Shown here in pieces: positions 1 to 64,000 of a stretch of 64,000 bases of DNA (its first letter is position 1; each line of letters begins with the position of its first letter). The stretch is from a virus. The notes under the pieces are model-generated. The model had not been told where the DNA came from. It was given only the letters and a program-made list of their open reading frames with translations, and ran no database searches. The stretch is from IMG/VR virus record IMGVR_UViG_3300044568_003163, positions 78,879-142,878 of that record. One strand, given 5' to 3'. A program made the position numbers and the translations under genes.

Positions 1-43
1 CTCTCGTTCGATGAGTCTTTGAATGCGCCTGAGATACATTCAT
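1..43 (-). CDS. Start of a truncated gene at the window edge
   Basis: An ATG at position 43 opens a frame (MNVSQAHSKTHRTR) that runs off the left edge. It lies 18 bases downstream of the preceding stop codon, as expected for the next gene of this operon. Only 14 codons are visible, so no function can be given and the start itself is uncertain. Confidence 0.4.
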   Translation of the reverse strand, partial: MNVSQAHSKTHRTR

Positions 44-61
44 TTTATTTATCTTTGTTGA

Positions 62-532
62 TTAGGCAAGCATATGAAGATTAGTTCTCAAAGCTCCAAT
101 AGCAGCATCAAAGGTTTCAAATACCGGTATTCCTGCTCGTGAGCAAATAATATCTACATTACCTTTTCGCCAAAATCCGGTAGGACAACAGACAATTACA
201 CGTTGATGAATTGCAGCACATACACCTAATTCCATTAATGTGATAGGACTTTTTGTGTCTGGTAAGATATTAAAGAATGCAATATCCGATTCAGTTAATT
301 GAGTCAATTCCCAATTTACTTGATGATTGAATTCTGGATTACTTTCCTTTTGTTCCCATGAAGAATCCCAATCATCTCTTCGAGGATTTAAGAAAGTAAC
401 ATCTTCGTCTTTAAAGATTTCAGTGATTGCAGTTTGCCAATCTTCGGCAACTCCCATTTCAATGGAACCAGCTAAAAATACGCTGGTTCCATCTATGATT
501 TGGTCTGATGAATTTGGTTTAATTACTTGCAT
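62..532 (-). CDS. Nucleoside 2-deoxyribosyltransferase-like protein
   Basis: This 156-aa protein resembles the nucleoside 2-deoxyribosyltransferase-like family. It has an N-terminal beta-strand with the glycine motif VFLAGSIEMG (residues 18-27) and a later helix start MELGVCAA, where the family carries its catalytic glutamate. Members cleave or exchange N-glycosidic bonds of nucleosides or nucleotides in the cytosol. Its start overlaps the end of the NAMPT-like gene by 14 bases, so the two are probably co-translated. That neighbourhood suggests work on nicotinamide or deoxynucleoside intermediates. The family call is a motif reading and the substrate is unknown. Confidence 0.6.
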   Translation of the reverse strand: MQVIKPNSSDQIIDGTSVFLAGSIEMGVAEDWQTAITEIFKDEDVTFLNPRRDDWDSSWEQKESNPEFNHQVNWELTQLTESDIAFFNILPDTKSPITLMELGVCAAIHQRVIVCCPTGFWRKGNVDIICSRAGIPVFETFDAAIGALRTNLHMLA

Positions 533-2054
533 TAGACAATTCCATTACTTTAGCTCGGATAGCTGTTAATGTTGTTCGATTATAGAATTTTCCATTTTCA
601 TAAATCGTTTGTAAGATACCCATATCTTCTTCAGTGTCGTTACATTGAGTTTGAACTACATAAGTTCCATCAACTTCAACAACTGCACATTTACCCTTTA
701 ATGACTTTTTAGTACCATCATCGGTAATTGGATCTTTAAAGATATCGTAACCTACTCCATTTGCCTCAAACCAAGCACCTTTTGCAGCATAACCGAAAGT
801 ATCACGAGTTGTAAATTGATATGTGAATGAACCTACACCTAATACAATATTCGTTGAAGCAAATCCTTTAGCTTCTAATCTTTCGTAGATTTGGATTTGT
901 CTTTCTAGATTAATTGAGTCTCCGTAGATAGCACCAATATGTGGATCTAGAACTTTATAACCTTGTTCGTTGATTGTACCACCAAAGATATCCCAAAGTA
1001 ATTCAATAACACCTTTAAATTCTGGCACATAAACATCTTCATCAATTTCTTCGGCAGTTAAAAGTTTATCACCTGATTGGTACATTCCTCTTCCGCAAAT
1101 AATATCTACCGGATCACCTGAATCAGGACGAATAACCAATTTACCGTCACGTGACATGATTTGCTCTTTGTTTGCAGGCAAATACTCAGTAATCAATTTC
1201 CATAAGTCGAATGTGTCAGCCACAATAGAAAGTATTCCTTTATCAAATTCAGTTAACCAATCAGAAATCATTTGTTGTTCACCTACCGTAAAGATTTTAG
1301 TAGTTGATACTGAGTGCTCAGAAGCATTTACTGAATTGATACAAACTTCGTTTTCTGGTTCGTCATAAAAATAACGAGCACCTGGAATAACTATGATTGA
1401 GTCAGATCCTCGGAATGAGAATGCATGACCTAATCCAGAAGATAAACTATCCCATGGAGAAAGTCCTCTGGCAGAAAAATCATGACATAAGAAGTCGATT
1501 AACCAAGCATTTGCAGGATCAGTTTTCATTACCCATTTAACAAGGTTTCTACGGTATTGTAATGCATAAGTTGCAGATGTAGCTGGTTTCCAAGCTAAAG
1601 AAGAGATAATAGTTTCTAAGTACAATGTCAACCAAGCAAAACCTTTAACAGTATTGATGAATGTCATATGAGGTACATTAGGATCAGTTTCAATTCCTTC
1701 TGGAAGAGCTTTGATACGAATAGGTAAGTAACCTAAATCATGGAGTGATTCAAAGTGCGAAGCATCGTAAGGCATACCTAAATATTGAGACATATCCACT
1801 CCAAATTGAGTAGCTGTTTCTTTTGGCATGTCGAAGAAATTTTCTTGCCATTCTGCATGCAACCAACTTACCGTTAATTGATGTCCAACCGAAAGAATTT
1901 TATTAACACCTTTTGGTGCATGTTTTAAACTTCTAGGAATCCAAGTTCCATATAAGAAATCTGTACCAGGAGCAAGCATCCTTTTATGGCCGACTTTGTA
2001 ACCATCAGAATAAAAAGGAGCAGGTGCTCGAAATGTTTTTTGTAGTTTTAACAT
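519..2054 (-). CDS. nadV: Nicotinamide phosphoribosyltransferase-like enzyme (NAMPT/NadV; possibly Namat-type)
   Basis: This 511-aa protein is close in length to human NAMPT (491 aa). It has the conserved HDFSARG segment, SVNASEHS with the catalytic histidine at residue 247, RPDSGD with R309 and D311, IYGDSINLERQ, and the C-terminal FKDPITDDGTKKS. NAMPT joins nicotinamide to PRPP to give NMN. In the phage NARP1 pathway a homologue instead joins nicotinamide to ADP-ribose pyrophosphate and yields NAD+ directly. A PRPP-synthetase-like gene about 1.3 kb upstream in the same direction fits either reading. The gene follows a terminator-promoter module (2072-2134). The family is secure; which donor is used cannot be read from the sequence. 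Confidence 0.92.
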   Translation of the reverse strand: MLKLQKTFRAPAPFYSDGYKVGHKRMLAPGTDFLYGTWIPRSLKHAPKGVNKILSVGHQLTVSWLHAEWQENFFDMPKETATQFGVDMSQYLGMPYDASHFESLHDLGYLPIRIKALPEGIETDPNVPHMTFINTVKGFAWLTLYLETIISSLAWKPATSATYALQYRRNLVKWVMKTDPANAWLIDFLCHDFSARGLSPWDSLSSGLGHAFSFRGSDSIIVIPGARYFYDEPENEVCINSVNASEHSVSTTKIFTVGEQQMISDWLTEFDKGILSIVADTFDLWKLITEYLPANKEQIMSRDGKLVIRPDSGDPVDIICGRGMYQSGDKLLTAEEIDEDVYVPEFKGVIELLWDIFGGTINEQGYKVLDPHIGAIYGDSINLERQIQIYERLEAKGFASTNIVLGVGSFTYQFTTRDTFGYAAKGAWFEANGVGYDIFKDPITDDGTKKSLKGKCAVVEVDGTYVVQTQCNDTEEDMGILQTIYENGKFYNRTTLTAIRAKVMELSNASN

Positions 2055-2071
2055 AATATTGATTTTAATTA

Positions 2072-2134
2072 TAAGACAAATATAAACAATTGCCTCGACA
2101 TACTAAAATATCGAGGCTTAAGTTATTAACAATT
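2072..2134 (-). promoter_or_regulatory. Terminator-promoter module A1
   Basis: In minus-strand order this has the block GTTAATAAC (2130-2122), a 7-bp hairpin GCCTCGA/TCGAGGC (arms 2117-2111 and 2098-2092), then the -7 box TATATTTG (2084-2077) and TCTTATAA. It sits between the stop of the 117-aa gene and the ATG of the NAMPT-like gene. It probably ends one transcript and starts the next. Confidence 0.7.
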
Positions 2135-2479
2135 AATTCCCTTTTCTTTTAGGAATTGTCGAATCTGATATTCAACCGTAGGGATTATCATACCAGCTTT
2201 AACCAAAGACTCTAAACTTTCTAAATCAGCATTGATGTTAAATCGTTTTAGGATTTCAGCTTTGTGTGCTTCTGGATTTTGATGCTTTGCAACAAAGGCG
2301 GGCAAAGCCATTTTAGTAATCGTATTTGTTTCTAAATCGATAGTGTGAACGTCGTTAGCCGTTGACATATATTTAGCATGATACAATACCCAACGTGGAC
2401 TTCTCCAAGCTATTTTATTAGAAGCTCCTTTTCTAATTACTTGACCTCTCGAATTTGTGACTGTGTAAATTTTACTCAT
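2126..2479 (-). CDS. Hypothetical protein, 117 aa
   Basis: I do not recognise this gene. The protein opens with MSKIYTVTNSRGQVIRKG, a short beta-rich segment, followed by a basic helical C-terminal half. It ends inside the module A1 repeat (last codons Asn-Cys-stop overlap GTTAATAAC). It overlaps the upstream membrane gene by 8 bases and belongs to the PRPP-synthetase/macrodomain operon, so a role in that module is possible but unproven. Confidence 0.8.
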   Translation of the reverse strand: MSKIYTVTNSRGQVIRKGASNKIAWRSPRWVLYHAKYMSTANDVHTIDLETNTITKMALPAFVAKHQNPEAHKAEILKRFNINADLESLESLVKAGMIIPTVEYQIRQFLKEKGINC

Positions 2480-2780
2480 TTGGTTTTGTTAATTTAAGTT
2501 CTTGACTATCTGTTTCAATTTTCACTTCGGTTGCATCTGAATTTTTTGAATATTCTTTAAGAAGTTCAATAGTTCCATCAACTCCTTTTTTAATACCTTC
2601 ATTGTATTTTTGGTCAGAAATTAACCCAACTCCAATTGCGATTATTAGCCAACCTATCGCAGATTTCCAAGCTGCCAAATGAATAGAAAATGGATTGAAT
2701 GTTATTGTTGTTTCTGCAATAAAAAGGAAAGCTGCTATACAGATGATAGAGCTGATAATTAATGATGTGTACATTTTCAT
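2472..2780 (-). CDS. Small membrane protein, 102 aa
   Basis: Two hydrophobic segments are visible, at about residues 5-22 and 36-55. A polar C-terminal tail follows and carries acidic and lysine residues. The start codon shares a base with the stop of the macrodomain gene (TAATG), showing translational coupling. No family is recognised. It probably sits in the inner membrane with the tail in the cytosol. Confidence 0.8.
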   Translation of the reverse strand: MKMYTSLIISSIICIAAFLFIAETTITFNPFSIHLAAWKSAIGWLIIAIGVGLISDQKYNEGIKKGVDGTIELLKEYSKNSDATEVKIETDSQELKLTKPNE

Positions 2781-3340
2781 TATGGTTTATAGTTTACAAT
2801 TGTTATTTTACAATCTTTTAATTCAGTTTGAATGATTTTCTTAACGATTTCCCAATCACCACCAGCAAGTCCACAACCAATTCTAGGGAGACCGATGTGT
2901 TTGCCTTTAAATCGATAATTGATTTTTTTCATACACATCTCGATAGCAGCATAATCAACTGGATTTTCATCTCCATCTTTATGATTTCTACCGTATTTGT
3001 ATTGTGTATATGCATTGACTACTTCTAATCTTCTGCGTTGGCCATCTTCATCAAAGACATACCAAGCATAATGTTCGATATTTCCTAATTTGGTCATATC
3101 ACCTTTACGGTCTGGAAAATCCGTAGATTCTCCATGATATTTTTCAGGGTCATTACAGGAAAATGCCTTTGCCATTTGTGGTGCAATTCCAGCACCCATT
3201 TGACAGAAGCAATTGCAGCCATGAGCAATCACATCGAAATTAGCTCGTTGAGCCAACTTTATTAAATCACCATCGATTTCTCGGTAATTTGTACCATTCC
3301 ATTCATGTGGAAATTCTCGCATAATTTGATCTGGTGACAT
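2780..3340 (-). CDS. Macrodomain protein (ADP-ribose binding or hydrolysing)
   Basis: A macrodomain is visible: VIAHGCNC at residues 37-44, followed by MGAGIA (48-53), and GLPRIGCGLAGGDW near residue 150, the phosphate-binding loop that normally closes over ADP-ribose. The family binds ADP-ribose or removes ADP-ribose-1''-phosphate and protein-linked ADP-ribose. I start at the internal ATG at 3340 (186 aa), because a longer frame to 3448 would overlap the PRPP-synthetase-like gene by more than 100 bases. The chosen ATG lies 2 bases after that gene's stop. Placement between PRPP-synthetase-like and NAMPT-like genes suggests handling of ADP-ribose made by host NADase defences. Confidence 0.88.
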   Translation of the reverse strand: MSPDQIMREFPHEWNGTNYREIDGDLIKLAQRANFDVIAHGCNCFCQMGAGIAPQMAKAFSCNDPEKYHGESTDFPDRKGDMTKLGNIEHYAWYVFDEDGQRRRLEVVNAYTQYKYGRNHKDGDENPVDYAAIEMCMKKINYRFKGKHIGLPRIGCGLAGGDWEIVKKIIQTELKDCKITIVNYKP

Positions 3341-3341
3341 A

Positions 3342-4262
3342 TTAAAAAATTGATTGAACTTTAAGTTTGTGCATTTCGTTGTCGTTTGCAAGTGAGAATC
3401 CTGCATTGTCTGTTGCATGAATAGAATCGGTAGTATAGATTCCATCAAATGTTTCGTTTAAAGGTTTAAGTCCAGCAGAAAATAATCCATGAGTTACTAC
3501 TAAGAAAATTTTATCATTGAATTTATCTTTTGGTCTTTGTAAGCGAATAGCTTTTGCAAGTTCAGTAAAAGTTCTACCACCATCGCAAATATCATCAAGA
3601 ATAAAGTAAGCTTTGCTATCAGCATCTTCACCTAGATTAGGCACTTCCGTATGAGTGATTTTACCTGTGGTTATATCTCTATGTTTAGATGCAATTAAGA
3701 TGTCTTTATTAAAACCTAAAGCTTCGGCAGCATGATAAACTTTCTTTAGAGCACCTGCATCCGGAGAAACTAACTCAACGTTAGTATAATCACTTTTAGG
3801 TAATTTGATTACATTAGCAAAATAATCTACTATTGCAAATTGAACAACACCTACATTTGTGAACTTTTCAAAGTTATCTAAACAAGCTTCTAACACATCT
3901 GAATGTGGATCTACTACGGTAACTTTGTTAAATTTTTGTAGATTGATTATCGGACATACTACATTTTTAAGGTAGTTTACGCTATTTTCTTCGAATCGTC
4001 TATCTGACCTAGCTCCTAAAAAGTAAGGAACGTAAAGTTCAACATGTTCTGAACCTAATTGTCTTAATGTTTGATTAGCCGCAATAATAAGTTCTAAGTC
4101 TCTAAATGAATTGAATCGAGACTTGATTACTACTCGTTGTAAGGTTTTTTTGAATGCATATCCTTTATTTTCTAAAGTAATCGATTGTTGTCCATCAGGG
4201 AATCGAGAGATTTTGAATTGGATTTCTGATTTATCAGGGTGTGCTAAATTAAGTACTTTCAT
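3342..4262 (-). CDS. prs: Ribose-phosphate pyrophosphokinase-like enzyme (PRPP synthetase; possibly Adps-type)
   Basis: This 306-aa protein has the usual PRPP-synthetase size. Motifs in order are FPDGQQ (21-26), LGARSDRR, VVDPHSD (the ATP/ribose-5-phosphate region), VSPDAGALKK, and the pyrophosphate loop LDDICDGGRTF (about 222-232). PRPP synthetases make PRPP from ribose-5-phosphate and ATP. In the NARP1 phage pathway a homologue instead pyrophosphorylates ADP-ribose. The flag region VVDPHSD differs from the common DLHxxQ, which may point to a changed substrate. The downstream macrodomain and NAMPT-like genes support an NAD+ role. Confidence 0.88.
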   Translation of the reverse strand: MKVLNLAHPDKSEIQFKISRFPDGQQSITLENKGYAFKKTLQRVVIKSRFNSFRDLELIIAANQTLRQLGSEHVELYVPYFLGARSDRRFEENSVNYLKNVVCPIINLQKFNKVTVVDPHSDVLEACLDNFEKFTNVGVVQFAIVDYFANVIKLPKSDYTNVELVSPDAGALKKVYHAAEALGFNKDILIASKHRDITTGKITHTEVPNLGEDADSKAYFILDDICDGGRTFTELAKAIRLQRPKDKFNDKIFLVVTHGLFSAGLKPLNETFDGIYTTDSIHATDNAGFSLANDNEMHKLKVQSIF

Positions 4263-4308
4263 CTGTATAGATTTTATGTAAGTTATATGAACAATTGATT
4301 ATTAAGTT

Positions 4309-4587
4309 TTAGAATTTGTTGAATGCAAATGCACAATAAAAAGTTTCATCATCTAATGTAGAAGTTGAATAGTCATCAATATTATCAGAAAGTTCTTCGA
4401 TTAACTCATCACTAACTGGAGGACTTACATAGAAATTAAAAATCTGCCCATCAATAGATTGAAACATTTCAATGGTATCTATTTGATTGGTATTTTTAAA
4501 TTCCATTAGCATATCAAATACTTTAGGATTTAAGTAAGTTTGTTCGTGTTTAGTATGAGCAGTAACCAACGTAATAAATGTTTCCAT
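4309..4587 (-). CDS. Hypothetical protein, 92 aa
   Basis: This is an acidic 92-aa protein of unknown function. It starts METFITLVTAHTKHEQ and has an aromatic C-terminus (TFYCAFAFNKF). The start overlaps the stop of the primase-like gene upstream (TAATG), so the two are probably translated together. A 46-base gap separates it from the PRPP-synthetase-like gene. Confidence 0.78.
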   Translation of the reverse strand: METFITLVTAHTKHEQTYLNPKVFDMLMEFKNTNQIDTIEMFQSIDGQIFNFYVSPPVSDELIEELSDNIDDYSTSTLDDETFYCAFAFNKF

Positions 4588-5201
4588 TATGCAATGTATA
4601 AAATAGTTGGGTTATCTTTATGTGAGTCCATTTGAGGTAGTTTTCCCATTATCAATAGTTGATTAAGCTTACTGATATTGAATGGACGAGTAATGATATG
4701 GAATCCATTTTTAGTAGGTATTTCAATCATTAGAGGTTCTCTATTTGCTTCTGTTTGCAAATTAGAAATGATTTCCTTTATTTTTTCGATTGCACCAGGA
4801 AAGTTCTCATAATCAATCCAATCGATATCGATTAACCAAGTTTTATCTGGATCCGAGTGGAATTCACCTGCAATAGATGCATATGAATTTTTGATTGGTC
4901 GATAGTTTTCGCTAATGATTAAATCAGTAATTCGCTTAAGCATTTGTAAGCCAACTTTTTTAGCATCTCTACGATTTAATCGGAAATATGCTCTGGCGTT
5001 TTCATCATTACAAATCTTAATTATCTTAGGCATTAGATTATCAAATTGCTCTAATGAATAGATGTAATAATCTCCTAAAACATTCATATCTCGTTCAAGG
5101 TCTGGATTGTCCTTTCTACGTTTAAGTATTTGAAGAAAATAGAAATCGTTAGGCGATTCAAATTTTAAAAGTGGTCTTATTAAGTGGGCATTGTTTATCA
5201 T
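4587..5201 (-). CDS. Hypothetical protein with a primase (AEP)-like look, 204 aa
   Basis: The central part has WLIDIDWIDYENF (a DxD pair after a hydrophobic strand) and, about 50 residues later, GFHIITRPF. That spacing recalls the catalytic DxD and His of archaeo-eukaryotic primase-type folds, and a basic RLNRRDAKK precedes them. I infer at most a weak relation to this superfamily; no helicase or zinc domain is attached. It lies upstream of the NAD module in operon A2. Confidence 0.7.
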   Translation of the reverse strand: MINNAHLIRPLLKFESPNDFYFLQILKRRKDNPDLERDMNVLGDYYIYSLEQFDNLMPKIIKICNDENARAYFRLNRRDAKKVGLQMLKRITDLIISENYRPIKNSYASIAGEFHSDPDKTWLIDIDWIDYENFPGAIEKIKEIISNLQTEANREPLMIEIPTKNGFHIITRPFNISKLNQLLIMGKLPQMDSHKDNPTILYIA

Positions 5202-5210
5202 ATCGTGGGT

Positions 5211-5441
5211 TTAATTAACTTTAATTTCTAATTCAAATTCGCTGATTTCAATAGCAAATTCTCGTGATATATTTTCGATGTCCTCTATCGAAAGCTCAAT
5301 CCATTTTTCATCAAAGTAATATTCGAAAAATTCTTTACGTTGTCTAAATGAACCAATCAATTGAGGTAGTAATTTTTCGATGAGTTCCTTTTCGAATCCA
5401 CCAATAACTCCTTCTTTTATTTGTATTAATCTCTTTATCAT
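5211..5441 (-). CDS. Hypothetical protein, 76 aa
   Basis: This short helical protein of alternating acidic and basic residues starts MIKRLIQIKEGVIGG. No recognised domain. It sits between a 48-aa gene and the primase-like gene with gaps of about 10 bases, typical of this operon. Confidence 0.72.
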   Translation of the reverse strand: MIKRLIQIKEGVIGGFEKELIEKLLPQLIGSFRQRKEFFEYYFDEKWIELSIEDIENISREFAIEISEFELEIKVN

Positions 5442-5452
5442 ATCGTTTGTTT

Positions 5453-5599
5453 TTATCTGTCAGCTAATCTTTTGAATACGTCAATGTTTTGCATTATTTT
5501 CTCGTTTAAGATTTTCATCTTGTCATCTAAGAATTTTTTGTACTCAGCGTCGTTCTTGAATTGTTTTTTGTCGTAGTTCAATTTCGCAGTCTGTGTCAT
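5453..5599 (-). CDS. Small lysine-rich protein, 48 aa
   Basis: An ATG at 5599 opens a 48-codon frame (MTQTAKLNYDKKQFKND...) with strong Lys/Asp/Asn content and a predicted single amphipathic helix. It is the first gene after promoter module A2, about 26 bases downstream of the -7 box. Function unknown. Confidence 0.65.
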   Translation of the reverse strand: MTQTAKLNYDKKQFKNDAEYKKFLDDKMKILNEKIMQNIDVFKRLADR

Positions 5600-5616
5600 A
5601 ATTTTGAAGTATTAAT

Positions 5617-5689
5617 TTATAAGACAAATATAATCAAAAAGCTCGATACGTGGAAATATCGAGCTTATTATTTTCAAAAAGTTATTAAC
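5617..5689 (-). promoter_or_regulatory. Terminator-promoter module A2
   Basis: Minus-strand order: GTTAATAAC (5689-5681), a perfect 8-bp hairpin GCTCGATA/TATCGAGC (arms 5664-5657 and 5648-5641), a T run, and the -7 box TATATTTG (5632-5625) followed by TCTTATAA. It ends the photolyase operon and starts the operon running to 2126. Confidence 0.75.
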
Positions 5690-5692
5690 AAT

Positions 5693-6094
5693 CTAGCGAA
5701 GTTCAAATGCAGTTTTTGTGAACCTTACGGTTGCAGTTGCATCACAAGCTTCTTTGAACATCTTAAATGGTCGTCCACCTCTAACTGGCCTTCCAGTAGG
5801 AGTAGTAAGTTCGGTCCAACCTGATCTTTCATGATTGTTCGATGTACCCCATAAAATATAATATCGATAACCTTTAGTGTGAGCATTCCAACTAATATTA
5901 CTACCGAAACGATAAGTGAATTCCTGAAAATGTCCTAGTTTATCAAACTTAGGTTTAACTTTCGTTTTGATTAAAGCTATATGTCGAGGATGGAATTCAC
6001 CATCATCAGTTTTTTGCCAAGCAGAAAAGGTCATCAAAGCTTCTACTGGACCCATTAGCTCATGTCGTATAATTATTTTAGGTTGTTTGAACAT
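5693..6094 (-). CDS. Hypothetical protein, 133 aa
   Basis: I start at the ATG at 6094 (MFKQPKIIIRHELMG) rather than the longer frame to 6127, because the longer frame overlaps the upstream exported-protein gene. The protein is beta-rich with many aromatic and basic residues, e.g. YRYYILWGTSNNH. No family recognised. It is last in the photolyase operon; its stop abuts module A2. Confidence 0.75.
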   Translation of the reverse strand: MFKQPKIIIRHELMGPVEALMTFSAWQKTDDGEFHPRHIALIKTKVKPKFDKLGHFQEFTYRFGSNISWNAHTKGYRYYILWGTSNNHERSGWTELTTPTGRPVRGGRPFKMFKEACDATATVRFTKTAFELR

Positions 6095-6098
6095 TGTA

Positions 6099-6578
6099 TT
6101 ATTTTTTAAATTGATATAAGATTGCAATGAACTCGGTGAACGTTACTTGTTTGTCTATCCGTAAAAGGATATTTGCTGCATAAGTAGAATTACCGACATA
6201 AACAAAAGGAGCTTTCAGAGTGCAAATTATGTTTGATGCATATTGTGAATTACCGGAATATAAGTAAGGACCTTTCATATTTGAAATAATGCTCGACTCA
6301 TAATATGAGTTTTGCTTATATACGAATAAATCCTTAGTGGTATAAATTATTTGACCGGTGTAATCGCAATCACATAGATAGATTTTATCACCTTTAATAG
6401 TGCATAAAATATCTGAACGATATGTAGATTTACCTTTGTACAATTTGCCATCATTTAAAGTAAATAAAATATCCGAATCATAAGTAGAATTTCCTTTGTA
6501 GACATAAGTCTGAGCGGCTGCAATACAACTTACGAAAAGTAATAAAGCAATGAGTAATTTTTTAATTTGCATTTTCAT
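6099..6578 (-). CDS. Exported protein of about 20-residue repeats
   Basis: Residues 1-22 form a signal peptide ending in AAAQ, a common flavobacterial signal-peptidase site. The rest is built of repeats of roughly 20 residues of the form YxGxSxYxSxIxxTxxG, about six copies, likely a small beta-solenoid or propeller-like fold outside the inner membrane. A tail with VTFTEFIAILYQF ends it. Its start overlaps the photolyase gene by 17 bases. An envelope or periplasmic role is inferred; no catalytic motif is seen. Confidence 0.8.
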   Translation of the reverse strand: MKMQIKKLLIALLLFVSCIAAAQTYVYKGNSTYDSDILFTLNDGKLYKGKSTYRSDILCTIKGDKIYLCDCDYTGQIIYTTKDLFVYKQNSYYESSIISNMKGPYLYSGNSQYASNIICTLKAPFVYVGNSTYAANILLRIDKQVTFTEFIAILYQFKK

Positions 6579-7773
6579 AATTTAAAAGTTCGAATGTACG
6601 AGTTGAATTCATTAACATTACTTTACCGTAAGATAATCCAAGAGCAGAGCAACATTGAATATAGTTATTTGGTGATTGACCATCTAAACCAATAAGGTCG
6701 AATGTATCAATTAGAGTGTTTAGTGCATGTAAACCAGTTTTTGATTCGTAAAATACTTTACCTGCAAAATACATCCTAGCTCGATTTGGCATAATACCAG
6801 TTTTTACGAAAGGACGTAGAATTTTATCTAATTCCTTAATACCAGTATTTGCATTTTTTATACCAGAGAAATCCAATTCGCTTTTAGGATTTGGAGTAGC
6901 AGAAATCATATTTTCATAAGCTTTAATATGCATTAGAGCTTGAGCCCATTCGATTGGTGTATTTTCTAAAGTTAAATTATGTTTACGAGCTTGCATAATA
7001 GACATTTCGCGAAAAGCAAATTGACGTAACATTGATGCATGAACACCTTCGTTTATCGATAAATCCGAACCTGCATTTTTGAAGTTGTTAGCGATTTGAT
7101 AAAATACATTATGTGGATCAGCAATACCATTATGTAGCATTGTAGATAATTGGGTTTGACCATCATGTTTATCGCGAGTTTGTGCATATGTTTGTGCAAT
7201 TTTATAAGCACGGGTAATAACATCAGATTGAACGAATTTAGTTACATTTGCCGGAATTGGATATGTTTGTGAAGTTTCTGGAATGTTAACTAAAACGATA
7301 TTTGAATTCCATGTTAAAGGAACGAGAGTTTCGATTGATTTAACATGAGACATCCAACGAGATTTTGCAGTCATTTTGTGACATGTATCATCGACCAAAG
7401 CTGAATCGATTATTTCGTAAGGAATATCTAAATTAAGCAAATCGATAGAATGCCACATTGCAAAAAGAGGTTGGTCAATAACTAATTTAGTAAAACCATA
7501 GTTTTTTGCTAAATGATTAATGTGTGCAATTGGATTAGATTCCTTAAATACAAAGAGTTTACCGCTTTTAGATTGCAAAGAATTATCGAATTGATGCAAT
7601 GAATGATAGAATGCATCTAAATTAGCTTGTGAACATTTTTTGTATATTTGTTGCTCACGTTTACCTGCAAAATAGTAAGGAGAGTAATAAATAAATGTAC
7701 ACTCGCCGGATAATTTAGAAGTTAATCGAGAATCTTGACGAAATGAATTTGTAATCCAAACTAATGTTTTCAT
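6562..7773 (-). CDS. DNA photolyase/cryptochrome-family protein
   Basis: The 403-aa protein has an N-terminal Rossmann-like half (about 1-150). Its C-terminal half carries the FAD-binding photolyase signature: TQLSTMLHNGIADP (lower-FAD segment), then TGIKELDKILRPFVKTG followed by IMPNRARMYFAG, the helix that contacts FAD and DNA in photolyases. Members reverse UV pyrimidine dimers using light. It is shorter than typical enzymes (450-500 aa), so the antenna domain may be reduced. It is the first gene after module A3. Repair of phage DNA in sunlit water is the likely role; the exact lesion class is not readable. Confidence 0.82.
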   Translation of the reverse strand: MKTLVWITNSFRQDSRLTSKLSGECTFIYYSPYYFAGKREQQIYKKCSQANLDAFYHSLHQFDNSLQSKSGKLFVFKESNPIAHINHLAKNYGFTKLVIDQPLFAMWHSIDLLNLDIPYEIIDSALVDDTCHKMTAKSRWMSHVKSIETLVPLTWNSNIVLVNIPETSQTYPIPANVTKFVQSDVITRAYKIAQTYAQTRDKHDGQTQLSTMLHNGIADPHNVFYQIANNFKNAGSDLSINEGVHASMLRQFAFREMSIMQARKHNLTLENTPIEWAQALMHIKAYENMISATPNPKSELDFSGIKNANTGIKELDKILRPFVKTGIMPNRARMYFAGKVFYESKTGLHALNTLIDTFDLIGLDGQSPNNYIQCCSALGLSYGKVMLMNSTRTFELLNYENAN

Positions 7774-7790
7774 ATATTTTGTTTAATTTT

Positions 7791-7832
7791 ATAAGACAAA
7801 TATAAAACAAATTCCCGATACTTGAAAATTTA
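7791..7832 (-). promoter_or_regulatory. Promoter module A3 (no strong hairpin)
   Basis: The -7 box TATATTTG lies at 7804-7797 followed by TCTTATAA, 24 bases before the photolyase ATG. The usual upstream hairpin is degenerate here (a partial TATCGGG only) and GTTAATAAC is missing, so this copy probably starts transcription without terminating the upstream operon well. Confidence 0.6.
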
Positions 7833-8249
7833 TTATGTTAAATTTTCAATTTGTTTTACCTTTTCTTGATATTCTTTATATGCAATACTTTTCAAATGGT
7901 CTTTATTTTCTTTGAGTAGCTTTTTAGCTAACAAATCGGCTGCTATATTTACAGGAGCCTTAGTGATTTTATATCCTTCAACCTCGTATGTTGAATGGTC
8001 GCAATGCCAATCAATAGAAACATGAGTACATCCGATACTCTTCATATTATTTACTAGATTAAGGATATGGTCAATGTGAATCGGTTCGCCGTCGTTATTA
8101 CCATATCCATTAGTATGATTGATTTGATAATCTTCATAGACATCCTCGTCGAAGCCGAATTCATCTCGTAATAAAGAATTAGTATCTTCAGTTTCGTCTA
8201 CGGTTATTAATTCTTGATTGATGTAAAGCAATGGTAATTTGTTATTCAT
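7833..8249 (-). CDS. Hypothetical protein, 138 aa
   Basis: This acidic protein (DETEDTNSLLRDEFGFDED near the start) has a histidine-containing stretch SIDWHCDHSTYEVEGY in the middle and a Lys-rich helical end. Not recognised. It overlaps the upstream 245-aa gene by 8 bases. Confidence 0.78.
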   Translation of the reverse strand: MNNKLPLLYINQELITVDETEDTNSLLRDEFGFDEDVYEDYQINHTNGYGNNDGEPIHIDHILNLVNNMKSIGCTHVSIDWHCDHSTYEVEGYKITKAPVNIAADLLAKKLLKENKDHLKSIAYKEYQEKVKQIENLT

Positions 8250-8979
8250 GTGATGGCATTATTAAGGTTCTTACTTTGTGTACTTTATATGGGTAAATAA
8301 TTTTGATTAAGAAAGCTGAGATTTTAGCAAAAGACCTATCGTCTTTATAATTGTAATGGATGCAATCAATATAACCTAAGCATTTTTTTAAATCCTCAAC
8401 TTTGGGTTTGTCAGTGTTCATTAAGTTTTTATAGGCCACATTAAATTCTCGCAAATAATAACTTACCATTCGATGAGTAGGCATAATGTTAACATAACCA
8501 TCACCATCCTTTTTCCACCATTCAAATCGATAAGAAAATTTCTTTGGTAGGTATTGCAATTCTAAAGGATAGTTATAACCTTTCTCTCTAGGTTCAACCT
8601 TCAATTTATATTTTCCTAGTTTGAAGGTTTTTTTTCTAGCGGCAATTGCAGATTTGCCTATATTGTAATGATGTTCCCACGAATTCAATGCATAATACAT
8701 TCCAGATTGGCTTAATTGCTCTATTGCTCTATGAGCCTCAGTCCAAGTAACGTTCATCGGTAATTTAGAAGAGTCAATATACATTCCACCATCTTCAATC
8801 CAAGAAGCATGCAATTGATGAGCCAAACACGTTGCGTCAGGACATTGATAGCCATCCTTTAACGAAGGTGTGCCATTAGGATTACATACGTGGTCAGATA
8901 AGTCTTCATATCTTTCTTGATGAGTTATCTCTAATGTTGACGAACATATTGGACACTGCAATTCTTTATTTGTTTCCAT
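8242..8979 (-). CDS. Hypothetical protein with N-terminal zinc-finger-like cysteines, 245 aa
   Basis: The first 60 residues hold CPICSS, a single Cys after DHV, and CPDATC, a pattern suited to one or two zinc sites. The rest is basic and aromatic, with TFKLGKYKLKVEPREKGYN, suggesting nucleic-acid or protein binding. No named family recognised. It overlaps the short membrane gene upstream by 14 bases. Confidence 0.78.
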   Translation of the reverse strand: METNKELQCPICSSTLEITHQERYEDLSDHVCNPNGTPSLKDGYQCPDATCLAHQLHASWIEDGGMYIDSSKLPMNVTWTEAHRAIEQLSQSGMYYALNSWEHHYNIGKSAIAARKKTFKLGKYKLKVEPREKGYNYPLELQYLPKKFSYRFEWWKKDGDGYVNIMPTHRMVSYYLREFNVAYKNLMNTDKPKVEDLKKCLGYIDCIHYNYKDDRSFAKISAFLIKIIYPYKVHKVRTLIMPSHE

Positions 8980-9142
8980 GATTGTCTTTTTTGTTTTGTT
9001 CTCTTAATTTTTCTCCTATTGATGTGTTGCCATAAAAGCCATCAAAAAACATTTCTCCACCTTCGTTTCCTATGCATTGAAGTGCACATACGATTAGAAA
9101 GGCTATTATAATACCAAATCCTATGGTAAAGAAGGTTTCCAT
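8966..9142 (-). CDS. Small single-span membrane protein, 58 aa
   Basis: The ATG at 9142 overlaps the stop of the RSH-type gene (TAATG). Residues about 4-24 are hydrophobic (FTIGFGIIIAFLIVCALQC). The polar tail carries GGEMFFDGFYGNTS and ends beyond the start of the next gene. Likely a membrane-anchored peptide of unknown role. Confidence 0.65.
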   Translation of the reverse strand: METFFTIGFGIIIAFLIVCALQCIGNEGGEMFFDGFYGNTSIGEKLREQNKKDNHGNK

Positions 9143-9690
9143 TATTGAATTTCAAAAATTTCTTCTAAATAATCCCATAGTGGCTGAGTGTAATGCCCAT
9201 CAGCATGTAACATTTTTTTGAAGTGTGCATGTTCTTTTTTGTATTTAGCAAACATAGAACTTCCAGTCATTTTAGAATATTGAGCATTCGCAATTCTATC
9301 ACATAATTTAACATAAACCGCGTGTGGAGTTTCATAGATGTCTTTGTAAATAAAATCAGGCATTCTTTCTTCTCGGTCTCTGCCTCTGCCGTAGTTAGTA
9401 CAAGCTCTTACGATTTCAGCAGTCATTTTGTTAGTTTGACGTAATACGCTGTTGTAGTTTTCTCTTGCATCTTCGATTAAGTCATGACAATAGCAGGCAG
9501 CAATAACCGAATCTACATCAGAATCTGGCAAAACGTGCATAAATTTCATACCGTTATTAGCTACCATTCGCAAATGGAATTCATAAGGCAAATACTCGTC
9601 ATACATATGGTTTGTACCGGCATGAGTAGCAATTGCGTAGTTTTTTGCATTTGTAATAAAAATGCTCGGAAATATTCTTGAAGTTTTCAT
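9142..9690 (-). CDS. RSH/MESH1-type HD hydrolase, probable (p)ppGpp hydrolase
   Basis: The 182-aa protein matches the hydrolase half of RelA/SpoT proteins and the free-standing MESH1 size. It has H23 in THAGTNH, PYEFHL (H39), CHDLIED (H69, D70, E73, D74), and KLCDRIANA (D131, N135), which corresponds to the conserved DRLxN. These residues bind manganese and remove the 3'-pyrophosphate from ppGpp. There is no synthetase domain. The sequence supports hydrolase activity. I infer that it lowers host alarmone during infection or counters alarmone-type toxins. It starts 5 bases after the coiled-coil gene. Confidence 0.82.
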   Translation of the reverse strand: MKTSRIFPSIFITNAKNYAIATHAGTNHMYDEYLPYEFHLRMVANNGMKFMHVLPDSDVDSVIAACYCHDLIEDARENYNSVLRQTNKMTAEIVRACTNYGRGRDREERMPDFIYKDIYETPHAVYVKLCDRIANAQYSKMTGSSMFAKYKKEHAHFKKMLHADGHYTQPLWDYLEEIFEIQ

Positions 9691-9694
9691 AGTC

Positions 9695-10162
9695 TTAAAT
9701 TATAGTGTCAATATAAGGTTTCTTCCATTCCATCCATGGTAGGGTCTCCGAATCTAATTCTCTGAAAACTTTCCAATACTGGAAGAATTTTCTTTCGGAA
9801 TTATCTTTATAGAATTTCTTTAATCGATCATGTTCGTCCATGATTTCTTTTTGGTGCATGATTTTTGATCGTAATTCAGTAATCTTTTCAGGTAAAACTA
9901 ATAGCGCTTCAACTGCTTCAGCTGTTGATAATTGTTTACATGCTAAATCAACGATAAGCTCTTTTAAACCTTCACCTCTTTGAATTAACTCATTGATTTT
10001 AGGAACCATTTCGTTATGACGTTCTTTAGCAGCTTCTCGAATTTTATCAAAGTTTTCGTATCTTTCTTGTAGTTCTTTGTCATTAAAATCTTCCATGAAT
10101 AAATCATAGATTTTTTCAAATGCGGTTTTCTCTACCTTGGTTTTCTTATTCTTAGTTTCCAT
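9695..10162 (-). CDS. Coiled-coil hypothetical protein, 155 aa
   Basis: Highly charged and helical from residue 1 to about 130, with heptad-like spacing (ERYENFDKIREAAKERHNEM). It ends in an aromatic segment FFQYWKVFRELDSETLPWMEW. First gene behind module A4. No family recognised. Confidence 0.75.
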   Translation of the reverse strand: METKNKKTKVEKTAFEKIYDLFMEDFNDKELQERYENFDKIREAAKERHNEMVPKINELIQRGEGLKELIVDLACKQLSTAEAVEALLVLPEKITELRSKIMHQKEIMDEHDRLKKFYKDNSERKFFQYWKVFRELDSETLPWMEWKKPYIDTII

Positions 10163-10173
10163 ATTGATTTTAT

Positions 10174-10236
10174 TTATAAGACAAATATAACAAAAAGCCT
10201 CGATACATGGAAATGTCGAGGCTTAAAGTTATTAAC
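10174..10236 (-). promoter_or_regulatory. Terminator-promoter module A4
   Basis: Minus-strand order: GTTAATAAC (10236-10228), a 7-bp hairpin GCCTCGA/TCGAGGC (arms 10222-10216 and 10203-10197), T5, and the -7 box TATATTTG (10189-10182) with TCTTATAAATA. It lies between the 5'-nucleotidase gene and the coiled-coil gene. Confidence 0.75.
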
Positions 10237-10239
10237 AAA

Positions 10240-10740
10240 TTATAGATTAGGGAATTCTAACTTTTTGATTCCGAGATTTTCGAGAACCTCTTTCCAATTA
10301 GCAGCATTTGGCATTCCAAAGTGAATGTGCTTGCCATCGAAATCTGCAACACCATTAGCAATTCTATCGTCAACTAAATAATCACCTTTTACTAGGCCTT
10401 TGTTATGACAGAGAATTAATTTCTTATTAGCAGATTTACCAAAATGCTCTTCAACCCATTTTCTTTTTTCTGCCCAAGCTTCTGGATTAGACCAAGGTGG
10501 AGTTGATAAAATATAGGTCTCGAATTTATCTTGGAGTAAATGCCAAGCTTCGATTGCACCTTCAATAGGCTCTAAGTTTTTATAAGCGTTTGGATGTTTA
10601 AATAAACGATGTCCTTTAATACCTTCGTTTTCTTCGAGTTCCTTAGCTCGTTTATCAAAATCACATAACACTCCGTCCATATCAATGTACATGATAGGTT
10701 TGCTAGTTTTTAAGCTAGCTCTTAAATAATCTTTTTGCAT
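10240..10740 (-). CDS. 5'(3')-deoxyribonucleotidase-like HAD phosphatase
   Basis: The HAD motif YIDMDGVLCDFD places the nucleophile at D20 and the acid/base at D22. Later come ILSTPPWSNPEAWAEKRKW (motif II Ser/Thr and substrate region) and a motif with VDDRIANG carrying the acidic pair. This arrangement and the 166-aa length fit the NT5C family, which dephosphorylates deoxynucleoside monophosphates. It would help recycle nucleotides from host DNA. It overlaps no neighbour and precedes module A4. Confidence 0.85.
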   Translation of the reverse strand: MQKDYLRASLKTSKPIMYIDMDGVLCDFDKRAKELEENEGIKGHRLFKHPNAYKNLEPIEGAIEAWHLLQDKFETYILSTPPWSNPEAWAEKRKWVEEHFGKSANKKLILCHNKGLVKGDYLVDDRIANGVADFDGKHIHFGMPNAANWKEVLENLGIKKLEFPNL

Positions 10741-10806
10741 TTACGTTAACATATTAAGGATTACCACTACGACAATTCCAATTATTCCTATTATAAATTT
10801 TCTCAT
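10741..10806 (-). CDS. Membrane micropeptide, 21 aa
   Basis: ATG at 10806 opens a 21-codon frame that is almost entirely hydrophobic (MRKFIIGIIGIVVVVILNMLT) and ends directly against the 5'-nucleotidase ATG. Position between two real genes with no spare bases supports it; the small size limits certainty. Confidence 0.5.
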   Translation of the reverse strand: MRKFIIGIIGIVVVVILNMLT

Positions 10807-10807
10807 T

Positions 10808-11140
10808 TTATTGTGTATAAAAAGACTTGACTTTCTTTACATAACCCTGTTTGTAACCAACGATAGTTCCTTCGTCATTTTCATCATAATTCCAAGTAGG
10901 AACTGGTTCAGTATTAAGATATGAACGTAAATCTCGATGATGCACTTTCCCATGAATTGCATTGTGTGCAGGATGAGATTCAATAAAAGCACCATCCATA
11001 CGGTTCCAAAGAACTACTGCCTGATGTGGCTTTCCAGTTTCCCAAGGCAACCAAACCTCTACGGTATCTCCAGCATAAATCATATTACCGTAAGAATCTC
11101 TGCCAACCCAATATGCTTTCTTGTAGTTTCTAATTGTCAT
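10808..11140 (-). CDS. Hypothetical protein, 110 aa
   Basis: A beta-rich protein with the segment GDTVEVWLPWETGKPHQAVVLW that looks like a small SH3/KOW-type barrel, then HNAIHGKVHHRDLRSY. No firm family. It overlaps the gene upstream by 11 bases. Confidence 0.75.
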   Translation of the reverse strand: MTIRNYKKAYWVGRDSYGNMIYAGDTVEVWLPWETGKPHQAVVLWNRMDGAFIESHPAHNAIHGKVHHRDLRSYLNTEPVPTWNYDENDEGTIVGYKQGYVKKVKSFYTQ

Positions 11141-11522
11141 ACTTCCATTTTAGTCGTAAATATTCCTTTCTTTCCTTTTCCTCTTCTTTCTCTTTGGCTA
11201 TTTTAGCAGTAGCTTCCTTGATTTGTCTAGCAGTTTCATTGGCCTGTTCAATAAGAATTTTTGCATCTTCAAGAATTTCTTCATCAGACATAAACAAATA
11301 ATCTGATTTAAAATTCATTGAAGTTGAATCATAACTACCTCGGAAATATTCATTAGTGTTCAATGAAACTGAATTATCGTAGAAATACAATTCACCGGTA
11401 TCAGCAAACATTTCCCACATTTGAAAATTTAATTTGTTTAGAATTTTTGATATTTCGTAAGCTCGTTTCTCTAAAGTTTCTTGATAGCTAATGTGATTTA
11501 AGTAATTTTCTTTCGTTATCAT
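11130..11522 (-). CDS. Coiled-coil hypothetical protein, 130 aa
   Basis: The N-terminal half is mixed; the C-terminal half (about 85-130) is a strongly charged coiled coil (AKIAKEKEEEKERKEYLRLK). Not recognised. It lies 8 bases after the nucleotidyltransferase gene in the same operon. Confidence 0.75.
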   Translation of the reverse strand: MITKENYLNHISYQETLEKRAYEISKILNKLNFQMWEMFADTGELYFYDNSVSLNTNEYFRGSYDSTSMNFKSDYLFMSDEEILEDAKILIEQANETARQIKEATAKIAKEKEEEKERKEYLRLKWKYDN

Positions 11523-11530
11523 ATTTAATA

Positions 11531-12154
11531 TTAGTTAGCTAAACTTCTAAGTTTAGATATTAATTCATCTCTTTCTTTTATATAGTCTCTGGTATCAAAA
11601 GTTTCATCGTCGATTAAACGAAAATCTTCCCAAATATAATTACATTCTTCAAAATCTACAATCTTTTGATTTTCGATTAATTGAATTCCAAAATGTAAAA
11701 TTCTGAGTGCGTGAAATATTCCTTTTTTGGCCGAATGTTTCCAATCATCTTTAGCTTGCAAATCGGCAATATGCCAAGAGTTAGAAGCCTTTGTAATGAT
11801 TTTCTTTATCATTTCTTTATTGTTCCATTTAGAGACTTTGAATGGCCAGTTAGCTTGAATAACATTTTCTTCAGGAAGTGACAAACATTCTAATGCTGAA
11901 ATATCATAGTTGTTAATGGCATCGATAAATCCACTTCTCGAATAAAGAACTCCTTGAATGGTTCGAGTTTTATTTGATATTGCATTTTGTTTGAATGCTC
12001 CACTTTTTAACATCGAACCTTTCGTGACAATGATGTAATCATGGTCAGAGTCTTCATTTGCCGTACCATAAATTCGGCTACCATATTCATAAATGTTTAG
12101 CACATCTTCATCGATACGAAGTTCGGCTAAAATTCTTTCTGCTTCGGTTACCAT
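11531..12154 (-). CDS. Predicted nucleotidyltransferase, pol-beta fold, 207 aa
   Basis: The motif YGSRIYGTANEDSDHDYIIV gives the GS(x)nDxD signature of pol-beta-type nucleotidyltransferases, with the two metal-binding aspartates in SDHDY. The length and the later helical domain (HALRILHFGIQLIENQK) fit the stand-alone predicted nucleotidyltransferases common in large phages. It lies one gene away from the CCA-adding enzyme, so tRNA-related or nucleotide chemistry is plausible. The substrate is unknown. Confidence 0.8.
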   Translation of the reverse strand: MVTEAERILAELRIDEDVLNIYEYGSRIYGTANEDSDHDYIIVTKGSMLKSGAFKQNAISNKTRTIQGVLYSRSGFIDAINNYDISALECLSLPEENVIQANWPFKVSKWNNKEMIKKIITKASNSWHIADLQAKDDWKHSAKKGIFHALRILHFGIQLIENQKIVDFEECNYIWEDFRLIDDETFDTRDYIKERDELISKLRSLAN

Positions 12155-12405
12155 GATATTGTATGATAGTCTTGTTCTCTCGGATCTCTAAAATCTCCTT
12201 GATTTAGCTTAACAACAAATCCTCTAGATTCTAATTCTCTCTTCGTCAAGTTATCTAATGAAATAAAAACATTAGCCGACATTTTATTTTCTCTAACTGC
12301 AGCTTCAATAAGAGTTTGACATTTTTGCAATTGAAGTTTTACCTTTTCTCCTAATACTGCGGTTGCTTTTGTTCTGCACATTTGTGCTGTAAAATTACTG
12401 TCCAT
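12148..12405 (-). CDS. Hypothetical protein, 85 aa
   Basis: A helical N-terminal half is followed by a compact end FVVKLNQGDFRDPREQDYHTISW, a pattern often seen at the C-terminus of small phage proteins. Its start shares a base with the stop of the CCA-adding enzyme gene (TAATG) and its stop overlaps the nucleotidyltransferase start by 7 bases. Function unknown. Confidence 0.76.
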   Translation of the reverse strand: MDSNFTAQMCRTKATAVLGEKVKLQLQKCQTLIEAAVRENKMSANVFISLDNLTKRELESRGFVVKLNQGDFRDPREQDYHTISW

Positions 12406-13148
12406 TATTTTGCGTGTTTAAATGTTGGGTTTAACCAAAGTCCATTAGCAAATATTAATGCTAATAAACCCGGAATTTGATTTTGGTCGATAGAAGTTAA
12501 CAACTTAATAGTTGCAACGGTATCGTGTTTCATCATTTTGAAAAGTTCTTCTCGGATTCTTTCTCCACTAACAGTAGTTCTTAATTTCTCAAGAATTTCT
12601 TCTTGTTCCATAGCTTGAAAAATTGTGTGATGAATAAGAAATCCTTTAGTGATAGAAAATCTAATAGCTCTTAAGATTCTTAATGGATCGTCCATCATAG
12701 TTATCTTAGCATCTAGTGGAGTTCTTAAGATTTTCATTTCTAAATCTTCTTGACCGTTGAATAAATCGATAATGTTACCATCTACATCTTCAGCCATTGC
12801 ATTTAGTGTAAAATCTCTTCGCATAAGGTCATCTTCAAGAGTACCTAATTCTAGAATAGGTCTTCTAGTTCCTTCCATGTAACCAATTTCTTTTCTGGCC
12901 ATTACAAAATCAGCATCTAACTTAGCGAACTTATGATCGGTTGGAAATTTAGCTCGGATAGTAAACATTTCCGGAACAGAAAGAAAGATAGTAAATCCTT
13001 GATCAGTCATCCATTTTTCCATTTCAGCAAATCCACTTTCTACTGTTTGGTCTAAATTATCGAGTACAAAAGTAAAATCGATATCCTTAGAATTGATTCC
13101 TAGGAATGCGTCTCTTACGCAACCTCCTACTTTGAATATCTTTGGCAT
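12405..13148 (-). CDS. CCA-adding tRNA nucleotidyltransferase-like protein (short form)
   Basis: It has all head-domain motifs: VGGCVRD (7-13), DIDFTF with the metal aspartates D22 and D24, RRDFTLNAMA (nucleotide recognition), and DPLRILRAIRFS (RNA-binding neck). These enzymes build or repair the tRNA 3'-CCA. At 247 aa it lacks most of the C-terminal body and tail found in bacterial enzymes (over 400 aa). It may work on fewer substrates or repair tRNAs cut by host anticodon or CCA nucleases; that is inference. First gene behind module A5. Confidence 0.85.
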   Translation of the reverse strand: MPKIFKVGGCVRDAFLGINSKDIDFTFVLDNLDQTVESGFAEMEKWMTDQGFTIFLSVPEMFTIRAKFPTDHKFAKLDADFVMARKEIGYMEGTRRPILELGTLEDDLMRRDFTLNAMAEDVDGNIIDLFNGQEDLEMKILRTPLDAKITMMDDPLRILRAIRFSITKGFLIHHTIFQAMEQEEILEKLRTTVSGERIREELFKMMKHDTVATIKLLTSIDQNQIPGLLALIFANGLWLNPTFKHAK

Positions 13149-13165
13149 AATTATGTAGTTTTAAT

Positions 13166-13227
13166 TTATAAGACAAATATAACAAAAAAACTCGATACTT
13201 GGAAATATCGAGTCGAAAGTTATTAAC
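13166..13227 (-). promoter_or_regulatory. Terminator-promoter module A5
   Basis: Minus-strand order: GTTAATAAC (13227-13219), a 7-bp hairpin CTCGATA/TATCGAG (arms 13212-13206 and 13197-13191), T7, and the -7 box TATATTTG (13181-13174) with TCTTATAA. It closes the long tail/lysis transcript and starts the CCA-enzyme operon. Confidence 0.78.
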
Positions 13228-13236
13228 AATTTAACG

Positions 13237-16011
13237 TTAACCTACTCCTCCTGCACCAAGTTTTCTAGGTGGCATGTTGGTAAATATCCATCCTGAGCCA
13301 GCAGTCGAAATTGCTTGATTATTGACACTATTAAGTCCAGCATACCACGTATTAGTAGAAGGTGTTGCAATGCAATGTTGAATATTTAAGTAGTCACAAT
13401 TTACTACGCCTAAAGGTGATTTTACGAGGTTAAACCCATTTACAGTATTTCCACTATTTAAAGTTATTAAATTACCAGGTGAGCCATTAACTACGAAATT
13501 ACCTACGGTGAAAGTACCACCTTGTGAAAATAATAAAGAATGAGCGGCAGTTCCTATATCAATAAAATTAACACATGATAAAGTCGTGTTTATACCACAA
13601 GATCCAGTACTTCCGGCTCTGTTCCATTGTAATGTATAATATAAAGCGTTAGTTCCTCCTGAGAAATTAACAGAATTTGATGATGAATTCGTTATATTAA
13701 TTGTTGCAGTTCCTCCATTAAAAGTTAAATTTGTGGAGTTTACATTCCAAACAGTACCAGTTCCAGTAATTGTCCAAGTACCACTGCCCATTGATATGTA
13801 TCTCACACCAGTACCAGCGGCGGCAAAAGTTCCTAAATTATAATTACGAGATCCTTCAGTTATTATGCTTCCTATAGCAAGAGTTAATGTACCACTAACA
13901 TTCAATGTACCATATGATTGTAAATTGCCATTTGATATGTTAAGAGTTGGTGTTGTTAGTGTACTATAATAAAGTAAAGAACTCGGAGATGTAGCGTTAG
14001 ATAATGTTATAGACGATGTTACGTTAGCGTTTCCTGTAAATAATACAGCTCCTTGGGCAGAATGAGTTAGAGTTGCAATCGATGCAATTCCAGTAACTTC
14101 AACCGAATTACCAAATCCTAATACGCTATTATTTAAAAGCATAGTACCGCTTAGAGTTAAAGAAGAATAAAAATATGTAGTATTACATGCGGTTGAAGTA
14201 AATGCCGTACCAGTAAAAGGTCCGTTAAAATAAACATATGCCGCTGAAGTAACCAGAAATGCAGCATTAGAAGAAAATCCGTCAAAATCTATCATTAACG
14301 TATTAGGTCCAGTTACGGAATCAGTTATTGTAACTGGACCCGTTACGAGAGATTTACCATTTAATGTTACGTATGCTTGATTGGAGCCAGAACCTAATAC
14401 TGCAAATCCATTAAATATCATAGTAGGTGTTAATGTTGGAGTTCCTGCCGAAGCTGCAATAGTTAAATTACTACCTATGGTTAAAGTTTGACCTGCCGCA
14501 TTCGACCAGATTGCGTTTGTACCAGAAGAGAATTCTAAAGATTTAATTGTAGCAGTCGAAAATGAAACTGCAGCTCCTCCAGTATTTGTAACATAAATAT
14601 CAAAGAGACCAGTAGTAGAAGCTGCTAAAGTTATAGTCGAGCCACCAGAACCACCTAAATAAACTCCGATTTGAGGATAAAAAACTGTATTAAATGATAA
14701 TGTTCGAGCGACTGATAAAGAACTAATAAGATAAACATTATTGATACCTACCGTTAGATTAGCGTTTGTAGCAGAACTAATTAAGGTTCCAGAACCTGAT
14801 AGATATAAATCATTCGTTAATATTGATCGTGGATTTGAGTTAGAACTGGATATAGCACCACAATAAATATCTCCGCCGCTTCCTGTTGTATCTATGGTGC
14901 CATTTGTAAGTATAATGCTAGCAGTTGTAATAAGACTTCCTACAGTTACGATTATTCCGGTAGCATCTGAACCACTAACGGTTATTGCGGAAGTGAAAGA
15001 TTTATTATATTGATTAGATAAATAAAAGGCCTGCACTGCCGTTGGGTTATTAATAGCAATTGGCGGTGATGCGGTGATGGTCATGGCAGAATTAAAAGAA
15101 ATCGCACCATAATCGCTATTAAATGTCATAGTGGATGTACCATTATTCCAATTCATATTTGGCGTTACTCCAGGAGAAGCATATACACCCCAATCAAAAT
15201 TTTGATACATTGTGGTAGTACCAAAGTTAATTGATGCGCCACCGGTATTATGACAATAAAAATCATAGAAGTTACCGTTTGCAGTATATGAACCAGTTCC
15301 GTTTCCGGTTATATGAAAACTTACTTTAAAAGTTCCTCCATATGAGACACTCGCAGTTGTTACCGTATTTGTTATAGTTTTAGTATCCGATGATGTATTT
15401 GTAACTTTTACGACAGATCCATCGTTCCAACTAAAATTAGTTCCCGACACGTTCCAAACCGTTCCAGAACCGGTCACTGACATTTCATTAAGTTGAATAG
15501 TTCTTTCGACCGATCCAGCCGAAGCAAAACGACCAACGGATACATTGATACCAGGAGAATTTAGTACGATAGCTCCACCACTTAATGTTAGAGTTGCCGT
15601 TGGGGACATTGTAAAATTATCGTAAAAATTCAATACTCCGTTTATTGTGCTAACTGTAATATTAAATGTTACTATTTTTCCGTTAGATATAAAAGCAGAA
15701 AATCCGGTAGTTGTTGCAGTTCCTGTCCACGTAAGTCCCATTGAGGAACCTAAAACTATTGCATTATTACATGATACGTTTGCAGTGCCTGCTAATGTAC
15801 CAGTAAATCCTGTACAATCAAGAGTTTGAAATGAGGAAGCAAGTGCGATAGTTAATGTACCTGAGCCTGATTCAGCGGTTAAATAAACATCGTCTGCTAT
15901 AGTTGGTACAGTAGTAGTCCCTAGAGTACCACCTGGTCCATTATACCAGTTTGCTGCAGTTGACCACAATCCACTCCCGTTACCCGCTACATACCAATAC
16001 TTAGCTGCCAT
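13237..16011 (-). CDS. Large Ser/Thr/Gly-rich tail or adhesin protein, 924 aa
   Basis: The protein opens with KYWYVAGNGSGLWSTAANWY, a motif seen at the start of beta-helical surface proteins. It continues with hundreds of residues of short beta-strands rich in Ser, Thr, Gly and Asn. There is no signal peptide, so it is built inside the cell and fits a virion fibre or receptor-binding protein. The C-terminus (WIFTNMPPRKLGAGGVG) is short and glycine-rich. It is the last of a run of structural genes (18927-13237) and ends just before module A5. Beta-helix and fibre role are inferred from composition. Confidence 0.75.
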   Translation of the reverse strand: MAAKYWYVAGNGSGLWSTAANWYNGPGGTLGTTTVPTIADDVYLTAESGSGTLTIALASSFQTLDCTGFTGTLAGTANVSCNNAIVLGSSMGLTWTGTATTTGFSAFISNGKIVTFNITVSTINGVLNFYDNFTMSPTATLTLSGGAIVLNSPGINVSVGRFASAGSVERTIQLNEMSVTGSGTVWNVSGTNFSWNDGSVVKVTNTSSDTKTITNTVTTASVSYGGTFKVSFHITGNGTGSYTANGNFYDFYCHNTGGASINFGTTTMYQNFDWGVYASPGVTPNMNWNNGTSTMTFNSDYGAISFNSAMTITASPPIAINNPTAVQAFYLSNQYNKSFTSAITVSGSDATGIIVTVGSLITTASIILTNGTIDTTGSGGDIYCGAISSSNSNPRSILTNDLYLSGSGTLISSATNANLTVGINNVYLISSLSVARTLSFNTVFYPQIGVYLGGSGGSTITLAASTTGLFDIYVTNTGGAAVSFSTATIKSLEFSSGTNAIWSNAAGQTLTIGSNLTIAASAGTPTLTPTMIFNGFAVLGSGSNQAYVTLNGKSLVTGPVTITDSVTGPNTLMIDFDGFSSNAAFLVTSAAYVYFNGPFTGTAFTSTACNTTYFYSSLTLSGTMLLNNSVLGFGNSVEVTGIASIATLTHSAQGAVLFTGNANVTSSITLSNATSPSSLLYYSTLTTPTLNISNGNLQSYGTLNVSGTLTLAIGSIITEGSRNYNLGTFAAAGTGVRYISMGSGTWTITGTGTVWNVNSTNLTFNGGTATINITNSSSNSVNFSGGTNALYYTLQWNRAGSTGSCGINTTLSCVNFIDIGTAAHSLLFSQGGTFTVGNFVVNGSPGNLITLNSGNTVNGFNLVKSPLGVVNCDYLNIQHCIATPSTNTWYAGLNSVNNQAISTAGSGWIFTNMPPRKLGAGGVG

Positions 16012-16018
16012 ATTAAAA

Positions 16019-16381
16019 TTATGTTATAGGATCTTCAGAAGGAGGAGTTTCTTCGATAGGAGTTTCTTCGATAGGAGTTTCTTCGATAGGAGTTTCTTCG
16101 ATAGGAGTTTCTTCGATAGGAGTTTCTTCTATGATTGCTCGAGTTAAATTCAATTGAGCTATCACATAATCTTCGAGTACTGAATCATCCGTACCCCATT
16201 GCAAAACTATTTCATGAGGAATTATCATAGATCCTTCGAAGGTTTTATCATCACCTATTAATTTCCAAAATACTTCAACAGTATCTGGAAAAAGAGGAAA
16301 TGAATTAACTGTTACCTCTAGTGAATCTATATTCCACCCTAAAGGATATGTGAAAGTAGAAATTGGTTGAATATTTGCCAT
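16019..16381 (-). CDS. Virion-associated protein with EETPI repeats, 120 aa
   Basis: The first 90 residues form a small beta domain (FTYPLGWNIDSLEVTVNSFP). The tail is a run of about six five-residue repeats EETPI encoded by a 15-bp DNA repeat. The repeats are acidic and proline-rich and should be extended. Position between tail genes suggests a fibre accessory or linker. It lies 7 bases upstream of the large adhesin gene. Confidence 0.72.
   Translation of the reverse strand: MANIQPISTFTYPLGWNIDSLEVTVNSFPLFPDTVEVFWKLIGDDKTFEGSMIIPHEIVLQWGTDDSVLEDYVIAQLNLTRAIIEETPIEETPIEETPIEETPIEETPIEETPPSEDPIT
16044..16133. repeat. 15-bp tandem repeat, about six copies
   Basis: The unit ggagtttcttcgata is repeated perfectly five times (16044-16118), followed by one diverged copy. 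It encodes the EETPI repeat in the 120-aa gene and keeps its reading frame, so copy number could change without breaking the protein. Confidence 0.95.
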
Positions 16382-16383
16382 CG

Positions 16384-16830
16384 TTATTTATAGAATATGT
16401 TTATGTTTAAATCGTTTAATGCTACTGCAACTGTATCGGTGTCAGCTATTCCAGTAGTTGTAGATATTGCAATTCCAGTAGAAAAATTAATACCTGCTGG
16501 ATATGATACGTTTGCTCCTGATAAAGGTGGAATAACTACCGAAAAATAAACCGATGCTCCGGCTGTAGGTGTACCCGCATTATTATGAAAGGCAACTTTT
16601 CTAGCAGAACCATTGTTATTATAGATGTACCATCCAGTTACTTTCCCGGCACTAGATTTTATATTTGTTAGATTAGTTGAGGCAGCAGAAACTAGGTGAA
16701 ATGCCGTAGCTCCACCAGTAGCAACCTCTTGTAAGGAAACATTTACCGTTGATTGATCTGGAGCTATAACAACCGGAGAAGAATTCGCTGAAGCCGTTGG
16801 TCCATTTGGATTATTAGGATTGTATGCCAT
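16384..16830 (-). CDS. Structural (tail-region) protein, 148 aa
   Basis: This small-residue-rich, beta-type protein starts MAYNPNNPNGPTASANSSPV and carries the segment GWYIYNNNGSARKVAFHN. This style is common in phage tail or decoration proteins, which lack signal peptides and have Asn/Ser/Thr-rich strands. It sits between the collagen-like fibre and the EETPI protein with gaps of 13 and 2 bases. Role inferred from position. Confidence 0.72.
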   Translation of the reverse strand: MAYNPNNPNGPTASANSSPVVIAPDQSTVNVSLQEVATGGATAFHLVSAASTNLTNIKSSAGKVTGWYIYNNNGSARKVAFHNNAGTPTAGASVYFSVVIPPLSGANVSYPAGINFSTGIAISTTTGIADTDTVAVALNDLNINIFYK

Positions 16831-16843
16831 TTTATTTTTTATT

Positions 16844-18001
16844 TTATATTACCCACCAGTTTGCGTTATCTGAAACTAAAGTAATTGATTCATATATTTT
16901 GTTTATTACTGCAGTAAGTCCATCATCTATCGTTTGAGTAGAAAATGCATCAACAGTAATTGGTGGAGTACCATCTATTTTTTTAATTACTAATGTTGAA
17001 GTATTATCAATTGCAGTAGGTAGATTAACTTGAAAAGCTCCTCCAGAAGTATTACATTTTAAAATAAAGGTTCCTGCAGTTGCACTTATATTATATGTAG
17101 TAGATGCAGAATCAATTACATAACCGCTAACACCTCCTGTTCCAGCAGGACCGGTAGCACCTTGAGGACCAGTAGCACCAACTGGACCGGTTATACCAAT
17201 TCCGGTAGCTCCATTAAGACCATCGTTTCCAGTAGGTCCAGTAGGTCCATTAAGGCCAGTAGGTCCAGTTTGACCTACTCCAGTAGCACCAGTAATTCCG
17301 ATAAGACCAGTAGCACCGATAGGACCTTGAAGTCCAGTAGCACCAGTTTGTCCATTATTACCAGTAGGACCTTGAAGTCCAGTAGCACCAGTAGGACCTT
17401 GAAGTCCAGTAGCACCAGTAGGACCTTGAAGTCCAGTAGCACCAGTTTGTCCATTATTACCGGTAGAACCTTGAATTCCAGTAGAACCAGTTTGTCCATC
17501 GTTTCCAGTAGGACCTATTCCACCAGTCATTCCAATAGCTCCAGTTTGTCCATCATTTCCGGTAGCACCTTGAAGGCCATTGTTTCCGGTAGGACCAGTA
17601 GCTCCGGCTACACCAGGATTTCCTGTAGCACCAGTAGCTCCAATTTGACCATCATTTCCTGTAGCACCAGTAAGACCGATTTGACCATCATTTCCAGTAG
17701 GACCGGTAGGTCCAGTTACACCTGCACCGGTTGGACCGATTTGTCCATTATTTCCAGTAGGACCGGTAGGTCCTTGAATTCCAGTAGCTCCGGTTTCACC
17801 AGCACCAGTAGAACCAGTAGCACCTTTATTTCCGTCTACCCCTGTAGGACCGGTAGCTCCTGTTTGACCTCTACTTGCTTGTAAAGTTATAGGATTACCG
17901 AGTCCATCATAATAATTTCCGTTTCCGTCTGTTTGTAAAAGATTACCAAAAGAGTTTGATACGAACTGATTGGTTAAATCAAAATCTTGATTTTGTGGCA
18001 T
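16844..18001 (-). CDS. Collagen-like tail fibre protein, 385 aa
   Basis: After an N-terminal segment of about 43 residues (attachment part) there are about 80 Gly-X-Y triplets, mostly GATGPTG and GLQGPTG types. A C-terminal beta domain of about 90 residues follows and ends SDNANWWVI. Collagen-like shafts with a C-terminal trimerising knob are typical of phage tail fibres. Threonine takes the place of hydroxyproline in many triplets, as in other phage and bacterial collagens. It precedes the other tail genes and is probably part of the host-contact structure. Confidence 0.85.
17364..17444. repeat. 27-bp tandem repeat inside the collagen-like gene, three copies
   Basis: Three perfect 27-bp copies lie at 17364-17390, 17391-17417 and 17418-17444; each encodes three collagen triplets (GATGLQGPT in the reading frame). 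Further diverged copies flank them. Length changes by whole triplets would lengthen or shorten the fibre shaft in frame. Confidence 0.93.
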
Positions 18002-18003
18002 TG

Positions 18004-18540
18004 TTATCTAATATTAGAAATTCTAACTCCAACTTTTGGTGCGGTCTCAACCGATTCCGTAACCTTAACCGTTACTTTCTTAGAGCTAGTAGCTACAAAA
18101 GTATCTTCCCAAGGATTAAATACCATGTCATCAGCTATAACTTCAAGTTTTATTTTTCCTATCTCATTTTCTAACAGAAAATTCATTTTACGTAAAGGTA
18201 TTTCACAATGTCCTTTATCGTCAATAGTACCTTCAAACATATAAGTCATATCCTTACTTTCAATAATAACTCTAGCCTTACTATTTGCTGGATTAGCTCC
18301 TGATATTTCCATATCACAAATAAACGTTTCAGTTTTATCTCTAAATACTTTATATCCGGTAACAGGTTCTTCAACTATAGGTGTGATAGATTCCTGTATT
18401 TTTTGAGGTTCTCTGATTGGTGGAGTATTGATTTCCGGCTTTTCATCGATAACAACCGTTTCTAATACAGGTTCGTTTTCAATGGATTCGGTAGATCTTT
18501 CTTTAGCTAATTTAGCCATGAATGTTTCGAAACTTTCCAT
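18004..18540 (-). CDS. Structural-region protein, 178 aa
   Basis: The N-terminus [17 protein letters not shown] is a short helix resembling the leader peptides of the 29.7-38.3 kb cassette, but without the LNE end. A Pro/Glu-rich linker (about 20-60) follows, then a beta-sandwich-like domain with [14 protein letters not shown] and [15 protein letters not shown]. The sequence alone gives no named family; position just upstream of the collagen-like gene suggests a tail or head accessory part. Confidence 0.7.
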
Positions 18541-18558
18541 TTAGTGTGTTGCTTTTTG

Positions 18559-18927
18559 TTATATATCCTTCCTACTAATGTGAGTAAGTTTTACTTGCGG
18601 TTTAAGGACTTCTTCAATAGTTCGATCTATTTCAGTCAAAGTCATTACGCATTCAGGATTTCTTTCTTTTAATTGATGAGATGTAATACCATTAACTCTA
18701 CATATAAGATTGACGAATTTCTTATATTCTTTACCGGTTAAGGCTTGCTTTACTATTTCCTGTGGCGGCAAATAAACATGCTTAGCTGCCGGATTTGTTA
18801 AATTTGCATTTACTCCTCCTAATGCATCACGAACTTTTATCGTAATTGCTACATCATCCCATGTATAATATGCACCTATCCATTCCTCATTCAAATTAGA
18901 CCATTTGAAATATATCTTTTCGTCCAT
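18559..18927 (-). CDS. Structural-region hypothetical protein, 122 aa
   Basis: It starts MDEKIYFKWSNLNEEWIGAYYTWDDV, a compact acidic/aromatic domain, with a helical C-terminal half ending THISRKDI. Not recognised. Location between lysis and tail genes suggests a virion component. Confidence 0.72.
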   Translation of the reverse strand: MDEKIYFKWSNLNEEWIGAYYTWDDVAITIKVRDALGGVNANLTNPAAKHVYLPPQEIVKQALTGKEYKKFVNLICRVNGITSHQLKERNPECVMTLTEIDRTIEEVLKPQVKLTHISRKDI

Positions 18928-18957
18928 TTCTATTATATGTTAATAACTTCAAAAAGA

Positions 18958-19431
18958 TTATTTAGGAGTATCGTATTTTTCGAGAATAGATGTCATCTTT
19001 TTTAGTATAGGCTTTTGATTTACAGGCACTATAGTTTTCTTAATTTGTACAATAGGTTCAGGTTCTCGAACGCTTCTCAAAACTCGAATAGTATCGTAAG
19101 GATTGTCTCTTTCTATTTCGTTAACTTCGGGTCTTCGTACTAAAGTTCTTTCGACTAGAGTTTGAGGTTTAAGTGAGAGCATACTATCTAAAAGGCGTTT
19201 TACTTCTAAAATATCTTTTGTCTTTTTATTGCTATCATCCATTATTTGATTATTCAATTTTAGTTGATTAGCATAAGTAACCATCATTGAATCATATTGA
19301 GTAGATATTGATAAACAATCGTCAGTTTTAAAATACGAAGTACCTATAGCAGTCATCGAACTAAAGATAACTGCTATGATAAATGCCCATATTCTTTGTT
19401 TTGGTGTTAGTGATTTTATAACTTCAAACAT
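18958..19431 (-). CDS. Single-span membrane protein with coiled coil (possible spanin-like), 157 aa
   Basis: A hydrophobic span lies at about residues 13-30 (IWAFIIAVIFSSMTAIG), then a periplasmic helical region (about 40-100) and a basic, proline-containing tail. An N-terminal anchor followed by a long periplasmic coil is the layout of inner-membrane spanin subunits, and the gene lies directly after the M15 endolysin gene. No lipoprotein partner is seen in or beside it, so the spanin role is only a suggestion. Confidence 0.7.
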   Translation of the reverse strand: MFEVIKSLTPKQRIWAFIIAVIFSSMTAIGTSYFKTDDCLSISTQYDSMMVTYANQLKLNNQIMDDSNKKTKDILEVKRLLDSMLSLKPQTLVERTLVRRPEVNEIERDNPYDTIRVLRSVREPEPIVQIKKTIVPVNQKPILKKMTSILEKYDTPK

Positions 19432-19439
19432 AATTAAAA

Positions 19440-20057
19440 TTATTTGTATGGCGCATATTTAGGTAGGCCCTTAACTCTAACGCAACGTAGAATTTGTTTT
19501 CTTTGTTTGCCAGTGGATTCGTAACTCACATGAACCCAATTTGGATTTATATCATTACCATATTCCCATATAAGCTGGTCAAATTCTAAATTATCTTTAA
19601 TAAAATCAAAGACCATTTTATTAGTAATTCCTGTACCTGCAGAATCTTGGTCTAAATCTAAAGCTTCACCAGTACTGTGTTGTGAAGTTAAAGATGCTCC
19701 TGGTGTAGCAGCATTTAGGGCTTTGCTTCTATATCCCGAAGATATTAAAATAGGTTTACCAAAATGTAAACGAATAGGTTCAAAAACCTTTTCGGCTATT
19801 AATTTCAAATTAGCCAAATGTTCAGGAGATGGGGTATTGTCTATTCCAAGGCGTTTTGCTTCACCGGAATTAGTTACTTCGCTAAGCGAAAGGTGTGCAC
19901 TTAATTTCATAGGATATATTATTTTTCTGTCTTCTAATTCTTCCGTTATGATTCGATTCATCATAATTTGAGCATCATCAGGTTTAACACCGGCACGAAT
20001 TAACATCGATAGTATCTTCATGCCAAATTCCATTTGGTCATCTGATAATCTTGACAT
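19440..20057 (-). CDS. M15-family peptidase, probable endolysin
   Basis: The motifs SSGYRSKALN (106-115) and SQHSTGEALDLD (125-136) give the M15 zinc ligands H127 and D134. NWVHVSY near residue 182 supplies the third histidine. The family cleaves D-Ala-D-Ala or L-Ala-D-Glu bonds in peptidoglycan. The first 55 residues are helical and may regulate or localise it. It lies between two membrane-protein genes, forming part of a lysis cassette with the GH19 enzyme 3 kb upstream. No signal peptide is present, so access to the wall would need a holin. Confidence 0.88.
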   Translation of the reverse strand: MSRLSDDQMEFGMKILSMLIRAGVKPDDAQIMMNRIITEELEDRKIIYPMKLSAHLSLSEVTNSGEAKRLGIDNTPSPEHLANLKLIAEKVFEPIRLHFGKPILISSGYRSKALNAATPGASLTSQHSTGEALDLDQDSAGTGITNKMVFDFIKDNLEFDQLIWEYGNDINPNWVHVSYESTGKQRKQILRCVRVKGLPKYAPYK

Positions 20058-20063
20058 CGCTAT

Positions 20064-20639
20064 TTAGCTATTTTTATTCTCGGATGCATATTTTACACCC
20101 ATAATCGTACCTACGATAGAGAATGCGTTTGTGAGTAGAATACCAAACATATTAGACCAAGTCGAACCTATGATTTGAGTGTCTTTACCAGTAAACATTG
20201 CAACACTGTACATAATCGTTGTTATTATTCCAACGCTCATAATTACAACTAAAGCTACTTTGACGATTGTTCCAATTAATTCAGTTTGTGATTTTTTCTG
20301 AATAATATCTAAGTCGTTTAAAGCTGCGTCTTTTGCTACTAATGCCTCAGTTTTAGAATTCTCTGCTTCTTGAAGAGCAATCTTAAGGTCTTCGTTTATA
20401 CGTATGTTTTCTTCCTCGGATGCTAATAATTCTCGATTTCTTTCTTGTACTTGTTTAGTAACTTCTAATCGTTTCCTTCTAGCATCTTTGTCCTTTTCTA
20501 AAGCCGTTGAAAGATAATCTGAAAATTCTTTATCACCTTCTTCGGGCTCTATAACTTTAAGTAAGTTACCTTCAATAGCAACTCGTTTAGTCTTTTGAAT
20601 TTCAAGTAAAAAATCTCGGATTACTTTATTTACTTTCAT
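20064..20639 (-). CDS. Two-span membrane protein with coiled coil (possible holin), 191 aa
   Basis: Residues about 45-118 form a charged coiled coil (QERNRELLASEEENIRIN). Two hydrophobic spans follow, at about 122-146 (IVKVALVVIMSVGIITTIMY) and 158-181. Its start shares bases with the stop of the response-regulator gene. Two spans beside endolysin genes are compatible with a holin, though the large cytosolic coil is unusual and could instead bind the regulator. Function is inferred from position. Confidence 0.7.
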   Translation of the reverse strand: MKVNKVIRDFLLEIQKTKRVAIEGNLLKVIEPEEGDKEFSDYLSTALEKDKDARRKRLEVTKQVQERNRELLASEEENIRINEDLKIALQEAENSKTEALVAKDAALNDLDIIQKKSQTELIGTIVKVALVVIMSVGIITTIMYSVAMFTGKDTQIIGSTWSNMFGILLTNAFSIVGTIMGVKYASENKNS

Positions 20640-21070
20640 TATTTATAAACTTTGAACGGCGCAGTTCTATTTTTATAACCTTCAAAATCTTTTTTAAATT
20701 CCTCTAGTCTAGGTTCGATGTCGTCAGATTTGATTATCCAGAATTGAGCTCCAGATTTAACGGCTTTTGCTTGTTCTTCTGGCTCATTAGATGATGAGAT
20801 GATTCCAATAACCACGTTATTACCATACTCAAAGTTTATCTTACGAATAAGCTCGATACCATCATACGAAGAACCTATGATATTAAGATCTACGAAAACA
20901 CATTCAGGTTTTCCTTCAGGATCTTTTTGCCAACCTGAAAATAGTTTAGCAGCTTCGTCTGAGCTATCTATAGACTCAAGAGAAAGTGAAATATCTAAAA
21001 GACTGCAAGCGTCTTCGAAAACTAAGTGAAAAAGACTTTCGTCATCTACTAGTAAAATTGAATCAATCAT
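20639..21070 (-). CDS. Response-regulator receiver protein, no output domain
   Basis: The 143-aa protein is a stand-alone receiver. It has the acidic pair D9-D10 (LLVDDES), phospho-acceptor D61 in VFVDLNI, S92/S93 in GIISSSNE and K114 in WIIKSDD. No DNA-binding or enzymatic output domain follows, so it would act by protein contact, as CheY does. It lies 12 bases after the histidine kinase gene and abuts the two-span membrane protein gene, forming a kinase/receiver pair in the lysis cassette. Confidence 0.92.
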   Translation of the reverse strand: MIDSILLVDDESLFHLVFEDACSLLDISLSLESIDSSDEAAKLFSGWQKDPEGKPECVFVDLNIIGSSYDGIELIRKINFEYGNNVVIGIISSSNEPEEQAKAVKSGAQFWIIKSDDIEPRLEEFKKDFEGYKNRTAPFKVYK

Positions 21071-21082
21071 TTTTGTTTTATG

Positions 21083-23008
21083 TTATTTTAATTTGATTTT
21101 CATTTGTGTGCCTATCTCTGGCAGTTTATTACATTTAATGGTAAAGCCATGTTCACTTAAAATTGCAATACATATATTAAGGCCTAATCCGGTTCCTGAT
21201 TCTGCTTGTCCTTCTTTCCTTACATACGGTTTAGATAGATAATCGAAATCTGCTTGACTTAATCCTCTACCGTTATCTTCAATAAAGAGAGTATCTTCAA
21301 CTCGATAAATTTTAACAAATTTACTATTACTGTCATTGTATTTCAATCCATTACGAATAAGATTATCAATTGATGTACAAAATAAGGCTTCATTAACATC
21401 CAATTCTCCTAAGTCTTCTAAAATTACTTGAGGTCGATATGCAGTTGCAGAAAGATAATCCTCTAATATAAGCTTAAGATTGCAATTAACTCGATCAAGT
21501 ACAACATCCTTCTTTACCAAATTTGTAAATTCATAAACTCCTTTATAAACTTTTTGAGTGTGTCGCAGACCTTCTTTAATCATCTTAAGAGGTGCTTCAA
21601 TCTTCAACTCTTTTATTTGTTCTTCCGTGAGTCTACGTTCTAACGAAGATAAACCTCGAGGCATATATGTGTTAATTCCACTATGCATATCATGTCGAAG
21701 AATTTTAGCAGCATGTTCAAGATAAGTGTTTTTCTTTTCAATCTCTATCTGCTGATTATAGCTTTGAGTAACATCAGTAGCAATTTTCATTATTCGATAA
21801 GGTTTACCATCAATACCAATAACCGGATTATAAGTTGCTTGTAGATAAATTAAATTTCCATCTTTTTTCTTTCTGATAATTTCTCCACTAAAGAATTTTC
21901 CTGTTCGTAGAGTTTCCCAAAATTTTTGATATTCATTTGATTCGACAAATTCATCCTCTACGAATATGCTATGATGTTTACCTACGATTTCTTCGAATTT
22001 ATCGTATCCCATAGTATTTAAGAAAAGTGAATTAGCAAATATTATATTACCTCCTAAGTCGAATTCAATAACCGCATTAGATTGATTAATTGCAGTCATT
22101 CTATTATGTATTTCGTTCTCTTTGTTTTTTAATTGAGTAACATCTTGTCGGATAGACATAAATCCTAATATGGTTCCGTCATCGTCGAAATTGCACTTTA
22201 TAAAAGTATCTACATAATACAATGAGCCATTTTTTGCTCGGTTTGTACAGATAGCATTCCAAATTTTCTTTTCTTTGACTACTGTCCTATACATATCAGA
22301 CCAAAATTCCTTAGGATGTTCACCTGAATTTACAACATTATGGTCAAGGCCTATCACTTCATCTATCGTATATCCAGAAATATCACAAAACTTTTGATTT
22401 ACATATGTTATCTTTCCTTTAGAATCAGCCATTGAAATGATTGCTGATGTATCGAGAAATTTTTCTAGTTCTATCATTTGACTCGATAACTTTTTAGATT
22501 CTTTAACAGAATAAGCAAATGAATACAGAGACGAAAGTATTTGAGCAAAATGAATTTCCTCAGTTTTCCATATTCTAGGGGATAGACTTTCAATACAAAT
22601 AACCCCAATCAACGATCCACTATACCAAATTGGTACATCTAACATCGATTTAACACCCAGAGGTTTTAGATAACCTTCAAGAAAACACGATGTGGCAGGA
22701 TGATTTTCTGCATCATTAGCAACAATGATTGGATTTTCTTCCAGTGATAAAAAATATGATTCGAAATCTTTTTTATGTAAAATAATATCTTGATAAAAGG
22801 CATCTTCTAATTTTATATAAAGTTGTTGAAGGATGATAGAATCTCGGTCCTCGTTAAACAACCATATAGATGTTCGATCAGCTGAAACACTATCTACAAC
22901 TTCCTTAACCACCAATTTAGCTCCTTCCATAATATTACCTTTATAAAATAATTCATTTGAAGATTGATGTACTAATACCTCAGTTAAAATTTCTGAGTAT
23001 GATTTCAT
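21083..23008 (-). CDS. Sensor histidine kinase, GAF-PAS-PAS-HK, 641 aa
   Basis: Order of domains: GAF (about 20-170), PAS (about 180-295, with ITYVNQKFCDISGYTIDEV), PAS (about 300-420), dimerisation helix with H439 in LRHDMHSG, and the ATPase domain with N-box DNLIRNGLKYND, G1 EDNGRGLS and G2 GTGLGLNI. No membrane span is visible, so it is a cytosolic sensor of a small ligand, redox or light state. Pairing with the receiver gene 12 bases downstream is expected. Such full-length kinases are rare in phages; its place between two endolysins suggests a say in lysis timing, which is inference. Confidence 0.93.
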   Translation of the reverse strand: MKSYSEILTEVLVHQSSNELFYKGNIMEGAKLVVKEVVDSVSADRTSIWLFNEDRDSIILQQLYIKLEDAFYQDIILHKKDFESYFLSLEENPIIVANDAENHPATSCFLEGYLKPLGVKSMLDVPIWYSGSLIGVICIESLSPRIWKTEEIHFAQILSSLYSFAYSVKESKKLSSQMIELEKFLDTSAIISMADSKGKITYVNQKFCDISGYTIDEVIGLDHNVVNSGEHPKEFWSDMYRTVVKEKKIWNAICTNRAKNGSLYYVDTFIKCNFDDDGTILGFMSIRQDVTQLKNKENEIHNRMTAINQSNAVIEFDLGGNIIFANSLFLNTMGYDKFEEIVGKHHSIFVEDEFVESNEYQKFWETLRTGKFFSGEIIRKKKDGNLIYLQATYNPVIGIDGKPYRIMKIATDVTQSYNQQIEIEKKNTYLEHAAKILRHDMHSGINTYMPRGLSSLERRLTEEQIKELKIEAPLKMIKEGLRHTQKVYKGVYEFTNLVKKDVVLDRVNCNLKLILEDYLSATAYRPQVILEDLGELDVNEALFCTSIDNLIRNGLKYNDSNSKFVKIYRVEDTLFIEDNGRGLSQADFDYLSKPYVRKEGQAESGTGLGLNICIAILSEHGFTIKCNKLPEIGTQMKIKLK

Positions 23009-23020
23009 ATTTTGATATTT

Positions 23021-23833
23021 TTATTTTAGTAGGGAGTAATATTCCTTGAAATGTTTTAGCCTATCAGCTAATCCTATGGTACCACCGTTTACTCTTTTAG
23101 TTACTGCAGTAACTGTTGCATCGTCCGCTCCTTTGTCGCATATGGACCATAGTTTATTTGAATCAAAAAAGAATGCTGCAGAAGCTAATGGATATTTAGT
23201 CGCAACTAAATCTGGAGTAGCAATACAATCTTCACCGATAAATTTAGTAAAGTTAGTGTAGTTAGATTTTCCTGTTAATTGAATGAAACCTCTTCCTCTG
23301 AATTTGAATCCTTCACGAGAAGCCTCATCACCATTACCCATTCTAGATGCATAAACTCTAGAAGCAATTTTCTCTGGTTGTCTTGCATATAAATCAGACA
23401 TATTTCCAGGAAAGTACTTTCCAAATATTTTCTTCAAACCATCTGCCGAGTAATTTACATTTTCAGTAACTGCCTTAAATCCACCTGACTCATGGCCACA
23501 TTGAGCTAAGAAATGAGCTAATCTTAATGGAGTAGTGATGTTGAATTTTTTGGCAGTATCAGGAATTTGAGCAATAACTGAATCTGGTACGTGACCTTTT
23601 AATTTGTCTAATTTAAAAGGAGATGTAGGAATTGGTGTAGACGATGTAGTAATTGCTTGGATTTTACTCCAAGTAGCATCACCAACAAATCCATCTGCAG
23701 TTAATCCATTCTTAGATTGAAAGTCTTTAACCGCCTTTTCTGTGCCTGGACCGAAGTCACCATCAGCACTCAAACCCAAAGCTTTTTGTAAAGCTATTAC
23801 GTCTGGACTAGTAGAACCTATTTTAAGTAGCAT
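23021..23833 (-). CDS. Endolysin: peptidoglycan-binding domain plus GH19 (chitinase-like) domain
   Basis: Residues about 1-58 form a PG_binding_1 domain (GLSADGDFGPGTEKAVKDFQ). A Thr/Ser/Pro linker follows, then a GH19-type lysozyme-like domain with AHFLAQCGHESGGFK (catalytic Glu in HES, 114-116) and FKFRGRGFIQLTGKSNY (176-192). These endolysins cut the glycan strands of peptidoglycan. There is no signal peptide, so release depends on a holin. A T4-late-like TATAAATA lies about 50 bases upstream (23887-23878), which could be its promoter. Confidence 0.9.
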   Translation of the reverse strand: MLLKIGSTSPDVIALQKALGLSADGDFGPGTEKAVKDFQSKNGLTADGFVGDATWSKIQAITTSSTPIPTSPFKLDKLKGHVPDSVIAQIPDTAKKFNITTPLRLAHFLAQCGHESGGFKAVTENVNYSADGLKKIFGKYFPGNMSDLYARQPEKIASRVYASRMGNGDEASREGFKFRGRGFIQLTGKSNYTNFTKFIGEDCIATPDLVATKYPLASAAFFFDSNKLWSICDKGADDATVTAVTKRVNGGTIGLADRLKHFKEYYSLLK

Positions 23834-23877
23834 AGATAAATTTATTTTAAATATCTATCTCTTATAGGCAATAAAAT

Positions 23878-23887
23878 CTATTTATAC
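23878..23887 (-). promoter_or_regulatory. Possible T4-like late promoter element
   Basis: The minus strand reads GTATAAATAG here, containing the T4 late consensus TATAAATA, about 45 bases upstream of the endolysin ATG at 23833. A single short element in AT-rich DNA, also overlapping the end of a short frame, so it is only suggestive. Confidence 0.35.
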
Positions 23888-24018
23888 ATTAGATTAAATG
23901 TCTTTGGTTGGGTCCTTGGCTCGGCTGGGCTTTGCCTCGGAATAAACTTCTTCAATTTCCTCGAATCCAAGTAATCGTTATATGCATCTTGGATACGGAG
24001 AGTTTCGAAATTGAAAAT
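23878..24018 (-). CDS. Possible short gene without ATG, 46 codons
   Basis: Directly after the TAA of the 115-aa membrane gene, and in the same frame, an open frame of 46 codons runs to a TAG (ETLRIQDAYNDYLDSRKLKK...). It begins with ATT, so it would need an ATT start or readthrough of the stop. The Lys/Arg-rich, proline-ending product looks protein-like, but no ATG is available except near its end. It may be a relic of a longer 3' end. Confidence 0.3.
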   Translation of the reverse strand: MFNFETLRIQDAYNDYLDSRKLKKFIPRQSPAEPRTQPKTFNLMYK

Positions 24019-24366
24019 TTATTTTAGAAAAATTTGTATTGCCAGAATGACAAACGAAAGAAAAACGCAAAGACCATTTTTGAAGTCTAGGCCTTGTTTG
24101 AGGATGAGGAGAGTAAGAATAAAGAAGATGATTGTTCCAGTGATTGTAGGAATAATTCTCGAAGGCCATATCTGCGAATCAAATCCTTCGTATAAATGAC
24201 CTACTCCTAGAATGAATAAGTAAGAAACCGTAGTTCCAAAAACTATTGATATGAGAAGACGATAATCGTTGACTTCAGGCCAGATGAATTGTGAATTAGT
24301 TTGAAACCAAATTAAGACTTGGCCTATTGCACAATATAAAATTCCTATAAGGATATGTTTATTCAT
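24019..24366 (-). CDS. Four-span membrane protein, 115 aa
   Basis: Hydrophobic segments are visible at about 4-20, 37-55, 68-87 and 95-113, with short polar loops. Its ATG overlaps the stop of the 39-aa gene upstream (ATGA-type). No family recognised; an inner-membrane location is clear from composition. Confidence 0.78.
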   Translation of the reverse strand: MNKHILIGILYCAIGQVLIWFQTNSQFIWPEVNDYRLLISIVFGTTVSYLFILGVGHLYEGFDSQIWPSRIIPTITGTIIFFILTLLILKQGLDFKNGLCVFLSFVILAIQIFLK

Positions 24367-24482
24367 CGTTTTCTAAAAGTTTCAATTATAGAGACGATTT
24401 CTCCCAATACCACGATTATAAATATTGCTATGCAAATAGATACTCCTTGATGATTTTCTATTGAGGTTAATATTTCTTCCAT
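24363..24482 (-). CDS. Small single-span membrane protein, 39 aa
   Basis: ATG at 24482 overlaps the stop of the 74-aa gene (TAATG), and its TGA overlaps the next ATG. Residues about 14-30 are hydrophobic (VSICIAIFIIVVLGEIV). Overlap at both ends makes it likely to be real. Confidence 0.65.
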   Translation of the reverse strand: MEEILTSIENHQGVSICIAIFIIVVLGEIVSIIETFRKR

Positions 24483-24706
24483 TATTCAGGATTTATGATT
24501 TCTACTATTTTCCATCTATCAGTTTTCTGACAGATTACAATTTGTTTTTGTGCTAAAATTTTACCTAACCAAATTGATTTTTCTTCGTTAGCTAGATAAG
24601 TCTTAACTTCTTCTAGAGTTTTGAATGTCTTATGGGTTTTTAATAACACGGTAAGACCTGAACTATAAGAATCATAAGCGTATAATTTGAATTTAGTTTC
24701 TTCCAT
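24482..24706 (-). CDS. Hypothetical protein, 74 aa
   Basis: A small mixed alpha/beta protein, starting MEETKFKLYAYDSYSS, with basic residues and a C-terminal WKIVEIINPE. Start and stop both overlap neighbours by one or more bases. No family recognised. Confidence 0.75.
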   Translation of the reverse strand: MEETKFKLYAYDSYSSGLTVLLKTHKTFKTLEEVKTYLANEEKSIWLGKILAQKQIVICQKTDRWKIVEIINPE

Positions 24707-25407
24707 TACAATTGTTGAGCTTTACGTTTGATTTCATCTTTTGTTGCTTCTAATTTCTTCAACGATTTTTTGATTTTTTCTAATGCAAAATCATTTGAAA
24801 TTTCTTTCATCCAAAGTTTATGAGTTTCTTTGGCCTCTTTCGTGGATTCTTCTAGGAATGAATAAACATTAAGACCCCAATGAGGCGTGAACTTAACGAA
24901 TTCCATTTTAAACATTGCCGTTTTGTAAAGACCAAATCTATTTGCATAACGAGGATTTCTTCGAGAATTATAATTTTTATATCGTTGTATTATGATTGAT
25001 GGTGATTTATTTTCGTAATTTTCGAGTTCATTTACATATCGTTCTATGAGCTCGTGGGCTAATGAAAAATCTACATACACATCTTTTATTTGTGCATAGA
25101 TAGGAGATTGTTTATCTTCTGGTGCTATATAACCAAGCAACATATTAGGTCCACCATCCCAACCATTGTTAGGCTCGAAATTAGAAGAGTATTTATTAAG
25201 AATGGTTCGGTCACCCTTTTTGATGTGACATTCCTCATTTTCCATTTCTTTACCAACACTAATAATAAATTCTTTAAGCGTACTTTCGTAGAAATTTACA
25301 TTTTCTTTATGAAGACGATATCTTTCAGTTTCAATTTCTTGAGCTTTCTTAATTGCCTCAAGTTTTTTGATTCGTCGTTTATCTCGGATGAATTGAAATA
25401 TACCCAT
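24706..25407 (-). CDS. Hypothetical protein with coiled-coil ends, 233 aa
   Basis: Charged helices at both ends (KKLEAIKKAQEIETERYRLH near 14-33 and a Lys-rich end) flank a central mixed domain with aromatic residues (GWDGGPNMLLGYIAPED). Not recognised. It is translated together with the DnaA-like gene upstream (start/stop overlap). Confidence 0.75.
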   Translation of the reverse strand: MGIFQFIRDKRRIKKLEAIKKAQEIETERYRLHKENVNFYESTLKEFIISVGKEMENEECHIKKGDRTILNKYSSNFEPNNGWDGGPNMLLGYIAPEDKQSPIYAQIKDVYVDFSLAHELIERYVNELENYENKSPSIIIQRYKNYNSRRNPRYANRFGLYKTAMFKMEFVKFTPHWGLNVYSFLEESTKEAKETHKLWMKEISNDFALEKIKKSLKKLEATKDEIKRKAQQL

Positions 25408-25700
25408 TATTTTAAAGATTTAACTTGTGATTCGATTTCGTTGTACATTGCTTCAACTAATTTGTTTGAACGTTTGTCGTAGTGAATACAAGTAGATGCA
25501 TGAATTACTGTGGCATGATTATCTCTTCCGTGTTGTTTAGCAATGGCAAGTAAATTAAGGCCGGTATTAAATCTTGAAAAGTACATTGACAAATGTCGTG
25601 CTTGAACTACGTTAGCTTTCCTTGAAGGAGAATTGATTTGACTGATTGAGATTCCAGTTACTTGCGAAACGATAGTTTGAATTTGTGGTACTGTTGACAT
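25407..25700 (-). CDS. DnaA domain IV-like DNA-binding protein, 97 aa
   Basis: The whole protein aligns by eye to the C-terminal DNA-binding domain of DnaA. It starts with IQTIVSQVTGISISQINS and continues VQARHLSMYFSR and HGRDNHATVIHA (residues 57-68), which matches the DnaA signature RDHTTVLHA. There is no ATPase domain. DnaA domain IV binds DnaA boxes, so the protein may bind the host or phage origin, or compete with host DnaA. It is expressed from a class B promoter (25719-25782). Confidence 0.85.
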   Translation of the reverse strand: MSTVPQIQTIVSQVTGISISQINSPSRKANVVQARHLSMYFSRFNTGLNLLAIAKQHGRDNHATVIHASTCIHYDKRSNKLVEAMYNEIESQVKSLK

Positions 25701-25718
25701 AATGTATTTGTTTAAGAA

Positions 25719-25782
25719 TTATAAGTAAAACTAATCATTTTTTGCGACATAAAGAAATAAAAACTGTTAAATTAATGTTAAA
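25719..25782 (-). promoter_or_regulatory. Class B promoter module B1
   Basis: The minus strand carries TGTCGC, then ATGATTAG, then TTTTACTTATAA before the ATG at 25700. This arrangement recurs at four other sites in the window and differs from class A mainly in the -7 region (TAGTTTTA in place of TATATTTG). The upstream GTTAATAAC block is degenerate here. Confidence 0.65.
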
Positions 25783-26152
25783 GTTTTTCATAATGATGTT
25801 GAGCCCAATATGCAGGACCTCCATAATAAGTACAGATTTCTTCACCAATTTCTATATCTCGAATAGCAAAAAAGGTTACGGCTTTATGGTCTCTAGGAAA
25901 TTTCCAAGATGCATTATTTTTATCTGCATGATTGTAGATGCAACCATATCCGAAAGGAATAATGTACTCAAAATCTCGACCGTTCGTAGGTAATATGAAC
26001 CGATAATCTAAGAGCAAATCACCATCCTTAGGAATAATCACATAATGGCATTCCTCAATAATTTCATCTTTAAGGATTTTTTCAGTAGCGAATACACCTA
26101 ATCCTTTACCTTCGGTATGGTCGATTTTTATTTTTGTAGGAACTTTAAACAT
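25778..26152 (-). CDS. SET-domain protein, probable protein-lysine methyltransferase
   Basis: All SET motifs are visible in 124 aa: GKGLGVFA (15-22), the pseudoknot segment CIYNHADKNN (71-80) corresponding to NHSxxPN, and IGEEICTYYG (102-111), the ExxxxxxYG end that closes the active site. This is the compact size of viral SET proteins. The enzyme would transfer methyl from S-adenosylmethionine to lysines of host or phage proteins. No pre- or post-SET cysteines are seen. It follows a 58-aa cysteine-containing gene by overlap. Target unknown. Confidence 0.85.
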   Translation of the reverse strand: MFKVPTKIKIDHTEGKGLGVFATEKILKDEIIEECHYVIIPKDGDLLLDYRFILPTNGRDFEYIIPFGYGCIYNHADKNNASWKFPRDHKAVTFFAIRDIEIGEEICTYYGGPAYWAQHHYEKL

Positions 26153-26321
26153 GTCTTAATTTTATTTGATATTTGTAGGCGAACGTAACGGTTTGACCAC
26201 GTTCTAAGGCCTTAATAAAATTTGAATATCTCCATGGTAAAAAAATCATATTGAAATAAACAAAGCAATATTCTAAATTACTTAGTTCTTTATATTTACG
26301 GCAACATACACATCTACTCAT
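26145..26321 (-). CDS. Small Cys-containing protein, 58 aa
   Basis: ATG at 26321 overlaps the upstream stop (TAATG), and its stop overlaps the SET gene start by 8 bases. The protein starts MSRCVCCRKYKELSN, with three cysteines that could form half of a zinc site, and is otherwise hydrophobic-aromatic. Function unknown. Confidence 0.65.
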   Translation of the reverse strand: MSRCVCCRKYKELSNLEYCFVYFNMIFLPWRYSNFIKALERGQTVTFAYKYQIKLRHV

Positions 26322-26620
26322 TATATCATCGATTTAATTTGTTCTAAAGCATTTTCTCCTTTAATAGCCGCAATACCATCTCGGATAAATATTGCTCGGT
26401 CATAATATTCTCTTTCGGCAAACCAAGTTTCCATGTTTTTTAGGATTCTTAATTTTTTTTCTTCGGAGAATTCTACTTGTTTGTTCCAATTTTCTACTCC
26501 TGCTTTATATACAATATCATAAGCAGCAATAACAGAAAGTTCCATGTCAATTTCAAATTGTTCTTTTGCTTTAACAATGTCTAGTGGATCTAGTTCGTCG
26601 TTCATAAAATCGTTTTCCAT
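26321..26620 (-). CDS. Hypothetical protein with UVR-like C-terminal motif, 99 aa
   Basis: An acidic helical protein. Its C-terminal AEREYYDRAIFIRDGIAAI resembles the UVR motif (helix-turn-helix hairpin of UvrB/UvrC and McsA). The match is short, so I treat this as a hint only. It lies between the small membrane gene and the 58-aa gene. Confidence 0.72.
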   Translation of the reverse strand: MENDFMNDELDPLDIVKAKEQFEIDMELSVIAAYDIVYKAGVENWNKQVEFSEEKKLRILKNMETWFAEREYYDRAIFIRDGIAAIKGENALEQIKSMI

Positions 26621-26622
26621 AA

Positions 26623-26859
26623 TTATATTTTAGTTTGATTATCTACTAATTGAGCTTTAAAGATTGCTCTTACCATATAGATGGCAGAGAATAAAAATGC
26701 AAAGAAACATGCAGATTCGATAGGATTAAGATATGCAAGATATAAAATTCCAATTGCAAAAATTACAGCTTTTGAAAATGCAAGTCCGCATATGATTGAA
26801 ATGGATAATATAGCTATCCATGATAGAGAATTAATCCAATTCGATATTTTGATTTTCAT
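26623..26859 (-). CDS. Small membrane protein, 78 aa
   Basis: Two to three hydrophobic spans (about 10-30, 32-42 and 48-68) with a short polar tail. First gene behind module A6. No family recognised. Confidence 0.75.
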   Translation of the reverse strand: MKIKISNWINSLSWIAILSISIICGLAFSKAVIFAIGILYLAYLNPIESACFFAFLFSAIYMVRAIFKAQLVDNQTKI

Positions 26860-26873
26860 AATTTGAAGTTTTA

Positions 26874-26936
26874 ATTATAGTGTAAATATAACAAAAAAAC
26901 TCGATACTAAAAAATATCGAGTCGAAAGTTATTAAC
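26874..26936 (-). promoter_or_regulatory. Terminator-promoter module A6
   Basis: Minus-strand order: GTTAATAAC (26936-26928), a 7-bp hairpin CTCGATA/TATCGAG (arms 26921-26915 and 26906-26900), T7, and the -7 box TATATTTA (26890-26883). It follows the glycosyltransferase gene, whose last codons (Asn-Cys-stop) run into it. Confidence 0.75.
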
Positions 26937-28011
26937 AATTGTACTTAAAGAATTCTGAGAACTTTTCTTTATAGAATTCGATATCCTTAGATAATTTGAC
27001 ATAATCCGAACATTTGTAAATTTCCTTGATTGCTGATTCATAATCGATAGTTTCTATCAAAGATTTAATTCCATCCATACTCACTACATATTTATCGAAC
27101 AATTTCGATAATTCCGGATAGTGTTGAAGTCCTATCTTATATTGAGTTTCTTCATGAATTAAAGGTATCGTTTTCATTGCCAATGCCTCGTAAAAACGAA
27201 CTGAACTAAAATGATTTTTATCGTATGATGGAACGATTAAAGTAAACTTAGACTTACATAAGAATTCGTTATAAATTCTATTGTTTACCATGTTGTCTCG
27301 CTTTTTAAATTTGTCTTTTACAAAAACGTTAAATCCTTTGATTGATTGTAGTTCAATAAGCGAATCTGATAAATGAGCTCTATCTTTACTTAATACCGTA
27401 CAACCAAAGGTAAAATCTTCGGTCTTTCTTTCAATCGGTAAGTCCTTCTTAAAAATAAATCCATATTCCACGTATGGAAGATATTTTAAGTTAGTTTCTG
27501 GCGAATCATAAAAGTAAAAACGATTTTTTATTGCATCATATTCATGAGGATCCGATACTATATGCAAAGCCTCAATTCCTTTAATTTCGGTAATGTAATA
27601 GTTTGTTAGTATTCCTCTAGTCGAATGAAAGACAATATTAAATTTGTTTAAGTACTCATCGTCTTCTAAAGAATTTTTGTAATGTAATTCTGATTTTGTA
27701 TCTCCACCTAATCGATGGTCACCCATTATATTTAAGTAAAAAACTAAATATCTATCGATTGAATATTTTTCAATAATAGAATCTATAGAAGCCCAATAGG
27801 CTTTCCATGATTTACCCTTTTCGGTTTTAACAATTGTAATATTTTTAACGTTTGCCACATTAGGAAAACTACGTAAAAATGTACTATCGCTATATCGATT
27901 AATAATGTAGTAGTGATTAACTTCGTCAAGCTCAATAAATTTAATATATGAGTTGAATTTGTTTGCCTCAAATCGAGACAGTGCTTTATCAAAGTTTAGT
28001 AATATGTTCAT
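26932..28011 (-). CDS. Glycosyltransferase-like protein, 359 aa
   Basis: The C-terminal half has the layout of GT-B glycosyltransferases: IYNEFLCKSKFTLIVPSYDK, then SSVRFYEALAMKTIPLI, where the family binds the sugar nucleotide, and a helical tail. The N-terminal half is a mixed alpha/beta domain with HRLGGDTKSELHY. It would transfer a sugar to an unknown acceptor: phage DNA bases, host surface polymer or protein. Under module A7 it follows the esterase/PAP2 gene, which favours an envelope acceptor. Family call moderate. Confidence 0.65.
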   Translation of the reverse strand: MNILLNFDKALSRFEANKFNSYIKFIELDEVNHYYIINRYSDSTFLRSFPNVANVKNITIVKTEKGKSWKAYWASIDSIIEKYSIDRYLVFYLNIMGDHRLGGDTKSELHYKNSLEDDEYLNKFNIVFHSTRGILTNYYITEIKGIEALHIVSDPHEYDAIKNRFYFYDSPETNLKYLPYVEYGFIFKKDLPIERKTEDFTFGCTVLSKDRAHLSDSLIELQSIKGFNVFVKDKFKKRDNMVNNRIYNEFLCKSKFTLIVPSYDKNHFSSVRFYEALAMKTIPLIHEETQYKIGLQHYPELSKLFDKYVVSMDGIKSLIETIDYESAIKEIYKCSDYVKLSKDIEFYKEKFSEFFKYNC

Positions 28012-28035
28012 TTACTCTTCTTTTTTGTTTATATG

Positions 28036-29649
28036 CTAGGATTTAGCAAGAGTTTCTTTCTTTGCTAATGCAATTCCTATTTTCTTTCCTTCTTCAACAT
28101 CTGAAGGATAATGAACTCCTGATAGGATTCTTGAGTTACCTATTTTATCAGCCAATTCACTCAATGAATTAGCTAAATGAGGATATTTGTTTGCTAACAT
28201 ACAAGCCATATAATGAGCACCACATGAATGCCCAGAAGGAAACGAATATGTGTTTGATGTAGTTCCACTTAAAGGAACTATGTTATGAGACATATATGGT
28301 CTAAGTCTTTGCCAAGCAACTTTCATGTTATTCACTAATTCAATATTGCCGTCATGCTTCCATAAGTCTTTTAATTCTTTCATTGAAGGTTTTTCTCCTC
28401 TGATGGTTAACCATTGATAGAAAAGTTCAGGTGGCGAATCATTTGCAGCAAGTGCAAATTTTTTATCTTCTTCGGTAGCTCTCTTCATTTCACTCTTAAC
28501 TAATCCAATTTCATGATTATCTTCGATTGTAAGATTTCCAGCTGGTGGCATTTTACCTAAGAAGTTATGATGTAAGGTGTTTGAAATTTCTTCTGGCAAA
28601 AATGAATAATCAGCACCAACACCCGGTGCATCAGTAGCCCATTCTTCGTTTATGCTTTCAAATAGAGGAGTTTCTTCTAATGCAATAAGTAAACCTATTC
28701 CATCTTTAGCCATCTTCCAATGAAATCCCGGTTTTATGTTATCTTTTATCAATTCAACATAAACTCTACCTCTCTTATTTAATTTACCTTCTTCGGTTTC
28801 TTCTCCAGGAGAATCAGCACCTACAAAATAAACTGTAACTGAAGGATGGAGATTTAGATACTCTTCGATGATAGCTTGGATAGTAGAAAAAACTTTACTA
28901 ACCTCAGTCATAGAAGATAATCCATTACCAGCAGATTTTAATTTATCAGATTCAAAGAAACATAAAGTAGATTTTAAAGCTAACGCATTAAACTTAACGA
29001 TGTAATGGTCGCTTGAACCTGAAAATTGAACTCTGGAATTACCATGATTACTAGCTATAATAGTCCATGGATATTTAAAATCAGTAAGCTTTCTTTCGTT
29101 TAAAGAATTTTTAGTATTTGCCATGTAATTCAATCTCATTCCTTTAGGAATGCCTTGATAAACTCCTTCGTTCTTTTTAAGGAATTTATTTTCACAATAA
29201 TTTACCCATTTAGAGAATATGTCAATAGGAGTTCGATGGCCATTATTTTCGTAGTTTTGATAGAATGTACCTATTCCGTGTTTTAGGAAATATATGTTAC
29301 TTTCTTTAGGGACTATGTCATCGTCGTTTCTACCAAATACTATGGTATTGACTGCACGTTTAGTTCCCATTCTAACTATTGGGTCGAATGATCGACTATG
29401 GACTGCCGGATTAAAAAGTAATGTAGGTATTCCGGTTAATGTGCCTATGCAATAAGCAAACCAACCACCCATAGAAGAACCTATTAGGAGATCGATTTTA
29501 TTTTTCTTAACTTCGGCTAAGGTTTTTTCGAAAAGTCCGTTGTCGTGATAGTCCATTGGTGGATCGTAAACATAATCAAACTTTTCTAAGAATTCGTTTT
29601 TGTCAGTTTTAGGTGAGGACTCAAGTCCATGGAAGAATGCAACTCGCAT
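28036..29649 (-). CDS. Fusion: serine esterase, middle domain, PAP2-type phosphatase, 537 aa
   Basis: N-terminal residues (about 1-150) form an alpha/beta-hydrolase of the YqiA/UPF0227 type with the nucleophile elbow IGSSMGGW and late NGHRT (His). The middle (about 160-400) is unassigned. The C-terminus (about 410-530) has all three PAP2 motifs: KVAWQRLRP, SFPSGHS and SRILSGVHYPSD. PAP2 enzymes remove phosphate from lipids or sugar phosphates. No signal peptide or membrane span is seen, so both active sites face the cytosol. Co-transcription with a glycosyltransferase suggests lipid or surface modification; this is inference. Confidence 0.8.
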   Translation of the reverse strand: MRVAFFHGLESSPKTDKNEFLEKFDYVYDPPMDYHDNGLFEKTLAEVKKNKIDLLIGSSMGGWFAYCIGTLTGIPTLLFNPAVHSRSFDPIVRMGTKRAVNTIVFGRNDDDIVPKESNIYFLKHGIGTFYQNYENNGHRTPIDIFSKWVNYCENKFLKKNEGVYQGIPKGMRLNYMANTKNSLNERKLTDFKYPWTIIASNHGNSRVQFSGSSDHYIVKFNALALKSTLCFFESDKLKSAGNGLSSMTEVSKVFSTIQAIIEEYLNLHPSVTVYFVGADSPGEETEEGKLNKRGRVYVELIKDNIKPGFHWKMAKDGIGLLIALEETPLFESINEEWATDAPGVGADYSFLPEEISNTLHHNFLGKMPPAGNLTIEDNHEIGLVKSEMKRATEEDKKFALAANDSPPELFYQWLTIRGEKPSMKELKDLWKHDGNIELVNNMKVAWQRLRPYMSHNIVPLSGTTSNTYSFPSGHSCGAHYMACMLANKYPHLANSLSELADKIGNSRILSGVHYPSDVEEGKKIGIALAKKETLAKS

Positions 29650-29653
29650 AAGT

Positions 29654-29702
29654 GGTATTTATTTATAGTACAAATATAATCATTTTCCTATTCAATAGGA
29701 AA
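29654..29702 (-). promoter_or_regulatory. Terminator-promoter module A7
   Basis: A perfect 9-bp inverted repeat TTTCCTATT/AATAGGAAA with a one-base centre (29684-29702) lies just upstream of the -7 box TATATTTG (29678-29671) and the ACTATAAATA that follows. It separates the packaged-protein cassette from the esterase/PAP2 operon. The hairpin differs in sequence from other modules. Confidence 0.65.
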
Positions 29703-29725
29703 TTAAATTGAATTAATTATTAACA

Positions 29726-30319
29726 TTATGCTCTTGGTCGTCCTAACATAATTTTGTCGTGAGCTCCACCAGCAATATTTCTAGTGTACCAACCATCACC
29801 AGAAGCATCTGGCATAGTACCAATCCATTGAACTTGTTTACCTAAAACTTTAGTAACTACATCAATATCAGTTACTACTGGCACATCATATTTGTTGATT
29901 AAGATTTCCGCGATTTTACCAGAAACTTCGATATAGAATCCCATCTTTTTAAGGTCGACTCCTCTAGCTTCAATGTAAGCACGTTTAGCATCTTTGGTTC
30001 CGTCATGTCCTACTCCTGAGAATTTAACTCCAAATTTAGTTCTTTGACCAAACATTACCATATCAAAATCTCTGGTTCCGTGAATATCTTCACCTTCCCA
30101 ATAATTCCAATCTGGATCTGCAAACACATCTTCAGGAGATTTTATTTTAATGTGACCTCCAATTTCGGCATATGCCGTTTGTATCAAATCGAAAAATTCT
30201 CCAGCTAATTCTGGATATTTCTTATGATTGAATAGTAAAGCCTTTCCTCTTGGTGGTTTTAAATCACCAGAAGAAGTTATTTCGTTTACGTACTCTTCGT
30301 ATTTTTTAAATGTTGTCAT
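29726..30319 (-). CDS. Leader-bearing putative packaged protein, 197 aa (paralogue of the next gene)
   Basis: It begins MTTFKKYEEYVNE, the leader shared across this cassette, with a T4-like processing end (V-N-E) before residue 14. The rest is mixed alpha/beta, with GKALLFNHKKYPELAGEFFD and a C-terminal WYTRNIAGGAHDKIMLG. It resembles the upstream 185-aa protein in the order of segments (e.g. VPVVTDIDVVTKVLG versus VPVVDDFEVIQNIVG). No named family. Last gene of the cassette; its start overlaps the upstream stop by 4 bases. Confidence 0.8.
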   Translation of the reverse strand: MTTFKKYEEYVNEITSSGDLKPPRGKALLFNHKKYPELAGEFFDLIQTAYAEIGGHIKIKSPEDVFADPDWNYWEGEDIHGTRDFDMVMFGQRTKFGVKFSGVGHDGTKDAKRAYIEARGVDLKKMGFYIEVSGKIAEILINKYDVPVVTDIDVVTKVLGKQVQWIGTMPDASGDGWYTRNIAGGAHDKIMLGRPRA

Positions 30320-30873
30320 TTTAATTTACCGTATATTCGTTTTGTAATTCGTTTTCCTGCTTTTGAAAGAAATCTAGAGTAATATCCGTCTTCTTCCATT
30401 TGTGGTTGTTTATGCTTACCTACAATATTTTGAATTACTTCAAAATCATCTACTACTGGAACTTTAGAATCCACTAAGATTTCTTCCATTCTTTTCGATG
30501 CTTCGATAAACCAACCTTTAGTATTTACTAAGTCAATAACTTTCGTTATCAATTCTCGTTTAGCACCTTTCTTTTCGTTAGTACCTAATAGAGCAATCTT
30601 GTTTCCATAAGCAGTTTCCTTATAAATAATGAATGCATCTGGTTTGTGATCGGAATCTACGTCTTTTAGATAAGTAGCTTTATATTTCGTCTTTAATTCA
30701 TGAGCATCATCAGCAGAAAAATCTAGACCTTCTTTAGAATATGTATCGGTGTACATTTTCCAAATTAAGTCTTCTGCCTCTTTATCTAATTTAGACATAT
30801 CAATATTAACCCACTTACCAGTAGGAATCGACATTTCACTTACAAATTCGTTATATTTTTTAAATTGTGTCAT
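30316..30873 (-). CDS. Leader-bearing putative packaged protein, 185 aa
   Basis: The leader MTQFKKYNEFVSE is followed by a mixed alpha/beta domain with KPDAFIIYKETAYGNKIALL and a strongly basic C-terminus (KAGKRITKRIYGKLK). It is paralogous to the downstream 197-aa protein. The basic end may contact DNA in the capsid. Start and stop overlap neighbours by 4 bases each. Confidence 0.8.
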   Translation of the reverse strand: MTQFKKYNEFVSEMSIPTGKWVNIDMSKLDKEAEDLIWKMYTDTYSKEGLDFSADDAHELKTKYKATYLKDVDSDHKPDAFIIYKETAYGNKIALLGTNEKKGAKRELITKVIDLVNTKGWFIEASKRMEEILVDSKVPVVDDFEVIQNIVGKHKQPQMEEDGYYSRFLSKAGKRITKRIYGKLK

Positions 30874-31340
30874 TTTATTAGTTTTACCGATTTTTTAGGT
30901 TCAATTACAACTACATTAGTTGTACGTATATATTTGTTTCCTTTTACTGGATGACTTCCGGCATCCATAATATTTTGAAAGACTATTCCATCAAAACCTT
31001 TATCTATAGCTGCTCTAACAAAATGGTCAGTCTTTATAGATTTAATTTCAGGATTTGGTTTGTATCTATCGAAATCTTCGGGTTTCATTCCTAATTTTTT
31101 AGCTTCGGCTTTTGCAGCTATCTCAGGTAACCACCAACCTTCAGCTGAACTAAAATCTAAAGTAACAAATTTCTTAAGGATGATTTGATATGGTCCAGTA
31201 ACCTTTCCGTAAGATTGTGCTATTAATAAACTATCAGTAAAATATATTGGTTTGTTAAAATCTACATCTCCACCATGATACATCAAATCAAATTTTTCTG
31301 ATTCGTTTAAGAACTCGTCATATTTTTTAAATGTCGTCAT
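30870..31340 (-). CDS. Leader-bearing ADP-ribosyltransferase-like protein, 156 aa
   Basis: After the leader MTTFKKYDEFLNE, the sequence LMYHGGD (H22), IYFTDSLLIAQSYG (Tyr-Gly in the second motif) and GFDGIVFQNI follows the H-Y-[E/Q] layout of ADP-ribosyltransferases of the polyvalent-protein type. Such enzymes move ADP-ribose from NAD+ onto host proteins. T4 packages a comparable enzyme, Alt, with a similar leader. It would be injected with the DNA. The third catalytic residue is not certain from sequence alone. Confidence 0.72.
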   Translation of the reverse strand: MTTFKKYDEFLNESEKFDLMYHGGDVDFNKPIYFTDSLLIAQSYGKVTGPYQIILKKFVTLDFSSAEGWWLPEIAAKAEAKKLGMKPEDFDRYKPNPEIKSIKTDHFVRAAIDKGFDGIVFQNIMDAGSHPVKGNKYIRTTNVVVIEPKKSVKLIK

Positions 31341-31732
31341 TAATCTCCAGTTCCTTTGTATATTATTTTAATTGCCTTAGCAGGAATATTTTCAAATGTA
31401 ATTATACGTTTGTCTTTCAAATCAAAATTTGGATCTACGTACCATATATTCTTAAGATTAGTTGTATCTATTTGATAGATGTCATCATCATAAGTTGAAT
31501 CCCACCAATCTTTCTTATTATCACTATTAACTGCAAATATAACTTTGCCATCAATATTGGTGTCAGATAACCAAGTCTCACTTTTACCTTTAGTAATCAA
31601 TCCTTCTTTAGAAATAATATTTCTATAATGAGGATTTGATGTATGATATAAGTATCTGTTTGGTTTTACTTCAATTAAGCGAGAATTAGCACTTTCATTT
31701 ATCCATTTTTCGTATAGAGGCAAATTTCTCAT
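31340..31732 (-). CDS. Leader-bearing second ADP-ribosyltransferase-like protein, 130 aa
   Basis: The leader MRNLPLYEKWINE precedes NRYLYHTSNPHYRNIISKEGL (H30 in the first ART motif) and KVIFAVNSD. The pattern YHTS...I..EGL...IFA is seen in short ART-fold proteins (KptA/DarT-like edge). A late acidic/aromatic region (YDDDIYQIDT) could hold the final motif. Its substrate is unknown. Packaged role inferred from the leader. Confidence 0.62.
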   Translation of the reverse strand: MRNLPLYEKWINESANSRLIEVKPNRYLYHTSNPHYRNIISKEGLITKGKSETWLSDTNIDGKVIFAVNSDNKKDWWDSTYDDDIYQIDTTNLKNIWYVDPNFDLKDKRIITFENIPAKAIKIIYKGTGD

Positions 31733-32130
31733 ATCTTTGCTTTAAGTATTTTCATATTAATAGCCTTGTCTCCTTTTATGATTTGTGATGCTATTCGATG
31801 ATGTCCATCAAAAACGATTACTGTTCCATTTTTAAATTGTACACCAGTAGGCATTTCGGTCTTTTTACTTTTTGAATATAAATTAACCGTAGTTGAATTC
31901 AAATAATCTTGATTTGGAACTATTTTGTTTATGTCTATAGATAAAGTTTTAGCTTTATCGAATGCCTTAATTTTTAAATTTGCGTTATCCTCTTCATCGT
32001 ATCCTAATTCAGATCTCCAAAAATCCTTCATATCTAAATATGAATCCGTAGTCATCTTTTGTTTGAATACGTTTAACAATTTCGTATTATCCTCATTAAG
32101 CCAGTCTTCATATATAGGCAAATTTCTCAT
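31729..32130 (-). CDS. Leader-bearing ParB/Srx-like protein, 133 aa
   Basis: The leader MRNLPIYEDWLNE is followed by a helical part and then VQFKNGTVIVFDGHHRIASQ, which matches the ParB/sulfiredoxin-fold signature DGHHR that binds nucleotide. KAINMKILKAKI closes the fold. ParB-like proteins include nucleases and CTPases. Its presence among packaged proteins suggests DNA or nucleotide handling early in infection. Confidence 0.7.
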   Translation of the reverse strand: MRNLPIYEDWLNEDNTKLLNVFKQKMTTDSYLDMKDFWRSELGYDEEDNANLKIKAFDKAKTLSIDINKIVPNQDYLNSTTVNLYSKSKKTEMPTGVQFKNGTVIVFDGHHRIASQIIKGDKAINMKILKAKI

Positions 32131-33212
32131 TACAGAAGATTCTTTTTAGCTCTTTTTATATATTCGGTAACTAAACCTCGGATTTTGTTCATTGCCGCTA
32201 TTGCAGCCGGAGTTTCAGCCTTATTGAATTTAGGAGAGTTATAAGCTTCCATCATTCCTTTCTCATATTGTTTTACTACTGCCTGCATAAATTCTTTTGC
32301 CGACTTATATTTTAAAACAGTACCAAATTCTCCTATTTGTTCAAGAGTATCAGCCACCGCTAATATTCCATCACACAAATCATCAAATGTAGGAGAATCA
32401 GGATTAACACCTTTCCATTGTTGTAATGATTCAGAAGGCACAAAAGGCTTTCCAGGATTAGATTGGTCCCAAAAGAATCTAGCAATATCCATCATAAAAG
32501 TAGACGAACTTAAAGTAATTAATCGATCTTCAACATTTGAACGTTTAGAATAAGGCACCATTAAATCACCTTGAAATCTTGCTCTAATTCCTCTTGGTTG
32601 TATTGAAATTTCTAAAGCCTCACCGAATGACGAGTATAACTTACCAATTACAAATCCTTTAACGTTTTTCTCTGGAGTAAAACGGAAAACTGCCCATGAT
32701 GAATATTCTTTATGAGTTACCACTAAGTCCACTTGCACATAACCTATTTCACCAGTTCTTAAAGGAACTGTTACTAATAATTTTAGAGATGCATCAGTAG
32801 AAATAGATTTTGTTTCTTCTACGTCTATACCTTCAGGTGTTTCAGCTTCTAGCCACATTAGCAGCTCTTGATTATACAATTTAACAGTAGCAATCTCATC
32901 AGCTCGTGGATCTTTACTTGTAAGTTTAAGTACCGGATATGCGATCATGTAATCTACATCTCCGTATAATTTTTCAGGTTGATTTTTTAAATCATCTTCC
33001 CACCAAGTACCAGATCCTATAGGCTTCAAAAAGTCTAAAGATGGTAATTCCAATTCTCGTAAATGTCCATTGAAATCTTCGGAAATCCTAGCTACGACCT
33101 TCGTTACTTTTTGGATAACGTCTGGAGTTAAAGGAGTTTCCTGAGTTTTAGTAGTTGACCAACCGCCTTCGTTGATAGTCAACCATTCGTTATATAGTTG
33201 TAAGTTTCTCAT
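32130..33212 (-). CDS. Leader-bearing nucleotidyltransferase-like protein, 360 aa
   Basis: The leader MRNLQLYNEWLTINE has the I-N-E processing end. The following domain has IGSGTWWEDD, then YGDVDYMIAYP and later YVQVDLVV: the GS...DxD...D arrangement of pol-beta nucleotidyltransferases, with all three acidic residues. The C-terminal half is helical and ends YIKRAKKNLL. It could add nucleotides to a protein, RNA or small molecule. It is the longest protein of the cassette. Confidence 0.7.
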   Translation of the reverse strand: MRNLQLYNEWLTINEGGWSTTKTQETPLTPDVIQKVTKVVARISEDFNGHLRELELPSLDFLKPIGSGTWWEDDLKNQPEKLYGDVDYMIAYPVLKLTSKDPRADEIATVKLYNQELLMWLEAETPEGIDVEETKSISTDASLKLLVTVPLRTGEIGYVQVDLVVTHKEYSSWAVFRFTPEKNVKGFVIGKLYSSFGEALEISIQPRGIRARFQGDLMVPYSKRSNVEDRLITLSSSTFMMDIARFFWDQSNPGKPFVPSESLQQWKGVNPDSPTFDDLCDGILAVADTLEQIGEFGTVLKYKSAKEFMQAVVKQYEKGMMEAYNSPKFNKAETPAAIAAMNKIRGLVTEYIKRAKKNLL

Positions 33213-33219
33213 AATTTTG

Positions 33220-33585
33220 TTATTCTATTAACTTTTCTACATAAGTGCAGGTTTCTCCTGCATCAAATCCCTTTTCGATAAGTAGTGATAGTGAGGCCGG
33301 TTTACACCAAGCATATACAAGCCAACCTGAATATTTACTTTGTACGTATTCCCATCGAGTATTCCAAAGTTTTCTAAAGATTCCTTTTCTTCTATGCTCT
33401 TCTTGTACCCAGGCATCTAAGAATTTAATCTTCTGATCCTTTTCTCTTTCCATATAGATATGGCCTACAATATCACCATTTATCATTGCAATCCAAGTTT
33501 CTAATTGCTGGGCATTGCTCTTTAGGTGAATTATTTTTATATCTTCTATAAAAGAATTCGATACTTCATTCAAAACATTACTCAT
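33220..33585 (-). CDS. GNAT acetyltransferase, 121 aa
   Basis: A GNAT fold is visible: strand GDIVGHIYME, then AWVQEEHRRKGIFRKLW with the acetyl-CoA loop (R/Q-x-x-G-x-x) and a C-terminal LIEKGFDAG. It starts MSNVLNEVSN, which has an LNE triplet but lacks the aromatic part of the cassette leader. GNATs acetylate amines of small molecules or proteins. Position within the cassette suggests delivery with the virion or an early role. Confidence 0.82.
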   Translation of the reverse strand: MSNVLNEVSNSFIEDIKIIHLKSNAQQLETWIAMINGDIVGHIYMEREKDQKIKFLDAWVQEEHRRKGIFRKLWNTRWEYVQSKYSGWLVYAWCKPASLSLLIEKGFDAGETCTYVEKLIE

Positions 33586-33601
33586 TATATTTATAAGTTT
33601 C

Positions 33602-33898
33602 TCATATTGCAGGTAAAGACAAATCTAATGTTTCTGGTATGTGTTTATATTTGTTGTAAACGTTATTAGACACTATGTAGGATTTGATAAATCTTTCCAT
33701 TTCTGCAATACTACCAAAGGTATGACCTCCGAAATCGATATCAATTCCTTTATAAAATGGAGTATAATTTGCAACAGTACGACCAGCTTGTTTTTGCTCT
33801 CTTTGTTTTTTCCAAATAATTCCGTCATTACCTTTTACTTCATCTGGCCATTTAGTAGATTCGTTAAGAAACTCGTCGTATTTTTTAAATTGTGTCAT
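33602..33898 (-). CDS. Leader-bearing putative packaged protein, 98 aa
   Basis: It has the leader MTQFKKYDEFLNE, then a short mixed domain (KWPDEVKGNDGIIWKKQREQ, ... GGHTFGSIAEMERFIKSYI). No known family. The start lies 2 bases after the flavodoxin-like gene. Confidence 0.75.
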   Translation of the reverse strand: MTQFKKYDEFLNESTKWPDEVKGNDGIIWKKQREQKQAGRTVANYTPFYKGIDIDFGGHTFGSIAEMERFIKSYIVSNNVYNKYKHIPETLDLSLPAI

Positions 33899-33899
33899 A

Positions 33900-34643
33900 T
33901 TATTTAGTATTTCTTTTTAACCACTGATTAAATGATTCGGTTATTTTAGTTAGGGTTGCTTTATACGTAGCCTTAAAATCTTTTGGTTCTTGAATATAAC
34001 CTTCGGCAGTTTCGTCATGTAAATCAGAAGTCCATTGCCAATGAAAACATAATTCATTAGGCACATCAAATCCATAAAATTTAAGGACTTGCTTTTGTTT
34101 TTCTAATTCCGTACCGCCATTCCAATTGTGACCAGTTAAAACAATACCAGCTAATTTACCTTCTAAAATATTATTTTCTTCTAGGGTAGTCCATCGATTT
34201 TCTAACCAATTTAAGCGTTCGATTAGTTTTTGATAGACTGCGTTAACTGAACCCCATCGAATCGAACCTAAAAATATAACGGCATCAGCTTCTAATAAAG
34301 GTTTGCTCACTTTCCAAAGTTCATCGTCTTTGTGATTAATAGAAGCCCAACAACGATGACATCCACTCGGATTTTTAGTTGCATCTTTTAGTATGGAATC
34401 TTTTACTCCACATGAATTTCCTTTTGAAGTAGAAACATTACCTTCGCATTGATAGATGTGCAATTTAGTAACGTCGACAATTTCGCAAGTAGATGAACCT
34501 AATTCATCTTGAATCATTTGTGCCAATTGAGAGGACTTAGGAATATCATCACTACCTTCCCATCGAGTCGATGTGGTAAGTAGGAGTACCTTCTTTCCTC
34601 TGAGATGAGTGGTCAATCTTTGTAAATCGTGGTTGCTATTCAT
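33900..34643 (-). CDS. Flavodoxin-like NAD(P)H-dependent FMN reductase, 247 aa
   Basis: The N-terminal strand KVLLLTTSTRWEGSDDIPKSS corresponds to the FMN phosphate loop region. GCHRCWASIN and ADAVIFLGSIRWGSVNAVYQK follow the pattern of multimeric flavodoxin/iron-sulfur flavoproteins, where W-S-x-N-A-x-x-K lines the flavin. The protein has no cassette leader. It would reduce flavin or quinones in the cytosol. Why it sits in the cassette is unclear; redox poise after injection is one possibility. Confidence 0.75.
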   Translation of the reverse strand: MNSNHDLQRLTTHLRGKKVLLLTTSTRWEGSDDIPKSSQLAQMIQDELGSSTCEIVDVTKLHIYQCEGNVSTSKGNSCGVKDSILKDATKNPSGCHRCWASINHKDDELWKVSKPLLEADAVIFLGSIRWGSVNAVYQKLIERLNWLENRWTTLEENNILEGKLAGIVLTGHNWNGGTELEKQKQVLKFYGFDVPNELCFHWQWTSDLHDETAEGYIQEPKDFKATYKATLTKITESFNQWLKRNTK

Positions 34644-34644
34644 A

Positions 34645-35295
34645 TTATTTAGATGTCCAAACTACTCCACCACCACCATCTTCGATATGGAATTTAGCTT
34701 TTGGATATTTTCTTTTCATGTCTTCGTATTTAGCCGGAATCAAGTCTCGGATTTTAATGTCATTTGATTGACCAACTACCTTTCCATATTCTAAAGCAAC
34801 AATAGACCAAGGTCCGTTATCACCAGTTTTTACGCCTTTCATCATCACTGCCCAAACTCCTTCGTTAACAACAGATTCGTTACGCATATCTGCTAGATAT
34901 GCATCGGTTAAATCGGTTATTAGGTCTAGCAATTCGTTTTTCTTATTAATATTTAACCCGGCCATATCGATAATATCATCGATTTCCTTTGCAACCTCTT
35001 TTACCTCTTTATCAGAGTTTCTATAATAATCGGTTAGAGACATTGCCTCATTAATAGAAGATTCATTATAAGGAATTACTCCTAATTTTTGATCGGCTTT
35101 AGCGATCATATCCTCTACCTTTTTACAAGCAGATTGAATGCCTTTTAAAGCAACAATCCATTTAGGAGCTGATATGTCCTTCTTTAATAGCTCATCGATT
35201 TTATCTTGAAGGTTAGTTATGTCACTCCCAATTTCATCAAAAATAAAATATTGACCTTCGTTTAAGAATTCTTCGTATGTTTGTAAGTTTTTCAT
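34645..35295 (-). CDS. Leader-bearing putative packaged protein, 216 aa
   Basis: The leader MKNLQTYEEFLNE is followed by helical segments (DIIDMAGLNINKKNELLDLI) and a C-terminal part ending FHIEDGGGGVVWTSK. Two NE-containing segments further in (SSINEAMSL and SVVNEGVWA) could be extra processing sites. No family recognised. Confidence 0.76.
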   Translation of the reverse strand: MKNLQTYEEFLNEGQYFIFDEIGSDITNLQDKIDELLKKDISAPKWIVALKGIQSACKKVEDMIAKADQKLGVIPYNESSINEAMSLTDYYRNSDKEVKEVAKEIDDIIDMAGLNINKKNELLDLITDLTDAYLADMRNESVVNEGVWAVMMKGVKTGDNGPWSIVALEYGKVVGQSNDIKIRDLIPAKYEDMKRKYPKAKFHIEDGGGGVVWTSK

Positions 35296-35693
35296 TATTT
35301 GTAATTTTTATTTAAGTACCAATTAATATCCTCTTTAGCATAACCTAAAAGCTCGCCAATTCTTTTGCTCTCCTGTTTAGTAGCCTCATATGATAAATAT
35401 CCGCCATATTTATTAGCAATCTTTGCTAATTCTTTAGCTTTTTTCTCGGCACCTTTATTAAAATAAATATAAGCGTCGAATGGATTTCCTGGTAATTTGA
35501 TTGTTCCTAAGTTGTGAGTCTTAACCAAATCCCAAAATTCATCTATACTTAAATCAACTGTGGTTTTTAAAGTAATAAATCCTAAATCTCTCTTTCCGTC
35601 TATAACAGTTTGTACCGCACTTTTATCTCGGTGGGCTTCTTCTGCCTTAATAGTTTCGTTTACGAATTCGTCGTATGTAGGAATGTGTTTCAT
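35295..35693 (-). CDS. Leader-bearing putative packaged protein, 132 aa
   Basis: It starts MKHIPTYDEFVNE. The body is helical and basic, with FNKGAEKKAKELAKIANKYG, and ends NWYLNKNYK. No family recognised. Both ends overlap neighbours by a base (TAATG). Confidence 0.76.
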   Translation of the reverse strand: MKHIPTYDEFVNETIKAEEAHRDKSAVQTVIDGKRDLGFITLKTTVDLSIDEFWDLVKTHNLGTIKLPGNPFDAYIYFNKGAEKKAKELAKIANKYGGYLSYEATKQESKRIGELLGYAKEDINWYLNKNYK

Positions 35694-36232
35694 TATATTT
35701 TTCCGGCTTTTACTCTATCTCTAGAAACGCTGTTGATGTATTTTAATTCATCTGCATTTAGTTTAGGAGCAATTAGTTTTTTCCATTGACCTTCTTGTTT
35801 AGCTCTTGGTAATTGCAAAAATTCAATAACGTCTTGGTCATCTTTTAACTTGCTAATTATCGATTGGACTGCTTTATCTCGCCAATGTTCTTTCCACCAC
35901 ATTTTCAAATCATCAACTGGGTGAAAATCTACTCTATTAGCTAACAGTGCAATTTGTCCTCCAATTGCAGCAGCCTGTAACATAAGGATTGCAGTCATTG
36001 CATCTTCATTTAAGAATTCTTCGGATTCTTTTAAATATCCTTCGTCACTCCAACCAGCTATAAAAGAGATATCTCCTTTTGCTCGGCCTTCTAAAAATTT
36101 CACCTTTGTATTTTGATTTTTACCTAAATCAATAACTTCAAATTTACCTAATTTAGGGTGAGTGTAAATTTTGCCAACGATAAAATTAGATTTCTCGTTT
36201 AAGAATTCCTCGTATGTTTGTAAGTTTCTCAT
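35693..36232 (-). CDS. Leader-bearing putative packaged protein with a second internal LNE site, 179 aa
   Basis: The leader MRNLQTYEEFLNE is followed by a short beta domain (about 15-65) with YTHPKLGKFEVIDLGKNQN. A second site ESEEFLNED at about 71-79 follows, and then a hydrophobic-helical domain (MTAILMLQAAAIGGQIALLAN) with a basic C-terminus. Two leader-like sites suggest it is cut into two pieces. No family recognised. Confidence 0.76.
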   Translation of the reverse strand: MRNLQTYEEFLNEKSNFIVGKIYTHPKLGKFEVIDLGKNQNTKVKFLEGRAKGDISFIAGWSDEGYLKESEEFLNEDAMTAILMLQAAAIGGQIALLANRVDFHPVDDLKMWWKEHWRDKAVQSIISKLKDDQDVIEFLQLPRAKQEGQWKKLIAPKLNADELKYINSVSRDRVKAGKI

Positions 36233-36366
36233 TATCTTCCTTGTCCTTTGTATTTTTTAGGCTTTTCTTCTTTAGGCCCAAAGTGTTTTTTGGCTTTGCC
36301 AGTACTCTTCGTTTTAGTTATCTTAACCGAAGTAGTTGTAGTTGATTTGCTTTTAGTAGCGGCCAT
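36232..36366 (-). CDS. Small strongly basic protein, 44 aa
   Basis: ATG at 36366 gives 44 residues with about 14 lysines (MAATKSKSTTTTSVKITKTK...), ending YKGQGR, and overlaps the next ATG (TAATG). It has no leader. Such Lys-rich peptides condense or coat DNA; in the cassette it may be packaged with the genome. Function is inferred from composition. Confidence 0.68.
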   Translation of the reverse strand: MAATKSKSTTTTSVKITKTKSTGKAKKHFGPKEEKPKKYKGQGR

Positions 36367-36412
36367 GGTGTTACATGATATTTTTATTTTTGCGTTTTAT
36401 TCATTTAGAGTT

Positions 36413-36436
36413 CACCAGATAAACGATTTACTGGTG
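36413..36436. other. Inverted repeat, possible RNA hairpin
   Basis: CACCAG (36413-36418) and CTGGTG (36431-36436) flank TAAA-CGA-TTTA with one bulged base, giving about 10 pairs. It lies in the 141-bp gap between the 138-aa and 44-aa genes. No T run follows on the minus strand, so it looks more like a processing or regulatory hairpin than a classical terminator. Confidence 0.45.
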
Positions 36437-36507
36437 TTATAATACCTACTAACCAGAGAACAATTTTTAAACGTGGATTACACGATTTCTCTTACTAATC
36501 AGTGGTT

Positions 36508-36924
36508 TTATTGTATGTCTTCTTTTCTGTATTCTGGTGCAATTGTTGCAGCCGGTAATTGAGTAGCTAAATCAGTCGTACCTTCATTAACCGTAGCCTT
36601 ATAACCAAATTTTGATCGTAAAGCTTTAATTGCGGCAATAGCCTTTGCTTCATCTTCGAAGGAGTCGTCCATAAAAATAGAAATTTGTTCAGGTGCTAAA
36701 TCTTCAGCACCGTTTTTCATTTTTAAAGGCGATATAGTAACATTAACAATAGCGGCAAAGTTATTTCTCATTGTTCCCGCAACTCCACCCTCAACAACTA
36801 CACATTGATTTTCATCGAAGTGTAGTGCGTCTTTCCAACATGATTTCCATGTCTTATTAGCCGGAGTAGCTGATTGAAATTTAGCACCATCAGCTAAAAA
36901 TTCGTTTAGAGATTCATGTAACAT
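36508..36924 (-). CDS. Leader-bearing putative packaged protein, 138 aa
   Basis: The start MLHESLNEFLADGAK is the second leader style of the cassette. The rest is a mixed domain with VVEGGVAGTMRNNFAAIVNV and an acidic middle. No named family. A 141-bp gap follows before the basic 44-aa gene. Confidence 0.74.
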   Translation of the reverse strand: MLHESLNEFLADGAKFQSATPANKTWKSCWKDALHFDENQCVVVEGGVAGTMRNNFAAIVNVTISPLKMKNGAEDLAPEQISIFMDDSFEDEAKAIAAIKALRSKFGYKATVNEGTTDLATQLPAATIAPEYRKEDIQ

Positions 36925-36927
36925 AAT

Positions 36928-37263
36928 CTATTTAGGTGACCATTCTTTTTTGTCAAAATCTTCGATGTTTAACATGGCTTGTATCGACTTTTCAAAATGA
37001 ATATTTACTCGACCCCAAAAAAATCCAGTAGTAGGAGCAAATTCCGTATTCCAAAATTTACGATCTCTCAATCTATCCAAACAATCTTTTGTAACTCCTT
37101 TTGGATCGTCATAGACGATATTAAGATAGCCATTTACATCCTCAGTTCTAAACTTAATTTTACTAGAAAATCCATGTAAAGCTTGTAAGATGTCAATTAA
37201 ATCATTTGCAGTTCCTCTACCTTCATTTAAGAAAGTTTCTAGTGATTCGTGTAATGAGCTCAT
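36928..37263 (-). CDS. Leader-bearing putative packaged protein, 111 aa
   Basis: The leader MSSLHESLETFLNE is followed by a compact domain (LIDILQALHGFSSKIKFRTE; FAPTTGFFWGRVNIHFEKS). No family recognised. Start overlaps the upstream stop (TAATG-type). Confidence 0.74.
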   Translation of the reverse strand: MSSLHESLETFLNEGRGTANDLIDILQALHGFSSKIKFRTEDVNGYLNIVYDDPKGVTKDCLDRLRDRKFWNTEFAPTTGFFWGRVNIHFEKSIQAMLNIEDFDKKEWSPK

Positions 37264-37700
37264 TATTTGATGTATTTTTTTCTAATAATTTCCTCAGCCT
37301 TTTCAATCTCTTTCGGAGACCAACCATAGAGCTTACCTATCTCGGTGGCAACCTCTAATGGGTCGTCTGAAGTCTTAAATTGATTGATGTGCATTTTAAT
37401 GGTTGCATCATTTACCGGTTGTTTGCTCTCATTTAAGAAGGCTTCAAAGCTTTCCATAAGATTACTTGATTCGCTCACTTCTGCTTCATATACAGTTCCT
37501 ATTACATCACTAGCATTACTAAATTTCTTAATGTGACTACTCACATCCTTTAGCTTTTTGATAATAGCATCTAATTCTTTAGGGTCAACATCATTACCGG
37601 AAGTAACTCGATCGGTAAATACATTTAACTTTATGCGAGCTACGAATAGTTCGGTTTTGACTACATCTTTCGGTAATCGATAGAAAGTTCCTTCGTTCAT
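37263..37700 (-). CDS. Putative packaged protein with an internal leader-like site, 145 aa
   Basis: I start at the ATG at 37700 (MNEGTFYRLPKDV), because the longer frame to 37757 overlaps the HExxH gene. At residue 82 the sequence MESFEAFLNESK occurs, a full cassette leader inside the protein, beginning with a methionine at 37457. This could be two proteins joined, a cleavable fusion, or a nested second start giving a 64-aa product. The C-terminal part is helical (EVATEIGKLYGWSPKEIEKA). No family recognised. Confidence 0.68.
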   Translation of the reverse strand: MNEGTFYRLPKDVVKTELFVARIKLNVFTDRVTSGNDVDPKELDAIIKKLKDVSSHIKKFSNASDVIGTVYEAEVSESSNLMESFEAFLNESKQPVNDATIKMHINQFKTSDDPLEVATEIGKLYGWSPKEIEKAEEIIRKKYIK

Positions 37701-37704
37701 AATA

Positions 37705-38085
37705 TTATTTCTTGCTCCAAAGTAAATCTGAAAAATCCGAGTACATGTACTTGTCAATTAGAGAATTCTCTAGTTTTTTAAATTTTTGTTGTTGGTCAGC
37801 TTTACCTAAATAAGGATTTCCTTCGGTTTGAAGTTTTATCTGATGAGTTAATTCATGTAAGATAGCTTGTTCCGGATCAACCATTCTCGACAAATCAAAT
37901 GAGATATAAAGAGCTTGATTTGTCTTAGCATTGTAAGAAGTACATGCACCACCATGAGCAACCTTTTCAAATTTCAAAGGTAATTCCTTAACTCTCTCAG
38001 CTTTACATACCGCAGAATAGTAAGCCTTAACATTAGCTTGACTAACGGCTTCATTAAGAAACTCTTCTAATGATTCGTGTAACAT
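37705..38085 (-). CDS. Leader-bearing protein with HExxH metalloprotease-like motif, 126 aa
   Basis: The leader MLHESLEEFLNE is followed by a domain with AILHELTHQIKLQTEGNPY, a HExxH motif with a possible later ligand, as in zincin proteases. The remaining length is short, so this may be a minimal protease or a metal-binding protein. If active it would cut host or capsid proteins. It starts 2 bases after the 67-aa gene. Confidence 0.72.
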   Translation of the reverse strand: MLHESLEEFLNEAVSQANVKAYYSAVCKAERVKELPLKFEKVAHGGACTSYNAKTNQALYISFDLSRMVDPEQAILHELTHQIKLQTEGNPYLGKADQQQKFKKLENSLIDKYMYSDFSDLLWSKK

Positions 38086-38087
38086 AA

Positions 38088-38291
38088 TTATTTCTTTTGT
38101 TCTAAGCCATCACTATAAGCCCAACGAATAGCTGAAAATACATCAGCAGCTAAAGGAGAATTAAATGTCGAACCTTTCATTGACAACCCGAATTTCTTAA
38201 ATTGTTTAAATGCCTGAATAGCATATTCTCTCGCTTCATCATCACCGGAAGATTCAATTAAATACTCGTCGTATGTTGGTAAGTTTTTCAT
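38088..38291 (-). CDS. Leader-bearing putative packaged protein, 67 aa
   Basis: It starts MKNLPTYDEYLIE, the cassette leader with an L-I-E end. The rest is one helical domain (AREYAIQAFKQFKKFGLS) and a basic tail. First gene of the cassette. No family recognised. Confidence 0.72.
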   Translation of the reverse strand: MKNLPTYDEYLIESSGDDEAREYAIQAFKQFKKFGLSMKGSTFNSPLAADVFSAIRWAYSDGLEQKK

Positions 38292-38345
38292 TGTAGCAAC
38301 TTCTTTTTTATTATGTATCTCAGACTCCCTCGATTAGCTATCGAA

Positions 38346-38714
38346 CTATTTCCCAGTTTTCTTCAAGTCCTGAGGCCCCGAGGAGGCTTTTTCCGCAGCC
38401 AACACCTCAACGGCACTAATCAAATCGACGACCTCTTGACAGTCCTCGTATTCCTCCTCTTCTACTCGATGGTCTAAAATCTTACCTAAAGCCGTAATAG
38501 CATCAGTCAATCGGATAGACACCCATACTGACGAATAAGTTTCAATACACCAGATTTCCAAACACATATCGGTCGTACTCCGGAATTCTAACATCCGCTT
38601 ACACCCGAGTACAATTTGACTATGAATAAATGATTTATCTTTAATAGCATTCTCCACTTCATCCAATGTCTTACAATAGAGACGAGTCCACTTTTGTTCC
38701 TTAGTTATAACCAT
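38346..38714 (-). CDS. Hypothetical protein, 122 aa, GC-richer codon use
   Basis: A mixed alpha/beta protein starting MVITKEQKWTRLYCKTLDEVE, with three cysteines and an acidic stretch (HRVEEEEYEDCQEV). The third codon positions are visibly richer in G and C than in the neighbouring cassette, as are the next two genes. Not recognised. No leader. Confidence 0.68.
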   Translation of the reverse strand: MVITKEQKWTRLYCKTLDEVENAIKDKSFIHSQIVLGCKRMLEFRSTTDMCLEIWCIETYSSVWVSIRLTDAITALGKILDHRVEEEEYEDCQEVVDLISAVEVLAAEKASSGPQDLKKTGK

Positions 38715-38812
38715 GTTCTACCGATGATTAAACCTGTCAGCAACCCTGCTAGATAGGTAATTAACATGAGCCTAATCCAGAAAGAAGGCGTTTTTACTTT
38801 TATGTGTATCAT
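38705..38812 (-). CDS. Membrane micropeptide, 35 aa
   Basis: ATG at 38812 opens 35 codons (MIHIKVKTPSFWIRLMLITY...) with one hydrophobic span at about 16-30, and its stop overlaps the next ATG. Overlap with the real gene supports it. Confidence 0.52.
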   Translation of the reverse strand: MIHIKVKTPSFWIRLMLITYLAGLLTGLIIGRTWL

Positions 38813-38837
38813 ATTATATGTATCGCATTACAACTGA

Positions 38838-39218
38838 TTAAGATGAGCAAGCGGTGTAGTACATGATACAAATAACAACCGCATGTAAGAATTGGTCGAA
38901 TCCAAATAAAATCCAATGCCATTTAGAGGCTGGAGATTGTACAATTGGAAACCATACATTCATCCGACCTTTCCATAAGTCAATCAGAAAATGCGATAAC
39001 AATTGAAACATAACCAAATTAAACCAAAGGGCGAAGGTCATCTGACCAAATGCTAATACAATAGCCATGAGGGTAGCATGAACGGCAGCATGGGCAAAGA
39101 TAGGGAGTAGAGGCTTACCGACAGCTTTAGCATTAAGCATCCAAGAGGTCGATAACCAAGTAAAGTCAGCTAAAAAGTGACAGAAGAAGAGGGCAATAAG
39201 TAAGTAGCAATTATCCAT
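38838..39218 (-). CDS. DUF3307-like membrane protein, 126 aa
   Basis: The start LIALFFCHFLADFTWLSTSW, followed by a His-containing segment HAAVHATLMAIVLAF and SHFLIDLWKG, matches the DUF3307 membrane family pattern (histidines and aspartates inside the spans). Three to four hydrophobic segments are visible. Function of the family is unknown. It is the first gene below the gene-free block. Confidence 0.72.
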   Translation of the reverse strand: MDNCYLLIALFFCHFLADFTWLSTSWMLNAKAVGKPLLPIFAHAAVHATLMAIVLAFGQMTFALWFNLVMFQLLSHFLIDLWKGRMNVWFPIVQSPASKWHWILFGFDQFLHAVVICIMYYTACSS

Positions 39219-40201
39219 AGAGTATTAATTTATAGTAATTATATGAAGGCGCCGCGGATGAGTTTCGAGGGCCACTCGAATTCCCTGAAAAAAATTTTAT
39301 GACAGTGATTTTAGGCCGAAAGTTTAACCAGTGTTAGGGTTGGGCTTTAGCCGGCCACAGATCTATTTCCAGAGCGAAAAGTGCCTGGAATTGCATGCCC
39401 ACAGGGCCCGGCACAAATCCTCCGCGTCATTAACGCAACTCAGGGATCCTATGACCTGAGGCCTTTCTAGCTTCTCAAAAAGTCACCTCGGGAAAAGTTG
39501 ATAGCTAGGTCACTTTCTCCACTCTCTTCGACCTCGAGCTCTCTTAGGCTACTCGCCACCTTCTCTACCCTAATCCTCCCTTCTACTCCCTCAAGGTGTA
39601 GCACCTCTACTCTCCTACCCTACTTCTACTCTTAAGGCTACCTACCTCTCTACCCCTCTACTCTCTTAGACCTTCCTCTACTAGCTACTACACTCTTATT
39701 GCCTATTTGCCTTTCTACTACGCTACGCTTACTCTATAAAGAGAGCCTACCTATACGTATGTAATGCACTCTATACGAGAGCCTCTATCTAGTGTGTAGT
39801 GTTAGGTAGTTATAACAGGTGAAGGTGGCAAGGGTAGGGAGTGATGTAGGAGTACGTACACTAGGGTGGTGGTAGAGCCTCGCTACCCTACGAGTGTTGT
39901 GGACTGGTAAGGTTAGAAGGCTGCTGACTGGTACGTACCTGAGTGGCTACCTGTCTGGTACGTGTCTGAGGTGACTGCCAGGGTCAACCTGGGTGGTCCT
40001 AGACAGTCCCTGGGATGACCTAGGAGTGGTCCTGGAGGTACGTACCTGGAGTACGTGTCTAGAAGTGGTCCTAGAGTGGTCCCTGGAGAAAGTTAATATA
40101 TGGCCGTCTCGGAATGAACCTGGAGAAAGCCACTAAACCCCTCAAAGGCCATATATATTTGACTATATATGGCCTAAGATTCGATCAAATTAAAAAATCA
40201 C
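39219..40201. other. Gene-free block of unusual composition, possible origin or terminus region
   Basis: No convincing frame is found on either strand. On the plus strand the stretch 39500-39720 is pyrimidine-rich (repeated ctctac and ctaccc words). The stretch from about 39790 to 40090 is G/T-rich (repeated ggtgg, gtacgtac, tggtcctag words), a clear strand-composition switch near 39750. G+C is about half, against roughly one third in flanking genes. Palindromes such as ggcgcc, ccgcgg, tacgta and cctagg are frequent. A strong inverted repeat closes it (40147-40174). Confidence 0.8.
40147..40174. other. Perfect 11-bp inverted repeat
   Basis: GGCCATATATA (40147-40157) and TATATATGGCC (40164-40174) flank a six-base centre. 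A further tatatggcc copy lies at about 40096. It starts 28 bases after the stop of the 362-aa gene, but no T run follows on the minus strand, so it could be a weak terminator or a protein-binding site at the edge of the gene-free block. Confidence 0.8.
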
Positions 40202-41290
40202 TTAGAATGGTTGATTTAGGACCAAATTAGCGGTATCAAAGTTTTTGGCAAGTATATCACCTGCAACCATTTGTAAGTGTGTATCAGAATTGGCTTTTTT
40301 CTCAAAGCCATAATTATGTGATGCGAAATCAGTTACTCCATTAATGACATCCCATACTGAAACTCCTGTTCTTAGATTAGCCTTTTGTTTGGCATTTAAC
40401 TTAGTAGTATCTAAATTAGCACCATGTATTCTATTATATGTGTTTTTATGGCCTTTGAAAAACATCTCTAACTCATTTTGTTGGATATTAGAGTTATTAA
40501 GGAGTAAATTAGCACCTTGCTCTAGCTCTAATAGTGAGGCAGGAGTATTAATAGCTTCAATAACCTTTTGGTTAAATGCGGTAGGTACGAAATTCATTTT
40601 TTCGATACGTTCCATATGCTCATAAAATTCTTGCCATGTTCTTGCATCCATACTACGAAGATTGAAGGACTCATCGAATGCTCTTAAGACATTACCATTT
40701 GTACATACTAGACGGTCCATATAAGGGTCAGCCTGGAGTCCATTTGCCGTTCTGGCCAAAGATATACCAGTTTGAAATACCTCATTGGATAGGTTTTCCA
40801 CTTGGTGTTGATTACCTTGACCATTAATTGCTCTTATATAGATATTACCATTTCCTTTATTGAAATCGGTTGAGGTAATTTCCAAATTATGAGTATTGGC
40901 TAGACGTTCGAAAGTATCAAAGTATGTTTCAGCAGAGATAATGGCTGAAGCACCTTCTTTTTGTATACGTGAGATAATACGATCGGGTGTAACTGCTATA
41001 GTTACTTGCATAGACTTGTTTTGGCCAATTGCATTTTTTAGGGAATTTAAAAACATTTGAGCTCCATCTTCACCTACTGATGAGGTAAGATTTTTTAATC
41101 CAGTTGAGGAGAATCCTACTATCTGAAGTAAGTCTTTAATAGCTTGTCGGTCGACTCCTAATTTTAGACCATTGAATTCTACTAGGTCCATAGTAATAAA
41201 TCTTAAATCCGTAAGAGCAATAGTTTTTCTTAGGGGTTGATTGCGTAGGCTGGTTTCTTTGAAATTAGCGTACTGTGCTTGTGATATCAT
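40202..41290 (-). CDS. DUF932-like phage/plasmid protein, 362 aa
   Basis: The segments YMDRLVCTNGNVLRAF and SVWDVINGVTDFASHN resemble DUF932/phage-plasmid proteins, in which a conserved CxNG and a final W-x-x-x-N-x-x-T-x-x-x-x-H follow each other. The N-terminal half is mixed with VDRQAIKDLLQIVG. Members are widespread in phages and plasmids; their activity is unknown. It lies directly beside the gene-free block and may act there. The family call is by pattern only. Confidence 0.6.
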   Translation of the reverse strand: MISQAQYANFKETSLRNQPLRKTIALTDLRFITMDLVEFNGLKLGVDRQAIKDLLQIVGFSSTGLKNLTSSVGEDGAQMFLNSLKNAIGQNKSMQVTIAVTPDRIISRIQKEGASAIISAETYFDTFERLANTHNLEITSTDFNKGNGNIYIRAINGQGNQHQVENLSNEVFQTGISLARTANGLQADPYMDRLVCTNGNVLRAFDESFNLRSMDARTWQEFYEHMERIEKMNFVPTAFNQKVIEAINTPASLLELEQGANLLLNNSNIQQNELEMFFKGHKNTYNRIHGANLDTTKLNAKQKANLRTGVSVWDVINGVTDFASHNYGFEKKANSDTHLQMVAGDILAKNFDTANLVLNQPF

Positions 41291-41331
41291 ATTGAATGAA
41301 TTTTTTTGTGTCCTGATGGACTAGTTATGTA

Positions 41332-41607
41332 TTACAGTTTCGGTGCTTCAACTTTGGTACTTGGTTTTAACTTAATAAAGTAGGATGTTTCCATCGTAGA
41401 TACTCTAATAGATTTCTGACCATTTGTTTCGTCAAATACAACTGCTTTTACCGCTTCATATCCTTTGCATAAGTCTCTTACAAGGCCGATTGCAATGATA
41501 GGTTCTTTCGCATTGTTTTGAACCAATTGTTTGATTTTGAAATACTGATCTTTTCTTAAACGGTTAGTTACTGGAACCTCATCGTTAACACTTTCTGGTC
41601 TTGCCAT
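41332..41607 (-). CDS. Hypothetical protein, 91 aa
   Basis: A small basic N-terminal part (TNRLRKDQYFKIKQLVQNN) is followed by a beta-rich end. Possibly nucleic-acid binding. Not recognised. Between the 87-aa and 362-aa genes. Confidence 0.72.
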   Translation of the reverse strand: MARPESVNDEVPVTNRLRKDQYFKIKQLVQNNAKEPIIAIGLVRDLCKGYEAVKAVVFDETNGQKSIRVSTMETSYFIKLKPSTKVEAPKL

Positions 41608-41646
41608 AGTTTTCTTATTTTATATGATTAATTTGATAATTAGTTT

Positions 41647-41910
41647 TTAGTAAAAGTAGCCATTGTGAACAATTTGTATAGCTTGTTCGTATTGTTGACC
41701 GACTTTTTCTTGTCCTTCTGAACCTAAGTAAGAAGGAGTAATTTCTAAGATGCATGTTCCTTTAACAGTATCGATACTCACTAACTTTGACCTTAAGGTA
41801 GCAGAATGATTATCTGGACCGATTTTTCCTATTACGGATTGAAGGTCGTAAGCCATTCTGTTAATAGTTTGTTGTTGGTACTCAGCGAATTTTGAATCGG
41901 ACATAAACAT
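41647..41910 (-). CDS. Hypothetical protein, 87 aa
   Basis: Starts MFMSDSKFAEYQQQ (MSDSKF at the second methionine is an equally good start). Mixed fold. It is the first gene under class B module B2. Not recognised. Confidence 0.7.
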   Translation of the reverse strand: MFMSDSKFAEYQQQTINRMAYDLQSVIGKIGPDNHSATLRSKLVSIDTVKGTCILEITPSYLGSEGQEKVGQQYEQAIQIVHNGYFY

Positions 41911-41923
41911 AATATGTGTTTTT

Positions 41924-42000
41924 AATTATAAGTAAATCTAATCATTTTAGGCGAAACTAGGAAATGATTTGTGCATTATTTTCAAAAAGTTATTAACAAT
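41924..42000 (-). promoter_or_regulatory. Class B promoter module B2
   Basis: Minus-strand order: GTTAATAAC (41998-41990), ATTTCC, TTTCGCC, ATGATTAG, TTTACTTATAATT, then the ATG at 41910. It has the same spacing as the other class B sites, which suggests a shared regulator or sigma factor for these early-type genes. Confidence 0.7.
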
Positions 42001-42059
42001 TGAGAGGTGTAGCATATCGATTTAATGCTCTTAATATTTACTCGGTGAGCACCTCTCAA
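42000..42059. ncRNA. Large imperfect hairpin / possible structured RNA
   Basis: TTGAGAGGTG (42000-42009) and CACCTCTCAA (42050-42059) pair perfectly over 10 bp. Inside, AGCAT (42011-42015) and ATGCT (42025-42029) form a second stem. It lies in the 103-bp gap between the stop of the 96-aa gene and module B2. It could be a terminator-like structure, RNA processing site or small RNA. Structure is by eye; RNA status is inference. Confidence 0.4.
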
Positions 42060-42103
42060 TGTTAATTATCAGTTTACATATTGTAAGTGTTGAGGTTTAC
42101 AAA

Positions 42104-42394
42104 TTATTTCACTAAGAACCTTGAAGCTCCAGTTCTTCTTGACTCAACGATTTCAGATAAAATGTTTTTGGTATTTACCACTTGTACGTAGTTTTTTCTA
42201 GCGTATAATTGAACAAATACTTTTCTAGACATATTAATGGTTTTCTCAACGATTGCGTTGGTAGTAGTCATTTGGATTGCATTTTCGTTTAAGGCAGTAA
42301 TCTCGAAAATGTTGTTAGCACCATTACGGATAATTTGACCTTTTGCAATTGTAGCGTTGATTGTTGTTTCTGAGGTAGTGTTGATTGTTGTCAT
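42104..42394 (-). CDS. Hypothetical protein, 96 aa
   Basis: Starts with a run of Thr/Asn/Ile (MTTINTTSETTINATIAKGQ) and continues with a basic C-terminus (KNILSEIVESRRTGASRFLVK). The start could be a little further in. Under class B module B3. Not recognised. Confidence 0.72.
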   Translation of the reverse strand: MTTINTTSETTINATIAKGQIIRNGANNIFEITALNENAIQMTTTNAIVEKTINMSRKVFVQLYARKNYVQVVNTKNILSEIVESRRTGASRFLVK

Positions 42395-42407
42395 AATGAA
42401 TAAGTTG

Positions 42408-42476
42408 TTGTTTTTAATTATAAGTAAATCTAATCATTATTGGCGATACTTGAAAATAAAAACTGTTAAATTTTTG
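42408..42476 (-). promoter_or_regulatory. Class B promoter module B3
   Basis: The minus strand carries ATCGCC, ATGATTAG and TTTACTTATAATT ahead of the ATG at 42394, as in B1 and B2. Its GTTAATAAC block is replaced by two TTTAACA words, like B1. Confidence 0.65.
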
Positions 42477-42593
42477 TTAAAGTTTTGAAACTTTTTTGGT
42501 CAGCCAGATTATCAAAAGGCAGGTAATAACACTAGCTATTACAAAGCCTAAGAATAAGCCCATGACCTGGATGGCTATAGTAAATGGATCCAT
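42477..42593 (-). CDS. Small single-span membrane protein, 38 aa
   Basis: ATG at 42593 overlaps the stop of the 124-aa gene (TAATG). Residues about 7-31 are hydrophobic (AIQVMGLFLGFVIASVI...), with a Lys-rich end (TKKVSKL). Overlap supports it. Confidence 0.6.
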   Translation of the reverse strand: MDPFTIAIQVMGLFLGFVIASVITCLLIIWLTKKVSKL

Positions 42594-42967
42594 TAGTAGA
42601 AAAGAGATAAAAGGTTATTGTAATCCGCAGGAGTAGACACTCTAAATGTCTTCATATCTGGTACACAAGTTCCTTTATAATCATCAGTACTGTACTTAGC
42701 TTTTGCAAGTTCCATTGCCTCTTCTTTAGTGTGAGCATATTCACTGTTCCAACCTCCACCTTCAAAGTTAAATAAGAATTCGTATTTAGCTGAGGTAGCC
42801 TTTTCTAATTGGTTGATGACGTCTTGATTTTCAGCCATTTGCTCGAGAATTTCGTTTTCCATTACATCAGATAATTCCATTACATTACACATAGCGTGCA
42901 TATTAATGTTACGATTCTTAAGGATAATAATTCTTTCTAAAGCTGATTGTCTCTGTGCTTGTGTCAT
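42593..42967 (-). CDS. Hypothetical protein, 124 aa
   Basis: A helical N-terminal half (RQSALERIIILKNRNINMH) is followed by a compact domain with FNFEGGGWNSEYAHTKEEAM. Not recognised. It starts 23 bases after a possible 29-aa gene. Confidence 0.75.
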   Translation of the reverse strand: MTQAQRQSALERIIILKNRNINMHAMCNVMELSDVMENEILEQMAENQDVINQLEKATSAKYEFLFNFEGGGWNSEYAHTKEEAMELAKAKYSTDDYKGTCVPDMKTFRVSTPADYNNLLSLFY

Positions 42968-42990
42968 GATTATTTTATTTTGTTAAAGGT

Positions 42991-43080
42991 TTTATATAGT
43001 CGAAAAAAACTCGTTTTTAAGGAAATTCTTTGATTGATATTCAAATTACCGTGAATGGTATAAAAATGCTTTAATGCCAT
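42991..43080 (-). CDS. Possible short gene, 29 aa
   Basis: ATG at 43080 opens 29 codons (MALKHFYTIHGNLNINQRIS...) in an otherwise empty 124-bp gap. Start spacing to neighbours (11 and 23 bases) is normal for this genome, but there is no other support. Confidence 0.38.
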
Positions 43081-43091
43081 AATGTATATTA

Positions 43092-43442
43092 TTAGTTAAT
43101 GAATGATCCGTTTTCGTCGATTAGGTTTAGGTTATCTAGAGTCTCATAACCAAGAGGAGTAATGTGCATGGTTCCATAAGCATCGGGAGACCAATAAGGA
43201 TTACGGGTTTTGTTTCCGTCCTTGTCGATGTTAAATTTTTTCTCACCTTCTTGGATATTGACAAGACCTTTAGTAGATAGTGAAGCGAAAACTCCACCTC
43301 TTTTACTTTTAGGTATTGAACAGGCATCGTACACTGAGAAATCCCATAAGATAGATTCTCGTCCATTTTCATAGAAATCCGAGTAAGTAATAGATTTCAG
43401 AGCAAGTAGCTCGAGGTCGGTAAGGGTGATTGGAGTTGTCAT
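43092..43442 (-). CDS. Hypothetical protein, 116 aa
   Basis: A mixed fold with DLELLALKSITYSDFYENGR and SPDAYGTMHITPLGYETLDNL. The middle SIPKSKRGGVFASLSTKGLVNI looks like a winged-helix recognition region, so DNA binding is possible but unproven. Under class B module B4. Confidence 0.74.
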   Translation of the reverse strand: MTTPITLTDLELLALKSITYSDFYENGRESILWDFSVYDACSIPKSKRGGVFASLSTKGLVNIQEGEKKFNIDKDGNKTRNPYWSPDAYGTMHITPLGYETLDNLNLIDENGSFIN

Positions 43443-43459
43443 AACGTATTGTTTTAATT

Positions 43460-43531
43460 TGATAAGTAAAACTAATCATTTTAGGCGACAAATGGAAATG
43501 TTTCGGCAACTATTTTTAGAAAGTTATTAAC
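43460..43531 (-). promoter_or_regulatory. Class B promoter module B4
   Basis: Minus-strand order: GTTAATAAC (43531-43523), ATTTCC, TGTCGCC, ATGATTAG, TTTTACTTATC and then the ATG at 43442. It is one of the best-conserved class B copies. Confidence 0.7.
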
Positions 43532-43833
43532 AATTTAGAGTGGCCGAAGTTGTGAAAAACCAGGTAGTAGACTAGCTGATGTTGTACTAGGGTTGATAAA
43601 AGCCACAAAAAGCCAGACGGGAGTCTAGCTGGGTGTATAAAGGTGAATCGGATTTCGCTTCGCCGGTATTGTGGGTGAGCCATTAGGCCTTTCTGGTATT
43701 GGAGTACTTTGCATTTTATTGACGACGGCGAGTATCGAACGAGCTCATCTATTACATTTTTGTCTGCTCGGTGGACTAGGAGTAATAATCTTTCATTGAA
43801 ATGCTCCTCCTCGCACGGGTGCACGATAGGCAC
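43516..43833 (-). CDS. Doubtful open frame, 105 codons from GTG
   Basis: This frame starts with GTG, runs through the GTTAATAAC block of module B4 and ends inside it. Its codon use is GC-richer and its product (many His, Leu and Pro) lacks a family. Surrounding DNA (43531-43866) looks like the composition of the gene-free block at 39.2-40.2 kb and shares the 13-mer ctcgctaccctac with it. I think a non-coding island is at least as likely. Confidence 0.25.
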   Translation of the reverse strand: MPIVHPCEEEHFNERLLLLVHRADKNVIDELVRYSPSSIKCKVLQYQKGLMAHPQYRRSEIRFTFIHPARLPSGFLWLLSTLVQHQLVYYLVFHNFGHSKLLITF

Positions 43834-43866
43834 ACATGTGCTGGAGTGGCTTACTTACTCGCTACC

Positions 43867-44091
43867 CTACTGCATGTTTCTAAAATCATCATCATTAGGT
43901 CCTTCTATTAGGATTCTTATTACATGATATACGAATAGGCAGATAGCTATAGGCCATAATAAGATGAGATTGATACGTTCACTATTAGACTTGATTTGAT
44001 ATTCTTGTATAGCTGTAGACTTTAATATAAGTTCTGCTATGATAGAGACTATTGAGCCTATTACTAGATAGATGGAGATGTTGTATAACAT
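43867..44091 (-). CDS. Small two-span membrane protein, 74 aa
   Basis: Hydrophobic segments at about 5-23 and 44-62, with a polar acidic end GPNDDDFRNMQ. No family recognised. Normal codon use for the genome. Confidence 0.74.
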   Translation of the reverse strand: MLYNISIYLVIGSIVSIIAELILKSTAIQEYQIKSNSERINLILLWPIAICLFVYHVIRILIEGPNDDDFRNMQ

Positions 44092-44140
44092 TTTTATTAT
44101 TTAGTGGTGGTAGGAATTTTTATTTTGTGGCGAACGGTCG

Positions 44141-44602
44141 CTAGGATGACTTGGTAGCCGCGTTCCTGGAGAGCATTTCGTTGATAATTTTAACTTCGAC
44201 TTGATGGTGGATGCTCTTCTTGTATTTAGTCGTTGACCATTTATGAGAACGGTCAACAAAGATGATTGGATTTGGTAGCTCCTTACCGGTAAATGGTTGA
44301 TCGATATAATCGTCACCTAAAAACCGGACTGATGTTGGATTGTCCTTCATCCAATTGAGAAATCCTTCTTCGGTATGATAAACTCCTATCTGGTCAACGG
44401 ATCTCAATTCTAATAAGATAACAGCTCTCTCTTCGACTGAGAGTACAGGTGCTAATTTATGAGGTCTTTCTGCGGATGGGTCGACATGTATTAAGACAAC
44501 GAGTTTTTCGCAATGTGCTTTCGCATCGCCAAATAACTTAATGTAACCAGGATGTATCACATCAAAGGCACCGGCTACAAAGCCTACTTCGTATTTTTTC
44601 AT
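44141..44602 (-). CDS. Cytidylyltransferase/NMNAT-type nucleotidylyltransferase, 153 aa
   Basis: The start VGFVAGAFDVIHPGYIKLF contains the G-x-F-D-x-x-H-x-G-[HY] signature (H17, G19, Y20), and DRSHKWSTTKYKK near residue 120 is the second, K/S-T-rich nucleotide site. The family joins a phosphorylated compound to CMP or AMP (glycerol-phosphate, heptose-phosphate, pantetheine-phosphate or NMN). The last step of NMN to NAD+ would complement the NAMPT-like gene, but cell-surface precursors are equally possible. Substrate unresolved. Confidence 0.82.
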   Translation of the reverse strand: MKKYEVGFVAGAFDVIHPGYIKLFGDAKAHCEKLVVLIHVDPSAERPHKLAPVLSVEERAVILLELRSVDQIGVYHTEEGFLNWMKDNPTSVRFLGDDYIDQPFTGKELPNPIIFVDRSHKWSTTKYKKSIHHQVEVKIINEMLSRNAATKSS

Positions 44603-44805
44603 AGATTTCTAGCTTTTAACATGGCATCGGCTATCTTATAGCTTTCTGCGGCTCGGCTATCGTAGTTTGTTAACACTGAGCCATATTTTGCAGTAAATCC
44701 TTGCATTGCGGCTGCCGCAAAATAATCTCTTAAGGACATGCCAGAATATTCTTCTTGTACAGTATCAGCTGGAAATGCGTTAGGGTTAGGTGGTTTTGTT
44801 TCCAT
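44599..44805 (-). CDS. Small conserved phage protein, 68 aa
   Basis: The pattern GMSLRDYFAAAAMQG in the middle and SYKIADAMLKARNL at the end is a common short phage and prophage protein of unknown function. Overlaps the nucleotidylyltransferase gene by 4 bases. Confidence 0.78.
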   Translation of the reverse strand: METKPPNPNAFPADTVQEEYSGMSLRDYFAAAAMQGFTAKYGSVLTNYDSRAAESYKIADAMLKARNL

Positions 44806-45092
44806 TAAAATTTAATTTGATTGTTAGTAAATAGCTTTTCAGTTTGTCGAACGATGGCTTCTTCATAAGTTTCTTCTCGGTCCTTCTTCCACCATTTCGT
44901 ATGTTTAACCATTTCTCGTTTAACGATGTTTTCGTCACCTCGTTGTTCGGTTTCTAATGCGCCAAAGTTGACAAGTCCAGCTTCTAAATAGCCTAAATGT
45001 GCATATAGAGCAGGAGTGCCCATATGGTCTCTTTTGGTTTTGAGTGTATTATAGCAATATTGCAAGTGGCTGAGAGTAAGTTTATTCTCCAT
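44805..45092 (-). CDS. Hypothetical protein, 95 aa
   Basis: A helical charged protein (HLQYCYNTLKTKRDH; KWWKKDREETYEEAIVRQ). Not recognised. Overlaps the next gene's start by a base. Confidence 0.74.
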   Translation of the reverse strand: MENKLTLSHLQYCYNTLKTKRDHMGTPALYAHLGYLEAGLVNFGALETEQRGDENIVKREMVKHTKWWKKDREETYEEAIVRQTEKLFTNNQIKF

Positions 45093-45095
45093 AAT

Positions 45096-45305
45096 TTATT
45101 TCTTGTTAGCGGGTTCGAATGTTGACGTATACCAATTTTTGTCGTATAAACCTTTTGGCCATTCTTTTGATTCGATTACAACACCTTGAAATTCTTTACT
45201 CGAGTAGTTGCAGGTAGTTTCAGTACACATAATTATAGTGTTACCTGATTTGTTTGTGTATAATTCTCCTTTTAGGAAAACTTTTCTTTCTATAAAATCT
45301 TCCAT
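45096..45305 (-). CDS. Hypothetical protein, 69 aa
   Basis: A small beta-type protein with KSGNTIIMCTETTCNYSSKEF (two cysteines) and an aromatic end NWYTSTFEPANKK. Not recognised. Confidence 0.72.
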   Translation of the reverse strand: MEDFIERKVFLKGELYTNKSGNTIIMCTETTCNYSSKEFQGVVIESKEWPKGLYDKNWYTSTFEPANKK

Positions 45306-45308
45306 ATC

Positions 45309-45884
45309 TTATTGGTTTTCGTCATAATATCCGTAATCTACTCCTGTGCAATCGACGCATCTATCGCATTGTTCTAAACATTGTTCGTCATAATCTACCT
45401 TATCGCCGCAATAGAAGTTTCTTTTGCGTTTGCTGTTTTCTAGCTTTTCAGTTTCATATTTAGTTAAAATCCATCTAACATTCGTTTCCGTATCTTTGCC
45501 TTCTAGGCCAGCTTCAACGATATTGTATTGGTTGTAGCCGGCATTATAAGCTCTTCGCATTAACTCTAAAATATCTACATTGGTTAGGCTGAAAGTTTTT
45601 TGTGCTAATTTATAACCATCAATAAATGATAGTTCATCTCCATATTGATTTCTTTCAACCGATGATAGTAAATAATTTTCAGCAAGTTTATCAAGTGTTT
45701 CTTGTTTAGGTTCTTCTAATGTAATTTCCTTCAATGATTGTAATTCTATAATACTTCGATTTCCAAAACCTATTTGTTTTAATTTTCGAGGTTCTATGTT
45801 AATAGCCTCTTCGAAAGTTATATTAAATTGTTTAAAGGAATTTTCTAACCTTGCCGATATTTCTTGTTCGTTGTTATTTGTCAT
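45309..45884 (-). CDS. Protein with RNA-polymerase-alpha-CTD-like HhH start, 191 aa
   Basis: Residues about 14-46 (KQFNITFEEAINIEPRKLKQ, then IGFGNRSIIELQ) have the helix-hairpin-helix pattern of the RNA polymerase alpha C-terminal domain. The middle has SSVERNQYGDELSFIDGYKL, also seen in the 96-aa gene at 58002, and the end is Cys/Asp-rich (CGDKVDYDEQCLEQCDRCVDC). An adapter to host RNA polymerase is conceivable. Overlaps the zinc-type gene by 11 bases. Confidence 0.68.
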   Translation of the reverse strand: MTNNNEQEISARLENSFKQFNITFEEAINIEPRKLKQIGFGNRSIIELQSLKEITLEEPKQETLDKLAENYLLSSVERNQYGDELSFIDGYKLAQKTFSLTNVDILELMRRAYNAGYNQYNIVEAGLEGKDTETNVRWILTKYETEKLENSKRKRNFYCGDKVDYDEQCLEQCDRCVDCTGVDYGYYDENQ

Positions 45885-46296
45885 CTTCTATATCTTTAGG
45901 TCCACATTCACATGTTGTAGTGTGTCCACAATAGCATTTTATTTCGATTGTATCTTCGATGCAAGTACATGACTCTAATGCTGTATTGCAATCATTACAT
46001 ACTTTTGGCAGCCATTTGATGTTGGCAAGTATTTCTCTAGCTCTATCATTACTCTTTTTGAATAGCTCTTGACCTTTAAATTTGTCGATGAATTCTTTAA
46101 GTTTAGCCTTCTTGTCGTCGTTAAAGACTTCTTCGTGAGTAATTTCCCTTTTAGAAACTTTCGATTCTTCTTCATCTACTTCCGTGATAGATGAGATTTT
46201 GAAATTGTATCTTTTTATCCAACTAGCTAATTCACTAGATTCCATTGTTGATACTGAACTACCAAATTCGGTAAAATATCTGACTGCTACTTTCAT
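45874..46296 (-). CDS. Cys-rich putative zinc-binding protein, 140 aa
   Basis: The C-terminal 45 residues hold nine cysteines (VCNDCNTALESCTC, KCYCGHTTTCEC), suited to two zinc sites. The N-terminal part is a mixed domain. Function unknown. Confidence 0.72.
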   Translation of the reverse strand: MKVAVRYFTEFGSSVSTMESSELASWIKRYNFKISSITEVDEEESKVSKREITHEEVFNDDKKAKLKEFIDKFKGQELFKKSNDRAREILANIKWLPKVCNDCNTALESCTCIEDTIEIKCYCGHTTTCECGPKDIEDDK

Positions 46297-46305
46297 ATTA
46301 ATTTA

Positions 46306-46401
46306 TTATGACATTATGACATACATTACTATTTCTACAAATATTATAAATAAGGCAAACATACAGATTGCAAATTTATCGTCACTACTCAACCGTTTCA
46401 C
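46306..46401 (-). CDS. Membrane micropeptide with GTG start, 31 aa
   Basis: GTG at 46401, within the last codons of the 179-aa gene, opens MKRLSSDDKFAICMFALF..., one hydrophobic span with a polar basic start. It fills an otherwise empty 88-bp gap. The composition is strongly that of a membrane peptide; the start codon is uncertain. Confidence 0.45.
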   Translation of the reverse strand: MKRLSSDDKFAICMFALFIIFVEIVMYVIMS

Positions 46402-46924
46402 TTGTTCTGCGTTTTGGTTGATGCTTAGCTAAACGCATTTCAATTTTGTTGACTAACTTTAGATTTTTGTACATTTCTATATTGTCAAGGTATTTTTGAT
46501 GTCCGGCTTTTGCCACTTTAATTAAATCCGATTCTTCAGCATCGGTAAGTTCATAAACTAAATCACCACATTGAATTTTTGTTACAAAATTCCATTCTCG
46601 TTCACATAATACAATATTCGGACGAAGAAACCTTTTCTTAAAGATTGTTTCCTTTTCGTTAATATTTGTGCTAGTGTATACTCGAATGTCAGGTTCACCA
46701 TCAGGAAATTTCAAACTAAAAGAAAGAATGTCTCGTTCAAAATATTCTCTTTTAGGGTAAGCACCATTATCTACTGCAATGTCAGTTAACCATTTAGTGC
46801 AATAATTACCTTTCCATGTCGGATCACATCCACCAACAATACTATTGATGGTGTCTTTAAATACTGACTTGTCGGTCATACCCTCAATTTCGAGATGAAT
46901 TAGTCTTAGTAGTTTTTCTTTCAT
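46385..46924 (-). CDS. Hypothetical protein, 179 aa
   Basis: A mixed protein with an acidic middle (DAEESDLIKVAKAGHQKYL) and a basic C-terminus (MRLAKHQPKRRTSETVE). Not recognised. Starts 2 bases after the 114-aa gene. Confidence 0.74.
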   Translation of the reverse strand: MKEKLLRLIHLEIEGMTDKSVFKDTINSIVGGCDPTWKGNYCTKWLTDIAVDNGAYPKREYFERDILSFSLKFPDGEPDIRVYTSTNINEKETIFKKRFLRPNIVLCEREWNFVTKIQCGDLVYELTDAEESDLIKVAKAGHQKYLDNIEMYKNLKLVNKIEMRLAKHQPKRRTSETVE

Positions 46925-46926
46925 GA

Positions 46927-47271
46927 TTACTTGTTTCTTGATTTTAATAATTCAACTGCTATTTCGATACCATCTAACTTAGCTTCGTAATAACCTATGG
47001 CATTGTCGTCTGTAGTTTCCTCTTCTCCTTCTTGTAAATAAGAATATACATCGGCAATAAAGGTAGGTTGACCTTCTAATGTGTGACCTTCATATGTTAC
47101 TTGAACAATAATATCATGTTCAACTCGCAACCAATCAATGACATTACTCATTTCGATTCGTTTATCGTAGTGGTCTATTTCAAGTTCATCAAAAGTATTA
47201 GGGGTGATATATTCATTTACGAAGATATAACCTAACTCTTCGAGTTCAGTAAATAAGTTTGGATTAGTCAT
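46927..47271 (-). CDS. Hypothetical acidic protein, 114 aa
   Basis: Strongly acidic (NPNLFTELEELGYIFVNEYI; YLQEGEEETTDDNAIGYYEA). Small acidic phage proteins sometimes mimic DNA or bind host enzymes, but nothing here proves it. Overlaps the upstream gene by 8 bases. Confidence 0.73.
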   Translation of the reverse strand: MTNPNLFTELEELGYIFVNEYITPNTFDELEIDHYDKRIEMSNVIDWLRVEHDIIVQVTYEGHTLEGQPTFIADVYSYLQEGEEETTDDNAIGYYEAKLDGIEIAVELLKSRNK

Positions 47272-47533
47272 GTAGAATTATTTCTTTAGTTGGTTTAACG
47301 TATTTTCTGGATTTTTCAATTGCAATATAATTTTCGGCTTCTTTAAGAGTATAAAATAGAACCTTTGTTAAATAACCACCACTATAAGTCGCTACATGTC
47401 GATAACAATATTTCCAATATGTTATTCCAAGAAAGCTTTTTCGTTCCTTTATATTGTAGAAAACCTGATTAGGATTACCAAACGAGTTATACTCTTGAAC
47501 TTTGATTATTTTATATTTAGTAGCCTTTGCCAT
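47264..47533 (-). CDS. Hypothetical protein, 89 aa
   Basis: Aromatic and basic, with FGNPNQVFYNIKERKSFLGI followed by TYWKYCYRH, suggesting a small beta domain. Not recognised. Confidence 0.73.
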   Translation of the reverse strand: MAKATKYKIIKVQEYNSFGNPNQVFYNIKERKSFLGITYWKYCYRHVATYSGGYLTKVLFYTLKEAENYIAIEKSRKYVKPTKEIILHD

Positions 47534-47550
47534 AATTTTATCATTTTAAG

Positions 47551-47625
47551 TTATATGCTGAATTTTTGACTTAGTTTTCTAGCGAGGACACCTAGAAGAA
47601 ATCCCATAGATTCTTCCAGGTCCAC
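47551..47625 (-). CDS. Possible micropeptide with GTG start, 24 aa
   Basis: Just after the TAA of the 149-aa gene, in the same frame, GTG opens 24 codons (VDLEESMGFLLGVLARKLSQ...). The product is amphipathic. The same stretch also folds as an inverted repeat (AGAAGAAT/ATTCTTCC). Weak support only. Confidence 0.32.
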   Translation of the reverse strand: MDLEESMGFLLGVLARKLSQKFSI

Positions 47626-47634
47626 CAGGTGTTG

Positions 47635-48084
47635 TTAATACAAAATTTCAGATAATAATTTCGATTGAGTAATTGCAACAATTGCAAGTAAAAATCCAAT
47701 CAAAATTTGAGTGATTATCATAATGTTAAATCCAACGTATTGATTAACTTTATGATACCAAGTACCTTTGCCGACAATTCGATATTGATGGTCTTTGACA
47801 TTGATTTGTATCATATTACTTTTGTAAGTTTCGTCAACTTTTACTAAAGCACTAATACCATCGGTTTGAAGAACTAAGCCGTTATTGACATATTGATTTG
47901 ATTCCGAACCTATATTTTCATACATCCGGTCAGGTAAAGAAATGTAATCGTATGCTACAATTTTTTGATTTGGTGAAATATTATCAACAAATTTTGGCTC
48001 GCTTGAATAAAATATAAAAATAATAAATGTTAGCATACTTAGCATAAGAGCAAGTAATGCAAATGCAGATTGTTTCTTTGTCAT
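47635..48084 (-). CDS. Two-span membrane protein, 149 aa
   Basis: I start at the ATG at 48084 (MTKKQSAFALLALMLSM), as a longer frame would overlap the upstream 76-aa gene by over 100 bases. Hydrophobic spans lie at about 7-25 and 119-139, with a domain of about 90 residues between them on the outer side. No family recognised. Confidence 0.75.
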   Translation of the reverse strand: MTKKQSAFALLALMLSMLTFIIFIFYSSEPKFVDNISPNQKIVAYDYISLPDRMYENIGSESNQYVNNGLVLQTDGISALVKVDETYKSNMIQINVKDHQYRIVGKGTWYHKVNQYVGFNIMIITQILIGFLLAIVAITQSKLLSEILY

Positions 48085-48088
48085 AATG

Positions 48089-48319
48089 TTAGTGTGAAAT
48101 GGTTGGTATTCCGTGATTGTTACAGATATTTTGAATTGTTTCTTGATTGAAATATGAAGGAACTCCTTGTCCTTCACTGCCTGGAGTCCAAGCAAAAATA
48201 TTGTCATCTTCTTGTACAAAGAATCCTCTCTGTCCTGCCCATGTATATCGAGTTTTTTCGTAAATTTCGATTGTTCCAGGAAAAGCTTTAATTTGCATAA
48301 TTGCGTTTTGCATATTCAT
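48089..48319 (-). CDS. Hypothetical protein, 76 aa
   Basis: A compact protein with TRYTWAGQRGFFVQEDDNIF and a C-terminal ICNNHGIPTISH. Alternative starts at the second and third Met exist. Not recognised. Confidence 0.72.
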   Translation of the reverse strand: MNMQNAIMQIKAFPGTIEIYEKTRYTWAGQRGFFVQEDDNIFAWTPGSEGQGVPSYFNQETIQNICNNHGIPTISH

Positions 48320-48326
48320 ATTTGTA

Positions 48327-48767
48327 TTAGTTTTTAAATGAATTACATATTGGTCCTAATCCGGTTTCGATACTATGTGCATCGGTTAATTCTCTTCCAC
48401 ATTTTAAGCACTTACCGGTATGAAATACTTCAGCTTGTTCGTTTAATCGATGAGTATTACCACTTTCTATTTGTCTAAGTAACCAAGAGATTCCTTTTGC
48501 AGTATCAGATTCTACAATTGAACCGGACTTAATAACATTACCGTCTTTATAATATCCTAAATGTTTAAATTTCAAATATTGAGTTTCTACATATACATGA
48601 GTAAACCACCTGTCATTAAATTCTGAACGAGATATTCGATATGTAAAATCTTTATTGGTTTTTTTACCTCTCAATGTAAAGTTACCACCTTTATTTTTCT
48701 TTTCGCTTGTTATAACCGAGATTAAAGATTCAGGTTTGATAAATCCAATTTGTGTATTCATAATCAT
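48327..48767 (-). CDS. Protein with DUF6011-like C-terminal zinc motif, 146 aa
   Basis: The C-terminus CLKCGRELTDAHSIETGLGPIC matches, in pattern, the short zinc motif C-x2-C-G-x-x-L-T-x(5)-G-x-G-P-x-C of DUF6011 proteins. The first 100 residues are a mixed domain with VYVETQYLKFKHLGYYKD. The start may be the third codon (MNTQIG). First gene under module A8. Confidence 0.76.
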   Translation of the reverse strand: MIMNTQIGFIKPESLISVITSEKKNKGGNFTLRGKKTNKDFTYRISRSEFNDRWFTHVYVETQYLKFKHLGYYKDGNVIKSGSIVESDTAKGISWLLRQIESGNTHRLNEQAEVFHTGKCLKCGRELTDAHSIETGLGPICNSFKN

Positions 48768-48776
48768 ATTAGTTTA

Positions 48777-48841
48777 ATTTGATATACAAATATAAGCAAA
48801 AAACTCGACATTAAAAAATGTCGAGTCATAAAGTTATTAAC
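48777..48841 (-). promoter_or_regulatory. Terminator-promoter module A8
   Basis: Minus-strand order: GTTAATAAC (48841-48833), a 7-bp hairpin CTCGACA/TGTCGAG (arms 48825-48819 and 48810-48804), T6, and the -7 box TATATTTG (48794-48787) followed by TATATC. It ends the B5 operon and starts the next. Confidence 0.75.
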
Positions 48842-48849
48842 AATTGTTA

Positions 48850-49164
48850 TTACTTAATATGTACCTTTTCGATAGTACCATTGTCCCAATTAGAAAACGT
48901 AGGCAATCCAACTGCTATTTTAATGGCCTTTTCTAAGGAGCAGTTAATTGTAGCTAACGCTTGTTTTTTGTTGTCTACCTCGATACTGATTTGCCAATTG
49001 CCGGTTTCAGTTAATTTATGATTGCTCATCAATTCAACACCTACTGGAGTTGCTAAAAATTCTTGAACTTGGTCATCAATAGTCATTTGACTAACCTCGT
49101 ATTTTTGTCTTTCTAACCTATCAATGTTAGCTTGAATCTCGTTAATTTTATCTTCTTTTCTCAT
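48850..49164 (-). CDS. Hypothetical protein, 104 aa
   Basis: A coiled-coil start (EDKINEIQANIDRLERQKYE) is followed by a beta-type domain (WQISIEVDNKKQALATINC). Not recognised. Its stop lies just before module A8, and its start overlaps the membrane gene upstream by 4 bases. Confidence 0.74.
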   Translation of the reverse strand: MRKEDKINEIQANIDRLERQKYEVSQMTIDDQVQEFLATPVGVELMSNHKLTETGNWQISIEVDNKKQALATINCSLEKAIKIAVGLPTFSNWDNGTIEKVHIK

Positions 49165-49472
49165 TCGTTATGGTTGTTTAAGTGGTATGTTGCACATTTT
49201 ATTGCTATCAAAAAATTTATTACTAAGTGCCATCTCCAAGCAGGAGCAGTCATCAATTCACCAGAATAAAACCACATATCCAATATGTCAAATAAAGGTC
49301 GAGTTAATTCAATGCCTAAGAGCACATTGAATATTACCCATAAAATAGTAGCACCGATAATAAAAATATTGTAAAGTAAAAATAGACCGAGATGCAATTC
49401 CCATTCATATTCCTTTAAAAACTTCCAATGGCCTATAATAGGATCTAGTACTCCGGTTAAAAGATTTTTCAT
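49161..49472 (-). CDS. Membrane protein, 103 aa
   Basis: Two or three hydrophobic spans (about 28-50, 52-66 and 86-99). Aromatic loops (DMWFYSGELMTAPAWRW). No family recognised. Confidence 0.74.
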   Translation of the reverse strand: MKNLLTGVLDPIIGHWKFLKEYEWELHLGLFLLYNIFIIGATILWVIFNVLLGIELTRPLFDILDMWFYSGELMTAPAWRWHLVINFLIAIKCATYHLNNHNE

Positions 49473-49473
49473 A

Positions 49474-49857
49474 TTATTTGATAATTTTTATTGCTTCTAC
49501 TAATCCAAAATTAACTACCGACTCATAATTTTGGTCAATAATCCATCCTGGAAGTAATTTTATTCCCATTTTTGTGTCATAGATATCGAAAAAATAACCT
49601 TCAATATCTCTTGCTTTGTCAACCGTCAGATGCATCTGGTGGACATCTCGTAACCACCTGGTCATCGTTGTCTGTGTGACACAAGATATTCTAACGGAAC
49701 CAAATTGAAACTCGTCGTTAAAGTTTTCTTTTTTCTCTTTGTCTTTACTTACATAACGTTGACCATTTTGCTTAGCGTAAAATGCGTTTGTTGGTAAATC
49801 AAATCCTTTACTTTTCGCTAATGTAGCTACTTCAAAAGAAACCGGTTCGTCTTCCAT
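49474..49857 (-). CDS. Hypothetical protein, 127 aa
   Basis: A compact protein with FEVATLAKSKGFDLPTNAFY, followed by a short-loop region (TMTRWLRDVHQMHLTVD). Patterns of this kind appear in small phage proteins of unknown function. Not recognised further. Confidence 0.73.
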   Translation of the reverse strand: MEDEPVSFEVATLAKSKGFDLPTNAFYAKQNGQRYVSKDKEKKENFNDEFQFGSVRISCVTQTTMTRWLRDVHQMHLTVDKARDIEGYFFDIYDTKMGIKLLPGWIIDQNYESVVNFGLVEAIKIIK

Positions 49858-50064
49858 CTATTCTTTATCCTTTTCTATTAAATGACTACCTAACCAATAC
49901 TCGTCTTTAAATTTGATATGTTTGAATGGTAATTTAATTTCACCGGTTTCTTCGTCAAATTTAACTTCTTCTGATTTTCTTAATAGATTCCATTTTATCC
50001 ACTTTTTGATAATGATAAATGAAATTATGAGACCTATTATTGCAACAATTGTAAATGTTATCAT
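49858..50064 (-). CDS. Small membrane protein, 68 aa
   Basis: Hydrophobic span at residues 2-21 (ITFTIVAIIGLIISFIIIKK), then a soluble tail with EVKFDEETGEIKLPFKHI. Not recognised. Confidence 0.73.
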   Translation of the reverse strand: MITFTIVAIIGLIISFIIIKKWIKWNLLRKSEEVKFDEETGEIKLPFKHIKFKDEYWLGSHLIEKDKE

Positions 50065-50074
50065 AATTTAAAAT

Positions 50075-50326
50075 TTAAGGCATTACCCAATAATACTTAC
50101 CTTTATGTAAGCATACTGGTATGTTTGTTAGTGGTTGTTCAATTGGTACTCTATAAATAATTACTAAACCTTTGTCTGTTAGGATGGTAACTTTTCTAGT
50201 ATGCTGATATGTAGGAACTGCATAAATTACTTCGCCATCTAATCTGATAGATTTTTTGCAGATATTCTTCGGACCTGAACAAGCTGATAACATTATGCAA
50301 AATAAGAGAACAGTTAGCCTTTTCAT
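50075..50326 (-). CDS. Small lipoprotein, 83 aa
   Basis: The start MKRLTVLLFCIMLSACSGPK is a type II signal peptide with lipobox LSAC; the cysteine would be lipidated. The mature part is a small basic beta domain (YQHTRKVTILTDKGLVIIY). It may be anchored in the inner or outer membrane. Possible roles are superinfection exclusion or lysis; not proven. Confidence 0.76.
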   Translation of the reverse strand: MKRLTVLLFCIMLSACSGPKNICKKSIRLDGEVIYAVPTYQHTRKVTILTDKGLVIIYRVPIEQPLTNIPVCLHKGKYYWVMP

Positions 50327-50351
50327 TATTTTATATTTTAATGTTATATGC

Positions 50352-50609
50352 CTATTCTTCCTCTTTGATTAATATAAGTGCTGTTTGATATTTGTATTCC
50401 CAAGCACCATTCATTCCTTTAACAATTTCAAATTCTACTTCATCGCCTATTTTTAGGCCTCGAGTAGAATTAGGATCGATCGGTAATTGTTTTGTTATTG
50501 TATGAACATCATACACAATGCCATTCATGTCCTTTACTGATCTAAAAAACTCAGCATATTCAACAACCATACCGAGTTCTTCGTGCTTTACTATTTTTCC
50601 TTTATCCAT
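50352..50609 (-). CDS. Hypothetical protein, 85 aa
   Basis: A small acidic beta-type protein (HEELGMVVEYAEFFRSVKDM). Not recognised. Start overlaps the upstream stop (TAATG). Confidence 0.72.
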   Translation of the reverse strand: MDKGKIVKHEELGMVVEYAEFFRSVKDMNGIVYDVHTITKQLPIDPNSTRGLKIGDEVEFEIVKGMNGAWEYKYQTALILIKEEE

Positions 50610-51079
50610 TAGTATTTACATTTTTGCATTCTTGAGGCAATTCTCTTACCCATTGGAGTGCTCATTAATTCAACTTTAGGAACAATTCCTACTCTTATAA
50701 GTTCGATTCGGTCGGCATCAAAACATGCACCAATCGTTATATCTTCACTAATACCGCCTTTAGCATGTAACAAACAGGCAGTATATAATTTTACAAATTG
50801 GACAACGGTTAAAAAATCTAACAAACCTTCTGCTCTAAGTTGGTTTACGTATTCTGCTGATCGGTCACCATGCTCATAATCTCCATTGTCTTCCACTCTT
50901 TTGCAGTCATGCAAATAAGCAAAAAGATGAACAACTACAGGATCTACACCTTCTTGTAAGGCTAGCATTTCACCGTTCAAATCTACTTCTTTCCAATGGC
51001 GTAATCCATGACATGAATTTTCATCCATTACAAATTGAGCCTTTGCTAGCTCAATGATATGTTCTATTTTATCGTTCAT
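50609..51079 (-). CDS. HD-domain phosphohydrolase-like protein, 156 aa
   Basis: The sequence GLRHWKEV, then VVVHLFAYLHDCKRVEDNGDYEHGD, carries the H...HD pattern of HD-domain metal hydrolases; a late Asp (CFDADRIEL) completes it. HD enzymes cut nucleotides or second messengers. The substrate is unknown. Overlaps the upstream gene by 4 bases. Confidence 0.75.
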   Translation of the reverse strand: MNDKIEHIIELAKAQFVMDENSCHGLRHWKEVDLNGEMLALQEGVDPVVVHLFAYLHDCKRVEDNGDYEHGDRSAEYVNQLRAEGLLDFLTVVQFVKLYTACLLHAKGGISEDITIGACFDADRIELIRVGIVPKVELMSTPMGKRIASRMQKCKY

Positions 51080-51381
51080 AGGTTTTCGAATTTAAGCATA
51101 CACACTTGTATAGTAACAAATCCTGTTCCTATAAGTCGATGAGGTTGTTCTATGATATTATTGTCTAATAGGAATTCTAACACGCCTTCATTTTCTGACC
51201 AGTTTTTAATTGCAATTTCGTTTTCAGCTAAACTCGGATGGTCGACTGATGCTGTTGCAAATGGAAATCCATCGGCACAATCAATCAATTGCATTCGATT
51301 ATTGCCTGAAGCATATTTACTCATCTGAATTTGCAATGTGTATTGCTGATTTCCATAAAGGGATCTAAATTGGTAGTTCAT
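51076..51381 (-). CDS. Hypothetical protein, 101 aa
   Basis: A mixed fold with NYQFRSLYGNQQYTLQIQMS. Not recognised. Between zinc and HD genes. Confidence 0.72.
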   Translation of the reverse strand: MNYQFRSLYGNQQYTLQIQMSKYASGNNRMQLIDCADGFPFATASVDHPSLAENEIAIKNWSENEGVLEFLLDNNIIEQPHRLIGTGFVTIQVCMLKFENL

Positions 51382-51385
51382 ATCT

Positions 51386-51589
51386 TTATTTTTTCATTTT
51401 TTCTTTATACCAATCTAATTCTAGACACTTAGGACATAGATTACGTTGGTAGAGTCCGTTCTTTGGATTGCCAGTATTAACTAACAAATCTGTGATAGTG
51501 ATTTCTGTTTCTTGGAAATCTTCATAACATGAACCACACATTATGATTTTAATTTTCTTAGCTCGTTTTGCCATCTTAGTTAGATTCAA
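51386..51589 (-). CDS. Small zinc-ribbon-like protein, 67 aa
   Basis: CGSC at about 18-21 and LCPKC at about 51-55 form two C-x2-C knuckles, as in zinc ribbons. Basic start (TKMAKRAKKIKI). Probable nucleic-acid or protein adapter. It overlaps the 59-aa gene by 14 bases. Confidence 0.72.
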   Translation of the reverse strand: MNLTKMAKRAKKIKIIMCGSCYEDFQETEITITDLLVNTGNPKNGLYQRNLCPKCLELDWYKEKMKK

Positions 51590-51755
51590 ATTTTTCTAAT
51601 ACAAAACAAAATTTACCTTCTATTTTAGAAGTAAATGAAGAACTAGTAGAGATTGCAACATGTTGTGCAGTTACAGATTTAAGATCCCAACCTGCTCGGA
51701 TTAGCTCGTTGATTTTGAATTCGTCATCGGTAATAACAATTTTTTGTAGTGTCAT
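51576..51755 (-). CDS. Short gene, 59 aa
   Basis: ATG at 51755 gives MTLQKIVITDDEFKINELIR..., a mixed domain with HVAISTSSSFTSKIEGK and a charged end. It is too short for a family call but has normal composition and spacing (7 bases) to the 40-aa gene upstream. Confidence 0.6.
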   Translation of the reverse strand: MTLQKIVITDDEFKINELIRAGWDLKSVTAQHVAISTSSSFTSKIEGKFCFVLEKFESN

Positions 51756-51762
51756 AATTAGA

Positions 51763-51885
51763 TTATTTATCGTATGAATATTTTGGTTTATGTTTGTCCT
51801 TTCGATTATAGGTTTTCTTACTCTTTTGAACTGAGCTACGAGAAGCAGACCATATTTCTTGAATTGTAAATTGAACGGTTTTCAT
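51763..51885 (-). CDS. Short basic gene, 40 aa
   Basis: ATG at 51885 gives MKTVQFTIQEIWSASRSSVQ, then a Lys/Tyr-rich end (KKTYNRKDKHKPKYSYDK). It is the first gene under class B module B5. Function unknown. Confidence 0.58.
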   Translation of the reverse strand: MKTVQFTIQEIWSASRSSVQKSKKTYNRKDKHKPKYSYDK

Positions 51886-51897
51886 AATGTTTTTAAT

Positions 51898-51964
51898 TAT
51901 AGAGTAAAACTAATCAATTTAGGTGACATATGGAAATAAAATGTGATAAAGTTGTTAACAATTA
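51898..51964 (-). promoter_or_regulatory. Class B promoter module B5
   Basis: Minus-strand order: GTTAACAAC (51959-51951), ATTTCC, TGTCACC, TTGATTAG, TTTTACTCTATAATT, then the ATG at 51885. It differs slightly from the other class B copies but keeps the spacing. Confidence 0.65.
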
Positions 51965-51969
51965 ACTAT

Positions 51970-51999
51970 AAAAAAAGCTCGACCAATAAGTCGAGCTTT
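51970..51999 (-). terminator. Strong intrinsic terminator after the outer-membrane gene
   Basis: AAAGCTCGAC/GTCGAGCTTT (arms 51999-51990 and 51983-51974) pair perfectly over 10 bp around a six-base loop, with a T run after it on the minus strand. It follows the barrel-protein stop by 22 bases and lies upstream of module B5. Confidence 0.9.
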
Positions 52000-52021
52000 G
52001 TATATCTTTATGTATAGTTTA

Positions 52022-52570
52022 TTAGAAACGGTAGTTCAAACCGAATGTAGGAGTAGTGAACGGATTTGTTACACCATTGAAACCTACAGTTGTTGTATTT
52101 ACGGCTGAAGCATTACCTGCTTTTACTGAAGCATATGAGGCAAGATTAGCTACTTGAAGAGTTAAAGATAGATTTTTAGTTACAAAATAATTAGCACCTA
52201 AACCTAGATTAGCATTTAACGATTTAGTATCTGCAGCTTTGTCATCATTTGAAGTAATAGATAATTGTGAAAATGTTTTGAAGTGCTCACCAATATTTAA
52301 GAAATAACATCTGCCAAATGCACCTACTCCAAAGGAATCAGAGGTTGTTACACCTGCAGTTTTTGTGCTTTGTGTGTTAATTGTTACACCTGCAGCAAAT
52401 TTATCAGTTAAGAAATATCCTACTGATGGATTGAAATTGAAAGTTTTAACATCATCAGATGTTACGAAATTTACGGTACCTTCTACAAAAGTATCGCCTT
52501 TAGAAAATGTTTGAGCATTGCTCGTGGCAAATGCAAAGAATGCAATTGCAATTAAAAGAAATTTTTTCAT
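52022..52570 (-). CDS. Outer-membrane beta-barrel protein, 182 aa
   Basis: A signal peptide (1-19, ending SNAQ) precedes a domain of alternating hydrophobic/polar strands and a C-terminal Phe (LNYRF), the hallmark of 8-stranded OmpA/OmpX-like barrels common in Flavobacteriia. It would be inserted by the host BAM complex. Phage-encoded barrels could mask or exchange receptors and so exclude other phages. It has its own strong terminator. Confidence 0.85.
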   Translation of the reverse strand: MKKFLLIAIAFFAFATSNAQTFSKGDTFVEGTVNFVTSDDVKTFNFNPSVGYFLTDKFAAGVTINTQSTKTAGVTTSDSFGVGAFGRCYFLNIGEHFKTFSQLSITSNDDKAADTKSLNANLGLGANYFVTKNLSLTLQVANLASYASVKAGNASAVNTTTVGFNGVTNPFTTPTFGLNYRF

Positions 52571-52658
52571 TTTTGTTTATTTTAAATTTAAGTCCTACTC
52601 TATTGACAGTTTTCGGTTCCCTGTTTAATTTATATGATTGGTTTTTAACCGAGTTTCA

Positions 52659-53081
52659 CTATTTAGTTAAGTAAAGATACCCTAAAAGTACAATAGCAAC
52701 GGCAATAACAAATAAGATAATTCTACCTTTGTCATTTTCTTCTTTAGATTTCTTTATGTACGTATCGATCGGATCAACTTCCCAATACTCTTTAGTTGCA
52801 GGTTTGTCAATTTCTGTTTGTACAACTTCTGCTTCCATTTTAGAAACTTGAGTTGCATCAACTTCAATTGTTTTGTAATCAACACCGGTAATAGGAGATT
52901 CAGTCATAACTGTTCTTGATTCTTTTTTAGCCTGAGGTTTTGCTTGAATTTTAGCCTTAGGTTGTGTTGGAGTTTTAGCCTGAGAATCTATAGGAAATTC
53001 TGTTTTAGGCTTTGCCTTAGGCTTTGGTTTTGATTTCGATTTAGCCTTTTTAATAGGCAGGTTTTCTTGTTCTTGATTCAT
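52659..53081 (-). CDS. Lys/Pro/Ala-rich protein with C-terminal membrane span, 140 aa
   Basis: Residues about 10-55 are Lys/Pro/Ala/Ser repeats (KKAKSKSKPKPKAKPK), then a soluble part. A C-terminal hydrophobic span (about 119-138) ends YLYLTK. The layout is a tail-anchored protein with a cytosolic basic extended tail. It may bind nucleic acid or the cell wall side depending on topology. Not recognised. Confidence 0.74.
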   Translation of the reverse strand: MNQEQENLPIKKAKSKSKPKPKAKPKTEFPIDSQAKTPTQPKAKIQAKPQAKKESRTVMTESPITGVDYKTIEVDATQVSKMEAEVVQTEIDKPATKEYWEVDPIDTYIKKSKEENDKGRIILFVIAVAIVLLGYLYLTK

Positions 53082-53091
53082 AATTTTTGTT

Positions 53092-53259
53092 TTAAAATGG
53101 TAGTTCTTCTACCTTTGGTTGTTCAACATTAGGGATTTGTTTGTACCCTTTTTTCTTAAATCTGATTAATAATTTATCAAAATGTTTTTGGTCAGTACAT
53201 TGTATTGTAACTCCACCTGCATTTTTATGTTGCATACTGAGTATTAATGGATTTTCCAT
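53092..53259 (-). CDS. Short gene, 55 aa
   Basis: ATG at 53259 gives MENPLILSMQHKNAGGVTIQ..., a basic middle (KHFDKLLIRFKKKGYK) and acidic end. First gene under module A9. Function unknown. Confidence 0.6.
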   Translation of the reverse strand: MENPLILSMQHKNAGGVTIQCTDQKHFDKLLIRFKKKGYKQIPNVEQPKVEELPF

Positions 53260-53271
53260 AATTGATTAATT

Positions 53272-53336
53272 TTATAAGACAAATATAATCAAAATTCCGG
53301 TCACCTAGAAATTTTTTATCAATAAGTTATTAACAA
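53272..53336 (-). promoter_or_regulatory. Promoter module A9 (weak hairpin)
   Basis: The -7 box TATATTTG (53287-53280) with TCTTATAA follows AATTGTTAATAAC (ending 53324). A usual hairpin is absent (TTTCTAGGTGACCGGAA only), so termination of the phosphoesterase operon may be partial here. Confidence 0.6.
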
Positions 53337-54047
53337 TTAAATTGTAGCAAATGTCATTGACTTAAATTTTTCTTTATTGTAAATGATGTAAGAATTATTT
53401 TCTATCCAATCTCCACAATTCAAATAATGAATTTCATCTATGATTTTATTTTCCGGTTTGTGAATATGTCCGCAGATAACACCTTTACAATCTCGCTTCT
53501 TAGCTTGATAAACTAATTGAGATTCGAAAGCTGTAATAAATTTGACTGCACTTTTTACTGAGTCTTTTGCCCATTTTGATATTGATCGCTTATAACCTAA
53601 TTTCTTTAATAGCCTATCGGTAGTTATTGCAATTTCATATCCTGTAGAACCTAGATGAGCAAGCCACTTCATATTCATTACTCCATCATAAAGGTCACCA
53701 TGTGTAATATAATACTCGTTCCAAATAAATTCATCAACTATTTGAATATTTCCTATAAACTCGCTAGGTGAATATTCTCTGAGAAATTCATCATGATTAC
53801 CGGTTACGTAAATAACTTCGGTTCCTTTCTTAGACATTGAAAGAATTTTTCGGATAACGTTAGTATAGTCTTGAGTCCAATAATGTCTTTTCTTTAACAA
53901 CCAACCGTCAATAAAATCACCAACAATAAAAAGTTTCTTAGGTTGGTATTTTTTAAGGGTTTGTAGAAGTTTTTCTGCATTACATCCTTTACTTCCTAAA
54001 TGAACATCAGATATAAATAAAGCTTCTACTTTTATAATTTTACTCAT
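53337..54047 (-). CDS. LpxH-like metallophosphoesterase, 236 aa
   Basis: All calcineurin-like motifs are visible: SDVHLG (13-18), VGDFIDGW (42-49), GNHDEF, THGDLYDG and CGHIHKPE. The pattern and length match UDP-2,3-diacylglucosamine pyrophosphatases (LpxH type), which act in lipid A synthesis on the inner membrane face. A phage copy could alter lipid A. It is last in the A10 operon. Confidence 0.85.
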   Translation of the reverse strand: MSKIIKVEALFISDVHLGSKGCNAEKLLQTLKKYQPKKLFIVGDFIDGWLLKKRHYWTQDYTNVIRKILSMSKKGTEVIYVTGNHDEFLREYSPSEFIGNIQIVDEFIWNEYYITHGDLYDGVMNMKWLAHLGSTGYEIAITTDRLLKKLGYKRSISKWAKDSVKSAVKFITAFESQLVYQAKKRDCKGVICGHIHKPENKIIDEIHYLNCGDWIENNSYIIYNKEKFKSMTFATI

Positions 54048-54064
54048 ATTTTAGTATGTAGCTA

Positions 54065-54340
54065 TTAAGCTGGCTGTTCAGAAAATGAATTTAGTTTTTT
54101 AACTAACTGGTCTTCTGTCATTACACCAATTACTCTATCTACAACCTCATCGTTTATTTTGATAATTGTAGCAGGTATATTTCTAATTTGATGTTTAGCT
54201 GCTAAATCCGCATCTTCATCAACGTTTATTGCTTCAAATTCCCAGCCTTCTACTAAAGCTTTTGCTCTTTCAAATATAGGTGCATACATTTTGCACGGTC
54301 CGCACCAATCTGCGGTAAATCTAATTACTTTTTTGCTCAT
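54065..54340 (-). CDS. Thioredoxin
   Basis: The 91-aa protein has the active site ADWCGPCKM (C13, C16) and the cis-proline segment RNIPATIIK. It reduces disulfides, for instance of ribonucleotide reductase, in the cytosol. It lacks the N-terminal strand of longer thioredoxins, as phage versions often do. Confidence 0.88.
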   Translation of the reverse strand: MSKKVIRFTADWCGPCKMYAPIFERAKALVEGWEFEAINVDEDADLAAKHQIRNIPATIIKINDEVVDRVIGVMTEDQLVKKLNSFSEQPA

Positions 54341-54341
54341 A

Positions 54342-54593
54342 TTATTGTGGTTGTGTTGAAGGAAATAGGTGGTAGCCTCTTTCCAATGTTATAGCTTCAT
54401 GCCTTAATGCTGCGCTAATTTCTTCTCGGGTAACGTTTCTTTTGTCTTCAGTTATTCGGTTAGAAATTTCAGCTATTTGAAATGATTCCCATGCAGATAT
54501 TTCCTCATTTGTCAACTTAGTCATCCAAGTATATAAACCAGGTGACCAATTGATTTGTGGTTTATCTCTTAATTCTGATACATTTATTATCAT
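54342..54593 (-). CDS. Hypothetical protein, 83 aa
   Basis: A helical protein with NVTREEISAALRHEAITLER. Not recognised. Between thioredoxin and the 201-aa gene; start and stop abut neighbours. Confidence 0.72.
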   Translation of the reverse strand: MIINVSELRDKPQINWSPGLYTWMTKLTNEEISAWESFQIAEISNRITEDKRNVTREEISAALRHEAITLERGYHLFPSTQPQ

Positions 54594-55198
54594 TAGTTAT
54601 ATGTTGTTGTTCCTGTTGTTGTAGTTGTAGTTCCGTAAGTAATTTTCAATTGTCTAGGACATGCAGTCGACCAACAAGGTTTAGAACCATCATTACCGCA
54701 GTGACAGGATGGATATGTATTGTGATTAGGATATATTGGTAGATATGGTTCACCAATAAAAGGATTTTGTGCAGGCTTATTCTTTGCCTCTTCGATGATT
54801 TCTTTCAAACCTTTAAGAATTCCTTCAAATTCTTTTACTGGCTCTTCTGGCTTAGCTGAATCTACAACAGAAAAGTAATGTTCTTTGATGAAGTCAATTA
54901 TTACTTGAGGACTTAGGCCTTTAGCTAAATGAACTTCGCAAATGTTGATAACTTCTCGTTTAGCGATTTCTCGTAAGAATTCGTCGTAAGTTAGTTCTTT
55001 AAAGAATTGTGGAGAATTTGTAACAATCTCAGCCGAAAGATAATATTGTGGATCGTCACCAATACCGCAAGTTTTATATTCCATACCTGGATTTTCAGAT
55101 AATACCTTCTCTTCAACGATTAAAGTTCCAGAAGGAATATTTGTTAGTTTAGTAGTTGTACCACCATGATGAGTGTAATCTCTAATTGTAATATACAT
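54593..55198 (-). CDS. Hypothetical protein with Cys/Pro region, 201 aa
   Basis: The N-terminal domain is beta-rich; the C-terminal part has PSCHCGNDGSKPCWSTACPR, a cysteine-rich loop that could bind metal, then a Thr run. Not recognised. Confidence 0.74.
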   Translation of the reverse strand: MYITIRDYTHHGGTTTKLTNIPSGTLIVEEKVLSENPGMEYKTCGIGDDPQYYLSAEIVTNSPQFFKELTYDEFLREIAKREVINICEVHLAKGLSPQVIIDFIKEHYFSVVDSAKPEEPVKEFEGILKGLKEIIEEAKNKPAQNPFIGEPYLPIYPNHNTYPSCHCGNDGSKPCWSTACPRQLKITYGTTTTTTGTTTYN

Positions 55199-55205
55199 TG
55201 TTTGT

Positions 55206-55523
55206 TTATTTTTCGTTTTCGAATTCCTTTTTAAGTCTTAGATAGCTTTCATATCTACGAGTTTTCATATCTTCTTCGCTTCTCTTATTTCTTGCAATTC
55301 TTTTCTCAAATTCTTCATCAGTTTCTTCAACCATACGAGTAATTTGATTATGCCAATATCCATGATAGTCAAAGTTTTCATCGTCAACCCAACCAGAATG
55401 AATGACGTCATCGTCTTCTAATTGTAAATTTTTGATATGAGACCATTTCATTGGACTGTTGTTATAGCCATGAAATATCTGCTTTTCCTTTTTGATTTTC
55501 TTTGGTGATTTTGTATCTTCCAT
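55206..55523 (-). CDS. Hypothetical charged protein, 105 aa
   Basis: Strongly charged helices at the end (EEDMKTRRYESYLRLKKEFE). Not recognised. Confidence 0.73.
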   Translation of the reverse strand: MEDTKSPKKIKKEKQIFHGYNNSPMKWSHIKNLQLEDDDVIHSGWVDDENFDYHGYWHNQITRMVEETDEEFEKRIARNKRSEEDMKTRRYESYLRLKKEFENEK

Positions 55524-55526
55524 TTT

Positions 55527-55835
55527 TTAGTAATTTTCTCTGCTACCTGCATTATAAGGCTGAGAACCAGATACTGAAGAATCAACTTTTGCTTGCGTAA
55601 CAAAATCTTCAGTCATTATGGTTTTCAATTTGATTAAATCTTCTAATTGTTCTTTAGCTACAATTTCTCTTGCATATGCAGTTGCTAATTGAAAAGCTTC
55701 TGGTGAAATTGTCCATTTCTTAATACCTTCTAATTCGATTATTTCGACTTGCAACGAAGAAATCATATCGTGAGTTCGTTCGATTGCATTATCTACTAAT
55801 TCAAGAGCAGCATGAGGTATTGTAATGGTTATCAT
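55527..55835 (-). CDS. Hypothetical protein, 102 aa
   Basis: Helical, coiled-coil-like (MISSLQVEIIELEGIKKW; EQLEDLIKLKTIMTED). Not recognised. Its start overlaps the upstream stop (TAATG). Confidence 0.73.
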   Translation of the reverse strand: MITITIPHAALELVDNAIERTHDMISSLQVEIIELEGIKKWTISPEAFQLATAYAREIVAKEQLEDLIKLKTIMTEDFVTQAKVDSSVSGSQPYNAGSRENY

Positions 55836-56362
55836 TAAGCTTTTGATTTAGATTTAGATTTTGCATCATTAATTGCAGATTCTGACATTCTTTCATACGT
55901 TCGGCTAACCAGAACGAATATTCTTTTATATGCAGATTTGATTGGTCTGTTTACTAAATTCCAAGTTAAAGAAAATGGCCAATACGACATCCAATTGATG
56001 ATTTTACTCTTGTTTCTAGACAAGTTAAAATCACTCTCATAAACTGTACTACCTTCAGATTGTTTGGTAACTAAATCAACTAGGTAGAATTTCCATTTTA
56101 TTAAAGACCATACAATACCTGCAATAAAGTACAAGAGAATGACTCCTATTGATTCGAGAGGATGATTACTAATCCACGTAGCAATGTCGGTTAACTCGGT
56201 TCGGCAACCGAAAAAGAAAAGAAGTGCTAAAAATACTACTGTGGTAATTGAAGATGCGATTGAGGTTAATTCCTTATCTTCTAAAATACCCATCATAATA
56301 CCTATATATGCGAATGTAAGTACGTAAAACCAAATGGTTCCTATTGCTAAAAATGTTATCAT
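55835..56362 (-). CDS. Three-span membrane protein, 175 aa
   Basis: Hydrophobic segments at about 3-22, 37-52 and 70-90, with a basic, Ser/Lys-rich C-terminal tail (AKSKSKSKA). No family recognised. Confidence 0.75.
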   Translation of the reverse strand: MITFLAIGTIWFYVLTFAYIGIMMGILEDKELTSIASSITTVVFLALLFFFGCRTELTDIATWISNHPLESIGVILLYFIAGIVWSLIKWKFYLVDLVTKQSEGSTVYESDFNLSRNKSKIINWMSYWPFSLTWNLVNRPIKSAYKRIFVLVSRTYERMSESAINDAKSKSKSKA

Positions 56363-56363
56363 A

Positions 56364-56609
56364 TTAAATTAAAATCATGTAAGGTGAAACTTCTGGTTTT
56401 GTTTCTAAAGAAACTGTTGGTTCGTTTTGATAAATTTTATCAGAATTGTCTTGTGCAATTAGCTGATTGTATTTTTCATTGTGCCAATCAATTACTACAC
56501 CGTCGAACATAGATTGATGCATAATTTTTTCTATTTCTGCAACTGCATCTATGCCATAAGTCTTAGCATAATGGTAATAATCTCCTAATGTTTTGTTTTC
56601 TTCTCTCAT
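56364..56609 (-). CDS. Hypothetical protein, 81 aa
   Basis: I start at the ATG at 56609 (MREENKTLGDYYHYAK), because it overlaps the upstream stop (TAATG), the pattern used throughout; a longer frame to 56642 would overlap more. A small helical protein, not recognised. Confidence 0.72.
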   Translation of the reverse strand: MREENKTLGDYYHYAKTYGIDAVAEIEKIMHQSMFDGVVIDWHNEKYNQLIAQDNSDKIYQNEPTVSLETKPEVSPYMILI

Positions 56610-57070
56610 TATATTAAAGGTCTTCCGGTTATTACTTCCCAAGTATCTGCAATTTCCGATAGAATATTTGCAAGAATCTCGTGGTTTTTAAATGATTTCG
56701 ATATTAGCAAGGCAGAACGTAATTCGTTGATGTCCTTACTGTATTCGTGTAAGTGTGTTAAATATTCTAATGCCGAATCATAATCTTTAGCATCATAAAA
56801 GGCAGCTAAATGATGATGTATTCGATGGCATTTAATAGTAGGGCTTACTTTATGCACCAATTGAAATCTAGGCATCAAAACACCTTTTCTATCTTCTACG
56901 GTATCATTCCACATTAGTAAAGGTCGAATATGTGGTACAGTATAACCCATTGATTGATAAACTACCAACCATTCTTCGTTTTCGGTGTGTTGTGCAACCG
57001 AAAGAATTTCATAAACACCACCTTTATAGTGACGCCATAATTCTCCAGTATTCGGTATCGTCATGTCCAT
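56609..57070 (-). CDS. Hypothetical protein, 153 aa
   Basis: A mixed start (GELWRHYKGGVYEILSVAQH), resembling DUF1653-type small domains with WRHYKGG-Y followed by VVYQ, then a helical end. DUF1653 proteins bind an unknown ligand. The call is weak; not recognised further. Confidence 0.68.
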   Translation of the reverse strand: MDMTIPNTGELWRHYKGGVYEILSVAQHTENEEWLVVYQSMGYTVPHIRPLLMWNDTVEDRKGVLMPRFQLVHKVSPTIKCHRIHHHLAAFYDAKDYDSALEYLTHLHEYSKDINELRSALLISKSFKNHEILANILSEIADTWEVITGRPLI

Positions 57071-57351
57071 TATTTGATAGGATGTTTTGCTAAGTCAGTA
57101 TTTAAAGAATCTACCATTTTGATTGCAGCTTCCCATGTAACATCTTTAGATAATTTAATAGTTTCATCTGTGCAATTTTCGATGTCTACATTGATTTCTG
57201 GAATTCCATCTGAATATTTACCACTTAAATCATATCGAATAACATGTTTAGGTGCCAGAATATGATGAACTAACACTCCTAATAGGGTTGCAAGTACTCC
57301 CATTAAGAAGTACATCCAAGCTTTTTCCATTGATGATAAATTTGAACTCAT
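57070..57351 (-). CDS. Small single-span membrane protein, 93 aa
   Basis: Hydrophobic span at about 9-27 (KAWMYFLMGVLATLLGVLVH), then a soluble domain with IRYDLSGKYSDGIPEINVDI. Not recognised. Confidence 0.73.
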   Translation of the reverse strand: MSSNLSSMEKAWMYFLMGVLATLLGVLVHHILAPKHVIRYDLSGKYSDGIPEINVDIENCTDETIKLSKDVTWEAAIKMVDSLNTDLAKHPIK

Positions 57352-57390
57352 AGTTTGTTTATTAGTATTTTTGCCATTATCTATTTTATG

Positions 57391-57591
57391 CTAGTTTAGC
57401 GTTAAAGTTTTAATTTCTTCGTTAATTTCTGTCGTTTTATTACAGAAGATAGCAAATTCCATTTGATTGAGTTCTTCGCCCTTAATAGTCTTTTGAGCTA
57501 ATAATGTAATAATTTTAGCAGGCACATTGCCAGTATCTACATAGGTTTTGTAGATTTTTTCTGTGACTTTAGGTTGAAAAAATGAAAACAT
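57391..57591 (-). CDS. Hypothetical protein, 66 aa
   Basis: Starts MFSFFQPKVTEKIYKTYVD; a small helical protein. The first four residues match the next gene upstream (MFSF). Not recognised. Confidence 0.72.
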   Translation of the reverse strand: MFSFFQPKVTEKIYKTYVDTGNVPAKIITLLAQKTIKGEELNQMEFAIFCNKTTEINEEIKTLTLN

Positions 57592-57623
57592 ACTTTATTT
57601 CTTTTTAAATTTATTAAACCATT

Positions 57624-57998
57624 TTAAATGTACTTATGATATAAATTTGCTATTTTTTGATTAATGCCATAATCAAGTAAAATATAATTCTTACCTTCCA
57701 TTCCCCAGTTTTCAGTGTTATGTAAATCACAGTCACTAAAATCAAACTCATGAACTTTTGATTTAATACGTCTTACAACTATATTAGGAATTGTTAATAA
57801 TTCTGTATCATATCTTTTTTGACATACAACACCTAAATACATCCATTTTAATTCTGCTAATGATGTAATATCTTTATACTTATCCCAAATAACTTTCTCA
57901 TTGAGTCCTTGTAAATAACCTCTTCTGCTTATAGGTATTTTGATAACTACATTCTTGAGTATTATTACAACCCTTGTTGAATACTTAAATGAAAACAT
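57624..57998 (-). CDS. Kinase-like fold protein, 124 aa
   Basis: The segments VVIKIPISRRGYLQGLNEK (ATP-lysine strand), FSDCDLHNTENWG (like HxDLHxxN-G) and ILLDYG (like DFG) follow the order of a protein-kinase-like or phosphotransferase fold. The length (124 aa) is far below a full kinase, so only a minimal core is present. Similar short kinase-like proteins occur in T4-type phages. Activity is uncertain. Confidence 0.55.
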   Translation of the reverse strand: MFSFKYSTRVVIILKNVVIKIPISRRGYLQGLNEKVIWDKYKDITSLAELKWMYLGVVCQKRYDTELLTIPNIVVRRIKSKVHEFDFSDCDLHNTENWGMEGKNYILLDYGINQKIANLYHKYI

Positions 57999-58001
57999 AT
58001 T

Positions 58002-58292
58002 TTATTTCTTTTTAAATTGTTCAAACCATTTTACAACATCTTCTTTTTCGACTCCAATACCAACCTCATCTTTATCAATAAAACTAAATAAATACTCATT
58101 ATACTCATTTAATAGGTGTAATTGTTCTTCCTCACTATACAATTTCTTATCTTGTGCTAATTTATAACCTTCAACGAAAGCTTCTCGCAAGTTTTCTATT
58201 TCACAATTTCTATCAAATACTCCATATCCTACTTCAAGAGGGTATTTTATTTCAGCAAACTCTTCGATTGTTAATTTTTTATTTTCGCTCAT
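58002..58292 (-). CDS. Hypothetical acidic protein, 96 aa
   Basis: Acidic and helical (DKKLYSEEEQLHLLNEYNEY). The segment FVEGYKLAQDKK resembles FIDGYKLAQKTF of the 191-aa protein at 45309. Not recognised. Confidence 0.72.
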   Translation of the reverse strand: MSENKKLTIEEFAEIKYPLEVGYGVFDRNCEIENLREAFVEGYKLAQDKKLYSEEEQLHLLNEYNEYLFSFIDKDEVGIGVEKEDVVKWFEQFKKK

Positions 58293-58294
58293 AA

Positions 58295-58678
58295 TTAGAT
58301 TAATTCAAATTTAGTTAATTTGTCTCTACTCTCTTCTTTGTTAATTCCTATTAAATAGTTCTTAACATTCTTAACAATTAGTTTACTATAGAAAGTACCT
58401 ATGTAAGCTAAAGTTACTTTTTTCTTTTCGGATGGTCTTTGTGTTAGGTCGATTTTAGCATTTTTAACATCACTAATTGCAGTTAGAATTTGGTTTTTGT
58501 AACCGGAATAACCATCGACTAAATTGATAACTCGGTTTGTTAAAATACCATTAACTACAATTCTAATTTGATGAGGCTTTTTACCCTTTAGGTATGAAAT
58601 TACATATTCGTCATAACCAATATGGGTGAAACCTTCATCAGTCTTTACATATTTGGCAACTTTAAAATTATTTTGCAT
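58295..58678 (-). CDS. Hypothetical protein, 127 aa
   Basis: A basic, beta-type protein (GKKPHQIRIVVNGILTNRVI; RPSEKKKVTLAYIG). First gene behind module A10. Not recognised. Confidence 0.74.
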   Translation of the reverse strand: MQNNFKVAKYVKTDEGFTHIGYDEYVISYLKGKKPHQIRIVVNGILTNRVINLVDGYSGYKNQILTAISDVKNAKIDLTQRPSEKKKVTLAYIGTFYSKLIVKNVKNYLIGINKEESRDKLTKFELI

Positions 58679-58693
58679 ATCGTATTAGTTTAA

Positions 58694-58757
58694 ATTGATA
58701 TACAAATATAAGCAAAAAACTCGACATTAAAAAATATCGAGTCTTAAAGTTATTAAC
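58694..58757 (-). promoter_or_regulatory. Terminator-promoter module A10
   Basis: Minus-strand order: GTTAATAAC (58757-58749), a hairpin CTCGATA/TGTCGAG (arms 58741-58735 and 58726-58720; one G-T pair), T6, and the -7 box TATATTTG (58710-58703) with TATATC. It is nearly identical to module A8 over about 60 bases. Confidence 0.75.
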
Positions 58758-58759
58758 AA

Positions 58760-59464
58760 TTATAAGAATAAATCAGGAAATCTAGCCTTTTCTAGTCGTC
58801 TGACCATTATGGCATTATATAAATCTAAGTTCCATTTGGCATCAGCTAAAGCATTATGTTCTTCTACTGGAGTAGGACAATTTTCTTGCATCCAATCCGG
58901 ACCTAATTCACCTTCTTCATCAAAAATTTGTTTTAAATCTCTACAATAAAATGGAAATCCTTTAGGCATATCAATCATTCTGCCAAACAACCAACAAAGA
59001 ACAACCCAATCATAATCTGCATAGTAGCCATAAAACTCAACTGGAAATAAATGCTTAACATCTTCCCAATTGGCAATAGCTTCCGGATCGTTGATTTGAC
59101 TGTGCAGATAAACAAAATTCTTTACTCTTTCAGCAATAACTGGTTTAGTAGATCCTTGATTACGTAACAAATAAGCTAAATTCTTAATGTTATAATCACT
59201 AACGTCTAATTCAGTAAATGGAAATTCTTTCTCTAAGTTGAGTAAGTCTTGGAATAACTTGGTCAATACATTTGCATTTAACCACTCGTTATTCCAAGCT
59301 GCCTCTATGTCAAATTCATTGCAGATTTCATATAAAGTCTCACCGGTTTCTGTTACAATGCCTATCGAGATGAGGTCGATTGTATCTATTGCGGCAGTTT
59401 GAATTCCTAAAATTCTTTTGCATTTCTTGAATTCGTGGAATTCAGTGTCTAGAAAAAACTTCAT
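58760..59464 (-). CDS. DEDDh exonuclease (RNase-T/oligoribonuclease-like), 234 aa
   Basis: FLDTEF (D6, E8) gives ExoI, FYGYYADYDWVVL gives the second acidic motif, and EHNALADAKWN gives the final His-Asp of DEDDh 3'-5' exonucleases. Members digest RNA or DNA from 3' ends. The large middle (about 60-150) is unusual and may fix substrate. It may trim or degrade RNA during infection. Confidence 0.85.
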   Translation of the reverse strand: MKFFLDTEFHEFKKCKRILGIQTAAIDTIDLISIGIVTETGETLYEICNEFDIEAAWNNEWLNANVLTKLFQDLLNLEKEFPFTELDVSDYNIKNLAYLLRNQGSTKPVIAERVKNFVYLHSQINDPEAIANWEDVKHLFPVEFYGYYADYDWVVLCWLFGRMIDMPKGFPFYCRDLKQIFDEEGELGPDWMQENCPTPVEEHNALADAKWNLDLYNAIMVRRLEKARFPDLFL

Positions 59465-59465
59465 A

Positions 59466-59729
59466 TTAGCAACGCATTAATTCGCCACCCTTACCTGATT
59501 GAGGCTCTTTGCCTGGAAATCCGTTGTAAACTGGAAATCCATTAGCAGCACCGAGTTCGGCTAATGTAGGATTTTGACTACCGTCGTTAATAGAAGGTTC
59601 TTCCGCAACATGTTCAAAAATACGGTTGAGCTTATTCTTAATCATGTTGGTTTGGTGAATATTCAATTGCTCGCCAGAGGCATCTAAAAATCCATCTAAC
59701 CAAATAACAAATGTTTGTATTTTGTCCAT
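59466..59729 (-). CDS. Small helical protein, 87 aa (paralogue of the gene at 63269)
   Basis: The first 40 residues (FVIWLDGFLDASGEQLNIHQ followed by MIKNKLNRIFEH) match in pattern the 81-aa protein at 63269, and a Gly/Pro-rich end follows. The two genes are 3.5 kb apart and probably arose by duplication. Function unknown. Confidence 0.75.
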   Translation of the reverse strand: MDKIQTFVIWLDGFLDASGEQLNIHQTNMIKNKLNRIFEHVAEEPSINDGSQNPTLAELGAANGFPVYNGFPGKEPQSGKGGELMRC

Positions 59730-59743
59730 TCTTTAAATTTTAG

Positions 59744-59805
59744 TGGTCGACTAAGGACTCGAACCTTCTTCGCTTTATCAGTGCGGTGCTTCCATACAGC
59801 TGCCT
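59744..59805 (-). tRNA. tRNA-like remnant (Ile GAT-type anticodon loop), probably not functional
   Basis: The minus strand holds CTGATAA at 59780-59774, an ideal anticodon loop with T33 and GAT, flanked by stems CCGCA/AGCGA with only three pairs. It then has a T-arm AAGG-TTCGAGT-CCTT and the acceptor-like end GTCGACC-A. No matching 5' acceptor strand (GGTCGAC) lies upstream, and the D-arm is unclear. The 255-bp gap 59730-59984 contains nothing else I can name. Confidence 0.3.
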
Positions 59806-59984
59806 TCCATTTGTAGTTTTTGTAATACCCTCAGAACTACTAACTGCGCTAACCTACGATTTAGAGGTAAAAGTGTGCATAACTCTAATGAGTAGAGGCA
59901 TTAACCTGTCTTCGATACTTACCAGTGCACTGACAGAGGTCTTCTTCAATTTATTATATGCTGAATTTACTCATTCAGATTCAA

Positions 59985-62900
59985 TTAATTAGAAATTTTA
60001 AAAGTGGACATCGCTTCTCCTTTTTCAACCCTTAACAAATAAATTCCTTTACTTATATTAGTCATGTCCAGTAAATTACCTGATAATTTGACATCTATTT
60101 GTTTTCCGGCCATATCATAAACTTTAACTTGGCCATCTTCTAAATTTATGATTTCAAATATCGAAGGCTTTGGATTTATTACCACCATTCCGTATTCATA
60201 TTCACCAACACCTAGCAGATTAGTATAAACTAACTCAAATCGATTGTTAAATTCACCTTCTTCAGTAGTAAAGGTATATGGTAATGTATGAGTTACTCCA
60301 TAGTCTTTAATGTAGACGTTATCAATTCCGTCAATAGAATCTAACGTAATTGTGTATGTTTCTGGAATTGCACTAAAATAACCTACTTTCACTACATCGG
60401 ATATATCAAAATTTCCTCTTGCTTGAATTTTGTATTTAATATCGTTTTCAATAGTATAAAACTTAAGTGCAGATCTACCACCAGGTTGTTTTAAATCCCA
60501 ACCATCTTCAAAATCTAAAGTAGTAGTATCATTATAATTTATTAATTGTTGTGAGTACAAACCTAATTCAGTACTCATACTAATTCTATATTTTGTTTGG
60601 TTGTTATTTTGTAATCTAAAGAAATTAATAGGAGTATCGTTCAAATATCCAGGTGCCATAAAACTCGGTCTAAATACTAAATTTGCTGCATTTTTTGCTT
60701 GAATCATAAATCCTTGACAAGATGCAATATATCCACTTGGAGTTTTACCACCAAAAGATGCATTTATACCACCTGATAAATTATAATGAGCATAATCGTT
60801 AGTAGAAAAATTCAATAACATTAAACCTGGATATGCTGAACTTAAAGTTCCAGCGTGAGACCAAAAACTTAAAGTGCCAAGTATGTTGTCGATATTAGCA
60901 TTGATAAAATCGTCAGCAAAAATACTAGATGAGTAAGGATTTCCAACTAAATTAAAGTCGTCAACATTCGATGTAGCATTTGCACTTAATACCATTGGAT
61001 AGCTAATAATTCCAGCATTTAATCCACCAGTAAAAGAAACAGTTTCGGTTCTTGGAAATATACCATCTGGTTGAACCATTGATGCATATCCTTTACCTGG
61101 TATAAAATTATCAGTTTGATTAACCGACAACCAAGCATCACCATCATCATCTTGACCATCAGGACCTGGAGTAATTACTCCATTTAATTGAGTTTGTATG
61201 TCGTAAAAATTTTGAGTTTCGAAAGTAAAAGTACGATAATACCACCAATTAGTAGGTAATAATGCTGAGTCAATAACTGCATTTGTTGGTGAAGACCAAT
61301 ATGTGTAATCATAAATTTTTAATGAAGGTGTTGTTCGTTGAACTGTAACATTGCCAGTTGCAGTCGAAGTGTCACTAACTGGAATCAATTTACCGCCAGA
61401 TCTTACTAATAGAGTTCCAGAAGGATTGACTACAATATCATTAAGAACTTCTACGTAAGCATTATTATTTATAGTCAATGTTGAATTTACTATCAAATTA
61501 CAAGTAGAAAAACTTGATGCAGCAGTTGCAGTATAAGGACCGTCAATTTGTGCAATGACGGTTAAATTAGGTGATCCGTTTGACCACATTGAACCATTCC
61601 ATACTGTGGTTATTGTACATGTTGAATTTAGAACATTAACGACTTGATTTAAGTTGTTATATCCGGTAGTAGAATTAAATGCTACATCGGAATTAGCTAA
61701 ACGAATTGAATATTCAGGTCGGTTTTCTAAATTTTGGTCAGCTAAGTGTAAATGAGCGGTGTATTGTCCATCTGGTAAATCGTTGACTAATGATTCGGAT
61801 ATTGTATGAGTAGCTTTTAGTAATCTTACATCAAGATTTAATAGCTTTTTGTATTCTGTACCATCAGTACTTACAAATACAAGATATGCATTTTTCGGTG
61901 ATACTACATTTGCATATCCAATATTAGATATGTTCATTGTAAAATCAATAGTAGAACCAACGGTTAGCGTAGTAGAATTTAATTGTAATCGATAACCTAA
62001 ATTTCTAACAATTTCATCATAGTGACCAGTAGCAATCCATCCACCCCATACATCTGGATGATAATCTCTATTTAATGTTGAGAAATTTAGCTGATTTAAT
62101 TCAATAACTGCATTTTCTCCGGTTGTTCTAAATCCTCCGTTACAAGGATTATATCCGTTACTCTCTCCGTTCATAGGAAGATATTGAGCAGCATTTGCAA
62201 TAAAATTATAATCAGAAGTTCCAACCGGAGTAGTACAATTACTAATATTGTAAGTTCCCATATCTCCATATTCATTTAAGAATGCATCGTTATAGAAACC
62301 TATACGAGCTGATGGAGTATTTTGGTATGCAGTTGCATCGGTTAATAATGTACTACCATACATTCGTCTTTTTGCTTCTGCGTATCTAACTTGAATTGGA
62401 ATTTGTGAATTAAAATTAGACAACATTGCATCTACGATTTCCTTTCTATTAAGCCATTGAGTAGAAGTTATGTTGTCTTCGTCGCCTAATTCAGGACTAC
62501 CTTCAGTATAATACCATTCTCCATATACGCCAATAAATCCACCTTGTAAAGAAACAATAATGTCTTTATTAGCATTAACAATAGGAGCTAATTGCTGTAT
62601 ATGATTTAGTATAGTTTGTTTATTTGGCTGAACGTTAGCCACGTATTGGTCAGTGTAAGCTGGTCGTAATATAACTTTTAGTCCAGCATTTCTGATTCGA
62701 TTAAAATCAGTTTGTAGGTTAGTTAAATATGCATTGCTAATAGTGGAGTTGTTATTAACAAACTCGCTCAGCATTACATATCGATAGATAACTGTTATTT
62801 TATCAGTATTTCGCCAATTTGTTAATGTAGTTTGGTTTACGAAGCTGTAATTACCGGAATTATTTATGTTTTTTGAGTATTTTTGTAATCCTCTTTCTGG

Positions 62901-63005
62901 ATTAGCGATGTTTTCGGTTGATGATGCGTAAGTAACATTTTGTGATACTATATTAACAGAAAACAAAAATAATAATAACACTAATCTAATAAGTTTAGTC
63001 GTCAT
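59985..63005 (-). CDS. Large T9SS-exported protein with DUF4874/DUF4832-like glycosidase-type domains, 1006 aa
   Basis: Residues 1-21 form a signal peptide. The next part (about 25-440) has NPERGLQKYS, then VILRPAYTDQY, SLQGGFIGVYGEWY and VRYAEAKRRM, the features of the DUF4874/DUF4832 pair, a glycoside-hydrolase-like barrel. A middle Ser/Thr/Asn-rich beta part follows. The last about 80 residues (VINPKPSIFEIINLEDGQ to ISKGIYLLRVEKG) form the T9SS sorting domain, used by Bacteroidetes to pass the outer membrane. A phage gene with such a signal is remarkable. Carbohydrate binding or cleavage on the cell surface is inferred. Confidence 0.85.
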   Translation of the reverse strand: MTTKLIRLVLLLFLFSVNIVSQNVTYASSTENIANPERGLQKYSKNINNSGNYSFVNQTTLTNWRNTDKITVIYRYVMLSEFVNNNSTISNAYLTNLQTDFNRIRNAGLKVILRPAYTDQYVANVQPNKQTILNHIQQLAPIVNANKDIIVSLQGGFIGVYGEWYYTEGSPELGDEDNITSTQWLNRKEIVDAMLSNFNSQIPIQVRYAEAKRRMYGSTLLTDATAYQNTPSARIGFYNDAFLNEYGDMGTYNISNCTTPVGTSDYNFIANAAQYLPMNGESNGYNPCNGGFRTTGENAVIELNQLNFSTLNRDYHPDVWGGWIATGHYDEIVRNLGYRLQLNSTTLTVGSTIDFTMNISNIGYANVVSPKNAYLVFVSTDGTEYKKLLNLDVRLLKATHTISESLVNDLPDGQYTAHLHLADQNLENRPEYSIRLANSDVAFNSTTGYNNLNQVVNVLNSTCTITTVWNGSMWSNGSPNLTVIAQIDGPYTATAASSFSTCNLIVNSTLTINNNAYVEVLNDIVVNPSGTLLVRSGGKLIPVSDTSTATGNVTVQRTTPSLKIYDYTYWSSPTNAVIDSALLPTNWWYYRTFTFETQNFYDIQTQLNGVITPGPDGQDDDGDAWLSVNQTDNFIPGKGYASMVQPDGIFPRTETVSFTGGLNAGIISYPMVLSANATSNVDDFNLVGNPYSSSIFADDFINANIDNILGTLSFWSHAGTLSSAYPGLMLLNFSTNDYAHYNLSGGINASFGGKTPSGYIASCQGFMIQAKNAANLVFRPSFMAPGYLNDTPINFFRLQNNNQTKYRISMSTELGLYSQQLINYNDTTTLDFEDGWDLKQPGGRSALKFYTIENDIKYKIQARGNFDISDVVKVGYFSAIPETYTITLDSIDGIDNVYIKDYGVTHTLPYTFTTEEGEFNNRFELVYTNLLGVGEYEYGMVVINPKPSIFEIINLEDGQVKVYDMAGKQIDVKLSGNLLDMTNISKGIYLLRVEKGEAMSTFKISN

Positions 63006-63060
63006 AATATGAGTTTATTATATTTATTTAGGAAATTCAATTTCCCTCATAATAATAACA

Positions 63061-63282
63061 TTATGTTACATTCTTAACATTTTCTTTCTTATGGTCTTTC
63101 CAATCTAACCAAAAGCCTATTGCTACAATAATATTCATTCCTAAAGAGGCTGCAATTTCGTAAATGTCTTTATACATGTTCATTGATAGGTGAATATGGC
63201 CTATCATCCAAAATGGAATCGCTAGGTTATTCGATATCCATCGTACTAAATAATTTACGAAACTCATTTTAGCATTTAACAA
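63061..63282 (-). CDS. Small two-span membrane protein, 73 aa
   Basis: Hydrophobic spans at about 17-30 and 38-58, then a basic tail (DWKDHKKENVKN). Not recognised. It overlaps the paralogue gene at 63269 by 14 bases. Confidence 0.73.
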   Translation of the reverse strand: MLNAKMSFVNYLVRWISNNLAIPFWMIGHIHLSMNMYKDIYEIAASLGMNIIVAIGFWLDWKDHKKENVKNVT

Positions 63283-63514
63283 CTAATTCACCTGGTTTTC
63301 TTTTAGGTGGTGATATTATTGGATGATTGCCATCGTGAATGGCTTGCATAGTTTCGCTAGTTTTTTGATCGACTCCATACGATTTATCGATGTCATAATA
63401 GAAAACTAATTTGAGGTGATTTTTGATAATCTCTACTTGTCTATGTGTAATTTCGTTGGTTTCTGATAGTTCAAAAAAACCTTGCAACCAATATGCAAAT
63501 TCCGTACTTCTCAT
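63269..63514 (-). CDS. Small helical protein, 81 aa (paralogue of the gene at 59466)
   Basis: The start AYWLQGFFELSETNEITHRQ followed by VEIIKNHLKLVF matches in pattern the 87-aa protein at 59466. A Pro/Lys-rich end follows (SPPKRKPGELVVKC). This kind of short helical phage protein is seen widely; function unknown. Confidence 0.75.
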   Translation of the reverse strand: MRSTEFAYWLQGFFELSETNEITHRQVEIIKNHLKLVFYYDIDKSYGVDQKTSETMQAIHDGNHPIISPPKRKPGELVVKC

Positions 63515-63515
63515 A

Positions 63516-63746
63516 TTAGTATTTTTTTATTGTGATTATATATTTTCCTTTACCTGTGATTTCTCTTTCGTGACTATCAACTTCTCCGTCTTCTATTAAT
63601 ATTATGATTTTGCCTTCTTCGGTAGGTAACATATCCATTCTGCTGTATTTCTCAGCTATTTCTTTCCCTAATTGAATCATCATTTCAGGAAATTCAACTT
63701 CTACTTCTGAAAAATCAGATTCTCGGGTAATTGTTAATGTTTGCAT
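63516..63746 (-). CDS. Hypothetical acidic protein, 76 aa
   Basis: A small acidic beta-type protein with KIIILIEDGEVDSHEREITG. Not recognised. Starts 5 bases after the stop of the edge gene. Confidence 0.72.
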   Translation of the reverse strand: MQTLTITRESDFSEVEVEFPEMMIQLGKEIAEKYSRMDMLPTEEGKIIILIEDGEVDSHEREITGKGKYIITIKKY

Positions 63747-63751
63747 ATTTT

Positions 63752-64000
63752 TTAATTTTCGGTTTCTAATCTTTTAATTACGTCTTTGATATTTAAGAAT
63801 GATATGATAAGACTTGGTAATCCTAATAGAGCATTACAAAAATCAAACATATATCGATAGGTAGAAAATACACTACCAACAGTTACTTTGTTGTACATTA
63901 CATAATATGTTAATAGTGCGGTAACACTTCCATAAACAATAAATTGAATCCAAAATCCAAATTTTACATCGATTTGCGAAGCTTTAATTTGTAGCAATCT
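63752..64000 (-). CDS. Membrane protein, cut by the right window edge
   Basis: The frame is open to the end of the window; a TTG at 63997 could be a start, but the true N-terminus probably lies outside. Three hydrophobic segments are visible (WIQFIVYGSVTALLTYYVM and others). Not recognised. Confidence 0.65.
   Translation of the reverse strand, partial: RLLQIKASQIDVKFGFWIQFIVYGSVTALLTYYVMYNKVTVGSVFSTYRYMFDFCNALLGLPSLIISFLNIKDVIKRLETEN

Follow-up and report, generated by a model that had tools for sequence, protein, structure and literature searches.

Dozens of exchangeable, partly polyprotein-encoding cargo genes in a 294-kb virus record carry leaders that are very likely capsid-targeting sequences of the T4 internal protein type

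Background

In the leader of the T4 internal protein IPIII, residues 4 and 7 are needed for targeting and residues 8 and 10 for processing (PMC9026906), and internal proteins of T4 that carry leaders of this kind block type IV restriction enzymes (PMC12373910). Among the prohead protease substrates of the SPN3US/phiKZ-type phages, several propeptides exceed 100 residues and only one has the length of a capsid-targeting sequence (CTS) (PMC5694885). Polyvalent proteins and MuF-fused ARTs, studied by Iyer, Aravind and colleagues, contain ART and GNAT domains for which packing into heads and injection are predicted (PMC9503650; PMC7824862). In DarB of phage P1, 30 residues at the N-terminus are enough to send cargo to the capsid (PMC9024508).

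The window analysed here is a 64-kb stretch of DNA (64,000 nucleotides), namely bases 78879–142878 of a 294,034-base record of a T4-like jumbo phage (G000). Coordinates without a prefix are those of the window, those with a prefix belong to the record named, and a slash in a peptide marks the predicted cleavage site. We regard the leaders of a gene cassette at 29726–38291 as very likely to be capsid-targeting sequences of the T4 internal protein type, used on an unusual scale and attached to cargo that is exchangeable and partly in polyprotein form. What is novel is how many cargo genes there are, that part of the cargo is in polyprotein form, and that the address is replaced when cargo is exchanged.

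Results

Leader genes of the cassette

Scanning 29726–38291 for ORFs of at least 60 aa and for start codons gave 17 ORFs, all on the minus strand and tightly packed. It was originally predicted that most of these genes share a leader, and 13 of the 17 were found to possess a full leader with (L/I/V)xE at its end, with three degenerate leaders and one ORF lacking it. Full leaders in the first half of the cassette belong to 29726–30319 (MTTFKKYEEYVNE/I), a paralogue of 30316–30873 (MTQFKKYNEFVSE/M; GNAT-fold cargo family, from AlphaFold2 and Foldseek), 30870–31340 (MTTFKKYDEFLNE/S; ART-like, with a weak match to ART-PolyVal, E 1.1e-3), 31340–31732 (MRNLPLYEKWINE/S; KptA/ART-like, with a weak match to the RNA 2'-phosphotransferase family phrog_5470, E 2.5e-4), 31729–32130 (MRNLPIYEDWLNE/D; DGHHR motif), 32130–33212 (MRNLQLYNEWLTINE/G; 360 aa, with the variant ending EWLTINE/G) and 33602–33898 (MTQFKKYDEFLNE/S). 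Those in the second half belong to the polyprotein 34645–35295 (MKNLQTYEEFLNE/G, with internal SSINE/A and SVVNE/G), 35295–35693 (MKHIPTYDEFVNE/T), the two-module protein 35693–36232 (MRNLQTYEEFLNE/K and, further on, EEFLNE/D), 36928–37263 (MSSLHESLETFLNE/G), 37705–38085 (MLHESLEEFLNE/A) and the first gene of the cassette, 38088–38291 (MKNLPTYDEYLIE/S, 67 aa).

The degenerate leaders are those of 36508–36924 (variant MLHESLNEFLAD/G with Asp at P1, internal TVNE/G, and a homologue in G002), 37263–37703 (likely start MNE/G, internal SFEAFLNE/S, and a weak SAM-like match) and 33220–33585, a GNAT acetyltransferase (Acetyltransf_1, E 1e-5) in which the leader is truncated to MSNVLNE. The sole cassette ORF without a leader, 33900–34643, encodes an FMN reductase-like protein (FMN_red, E 3.8e-7). 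The assignment of domains by the original prediction calls for corrections. A GNAT is present as claimed, but the count of one was too low, as the paralogues 29726 and 30316 raise the number of GNAT-like proteins to at least three. The ART-like proteins are 30870 and 31340, with the weak matches given above, the second being to an RNA 2'-phosphotransferase; a search of a phage collection with the ART-like protein gave no match. The ParB-like reading of 31729–32130 is founded on its DGHHR motif, which is indeed there, and has no other basis. Searches of 32130–33212 against family collections, including Pfam and PHROG, gave no family, so that its nucleotidyltransferase-like reading has no family support; comparison of this protein with G000:166687 revealed no relationship. 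The HExxH motif is present as HELTH in 37705–38085, for which a Pfam search gave no family.

In the remainder of the 64-kb window the leader is absent. Over the whole 294-kb record, a regular expression for the leader matched 55 of 446 ORFs, of which 51 were convincing; in 200 shuffles of the N-terminal residues it matched 1.9 ORFs on average and never more than 6. The P1' residue of the 55 matches is Ser in 20 and Ala in 12. A profile built from 40 leaders and searched against the record and its relatives gave 56 matches at E 1 or better in G000 and 24–31 in several relatives. The expected further leader genes outside the cassette therefore exist, bringing the record to at least 51, and include a second and larger cluster at about 165–181.5 kb of the record.

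Leader layout and internal motifs

The T4 IPIII leader, which we take to be MKTYQEFIAE/A, has Y, F, I and E at positions 4, 7, 8 and 10. The leaders of the cassette follow the layout F/Y-x-x-F-L/I/V-x-E, retaining the T4 order and spacing: Y4-x-x-F7-I8-x-E10 of IPIII has its equal in F7-x-x-F10-V11-x-E13 here. The layout is thus identical to that of IPIII at all four positions.

When the motif [LIV]NE[SAG] was counted beyond residue 28, the leader proteins contained 20 copies in 10,778 residues (shuffles 1.9, maximum 5) and the other ORFs 6 in 64,828 residues (shuffles 9.2). The densities are 1.86 and 0.09 per 1000 residues, respectively, an approximately 20-fold difference. One of the 20 copies is an artefact of the assigned start site, and a test of 19 against 6 gave Fisher P 6e-12. 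The enrichment is weaker (1.83 versus 0.64 per 1000 residues) in G003 (IMGVR_UViG_3300023184_000042, 132 kb), a distantly related phage. The [LIV]NE motif is predicted to mark cut sites.

Head genes and putative late promoters

Among the proteins encoded by the record is a capsid protein of the gp23 type (Pfam Gp23, E 4.9e-36). The gp21-type prohead protease that was to be expected elsewhere in the genome is encoded at G000:245208–247121, adjoining the capsid gene (Peptidase_S77, E 1.5e-12; PHROG head maturation protease, E 2.1e-40). Its S77 domain is followed by a long scaffold-like region, the whole being a protease-scaffold fusion, for which a pattern search of bacterial and archaeal genomes gave no relative. 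Beside it lies G000:247178, which is portal-like by position and by a match to its counterpart in G003. The protease-scaffold contains eight [LIV]NE motifs, as expected of a scaffold that has to be cleared away. In most of the clade, the capsid protein keeps [LIM]xE/[NS] near residue 43 (P2 differs, being Y), a site recognized by position only. A T4-type propeptide would end near this residue. Several leader genes adjoin the portal, protease and capsid genes, and nearly all relatives with a capsid protein at least 74% identical have leader genes near their head genes.

The T4 late promoter TATAAATA was rejected as a signal, being not enriched before leader or structural genes. An alternative motif, GATATATAATAAA, was spotted by eye and scanned afterwards. 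Similar sites lie 26–29 nt upstream of the gene for the protease-scaffold and of other virion genes. The first cassette gene is preceded, at a distance of 28 nt, by GATACATAATAAA (38307–38319, minus strand), with one mismatch to GATATATAATAAA. In the large cluster, a related site is found 32 nt upstream of the first gene, the product of which begins MKLLKFNDFVKKLNE/S when read from its real start. Putative late-type promoters may therefore precede both leader operons; their link to leader genes is suggestive only, the association having P 0.086 with the 4 sure leader genes of 12 and P 0.004 with 6.

Polyproteins and modules

Several long leader proteins correspond to leader proteins that stand alone elsewhere, with borders at the predicted sites: 1) the C-terminal part of G000:175113, after FLNE/G, is a separate gene in G003; 2) the C-terminal module of 34645–35295, after VVNE/G, stands alone in G002; 3) the NMNAT-like part of G000:170429, after LNE/N, is also a separate gene in G002; 4) G003:11808–13202 combines modules of G000:178603, 169016 and 167853; and 5) G003:88375, of 911 aa, holds relatives of 30316–30873 and of G000:180224.

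That the leader is an uncut docking tag for a replication compartment or some other assembly made by the phage is very improbable. Such a tag would have no reason to be repeated, as the motif is, within the scaffold and where modules join internally, and the Glu precedes the junction throughout, across otherwise unrelated leaders.

Exchange of leaders and cargo between phages

The ART-like domain of 30870–31340 occurs in G003 with 82% identity, where it follows VIKLKDLLKE/S. This phage encodes an S77 protease of its own (E 6.5e-31), and in capsid, portal and protease it shares only 21–29% identity with the window phage (24% for the capsid proteins). Its cargo leaders, MIKLKDLLKE/ and MKKSELRSLIREQVKAILKE/, are unrelated to those of G000, yet also end in LxE, and the start of its scaffold, MKDLLKE/A, resembles its own cargo leader, MIKLKDLLKE/S. 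Further leader cargo common to the two phages is 25–76% identical. Ordinary accessory genes are likewise common to both, some of them 56–83% identical, indicating that exchange is not confined to cargo.

The family of 30316–30873 and 29726–30319 has 68 distinct homologous ORFs in viral contigs. Its GNAT-fold domain sits behind at least five kinds of prefix, namely MKxxKLYEEFINE/, MIKLKDLLKE/, MSFNLxKYFKNQYLLE/, MKLTKILLE/ and polyprotein junctions such as FMTE/A. All 67 scorable homologues have [LIVMF]xE at the junction, compared with 1 to 30 of 68 in other windows of the domain. A further cargo homologue lies behind MKFLKSYEEFLNE/ in a 462-kb phage, and GNAT cargo was found in a 735-kb record. 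The G000 leader profile found no leader of its type in the phages PAU, PTm1 and Flavobacterium phage MaF61, and gave weak matches only in Tenacibaculum phage pT24 and Lak phage A2.

Codon usage of the leader differs among its copies, indicating that the similarity is maintained at the protein level and does not result from recent DNA duplication. AT-rich start contexts common to the upstream regions might suggest that recombination has copied the leader as an element for translation or expression that has no function as a peptide. However, its residues are conserved while its codons vary, and homologous cargo retains the LxE junction despite wholly different leader DNA and protein. We consider this explanation hardly credible, and an origin as translation element or by recent duplication was rejected on these grounds. 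The swapped leaders and module matches are the best evidence that these sequences are cleavable capsid-targeting leaders.

Cargo domains

The AlphaFold2 model of the GNAT-fold cargo has a pLDDT of 88, with leader residues 1–10 disordered. Sequence searches of this cargo against Pfam and PDB gave no significant match, and Foldseek matched the model to GNAT acetyltransferases (best E 3.3e-4, probability 1.00), all seven structural matches below 0.001 being acetyl- or acyltransferases of the GNAT fold. Other domains carried behind leaders are a RimK-like ligase (E 1.9e-34) and ferritin-like (E 1.5e-20), CTP_transf/NMNAT-like (E 2.8e-5) and KTSC (E 8.4e-14) domains. Domain searches of many leader cargo proteins gave no recognisable domain, and to call these "effectors" is a guess.

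Proteins targeted to the prohead and cleaved there could instead be mostly parts of the head core or of its assembly, like T4 gp67 and gp68. The leader genes that adjoin the portal, protease and capsid genes, together with the lack of an enzyme domain in most leader proteins, point in this direction, and some leader proteins, especially those encoded beside these head genes, may be head-core components rather than effectors. As an account of the whole set it is unlikely, though clearly the strongest of the alternatives: many of the folds belong to enzymes that play no part in assembly (GNAT, ART-like, RimK, CTP_transf and ferritin), and the genes of the cassette and the cluster differ among relatives and are exchanged with distant phages.

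Discussion

Packaging and trimming of the leader proteins are well supported at the level of sequence by the protease and capsid genes, the more than 50 leaders, the T4 layout, the motifs in the scaffold and the cargo with swapped leaders; the prohead protease that this phage encodes very probably cleaves the leaders. All elements of the original interpretation that sequence analysis can reach were borne out; its further proposal, injection for host takeover before transcription starts, is a putative step. We infer that the cargo is packaged, cleaved and injected and acts as effectors. Late in infection, the aromatic/hydrophobic face of the leader would bind to the prohead core. The S77 protease-scaffold would then cut after (L/I/V)-x-E, preferring Asn before the Glu and Ser, Ala or Gly after it, whereby the leader would be removed, longer polyproteins split into modules and the scaffold degraded. 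The freed GNAT-fold, ART-like, RimK-like, NMNAT-like and ferritin-like domains, and many unknown ones, would be retained in the head alongside the DNA and probably accompany it into the host; there, some may act against defences or modify proteins of the host. When cargo genes move, even across distantly related phages, they would acquire the leader and cleavage motif of the recipient.

It is likely that the T4-like clade, and probably some of the largest phages (the 462–735 kb records), share a mobile pool of cargo, with dozens of effector modules per phage, encoded singly or in polyproteins that the prohead protease cuts; this cargo would be re-addressed by the recipient as it passes between phages with unrelated heads. 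If so, a short sequence rule would find the packed, and probably injected, proteins of many uncultured jumbo phages, an identification that otherwise requires virion proteomics, and dozens of "hypothetical proteins" per genome would become candidates for anti-defence or host takeover. Trade in capsid cargo as addressed modules would be a testable model for the evolution of injected arsenals, and new leader/protease pairs might be used to load proteins into phage heads. A literature search confined to papers available without subscription found none on such cargo in such phages.

Among known systems, the leaders resemble the CTSs of T4 IPI, IPII, IPIII and Alt in being short and N-terminal with equal spacing of aromatic, hydrophobic and Glu residues, and the phage shares with T4 a gp21-family protease, a gp23-family capsid protein and ART-like proteins among the cargo. 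It differs from T4 in that i) at least 51 leader genes are present here, compared with three internal proteins and Alt, ii) there are cargo polyproteins with internal cleavage sites, iii) the cargo genes form two large operons, iv) protease and scaffold are one fused protein, and v) leader families are replaced between phages. The ejection proteins of the giant phages SPN3US and phiKZ are likewise many different proteins that undergo cleavage by the prohead protease and are packaged along with the genome; long propeptides of the SPN3US type were rejected here, since the leaders are 10–20 residues in length and common to dozens of genes. Polyvalent proteins and MuF fusions are long multidomain chains or MuF-linked, whereas the proteins here are separate, small and leader-addressed, mostly with a single domain and not many effector domains in one uncut chain; unlike uncut polyvalent chains, the polyproteins carry predicted cut sites and match stand-alone genes. 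P1 DarB differs in being one very large protein of an unrelated phage. Genes 142–154 of Sphingomonas phage PAU also form a run adjoining portal, protease and capsid genes, with starts such as MKTLTQLYE/A and two products annotated as internal capsid protein, but their leader sequence differs and the genes are few.

Within the cassette, the leader MLHESLNEFLAD of the protein encoded at window 36508–36924 (minus strand) carries Asp at the cut position. Since Asp at position 10 in T4 permits targeting but blocks processing (PMC9026906), this product may, by analogy, stay uncut. Two leader genes flank a 44-aa ORF with very high lysine content (MAATKSKSTTTTSVKITKTKSTGKAKKHFGPKEEKPKKYKGQGR; window 36235–36366, minus strand), whose product may be a small virion protein that binds DNA. 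Immediately downstream of the cassette, a 537-aa protein (window 28036–29649, minus strand) combines UPF0227 (esterase-like) and PAP2 domains.

Elsewhere in the whole record (G000), a ferritin-like protein (G000:34529–35071, in stretch L003) has the degenerate leader MNIINE|S ("|", predicted cut), and a late-type promoter lies 27 nt upstream of its gene. By eye, the gene at window 519–2054 (minus strand) is nicotinamide phosphoribosyltransferase-like; since G000:170429 encodes an NMNAT-like leader protein, the pair suggests NAD salvage beside the ART-like cargo. Similar-looking genes adjoin the GNAT cargo of a 735-kb phage (L215:7565 and 9568). The record also contains 35 tRNA genes clustered at G000:63592–71268 (L005:5092–12768), and the distant cargo-sharing phage G003 has 21 (L109:201–3293).

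In the cultured Sphingomonas phage PAU (L097), a run of genes at about 106–114 kb of its record opens with MKTLTQLYEA/KLNEA; the run takes in the scaffold, and two of its members are annotated as internal capsid proteins. The PAU leader type differs from that of the window phage.
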